A stretch of DNA of 12,214 bases from Auxenochlorella pyrenoidosa (Eukaryota > Chlorophyta > Trebouxiophyceae > Chlorellales > Chlorellaceae): NCBI GenBank assembly GCA_001430745.1, contig KQ482021.1:529508-541721 (forward strand), written 5' to 3'. A program made the translations under genes and the position numbers. The notes beneath the pieces are model-generated. The model was given only the letters and a program-made list of their open reading frames with translations, did no database searches and was not told the origin of the DNA. Numbering within the stretch: the stretch's first letter is position 1; each line of letters begins with the position of its first letter. Positions 1 through 12,214 of the stretch are shown here, one piece after another.

Positions 1-93
1 GCGCGCGACGNGNGGGGGGGGGGGGGCGTTCCGGTCGTGTTTGTGTGGGTGTGGGTTTGTGGGTGTGGGGTGTGGGGTGTGGGGGGCCCTCAC
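1..93 (-). other. eEF3 intron 20, partial, with low-complexity G/T tract
   Basis: The donor GTGAGG directly follows exon 20. The rest of the stretch is a G-rich and GTGTGGG low-complexity run on the plus strand, so C-rich in the transcript. Two undetermined bases at 11 and 13, next to a poly-G run, mark poor sequence quality at the edge. Confidence 0.8.
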
Positions 94-1206
94 CGGGAGT
101 TGAGGTAGTCGACCACCCGCTTGCCCGCGGCGATCGCCCGCTCCCGCTCCGCCAGCTCCTCCTCCGTCAGCTTCACGGTGGCCTTCTCCAGGGCCTCGCG
201 GTCGTCGCCGTCGGCATACCTGCCCGGGAGGGAAGGGAGGGCGGCGGGGGTGGGGAGGGTGTTTTTAATTTTTTAATTTTTTTTAATTCATTTTGGGCGG
301 GGGGGGTATGGGGTATATGGGACGGCGTGGGTCGGGGAGGCCGGGGCAGCAGCGGCAGGCGGCCTGCGTGAAAGCTGCGGCGCCTCGGAGGCACACCGCC
401 CCGCGCGCCCTTGCGTGTGCCCAGCGCAGCGCGCGGGCCGGGCAGCCGCTGCCGGCGCGGCGCCGGCGGTCAGCCGCCCGGTCACCGCCCGGTCAAACGC
501 CCGGTCAACCCGCCTCACCGCCACCAGATGTACTGCGAGGGCGTCATGTCCAGGTGCTGCTCCACGTGGTGGAAGGCGTGCTGCGCCACGTAGGCGAGCC
601 GCAGGTTGGGGTGCTTCCACACGCTGCCCTCGTCGGGCAGCGTCTCGCCCGTCAGCATCTTGATGAGCGTGCTGCGAGCAGGCGGGGCCCGGGGGCGGGG
701 TTGGGGGTTGGGGTGGGGAGGTGGGGGAGGTGGTGGTTGGTGGTCGTGGTGTGTGTGGGGGTTAAGGAGGTGTGTGCGCCCGAGCCCCGCTGGGCCCCGG
801 CCCCGGCCCAGACGCACCTCTTGCCCGCGCCGTTGGCGCCCAGCACCGCCACGCGCGACCCCAGGCTGACGCGGATGTTCACGTCAGTCAGCTGCTTCTT
901 AGACGCGCCGGGCCAGGTGAAGGACACCTGATGGGACCGGGGGGAGGGAGGGGGGGGGAGGGGGGGTGAGGCACTTGAGCAGGGTGGGCCCGAAGAATGG
1001 GGGAGTTCGGCAGGGGTGGGCCACCTGCCGCCCGCCTGCCTGCCTGCCTGCTGCTCGACCGCCGCCGCCAGCCCCGCCGTCAGCTGCAAACCGACGCGGC
1101 CTGCAAACCCAGTTTGTTTGCCCAAACACAAGAAGAGGCGCCGCCCCGCGCACCCCGGTCATCTTGGCAATGGCCTGCGTCTTGCCCTTGATGCCGTCCA
1201 GGAAGC
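94..1206 (-). other. EEF3: eEF3 exons 17-20: start of second ABC domain (partial)
   Basis: Exon 17 encodes [18 protein letters not shown]. Exon 18 starts ABC2 ([18 protein letters not shown]) and ends inside Walker A. GANGAGKS is at residues 766-773 and intron 18 interrupts the Ser codon. Exon 19 carries TLIKMLTGE, the [19 protein letters not shown] block typical of eEF3, and TPSQYIWWR. Exon 20 is the charged helix [20 protein letters not shown], which precedes the chromodomain insertion in fungal eEF3. The ABC2 signature, Walker B and the chromodomain are not in the window, so ABC2 activity cannot be judged. Confidence 0.92.
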
Positions 1207-4200
1207 CTGCAGGGGGGGCGGCGCAGCAGGCGCAGCAGGGAGCGTGCAGGGTCGGCGGACAAGCCAGGCACACAGGGAGCATGCAGGGTGCCTGGCCATG
1301 GGCAGCACAGGGCGGGCGGGGGCAGGGGCGCTGGCCGCAGGCTCCGCCCTCCTCAGAGCGGGCGCGGCGCGGCGGCGGCGCCTGCGGCAGCACCCACCGG
1401 GCTCCGAGAACTTAAAGCGCAGCGAGGCAATCGGTCAACAGAGGCAGCCAAGTCGGTCAACAGGCAGCACCCACCGGGCTCCGGGAACTTGAAGCGCAGC
1501 GAGGCGGCCGCCAGCTCGTAATAGGTGCGCGCCTCGGGCTTGACCTTGACAAACTCTGACAGGTTGCCCTGTGGGTGGGATGGGGTGGGTGGGTGGGTGG
1601 GTGGGTGGGGGAGTGGGGGGCGGTGGTGTGTGTGCGCAGGTGAGTTGTGTGTGGGGGGGGGTATGTGTGGTGTATGGAGCGGGGGTGTGGTGGAGGCGGG
1701 GGAGTGCTGCTAGGGGAGAGTAACAGGTTTGCTAGGGGCCAAGTCGAAAGGACAGGCTGCTGCGCGGACAAAAAACGTACTGAACACATGAATGGACGCA
1801 TGGATGTGTGGGCGGGGCCTGTGGCGGCGCACCTTGTAGTGGACCAGCTTGCGGGTCTCATAGTGGATGATGTCGGTGCACACGTTGTCCAGGAATCCAG
1901 AGTCGTGCGAGACAATCATCTGCGGCGGAGGCGCGGGGCGGTCGGGGCATCAGTGCCCTGTCCCCGTGCAGACGGCCATGGCCAGCATGGGCGGCGGCCG
2001 CGAGCGCGGCTGCCAGAGCACGCAGGCGGTTGCGCAGCTGCGCGAGCCCTCGGCCACTTCGCTCGCGCTGTGCAGGGCCAGGCGGGCACGCTGGGCATTG
2101 GTGCCGCCAGTGCCAAGGGCGGCGTAGAGCGTGGATGCAGGGCAGGCCCCAGCGGTCAAACAGGCGACCCAGGCCGGTCAAACCCTATCCACCCACCGAC
2201 GAGATCTCCGGCCGGTTGACCAGGTAGTTTTCCAGCCAGGCCACGTTGGCCACGTCCAGGTGGTTGGTGGGCTCATCCAGCAGCAGGATGTCGGCCCGCA
2301 TGAGCATCGCCCGGGCTGCGCGCGCAGGCAAGGAAAGGAAGGAAGGAGGGGACGAGATCGCACGTGGGTGTGGGCCGAGGAAACTGGGCAGGGCGGGCAG
2401 CCCTTGGCGGGCTGTCCCTGCCCAGCTGCCCTGGCTGCTGATAGGCGGGAGGGCAGGCGGGCAGGGCAGCGGCGGCGACGACGGTTGTTGGCAGGCCAGC
2501 CCGCCGCATGGGCGGCCCGCGGCGCAGCCGAGCCGGGGCGCAAGGGCAGATAGAGTGGCAAGGGCGGCGCTGCCCTGTCCGCCGCTGCTCCTGCCAGTGG
2601 CGCCTGCATGCACCCTCTGCGGGTGGGAACCAGCGGGCGTGCCCGCCGGGAGCTGCAGGCAGCCCTCACCTAGCGCGAGCTTCATCTTCCAACCGCCGGA
2701 GAGCGACCCCACAGGCGTGCTCTGCAGCTGCGGCGTGAAGCCCACCGATGCCAGCACCTCGATCACCTGCAGGCAGACAGAGGGTGGGTGAGGGGCCCCA
2801 CCATCCTCGCCAACAGCGCAGCCAGCAACCGCGGCTGCCCAGCAAGTGCGGCGTGCCGAAGGTCGGGTGCTGGGCGCCGCAGGCGCCCCCATGCACCGCG
2901 CCCTGGAGGTTTGACCAGCACCCACCGGGGGTTGACCAGCACCCACCTGCTCGCGCGAGGGCTTGGTGGCCTCCTGCACCACCTGGTCCGAAAACACAAA
3001 GTCCACGACCCCGGTGGTGCTCTCTGCAGGGACGGAGGGGGCGCCGAAAGGTGGCGCAGATGGGCGACGAGTGACGGGCAGTGCAGTGGGCAGCAGCAGC
3101 GGGGGCATCCTCACCACCCGCCGGCAGTCCCAAGGCACGCCCAGCGGTTCCCAGGCCTGATGTTCACCAGGCCTGCCGCCTGCTGCCTGCCCCGACGGAG
3201 CCGCCCTATCCGCCAGTGGGTACAAACAAACCCCAGCTCCCTCTCGCGCCCCATCTTGGCCGCACCCGAGGCGTCAATGTCATGCTCCACATACACTGTG
3301 CGCAGCTGCTCCTTGGGGGGGAAGCCGTCCACCTTGCCGTTGCTGCAGGGGCAGATAGGCGCCAACACGAAAAGGAAATGGGTGGATATCCGGCAAGTGT
3401 GGACTTGCAGCGACCAGGCAGGAGAGGCAGGGGGTGCACTCGTGGGCTGCAGCCTGGCGCGTCAGTGCGGCAGGGCGAGGCGGGACTTGCTGGCGCGGGG
3501 GATGTGGGCGTGGTGCCGCGGCGTGGCGCGAAGCCCAGCGGGCACCTGCTCAGCAGGCATCAGCTTGGCCCGCCCAGCCCAGCCCGCCCAGCCCCGCCCG
3601 ATCCGCCCAGCAGCAACACCAAGACATTTTCTTCAGTATACTAATTTAAAAAAAAACTTTATGGCAGAAGGGCCCACCGGGCCCACACAGCTGCCGCCTA
3701 GGACCACTCACGCGATGGCGCGCATCAGCGTCGACTTGCCCGCGCCGTTGGCGCCGCAGAGGCCGTACCGCCGGCCGCGCTTGAGCCGCAGCGTGGCGTT
3801 GTTGAGCAGAATGCGGCCGCCGTAGCCGAGGGAGAATTCGCAGTTGCAGAGCTCCTCCTCGCCGTCGTCGTCGTCCTCCTCCTAAATAAAAAGAACAAGG
3901 CGAAGGGGTAATTTTTGCTTGTTGCTTTAGAGGGAGAACTCGCAGTTGCAGAGCTCCTCCTCGCCGTCGTCGTCCTCCTCTTCCTAAAGAGGGTGGGACA
4001 GGCAAGGGGGGTCATCTTTGCTTTGATTCACTAGCTTTATGGAGCAGACAAGGGCCGGCAGCCTGTCAGATCAGGTGCTCTCTGGAGATCGCCGCAATTG
4101 TGGCTGGGGCAGGTCCTGCGGCACGCATGCCCTGCTGCACAAAGCAGCCCCCCCCCCCCCGGGCCGCCCCGATGCACCGCCCGGTGGCGCATGCTGACAG

Positions 4201-7200
4201 CTCCCGTCACTGCCCACGCCAGTGCCCAGGCCCCACCCCCACGGCAGCTCGGGGCATGGCAGGCAGGGCGGGGGGGCCTCACCACCGGCGGCTCGCCCAT
4301 GTGGCGCAGCGCCCTAAACCCGGAACGCCTCAACCCCGTAACCCCTAAACCCCCTAAACCCTCACCACCGGCGGCTCTCCCATGTGGCGCAGCGCCCAGC
4401 GGTGCAGCGCGTGCGTCGCCAGCGTGGCGGGCCCCTTGTCGCCGCCAAACAGCCCGGCAGCCAGGTAGGGGATTAGGTTGTTCTCCCAGGACCTGCAAAA
4501 GTGGGCAGCCGAGAGGAACGTTGGAGGAGGGACCGTGAGTGCGGGCCGCGGGGCGTATGTGTGTGTGTGTGGAGGGGGGTCTGGTTGTTCTCCCAAGACC
4601 TGTGTGTGTAAGAGGGTGGGGTGGGGGTGGGGTGGGTGGGGGCAAGAGGCGGCAGAGTTGTCAGAGGCGAAAGCAGCGCAGGCGGGAGGGAGAAGCGTGC
4701 ATGGCGCGGCGACAAGCAGGGGCGCGCGCTGCCGCTGCAGGGGCAGTGGCGCGCTGCGGCGGTACTGTGGCGCTGCCCCGGCGCCCGTCCCAGCGCCCCG
4801 CCCAGGACGCCGCCGCCCGCCGCACCTCTGGCTGTGGCTCTTGGCGGCGATCAGCGACTCGCCCACCGCCGCCGCGTGGCTCAGCACCGCGCTCGCAGCG
4901 GGCGTGAAGAGGTTGGCGGATGGTGCGGCTGCGCTGGCTTCCTGCCGCAGCGCGCCCAGCACCTCGGCAAGGTCGGCGGCGTGGCCCACCGCCGCCTCCT
5001 GCTCGTCTGCTGCATCTTTCACCCGCTGCAGGGCGTCGCGTGCGCGAGCACCCACCTGCAGGCAGCAGGAGGGGGGGTACAGAGCGGGAAGCGCGCAGCT
5101 AGGGGGGACGGGCATGATGCGAGGAGCTCAGCCCAGCAGAGGGCCCGACGCCTGCAGGCCACGGCATGCGCCAGAACCCCACAGGCGACCCCGCTGCCGC
5201 CAGGAATGGATCCAAGAAACAGGGGGGGGCAGGGCAACAATTGTATGGAAAGAGCACTATCAGAAGGAAAAATAGTTCAGTACTATGTATTCAGGCATGA
5301 AAATCTGGCTACCTGCCGCAGCTCCGGGTCTGCCGCCTCGTTGGCCAGCCGGTCGAGCAGCGGCATGAGCTGGGGCAGGAAGGGCCGGGCCTCAGCCGGG
5401 TCTTGCACCTGCGGCAGCAGAGAGAAAAAATAATAATAAAAAAGCAGGGGGCGGGCATCGTCGCCGGGGCATGGACCGCCGGCAGCGGCGGCGACACGGG
5501 GCTGGCTGGCAAAGCGGTCTGTGCGACGGCAAGAATGCATGAGCGGGGATGCAACCTGTGCAGCAGCAGCCGCGAGCGCGTGGGCGTGCCTGCCAGGTGC
5601 GGCACCAAACGGCGCTGCCGCATGTTGGCCCCTGAGAGCCGGCCCCCCGGCCCCAGCACCCACCAGCTTTGACATGTTTTCGATGATGACCGAGGCGCGG
5701 CGGTTGACCACGGTTGACCGCTCGCGCAGCGCGCGCACCATGAGCGGGACCATTACCGCCAGGCAGCCGTCCTCCATTGCCTGTCGCGGGCAGGGGCAGG
5801 CCCGTGGGCTAAAATTTGAAAACCCGGGGCTCCCTGGCTACTTGGCTCGACGACACGGGTGGGGCGCCGCTGCCCTGCGGCGCGCAAGCCCCGAGCCCGG
5901 CCCGAGGGGATGGCGGTGTGGCGTGGCAGCGCGGCGCAGCCGCCGCGGGTTGGTTGCGCTGCCAGGGTACAGCGCGGCAGCCCGGCGGCTCAACCCCGCT
6001 GCCTGGCTGCGGCATGGCAGCCCGCTGGCTCGACCGCACTGCCAGGCAGCGAAGCGGCAGCACCCAGCGGGTTTGCGGCAGCACCTGGCGGGTTTGCGGC
6101 AGCACCCACCTGGACAAACGTTGTGGCCGACAGCTTGGCGATGACGTCTGGCACCTCTGCCGGCTTGGCGATGCAGGAGACCAGGGCGGGGATGTGTGGC
6201 TCGAGGTCGCGGTTGCCCGCGGTGCCGCAGGCCGCCAGCATGGCCTCGGCCGCGGCCGCCGACACCTGCAAGGGAGCCGCGCCAGCCGGGCACGTTGGTT
6301 TCGCCGCAGGGAAAGCGGGCGCGGCGGGCGCGAGGCGGCCAGAGATGAGCAGCCCGGGCCTGCGGCGCGGCGCGGCATTCTGCAAAAGCTGGCCCGCCGC
6401 GTGCTCTCGCCGGCAGCGGACGAGGGCCGACAGGAAGCGAGTGAGCAGCCACTGGAGCATGAGGGGCAACTTTGACCGCCGCAGGGGCAGCGGCGCGCCC
6501 TGCCAACCAGAGAGAGACCGAGCGACGCCCCCAGATGCCATAAAGCCTGCCGACGGCTTGGCGCAAAGGAGCGGCGCGAGCGTGGGCAAGTCAAGCAGGC
6601 CACAGATGAGGGTTGAACAAGCTCAAACAAGGTCAAACAAGGTCAAACGGGGGGGGGGCTTGCCTCGGGGCGGATGTCCACCATGCACTCGGAGACGCGA
6701 GGCACCACCGCCACCATGCAGTGCGCAAACTCCTGCGCAGCAAAGCATGAGGGCGGGAGGGCCCGGGCCGGCCTGTCAACCGACAGTGGCGTGCTGCATG
6801 CTGCCGGGCGCAGCCAAGGACGGAATGCTCCGCCCGAGCGCAGGCGCAGCCAGAAGAGTCGCCGGCCAAGCGGCGGCGGCGGCGCCCGCACACTGCAACA
6901 CATACACCTCGGGCGGCAGGCCGTGCTCACCGACGGCGCCCGCTTGGCCAGGCTGCCCAGCAGCTTGAGCGCCCCCGCCCGCGCCTGCCACTTCAGGCCC
7001 TGCTCCGTGCCCGCCAGCAGCAGGCCGGTGGCGGCCTTGACGGCGTGGGCGTTGATGGAGGCCACGAGGGCGGCGCCCGCCGCGCCCGCCGCCTCCCTCA
7101 CCGCCTTGACCTGCAGAAAGGTTGCAGCAGGCTTCCAGCGACTGAGTCCTGCTTCTTCTATGTTCTGCACGCAGGCGCTGCGCCGCAGCAGCGCCGCGCT

Positions 7201-8072
7201 GCCCAGCCGTGGCCCAGCAGCGAGGCCGCGCCGCCCCTTGGCTGGCGCCCTACCCTGCCCGCACGCATCATGCGCAGGCAGCAAGCCCCAGCAAGCCTCA
7301 GGCACCACAGGCAACCGGGCCCAAGCAATTGCAGCCATGCACGCCGCAGACGCCCGCGTCGCTGCCAGCGATCGACCTGGCCGCACCAGCGGCGCCCCAC
7401 GTCGCTGAGCGCGCAGCCCCTGCACCAGGCAGGCCACTCACCTTATCAGCATGGCAGGCCAGCACCTGCGGCAGCAGGGGCAGGAGGAAGGGCTCCACCT
7501 GCCGGCCGCCCTCCCGCGCCAGCGCTGCATACGCCGCCAGCCCGGCCTCACGCTCCACGGGCAGCGAGTCCTCGCCTATCGCCTTCTCCAGGGCGCCCAG
7601 AAGGCCTGCACCAGAGCCAGCAGAGCCGGGCAGTGCGTGAGGGACAGGCGAACGGTGCCAAACGCGAGCTTGTCAACAGCCGTGCGCTGCCCGGCGGCAC
7701 GGGCAGCGGTATATCCATACTTGCATCTGGTTGCTACCCCAGGGGTCGCGCCCCACGCGCTGCACACGCAGACGCACCGTGCTGGTGCAGGGCGGCCAAG
7801 CCCTCGCGCAGCGCCAGCCCTCCGAGCGCTGCCGCGTCCCGGCTGCCCGCAGCCAGCAGCTCCTTGATCTTGTCGGCCGCAGCACCCACGTCGCCGCCGG
7901 CGCCCTCCAGCAGCTCGGCATACAGCTCGCTGGGGCCCTTGGCCGGCGGGGCAGGCGCCTTCTTGCCATCGAGCGAGAGGCGCTTGACGCCGTCTGCCGC
8001 CGCTGCCGCCGGCGCCAGCGGGGGCTTGCGCACCAGCAGGCGGATGCCGCCGGCGGATGGTTTGGCAGACAT
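94..8072 (-). CDS. EEF3: Translation elongation factor 3 (eEF3), partial, 20 exons
   Basis: This gene encodes the fungal-type elongation factor 3, a cytosolic ribosome-bound ATPase that helps release E-site tRNA during elongation. Exons in transcript order: 7778-8072, 7442-7605, 6931-7110, 6664-6732, 6110-6265, 5664-5780, 5313-5408, 4826-5055, 4366-4492, 3712-3881, 3266-3342, 2947-3023, 2670-2766, 2197-2315, 1833-1919, 1475-1568, 1154-1206, 818-927, 519-671, 94-219. All phases agree, giving 865 codons plus two bases. Yeast eEF3 has about 1044 residues, so the remainder of ABC2, the chromodomain and the C-terminus lie beyond the left edge. The order HEAT region, helical linker, ABC1, ABC2 is diagnostic, and blocks such as LCNCEFSL, the VEHDID stretch and [13 protein letters not shown] match the eEF3/New1 family. 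I chose the ATG at 8072 because it gives a fungal-like N-terminus and has A at -3. An in-frame ATG at 8456 is the alternative. New1-like function cannot be excluded. Confidence 0.95.
220..518 (-). other. eEF3 intron 19 with donor-side TTGACC repeats and AT-rich patch
   Basis: The intron begins TGGCG|GTGAGG and ends GGGCAG. Just inside the donor (479-509 on the plus strand) are three or four diverged copies of a 12-13 bp unit containing GGTCAAAC, GGTCAAC and GGTCAC. Near the acceptor, 261-294 holds T-runs separated by AATT, giving an A-rich stretch in the transcript that is unlike the surrounding GC-rich DNA. Confidence 0.7.
1386..1505. repeat. 43 bp direct repeat duplicating the exon 16 donor
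   Basis: Positions 1463-1505 cover the last part of exon 16 plus the first bases of intron 16. Positions 1386-1428 repeat them with 41 of 43 identical bases (period 77). The copy keeps the donor (GAGCCCG|GTGGGTGCTGCC in transcript sense). The spacer contains two copies of TCGGTCAACAG. This looks like a tandem duplication of the exon-intron border, leaving a second, downstream donor inside the intron. Confidence 0.88.
1569..1832 (-). other. eEF3 intron 15 with (GGGT)n tract at the acceptor
   Basis: The plus strand at 1571-1612 is a run of GGGT units, so the transcript has a (CCCA)n pyrimidine-rich tract right before the acceptor CACAG|GGC. A further G/T-rich stretch covers 1613-1700. The GGGT run fits a G-quadruplex pattern on the DNA strand that serves as template. 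No other feature was seen. Confidence 0.6.
2154..2183 (-). repeat. Paired GTTTGACC words near the intron 14 donor
   Basis: GGTCAAAC occurs at 2154-2161 and 2176-2183 on the plus strand, reading GTTTGACC in the eEF3 transcript, 14-43 bases inside the donor at 2196. The same arrangement is seen in introns 4, 16 and 19. Confidence 0.75.
2316..2669 (-). other. eEF3 intron 13, no recognisable content
   Basis: The donor is CTAG|GTGAGG and the acceptor GCGCAG|CCCGGG. The 354 bp interior is GC-rich with loose GGCAGGGCGG-type repetition. I see no gene, RNA or clear repeat in it. Confidence 0.7.
2909..2947 (-). repeat. Tandem copy of the intron 12 donor segment
   Basis: Transcript-sense GGTGGGTGCTGGTCAAC occurs at 2931-2947 (the real donor, after CAG of exon 12) and again at 2909-2926 as GGTGGGTGCTGGTCAAAC, a period of about 21 bp. 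This leaves two equivalent donor sequences about 21 bases apart. Confidence 0.8.
3343..3711 (-). other. eEF3 intron 10 with an AT-rich patch
   Basis: The donor follows ATCGC|GTGAGT and the acceptor is CTGCAG|CAACGG. Positions 3626-3661 are strikingly AT-rich (TATACTAATTTAA then a poly-A run on the plus strand), unlike the remaining GC-rich intron. No coding match was found in any frame. Confidence 0.6.
3828..4039. repeat. ~105 bp tandem duplication of intron 9 end plus exon 10 start
   Basis: Unit 1 (3828-3929) contains the real exon 10 start and its acceptor. Unit 2 (3930-4039) repeats it. The 59 bp core at 3930-3988 differs from 3828-3886 at only a few positions, and the flanks (AAGGGG, TTTTTGCTT, GCTTTA) also align though more diverged. 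Both units have a TTTAG acceptor. The upstream copy encodes the same acidic run and LCNCEFSL, then hits TAA, so splicing to it would end the protein early. All other acceptors here are CAG. Confidence 0.9.
4278..4397. repeat. 37 bp direct repeat duplicating the exon 9 donor
   Basis: Positions 4361-4397 include the last codons of exon 9 (HMGEPPV) and the donor GTGAG. Positions 4278-4314 repeat them with 36 of 37 bases identical, 83 bp further into intron 9. The 46 bp between the copies is telomere-like. Using the second donor would read through GTTTAG, a stop in frame, so it is not productive. Confidence 0.9.
4315..4360. repeat. Degenerate interstitial telomere-like repeat (CCCTAAA type)
   Basis: The segment contains CCCTAAACCC at its left border and CCCCTAAACCCCCTAAACCC at its right, with degraded units (GTAACCCC, CTCAACCCC) between. 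In eEF3 transcript sense this is TTTAGGG, the canonical telomere unit of plants and many green algae. It begins within eight bases of the exon 9 donor. Confidence 0.8.
4366..5055 (-). other. EEF3: eEF3 exons 8-9: helical linker before ABC1
   Basis: Residues 360-478 correspond in position to the four-helix bundle between HEAT repeats and ABC1 in fungal eEF3. The sequence is Ala-rich and poorly conserved until exon 9, where [10 protein letters not shown] and a histidine-rich amphipathic segment occur. Exon 8 ends in phase 2 with an AG|GTGCGG donor and exon 9 starts with the single base completing that codon. The exon 9 end is set at GTG|GTGAGG, because reading on meets a stop within a few codons. 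Both borders of exon 9 have partial duplicates in the flanking introns. Confidence 0.8.
4493..4825 (-). other. eEF3 intron 8 with decoy acceptor copy
   Basis: The 20 bp at 4583-4602 repeats the acceptor and first bases of exon 9 (4476-4495) with 19 of 20 identical. In transcript sense it reads ACAG|GTCTTGGGAGAACAACC. Splicing there would shift the frame and end in a stop at the true exon 9. Around it lie TG/G-rich low-complexity runs at 4556-4640. The rest of the intron shows nothing recognisable. Confidence 0.8.
5781..6109 (-). other. eEF3 intron 5, built largely of short tandem repeats
   Basis: A 21 bp unit is repeated at 6054-6074 and 6075-6095, with a partial third copy at 6096-6110 running into the donor of exon 5. 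Each unit contains GCGGCAGCACC. Further in (5965-6053) are more diverged GGCAGCCCG-CGGCTC-ACC units. The donor is CAG|GTGGGTGCTG and the acceptor GACAG|GCA. Confidence 0.75.
6266..6663 (-). other. eEF3 intron 4, GC-AG type
   Basis: Exon 4 must end at CCCGAG and exon 5 begin GTGTCGGCG, because [12 protein letters not shown] follows the eEF3 family pattern and phase 0 is kept. The donor is therefore GCAAGC, a GC-AG intron with a good match to the usual GCAAGT form. Just inside it are GGTCAAAC at 6641-6648 and 6631-6638 and GCTCAAAC at 6621-6628, a 10 bp tandem repeat. The 398 bp intron otherwise shows nothing recognisable. Confidence 0.85.
7111..7441 (-). other. eEF3 intron 2, no recognisable content
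   Basis: The donor is GATAAG|GTGAGT and the acceptor TTTCTGCAG|GTCAAG. The 331 bp interior is GC-rich and I see no repeat, RNA or coding match in it. Confidence 0.7.
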
Positions 8073-9224
8073 CCTGGCGTGCAGAGAGCGGGAAATGTGT
8101 GAGCCGGATGGGCAGGGCAACACAAGAACGCAGCGCCGCCATTTGGCCACATGCAAACTGCTTTTGGGGCTGGGCGCGCCCTTTGAACTCCCAATGCTTC
8201 CAGCATCACCTGCAACCAACGAAAACTCTGCCGGAGGGAGCCCGCTCTTCGCAGCGCTGAAGCCAGAGTCCCTTGCTCGCCAAGACTGGCGGGCAAGTGG
8301 CAGGGGCTGTGCCGCGCTGCCGTAAAAGAGACTGCAGTCAGGTCTCGCGCTCAGCAAATGCGCCAGTGGCCAGCATGCCGGGCGGGCGGTGGCAGCAGCC
8401 GCTACTGCTGCCTCTGCAGATGTGCCCTTTTTTCTCAAGTGAGATGTGCTCAACATGTGCACGTGATGTACAGAACTGAATCATTTAGCACCCTCCAATG
8501 GTTCTTTCGGAAAGCTCCCTTCTCTGGTTGTGCCCCAGCCGGCGGAACAGTTGAAAATGCTACGTTTCGTCGGCAGCAAGGAAGGCTTGTTGACATGTGG
8601 ACATCCAGAACTATGTTGTCTACAGGATCATGCAAAAAGTCAACGGACCAAGCAAGTGATCATGCCGAATGCTGTCCAGGGGACAGAAGCAGGCTGGCTA
8701 AAAGGCTCACGCTGAGTCCTTAGTTGCAGAACAGCTCACAGTTGCCCAACAACTTGTTACCTACACGAGCAATGAACGCCTGCTCTTACCAGTCTGAGAA
8801 ATGTAGTCGACACGGCATGATTGCAAACAAAGCCCAAATGCGAGAGGCAGAGCCACCGCAGCATCCAACAGCATGGGTGATCGGTGTGAGCACTGTGCAA
8901 GACGCGTGCCTGTGCAAGCATTTTACCTACGCAGCCTTGCACTTGGGTTCCTGCTGCTTGCTCATCAACTTCTGAGATGTCAATTTGGTCCAAAATTGAA
9001 TTTCTGCAGGCCACCAGCTCCGAATTTAGCCCATCATCAAGTGTCGGCCATCAGTCAGGTTGACCGCCACTGCGCTGCCGCTGCTGGGCAGCCCAAGTGA
9101 CTGCAGCAGGGCATGAGTCCTTCCTTGCTTTGCGCACTTATCTTTATCCGTCTGAAACACGAACACGCTCACGAATTTCGATAGTCAGTTCGACCACACG
9201 AGCCAGCGGCGCCGAGCTCATATC

Positions 9225-9243
9225 ATAGGCCGACCTAGCCTAT
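9225..9243. promoter_or_regulatory. Inverted repeat upstream of the PP4C TATA-like element
   Basis: ATAGGC and GCCTAT form 6 bp arms around a 7 bp centre, ending 13 bp before TATATTT. Its position suits a factor-binding site, but arms this short can arise by chance. Confidence 0.3.
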
Positions 9244-9256
9244 CTGAGCCTCGCAG

Positions 9257-9263
9257 TATATTT
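9257..9263 (+). promoter_or_regulatory. TATA-like element of PP4C
   Basis: TATATTT lies 84 bp before the PP4C start codon in otherwise GC-rich flank. That distance allows a short 5' UTR. No transcription start is shown by the sequence. Confidence 0.4.
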
Positions 9264-9346
9264 GACGGGCCGCCCAGCAGCAGGGCGCGCAGGCAGGGCA
9301 GGAGTTGCCGCGGCGGCCCGCCGCACGGCTTGGGGCGGCAACGGCG

Positions 9347-12126
9347 ATGGACCTGGACCGGTGGATTGAGCAGGTGCGCTGGGAGGGTCGGGCGGGGGGC
9401 TACAGGGCGCCCTACCCCAGGGCAAGTGATGGGCCCACCTGCCGCTGCTGCCGCCTCCTTGCTGCTTCTCACACCTGCGTGCCCCTGTCTTGTCAAGCAT
9501 ATTGCCGGCGTGGAATGCGGAAGTGTTGCTGCTCCTGTATGACTGCCCAAGCCAAAGGGAGTGCAGACTCAGCGCCCCTGAGTGCTGAGGTTCCCGCCTG
9601 AACCAACCAACGCCTGCTCCCCTGCCCTGCAGTTGAAGCGCTGCGAGCCGCTGAAGGAGAGCGATGTGAAGCAGCTGTGCGAAAAGGCGGTGGAGATTTT
9701 GGTGGAAGAGGCGAATGTGCAGCGGGTGGACGCCCCCGTCACAATCTGTGCGTGGCCGTCCAGCCCTGCTGGGGCATGGGGCGCCCTGCTGTTGCTCTGA
9801 AGCTGCGCTGCCGGGTGTGGCGGCACCTGTGTTGCCGGTTGCTGGCAGGGTCGCAGTGCAGCTACTGCCCGTTCGCGCTTTGGGCGACAGCCGTGGGCAA
9901 ACAGCAGTCGCCGGCGCGCGGTGCTGACCCCTGCACGCCCTGCATGCCCGTCCTCAGGCGGCGACATTCACGGGCAGTTCTACGACTTGACAGAGCTGTT
10001 CAAGGTTGGAGGGGACTGCCCACAGGTGCGCATGGATTGCAGAGCGCCAGGCTGAAGCCCTCCCTGGGTCGCCAGGCGCGCCAATGCCTGCCGCTGCCGG
10101 CTGCTGCCCACCAGCAGGAGCAGTTGCTGCTAGCACTCGCAGCAAGCCTCCCTGGCTGGGGGGACCACCTCCCACTTCAAGCACTCAATGCGGATGGGTG
10201 GCCATGCAGACAAACCACCTGCTCATTAGAAGCATGTGCCAGGCCTCGCAACCAAGCCTGCCACCCGCCCCTGCAGGCAAACCACCTGTTCAACAGAAGC
10301 ATGTGCCAGGCCTCACAGCAAGCCTCCCACCTCCCACCCTCCCTCTTCCTGCAGACCAACTATCTGTTCATGGGCGACTTTGTGGACCGCGGCTTCTACA
10401 GCGTGGAGACCTTCCTGCTGCTGCTGGCGCTCAAGGTGGGCGGGGGCTGACACACGCACACGCACGGCCGGGTTCTGGCACTGCCAGACAGCTGTGTGAC
10501 TGCTGCTGCGCCTGGCTAGCGCCCAGCTAACGCCTGCTGCTGCAGGTGCGGCCGCGCAGCGAGGTGCAAAGGGATTGCCAGCCCAGCTGCGCACGCGTCG
10601 TGCGCGTGCGTGCATTCATGCCCGCGTGGCTTGCACCTCGGGCATGGTGTGTGCAGGGCTGCTTGTGCGGTGCGCTTGCCGGTTGGGGGCCACGAACCCA
10701 GACGCATCCAGCTGTCGCTCGGTGCGCCTCCCCTCTGCAGGTGCGGTATCCGGAGCGCATCACCCTCATCCGCGGCAACCACGAGAGCCGGCAGATCACG
10801 CAGGTGGGTGCTGGGTGCGGTACGGCCTGCCAAGCGCGGCCCGGGCGGGCATGAGCGGGCACGCATTGACCGCTCGGCCAGCCCCTGCATGCGCCGTAGC
10901 CGGGAAACCTCTCGGTGACGCGGCGTCACGCCGGCGATGCATTTTGCCGATGCCCAACCGCTGCGCCGCGCCCCTGCCTGCCAGGTGTACGGCTTCTACG
11001 ACGAGTGCCTGCGCAAGTACGGCAGCGCCAACGTTTGGCGCTACTGCACCGACGTCTTTGACTACCTGTCGCTGTCGGCGCTCATCGACGGCGCCATCTT
11101 TGCGGTGCACGGCGGGCTGAGCCCCACCATCACCACCCTGGACCAGATACGCACCATCGACCGCAAGCAGGAGGTGCGCCCGGGGGGCGCGCGCTGCTCT
11201 GGGGGGCGGCCTGCGCTGCGCGCCCTGCAGGGTCGGGGGCCCGGGGCGGCAGCGCCAGGGCACGGCAGGGCTGGCAGCGGGCACCTGTGGGCTGCCCTCC
11301 AGCACCGACGTGTGCCCTCCAGCACCGACGTGTGCACCCAGTAAGCTCGAGCGCGCCTCACATGGACGACCATACTGGTTGCGGGCCCTCAGCAGGCCTG
11401 AAAACCAAGCGCTGGGCGCTCGACGGCAGGCAGCGCGGCTGTGGCCTGCTGCCCTTCCCCTGCTGGCCCCTTGCAACACCCCCCTCCCTTTCAAGCCCCC
11501 CACCCCGATCCCAACCCCAACCCCACCCACCCGCCCACCCCGCCTGCCCCGCTCCCCTCCCCGCAGGTGCCGCACGACGGCGCCATGTGCGACCTCCTGT
11601 GGAGCGACCCCGAGGATGGTGTGGACGGCTGGGGGCTGAGCCCCCGCGGCGCGGGCTACCTGTTTGGCCACGACATCGCCACGCAGTTCTGCCAGGCCAA
11701 CGGGGTGCGCCCGGGGCTGGGCTCCACGGGGCTGCGGGGGCAGCGCGGGGGCGGCAGGGGTGCAGCCGGGCCCGCGGCGCCGGGTGCTGCGGACGACAGA
11801 GGCGCTGTCGCGGCGCCCTGCAGCGCGCGCGCTGAGCAATGCGCGCTGCCAGACCCCCGGCTGGCGTGCCCAGGCCGGCGAGGCGGGGGCGGCGCTCGTT
11901 CCACACATGAGTGCTCCTTGTACACCGCCCCCCCCCCCCCCCCCCCTCCAGGCAGGTAACGTCCACCCGCACAAACCTCCCCTCTTTGTACACACACTTT
12001 AACCCCCACCCCACACACACAGGTGGAGCTGATTGCGCGGGCGCACCAGCTGGTGATGGAGGGCTACAAGTGGATGTTCCGGGACCAGCTGGTGACCGTG
12101 TGGTCGGCGCCCAACTACTGCTACCG
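9347..12126 (+). CDS. PPP4C: Protein phosphatase 4 catalytic subunit (PP4C/PPX), partial, 8 exons
   Basis: This is a Ser/Thr phosphatase of the PPP family, working in nucleus and cytosol with PP4 regulatory subunits. Exons: 9347-9373, 9633-9747, 9958-10025, 10355-10435, 10741-10803, 10985-11173, 11567-11704, 12023-12126. All phases agree, giving 261 codons plus two bases; the family is about 307 residues, so the last exon(s) with the C-terminal tail are beyond the right edge. Motifs are GDIHGQ (49-54), GDFVDRG (77-83), RGNHE (108-112), HGGLSP (160-165), RAHQ (233-236) and SAPNYCYR (254-261). Metal ligands D50, H52, D78, N110, H160 and H235 and the proton donor H111 are all present. [10 protein letters not shown] and FYDLTELF, with [19 protein letters not shown], mark PP4 rather than PP2A or PP6. 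The start gives MDLDRWIEQ, matching the PP4 N-terminus, with G at -3 and +4. All eight donors begin GTG. Confidence 0.96.
10026..10354 (+). other. PP4C intron 3 with two upstream copies of the exon 4 acceptor
   Basis: The acceptor and first bases of exon 4 (GCAG|ACCAACTATCTGTTCA at 10351) are echoed at 10206 (GCAGACAAACCACCTGCTCA) and 10273 (GCAGGCAAACCACCTGTTCA), with spacings of 67 and 78 bp. The two intronic copies also share AGAAGCATGTGCCAGGCCTC. The 10273 copy is in frame and open into exon 4, and would add 26 residues. The 10206 copy is out of frame. Confidence 0.8.
10436..10740 (+). other. PP4C intron 4, no clear content
   Basis: The donor is AAG|GTGGGC and the acceptor CTCTGCAG|GTGCGG. 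A 12 bp match to that acceptor (CTGCAGGTGCGG) occurs at 10540-10551 inside the intron, possibly another decoy but close to plain splice consensus. Nothing else was recognised. Confidence 0.6.
11174..11566 (+). other. PP4C intron 6 with a perfect 20 bp tandem repeat
   Basis: TGCCCTCCAGCACCGACGTG occurs twice in direct succession at 11293-11312 and 11313-11332 without mismatch. Before the acceptor, 11479-11565 is a C-rich pyrimidine tract (CCCCAACCCCA-like). The rest of the 393 bp intron holds nothing I recognise. Confidence 0.8.
11705..12022 (+). other. PP4C intron 7 with poly-C tract and AG|GT site
   Basis: The donor is AACGGG|GTGCGC and the acceptor CACACACAG|GTGGAG. Inside it, a long poly-C tract at 11928-11946 is followed by CTCCAGGCAG|GTAACG at 11947-11961, an acceptor joined directly to a donor with no exon between. 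This is the layout of a recursive splice site, though none is proven. Confidence 0.5.
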
Positions 12127-12175
12127 GTGTGTGTGTGGGGGTGGGGGGGGGGGGGGGGCGCCAACTACTGCTACT
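12106..12175 (+). repeat. Tandem copy of the exon 8 end of PP4C
   Basis: GGCGCCCAACTACTGCTAC at 12106-12124 (end of exon 8) recurs as GGCGCCAACTACTGCTAC at 12158-12175, one C shorter, inside intron 8. Both are followed by TGTGTG-rich sequence, so the unit of about 52 bp includes the donor region, with poly-G between. Confidence 0.85.
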
Positions 12176-12214
12176 GTTGTGTGTGTGTGTGTGGTGGGTG
12201 GGTGGGTGGGTGGG
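12127..12214 (+). other. PP4C intron 8, partial, G/T-rich microsatellite
   Basis: The donor is TACCG|GTGTGT. The visible intron consists of TG repeats, a long poly-G run at 12141-12158, the duplicated exon fragment, and a GGGT run at 12191-12214 that fits a G-quadruplex pattern on the coding strand. The remaining PP4C exon(s) are expected further right. Confidence 0.75.

What the first reader, a model, noticed from the sequence alone, without database searches (positions are those of the whole stretch)
1386..12175. Recurrent tandem duplications spanning splice junctions in two unrelated genes
At least six exon-intron borders have a nearby copy that includes both exon sequence and the splice site: exon 16 donor, exon 10 acceptor, exon 9 donor, exon 9 acceptor (eEF3), exon 4 acceptor and exon 8 donor (PP4C). 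Further donors (introns 4, 5, 12, 19) carry short tandem repeats abutting the site. Period is about 50-110 bp for the larger ones and 10-22 bp for the small ones. Copies range from 1 mismatch in 37 to heavily diverged, so the process is recurrent and not one event. It suggests introns here grow, or their borders move, by local duplication, leaving decoy splice sites. This goes beyond ordinary simple-sequence expansion, because no comparable exon duplication was noticed away from junctions.
Basis: seen in the sequence. Interest (0 to 1): 0.8.

Follow-up and report, generated by a model that had tools for sequence, protein, structure and literature searches.

The report
Spliced-out exon-edge copies in algal introns
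In a green alga related to Chlorella, short stretches of genes have repeatedly been copied next to themselves, and copies that fall across an exon-intron border seem to survive as fossils inside the intron; this is probably ordinary local duplication filtered by natural selection, though oddly concentrated in a few genes.

Summary
The window (a Chlorellaceae eEF3 gene and a PP2A-family phosphatase gene) has 10 local duplication pairs at score 18 or more, none in 20 shuffles. Five span a splice junction; a sixth (PP4C exon 4 acceptor) is older and weaker. The pattern recurs elsewhere: in 28 stretches (124.7 kb, 264 introns) there are 16 junction-spanning events, 10 intron-interior ones, none inside exons. 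Introns with events are longer (median 325 against 218.5).

That junctions are special is not needed to explain this. Simulated random tandem duplications, with exons conserved and introns decaying, match the junction share, copy size and exon/intron asymmetry for one scanned setting. Younger assumed ages leave a junction excess (p 0.004-0.017), so a mild preference stays open. Unexplained: all 16 junction events sit in 5 of 28 stretches (11.4 expected; P 5e-5, though a chi-square on the same counts gives only 0.04).

Likely origin, inferred: repair of staggered or paired-nick breaks. One filler carries the telomere repeat found at a contig end. A known kind of mutation in an informative setting.

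The parts
94..8072 (-). eEF3 gene, exons 1-20 (the gene continues beyond the window)
   Evidence: gene model; 86, 86, 82 and 78% identical to four Chlorellaceae-type eEF3 proteins (two named Chlorella ohadii and C. sorokiniana, one named C. vulgaris and partial, one unnamed), with no insertion at the duplicated junctions they cover (the partial one does not reach exon 16)
9347..12128 (+).
1463..1505 (-). exon 16 donor, real copy (31 exon + 12 intron bases)
1386..1428 (-). copy of the exon 16 donor inside intron 16, splice site intact, spacing 77
3828..3886 (-). exon 10 acceptor, real copy (54 exon + 5 intron bases)
3930..3988 (-). copy of the exon 10 acceptor inside intron 9, splice site intact, spacing 102; its use would stop translation at codon 497 of the modelled 865
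4360..4397 (-). exon 9 donor, real copy (32 exon + 6 intron bases)
4277..4314 (-). copy of the exon 9 donor inside intron 9, splice site intact, spacing 83
4312..4360 (-). telomere-like filler between (and overlapping the edges of) the two exon 9 donor copies, three TTTAGGG units
   Evidence: three in the window, 0.34 expected; 2 of 200 shuffles reach three; contig C31 ends in TTTAGGG repeats
4468..4495 (-). exon 9 acceptor, real copy (25 exon + 3 intron bases)
4575..4602 (-). copy of the exon 9 acceptor inside intron 8, splice site intact, spacing 107
10202..10250 (+). intron 3 copy 1, acceptor-like, 88% like copy 2
10269..10317 (+). intron 3 copy 2, acceptor-like; matches the real exon 4 acceptor (10348-10370) with score 13, reached by 1 of 1000 shuffles
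12111..12156 (+). PP4C exon 8 donor, real copy; much of its intron part is G/T repeat
12161..12206 (+). copy of the PP4C exon 8 donor, splice site lost
5957..6051 (-). intron-interior duplication, 40 bp unit, 76% alike
11293..11335 (+). intron-interior duplication, 20 bp unit, exact
6054..6108 (-). 21 bp repeat abutting the exon 5 donor
2908..2947 (-). 21 bp repeat spanning the exon 12 donor
6616..6648 (-). 10 bp repeat 15 bases inside the exon 4 donor
467..510 (-). 12 bp repeat next to the exon 19 donor

Best explanation
Small local duplications (spacings mostly 30-130 bp, some with inserted filler) arise repeatedly and roughly at random along genes of this alga, probably when staggered or paired-nick DNA breaks are filled in and end-joined. 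Shown: the copies, their sizes, their place on the intronic side, none inside exons, longer introns. Inferred: selection removes duplications inside exons, while those inside introns or across one junction survive because the outer splice site is still used, so the extra copy is spliced out. Also inferred: a junction copy stays readable longer because one of its partners is a conserved exon and splice site, which makes junctions look special. The break-repair origin is inferred from filler, in one case telomere-like, and from work in other organisms.
For: No exon-interior event in 36,961 coding bases, where about 14 would be expected at the intronic rate, or about 5 if only multiples of three survived. 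A no-preference simulation (divergence 0.05-0.25, one indel per two substitutions, observed spacings) gives median exon part 27, intron part 6, exon part longer in 82%, length/spacing 0.43, identity 0.90 and junction share 0.53; observed 26, 8, 81%, 0.44, 0.93 and 0.62. Indel-rich decay is seen directly in the gapped alignments. In 7 of 17 events with a gap of 12 or more the gap resembles the flanking sequence at p <= 0.02 on at least one side (two more borderline), as a full tandem unit would. Introns with events are longer, median 325 (n 23) against 218.5 (n 234). Use of any of the four eEF3 copies would stop translation early, and relatives' proteins carry no insertion there. The exon 9 donor filler carries three TTTAGGG units and contig C31 ends in TTTAGGG. 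Paired nicks with 46-nt overhangs yield tandem duplications in mouse cells (PMC5730883, passages).
Against: Junction events sit in 5 of 28 stretches (11.4 expected; P(5 or fewer) 5e-5; chi-square on the same counts p 0.042). The junction:interior ratio is 16:4 there and 0:6 elsewhere (Fisher p 0.0009 at score >=16; 0.015 at >=18), which a uniform process does not predict. With younger ages (0.02-0.15) the simulation gives 39% junction events and the observed share is too high (p 0.017, 0.006 and 0.004 at the three score cut-offs); even in the best-matching setting p is 0.028 at score >=25. Divergence and indel rates were scanned by me and the best match picked, not measured. Interior pairs average 87% identity against 93% for junction pairs, as the idea of a frozen partner suggests, but the simulation itself shows a smaller difference (0.895 against 0.913). 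In 8 of 17 events the gap shows no homology to the flank, so not all are simple head-to-tail units.
Confidence: 0.7

Rival explanations
1. Duplication really is biased to exon-intron junctions in some genes, for instance because breaks, R-loops or reverse-transcribed pre-mRNA used as a repair template arise there.
For: Junction share 16 of 20 in the five event-rich stretches and 0 of 6 elsewhere; excess over the simulation with young ages or with strong pairs only (p 0.004-0.028); junction probes find copies in their own introns (24 of 528 edges at score >=12 against 2.5 in non-cognate introns) while probes 36-70 bases into the exon hardly do (6 against 3.4; 473 of 528 edges have such a probe).
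Against: The no-preference simulation reaches the same shape and share in one plausible setting. Donors and acceptors are hit equally, 8 and 8; copied lengths vary from 19 to 63 and interior events exist. Few probes deep in the exon are expected in either case: simulated exon parts exceed about 60 bases in only about 5%. At score >=13 the deep probes give 3 against 0.9, which is not nothing.
Confidence: 0.18
2. The copies are functional: alternative splice sites kept to regulate expression, e.g. unproductive splicing.
For: 12 of 16 copies keep an intact site, most of similar predicted score; using any of the four eEF3 copies would truncate the protein.
Against: 4 of 16 have lost the site; their divergence is within what neutral decay gives in the simulation; relatives' eEF3 proteins and solved PP2A-family homologues lack the extra sequence, which speaks only to the main protein form.
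Confidence: 0.05
3. The introns belong to a mobile introner-like family whose insertion creates the flanking copies.
For: GTGGGTGCTG occurs 15 times in the 260 introns tested (1.2 expected), 13 of them in the first tenth of the intron.
Against: Genome searches with two junction regions found only the locus itself, plus for one of them an 81% match in the eEF3-like gene on C23 (masked sequence is presumably not searchable). Fillers differ from event to event.
Confidence: 0.03
4. Assembly error or collapsed haplotypes produced the extra copies.
For: No reads were available to check.
Against: Most copies differ from the real site by scattered substitutions and indels (one, L025 1548/1639, is exact over 35 bases), they recur at many loci, and they lie on the intronic side.
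Confidence: 0.04

Closest known systems
Small tandem duplications from end-joining of breaks with protruding ends (mouse ES cells; PMC5730883, passages, which cites similar results in Arabidopsis and human cells)
   Same: Head-to-tail copies of tens of bases, sometimes with inserted filler
   Different: Here seen as evolutionary fossils in an alga, at exon edges; the enzymes involved are untested
Interstitial telomeric repeats inserted at double-strand breaks (PMC2246262, passages)
   Same: Telomere repeat units at one duplication (exon 9 donor); the source reports duplications at 6 of 130 rodent and 4 of 25 primate insertions
   Different: One degenerate case only; no ancestral empty site available
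[quoted passage not shown] potato RdRp case, PMC4974935, passages; review PMC3443670, passages)
   Same: Tandem duplication involving exon sequence and splice sites, protein left unchanged
   Different: Here both copies lie on the same side of the intron and no new intron is shown. The potato paper also mentions an 83 bp tandem duplication inside an intron that left the gene structure unchanged, which is close to this.
Stwintronisation by donor duplication in Lipomyces (PMC7138796, passages)
   Same: A copied donor inside an existing intron, proposed there to come from repair of a staggered break
   Different: Copies there are 4-7 bases; here 19-63 bases including exon, on both donor and acceptor sides, with no nested intron shown

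Membership tests
Local tandem duplication by break repair | direct repeats of tens of bases, close together, above chance | tested here: met
   10 pairs at score >=18, none in 20 shuffles
Local tandem duplication by break repair | full head-to-tail unit, gap homologous to flank | tested here: inconclusive
   of 17 events with a gap of 12 or more, 7 at p <= 0.02, 2 borderline, 8 none; 34 comparisons, no correction
Local tandem duplication by break repair | dependence on end-joining enzymes | not testable with these tools
   needs experiments
Intron gain by tandem duplication (Rogers model) | one copy at each end of the intron, splice sites from duplicated AGGT | tested here: not met
   in the 16 junction events both copies lie on the same side of the intron (one after a hand-changed model, A 10377; one at an uncertain exon, L036)
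Intron gain by tandem duplication (Rogers model) | intron absent in relatives | not testable with these tools
   no relative's DNA held
Introners | many similar intron copies dispersed in the genome | tested here: not met
   two junction regions only; masked sequence is presumably not searchable
Stwintron | internal intron removed first, by consecutive splicing | not testable with these tools
   needs RNA
   p 0.25 in the best-matching setting at score >=16 (0.14 if PP4C exon 4 is counted as junction), 0.004-0.017 with younger ages
Interstitial telomeric insertion | filler made of the organism's telomere repeat | tested here: met
   one event only, degenerate

The most novel reading that the evidence does not exclude
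In a subset of genes of this alga, duplication is truly focused on exon-intron junctions, perhaps through breaks or RNA-templated repair tied to splicing, so that these genes keep gaining decoy splice sites and their introns grow from the borders inward.
Probability: 0.18. Interest if true: 0.75.

Novelty: new member of a known kind. Interest (0 to 1): 0.4.

Why it matters
It shows how random local duplication plus selection can look like a junction-specific process, and offers exon-anchored fossils as a way to count such events. It also gives a direct case of an intron grown by local duplication (one WD40-gene intron, 711 bp, holds a stack of donor-spanning copies, model changed by hand). The concentration in a few genes is an open, testable question.

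Tried and rejected
Rejected: chance (shuffles for the window, A, B and 11 stretches; none were run for the 14 stretches L034-L047); mobile introners; functional decoys as the main reason. The eEF3-like gene on C23 was looked at as a natural comparison; its stretch has one 19 bp intron repeat and no junction copy, and it is too diverged to align introns. Short repeats (spacing 9-27) lean to the donor end: 6 of 17 arrays at score >=13 start within 12 bases of the donor against 2.8 expected, none near the acceptor against 2.8; suggestive only. Paper searches showed in their listings no report of junction-spanning decoy copies in Chlorella; several lists were cut (for example 20 of 285), I saw listings only, and the library lacks most subscription papers.

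Weak points. The sample is not random: 23 of 28 stretches were taken for chaperonin or kinase matches, two adjoin event-bearing loci (L046, L047), B holds the eEF3-like gene, A was readable near the window, and the window itself was picked for the finding. Gene models come from my own gene finder, trained first on the window. Of 173 Pfam matches lie in the fetched stretches; I first typed 67 of them (9171 of 10182 bases in the right frame) and checked the 15 left out only at the end (2727 of 3429; several hold stops, i.e. introns). Two models in stretch A were changed by hand so that inner copies are intronic; at A 10377 a reading with both copies coding in frame is not excluded. The L036 event rests on an uncertain short exon; without it the count is 15 to 11. 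PP4C intron 3 is counted as interior; as junction the count is 17 to 9. In one search the spacing list was typed by hand (25 values, the one of 380 left out, one set to 84), as was the table of observed shapes; the counts 14:6 and 12:4 were recounted as 15:6 and 13:3. The earlier simulation gave junction shares of 0.29-0.63 (score >=16) and 0.33-0.76 (>=25).

Full report
What the window is. It is G000:C36:529508-541721 in a 51.6 Mb, 65-contig genome. From this I take the organism to be a Chlorellaceae green alga; the species was not identified.

Check of the observation. The scan found 10 local direct-repeat pairs at score >=18 and none in 20 block shuffles. Five span a splice junction; a sixth, at PP4C exon 4, is an older copy whose match to the real acceptor is reached by 1 of 1000 shuffles. 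The short repeats near the donors of introns 4, 5, 12 and 19 are there. There are also interior intron pairs that the finding does not list (5957/5997, 11293/11313).

Is it general? Of the 200,000 bases of contigs C36 and C23 that I took first, 162,930 are masked, so I worked with what could be read: 28 stretches, 124,736 bases, 36,961 of them predicted coding, 264 introns. Twenty-three stretches were chosen for chaperonin or kinase matches; the others are the window, a readable neighbour (A), the stretch with the eEF3-like gene (B) and two that adjoin event-bearing loci. This is not a random sample. Gene models came from a gene finder I wrote; 11,898 of 13,611 bases of the 82 Pfam matches in these stretches were in the right frame. 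With spacing >=28 and score >=16 there are 26 events: 16 span a junction, 10 are intron-interior, none is exon-interior. Shuffles gave 0-0.2 pairs per stretch or set where run; for L034-L047 none were run. Junction events occur in eEF3, PP4C, an alpha/beta hydrolase and a WD40 gene, two chaperonin genes and, less surely, a kinase locus. A finer search with junction probes found copies in the gene's own intron for 24 of 528 exon edges at score >=12, against 2.5 in non-cognate introns; exon probes 36-70 bases from the junction, available for 473 edges, gave 6 against 3.4 (at >=13: 19 against 0.9, and 3 against 0.9).

Anatomy. The extra copy lies on the intronic side in the 16 events, in two of them after I changed the model by hand. 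Median exon part 26, intron part 8. Eight donors and eight acceptors are hit, and 12 of 16 copies keep an intact site. Using any of the four eEF3 copies would stop translation at codon 478-760 of the modelled 865, and relatives' proteins show no insertion there, so the outer sites are presumably the ones used. In 7 of 17 gapped events the gap resembles the flanking sequence at p <= 0.02 on at least one side, two are borderline, eight show none. The filler at the exon 9 donor carries three telomere units TTTAGGG (2 of 200 whole-window shuffles also reach three); contig C31 ends in degenerate TTTAGGG repeats. One intron of the WD40 gene (711 bp) holds a stack of donor-spanning copies. Introns with an event at spacing >=28 have median length 325 (n 23), those without any event 218.5 (n 234); seven with only short-spaced events were left out (Mann-Whitney p 6.5e-5). 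Longer introns also offer more room, so part of this is expected.

Does it need a junction-specific process? I simulated random tandem duplications, discarding any inside an exon, freezing splice sites, nearly freezing exons and letting introns decay. Using the observed spacings, divergence 0.05-0.25 and one indel per two substitutions, the simulation gives exon part 27, intron part 6, exon part longer in 82%, length/spacing 0.43, identity 0.90 and 53% junction events; observed 26, 8, 81%, 0.44, 0.93 and 62% (p 0.25). The reason is geometric and selective: a 50-110 bp unit in a 260 bp intron often overlaps a border (42-43% of placements without filler), exons purge their own duplications, and a copy whose partner is a conserved exon stays recognisable longer. 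But with younger ages the expected share is 39% and the data exceed it (p 0.004-0.017), among the strongest pairs even the best-matching setting gives p 0.028, and the variant with short units and filler gives 29-45% in seven of eight settings and 72% in one. The settings were scanned, not measured. I therefore say that targeting is not needed, not that it is excluded.

Against the simple model. All 16 junction events lie in 5 of 28 stretches, where 11.4 were expected (P 5e-5; a chi-square on the same counts gives p 0.042), and the junction:interior ratio is 16:4 there and 0:6 elsewhere (Fisher p 0.0009; 0.015 at score >=18). I have no explanation for this clustering.

Mechanism. In mouse cells, breaks from paired nicks with 46-nt overhangs are repaired into tandem duplications by classical end-joining (PMC5730883, passages). 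In mammals telomere repeats are inserted at breaks, sometimes with duplication of the site (PMC2246262, passages). These fit the sizes, filler and telomere units here, but the step is inference.

Comparison with known kinds. It is not intron gain by the Rogers model, because both copies lie on one side of the intron (model as told in PMC4974935 and PMC3443670, passages). I found no sign of an introner family (within the searchable part). It resembles the donor duplication proposed for stwintrons (PMC7138796, passages) on a larger scale. I rate it a new member of a known kind, with an unexplained concentration in a few genes.

Noticed in passing
window 1388-1397, 1465-1474, 2916-2925, 2937-2946, 5654-5663, 6100-6109, 10804-10813 (and 7880-7889, in exon 1): The ten bases GTGGGTGCTG recur, mostly at splice donors: 15 in the 260 introns tested against 1.2 in shuffles, 13 of them in the first tenth of the intron; 7 in window introns, 3 in stretch A. 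An extended donor type, or a family of related intron ends.
   Followed up: partly
window 490-508, 1432-1460, 2153-2181 and others: TTGACCG occurs 10 times in the window against 1.03 expected; in 260 introns 12 against 2.6 on the sense strand, 8 of them in the first fifth of the intron.
   Followed up: partly
introns of 28 stretches: Short tandem repeats (spacing 9-27) lean to the donor end: 6 of 17 arrays start within 12 bases of the donor, 2.8 expected, none near the acceptor, 2.8 expected. Constraint on the branch point and pyrimidine tract may explain it.
   Followed up: partly
donors of predicted introns; window exon 4 of eEF3 (6664-6732): 26 of 267 predicted donors are GC rather than GT, including eEF3 exon 4; some may be prediction errors.
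   Followed up: no
P0002 (C. sorokiniana eEF3): A nine-residue in-frame repeat (TSCIARPAE) within the region of our exon 5, absent from the other three relatives aligned: an exon-interior duplication in a relative, or an annotation effect.
   Followed up: no
C23:3011228-3022769 (stretch B): A stretch with an eEF3-like second gene, 28 predicted exons and no junction copies, in contrast to the window's eEF3.
   Followed up: partly
L047 4541-4597: An exact 24 bp repeat, about 3.4 copies, in sequence predicted as noncoding; it may be coding.
   Followed up: no
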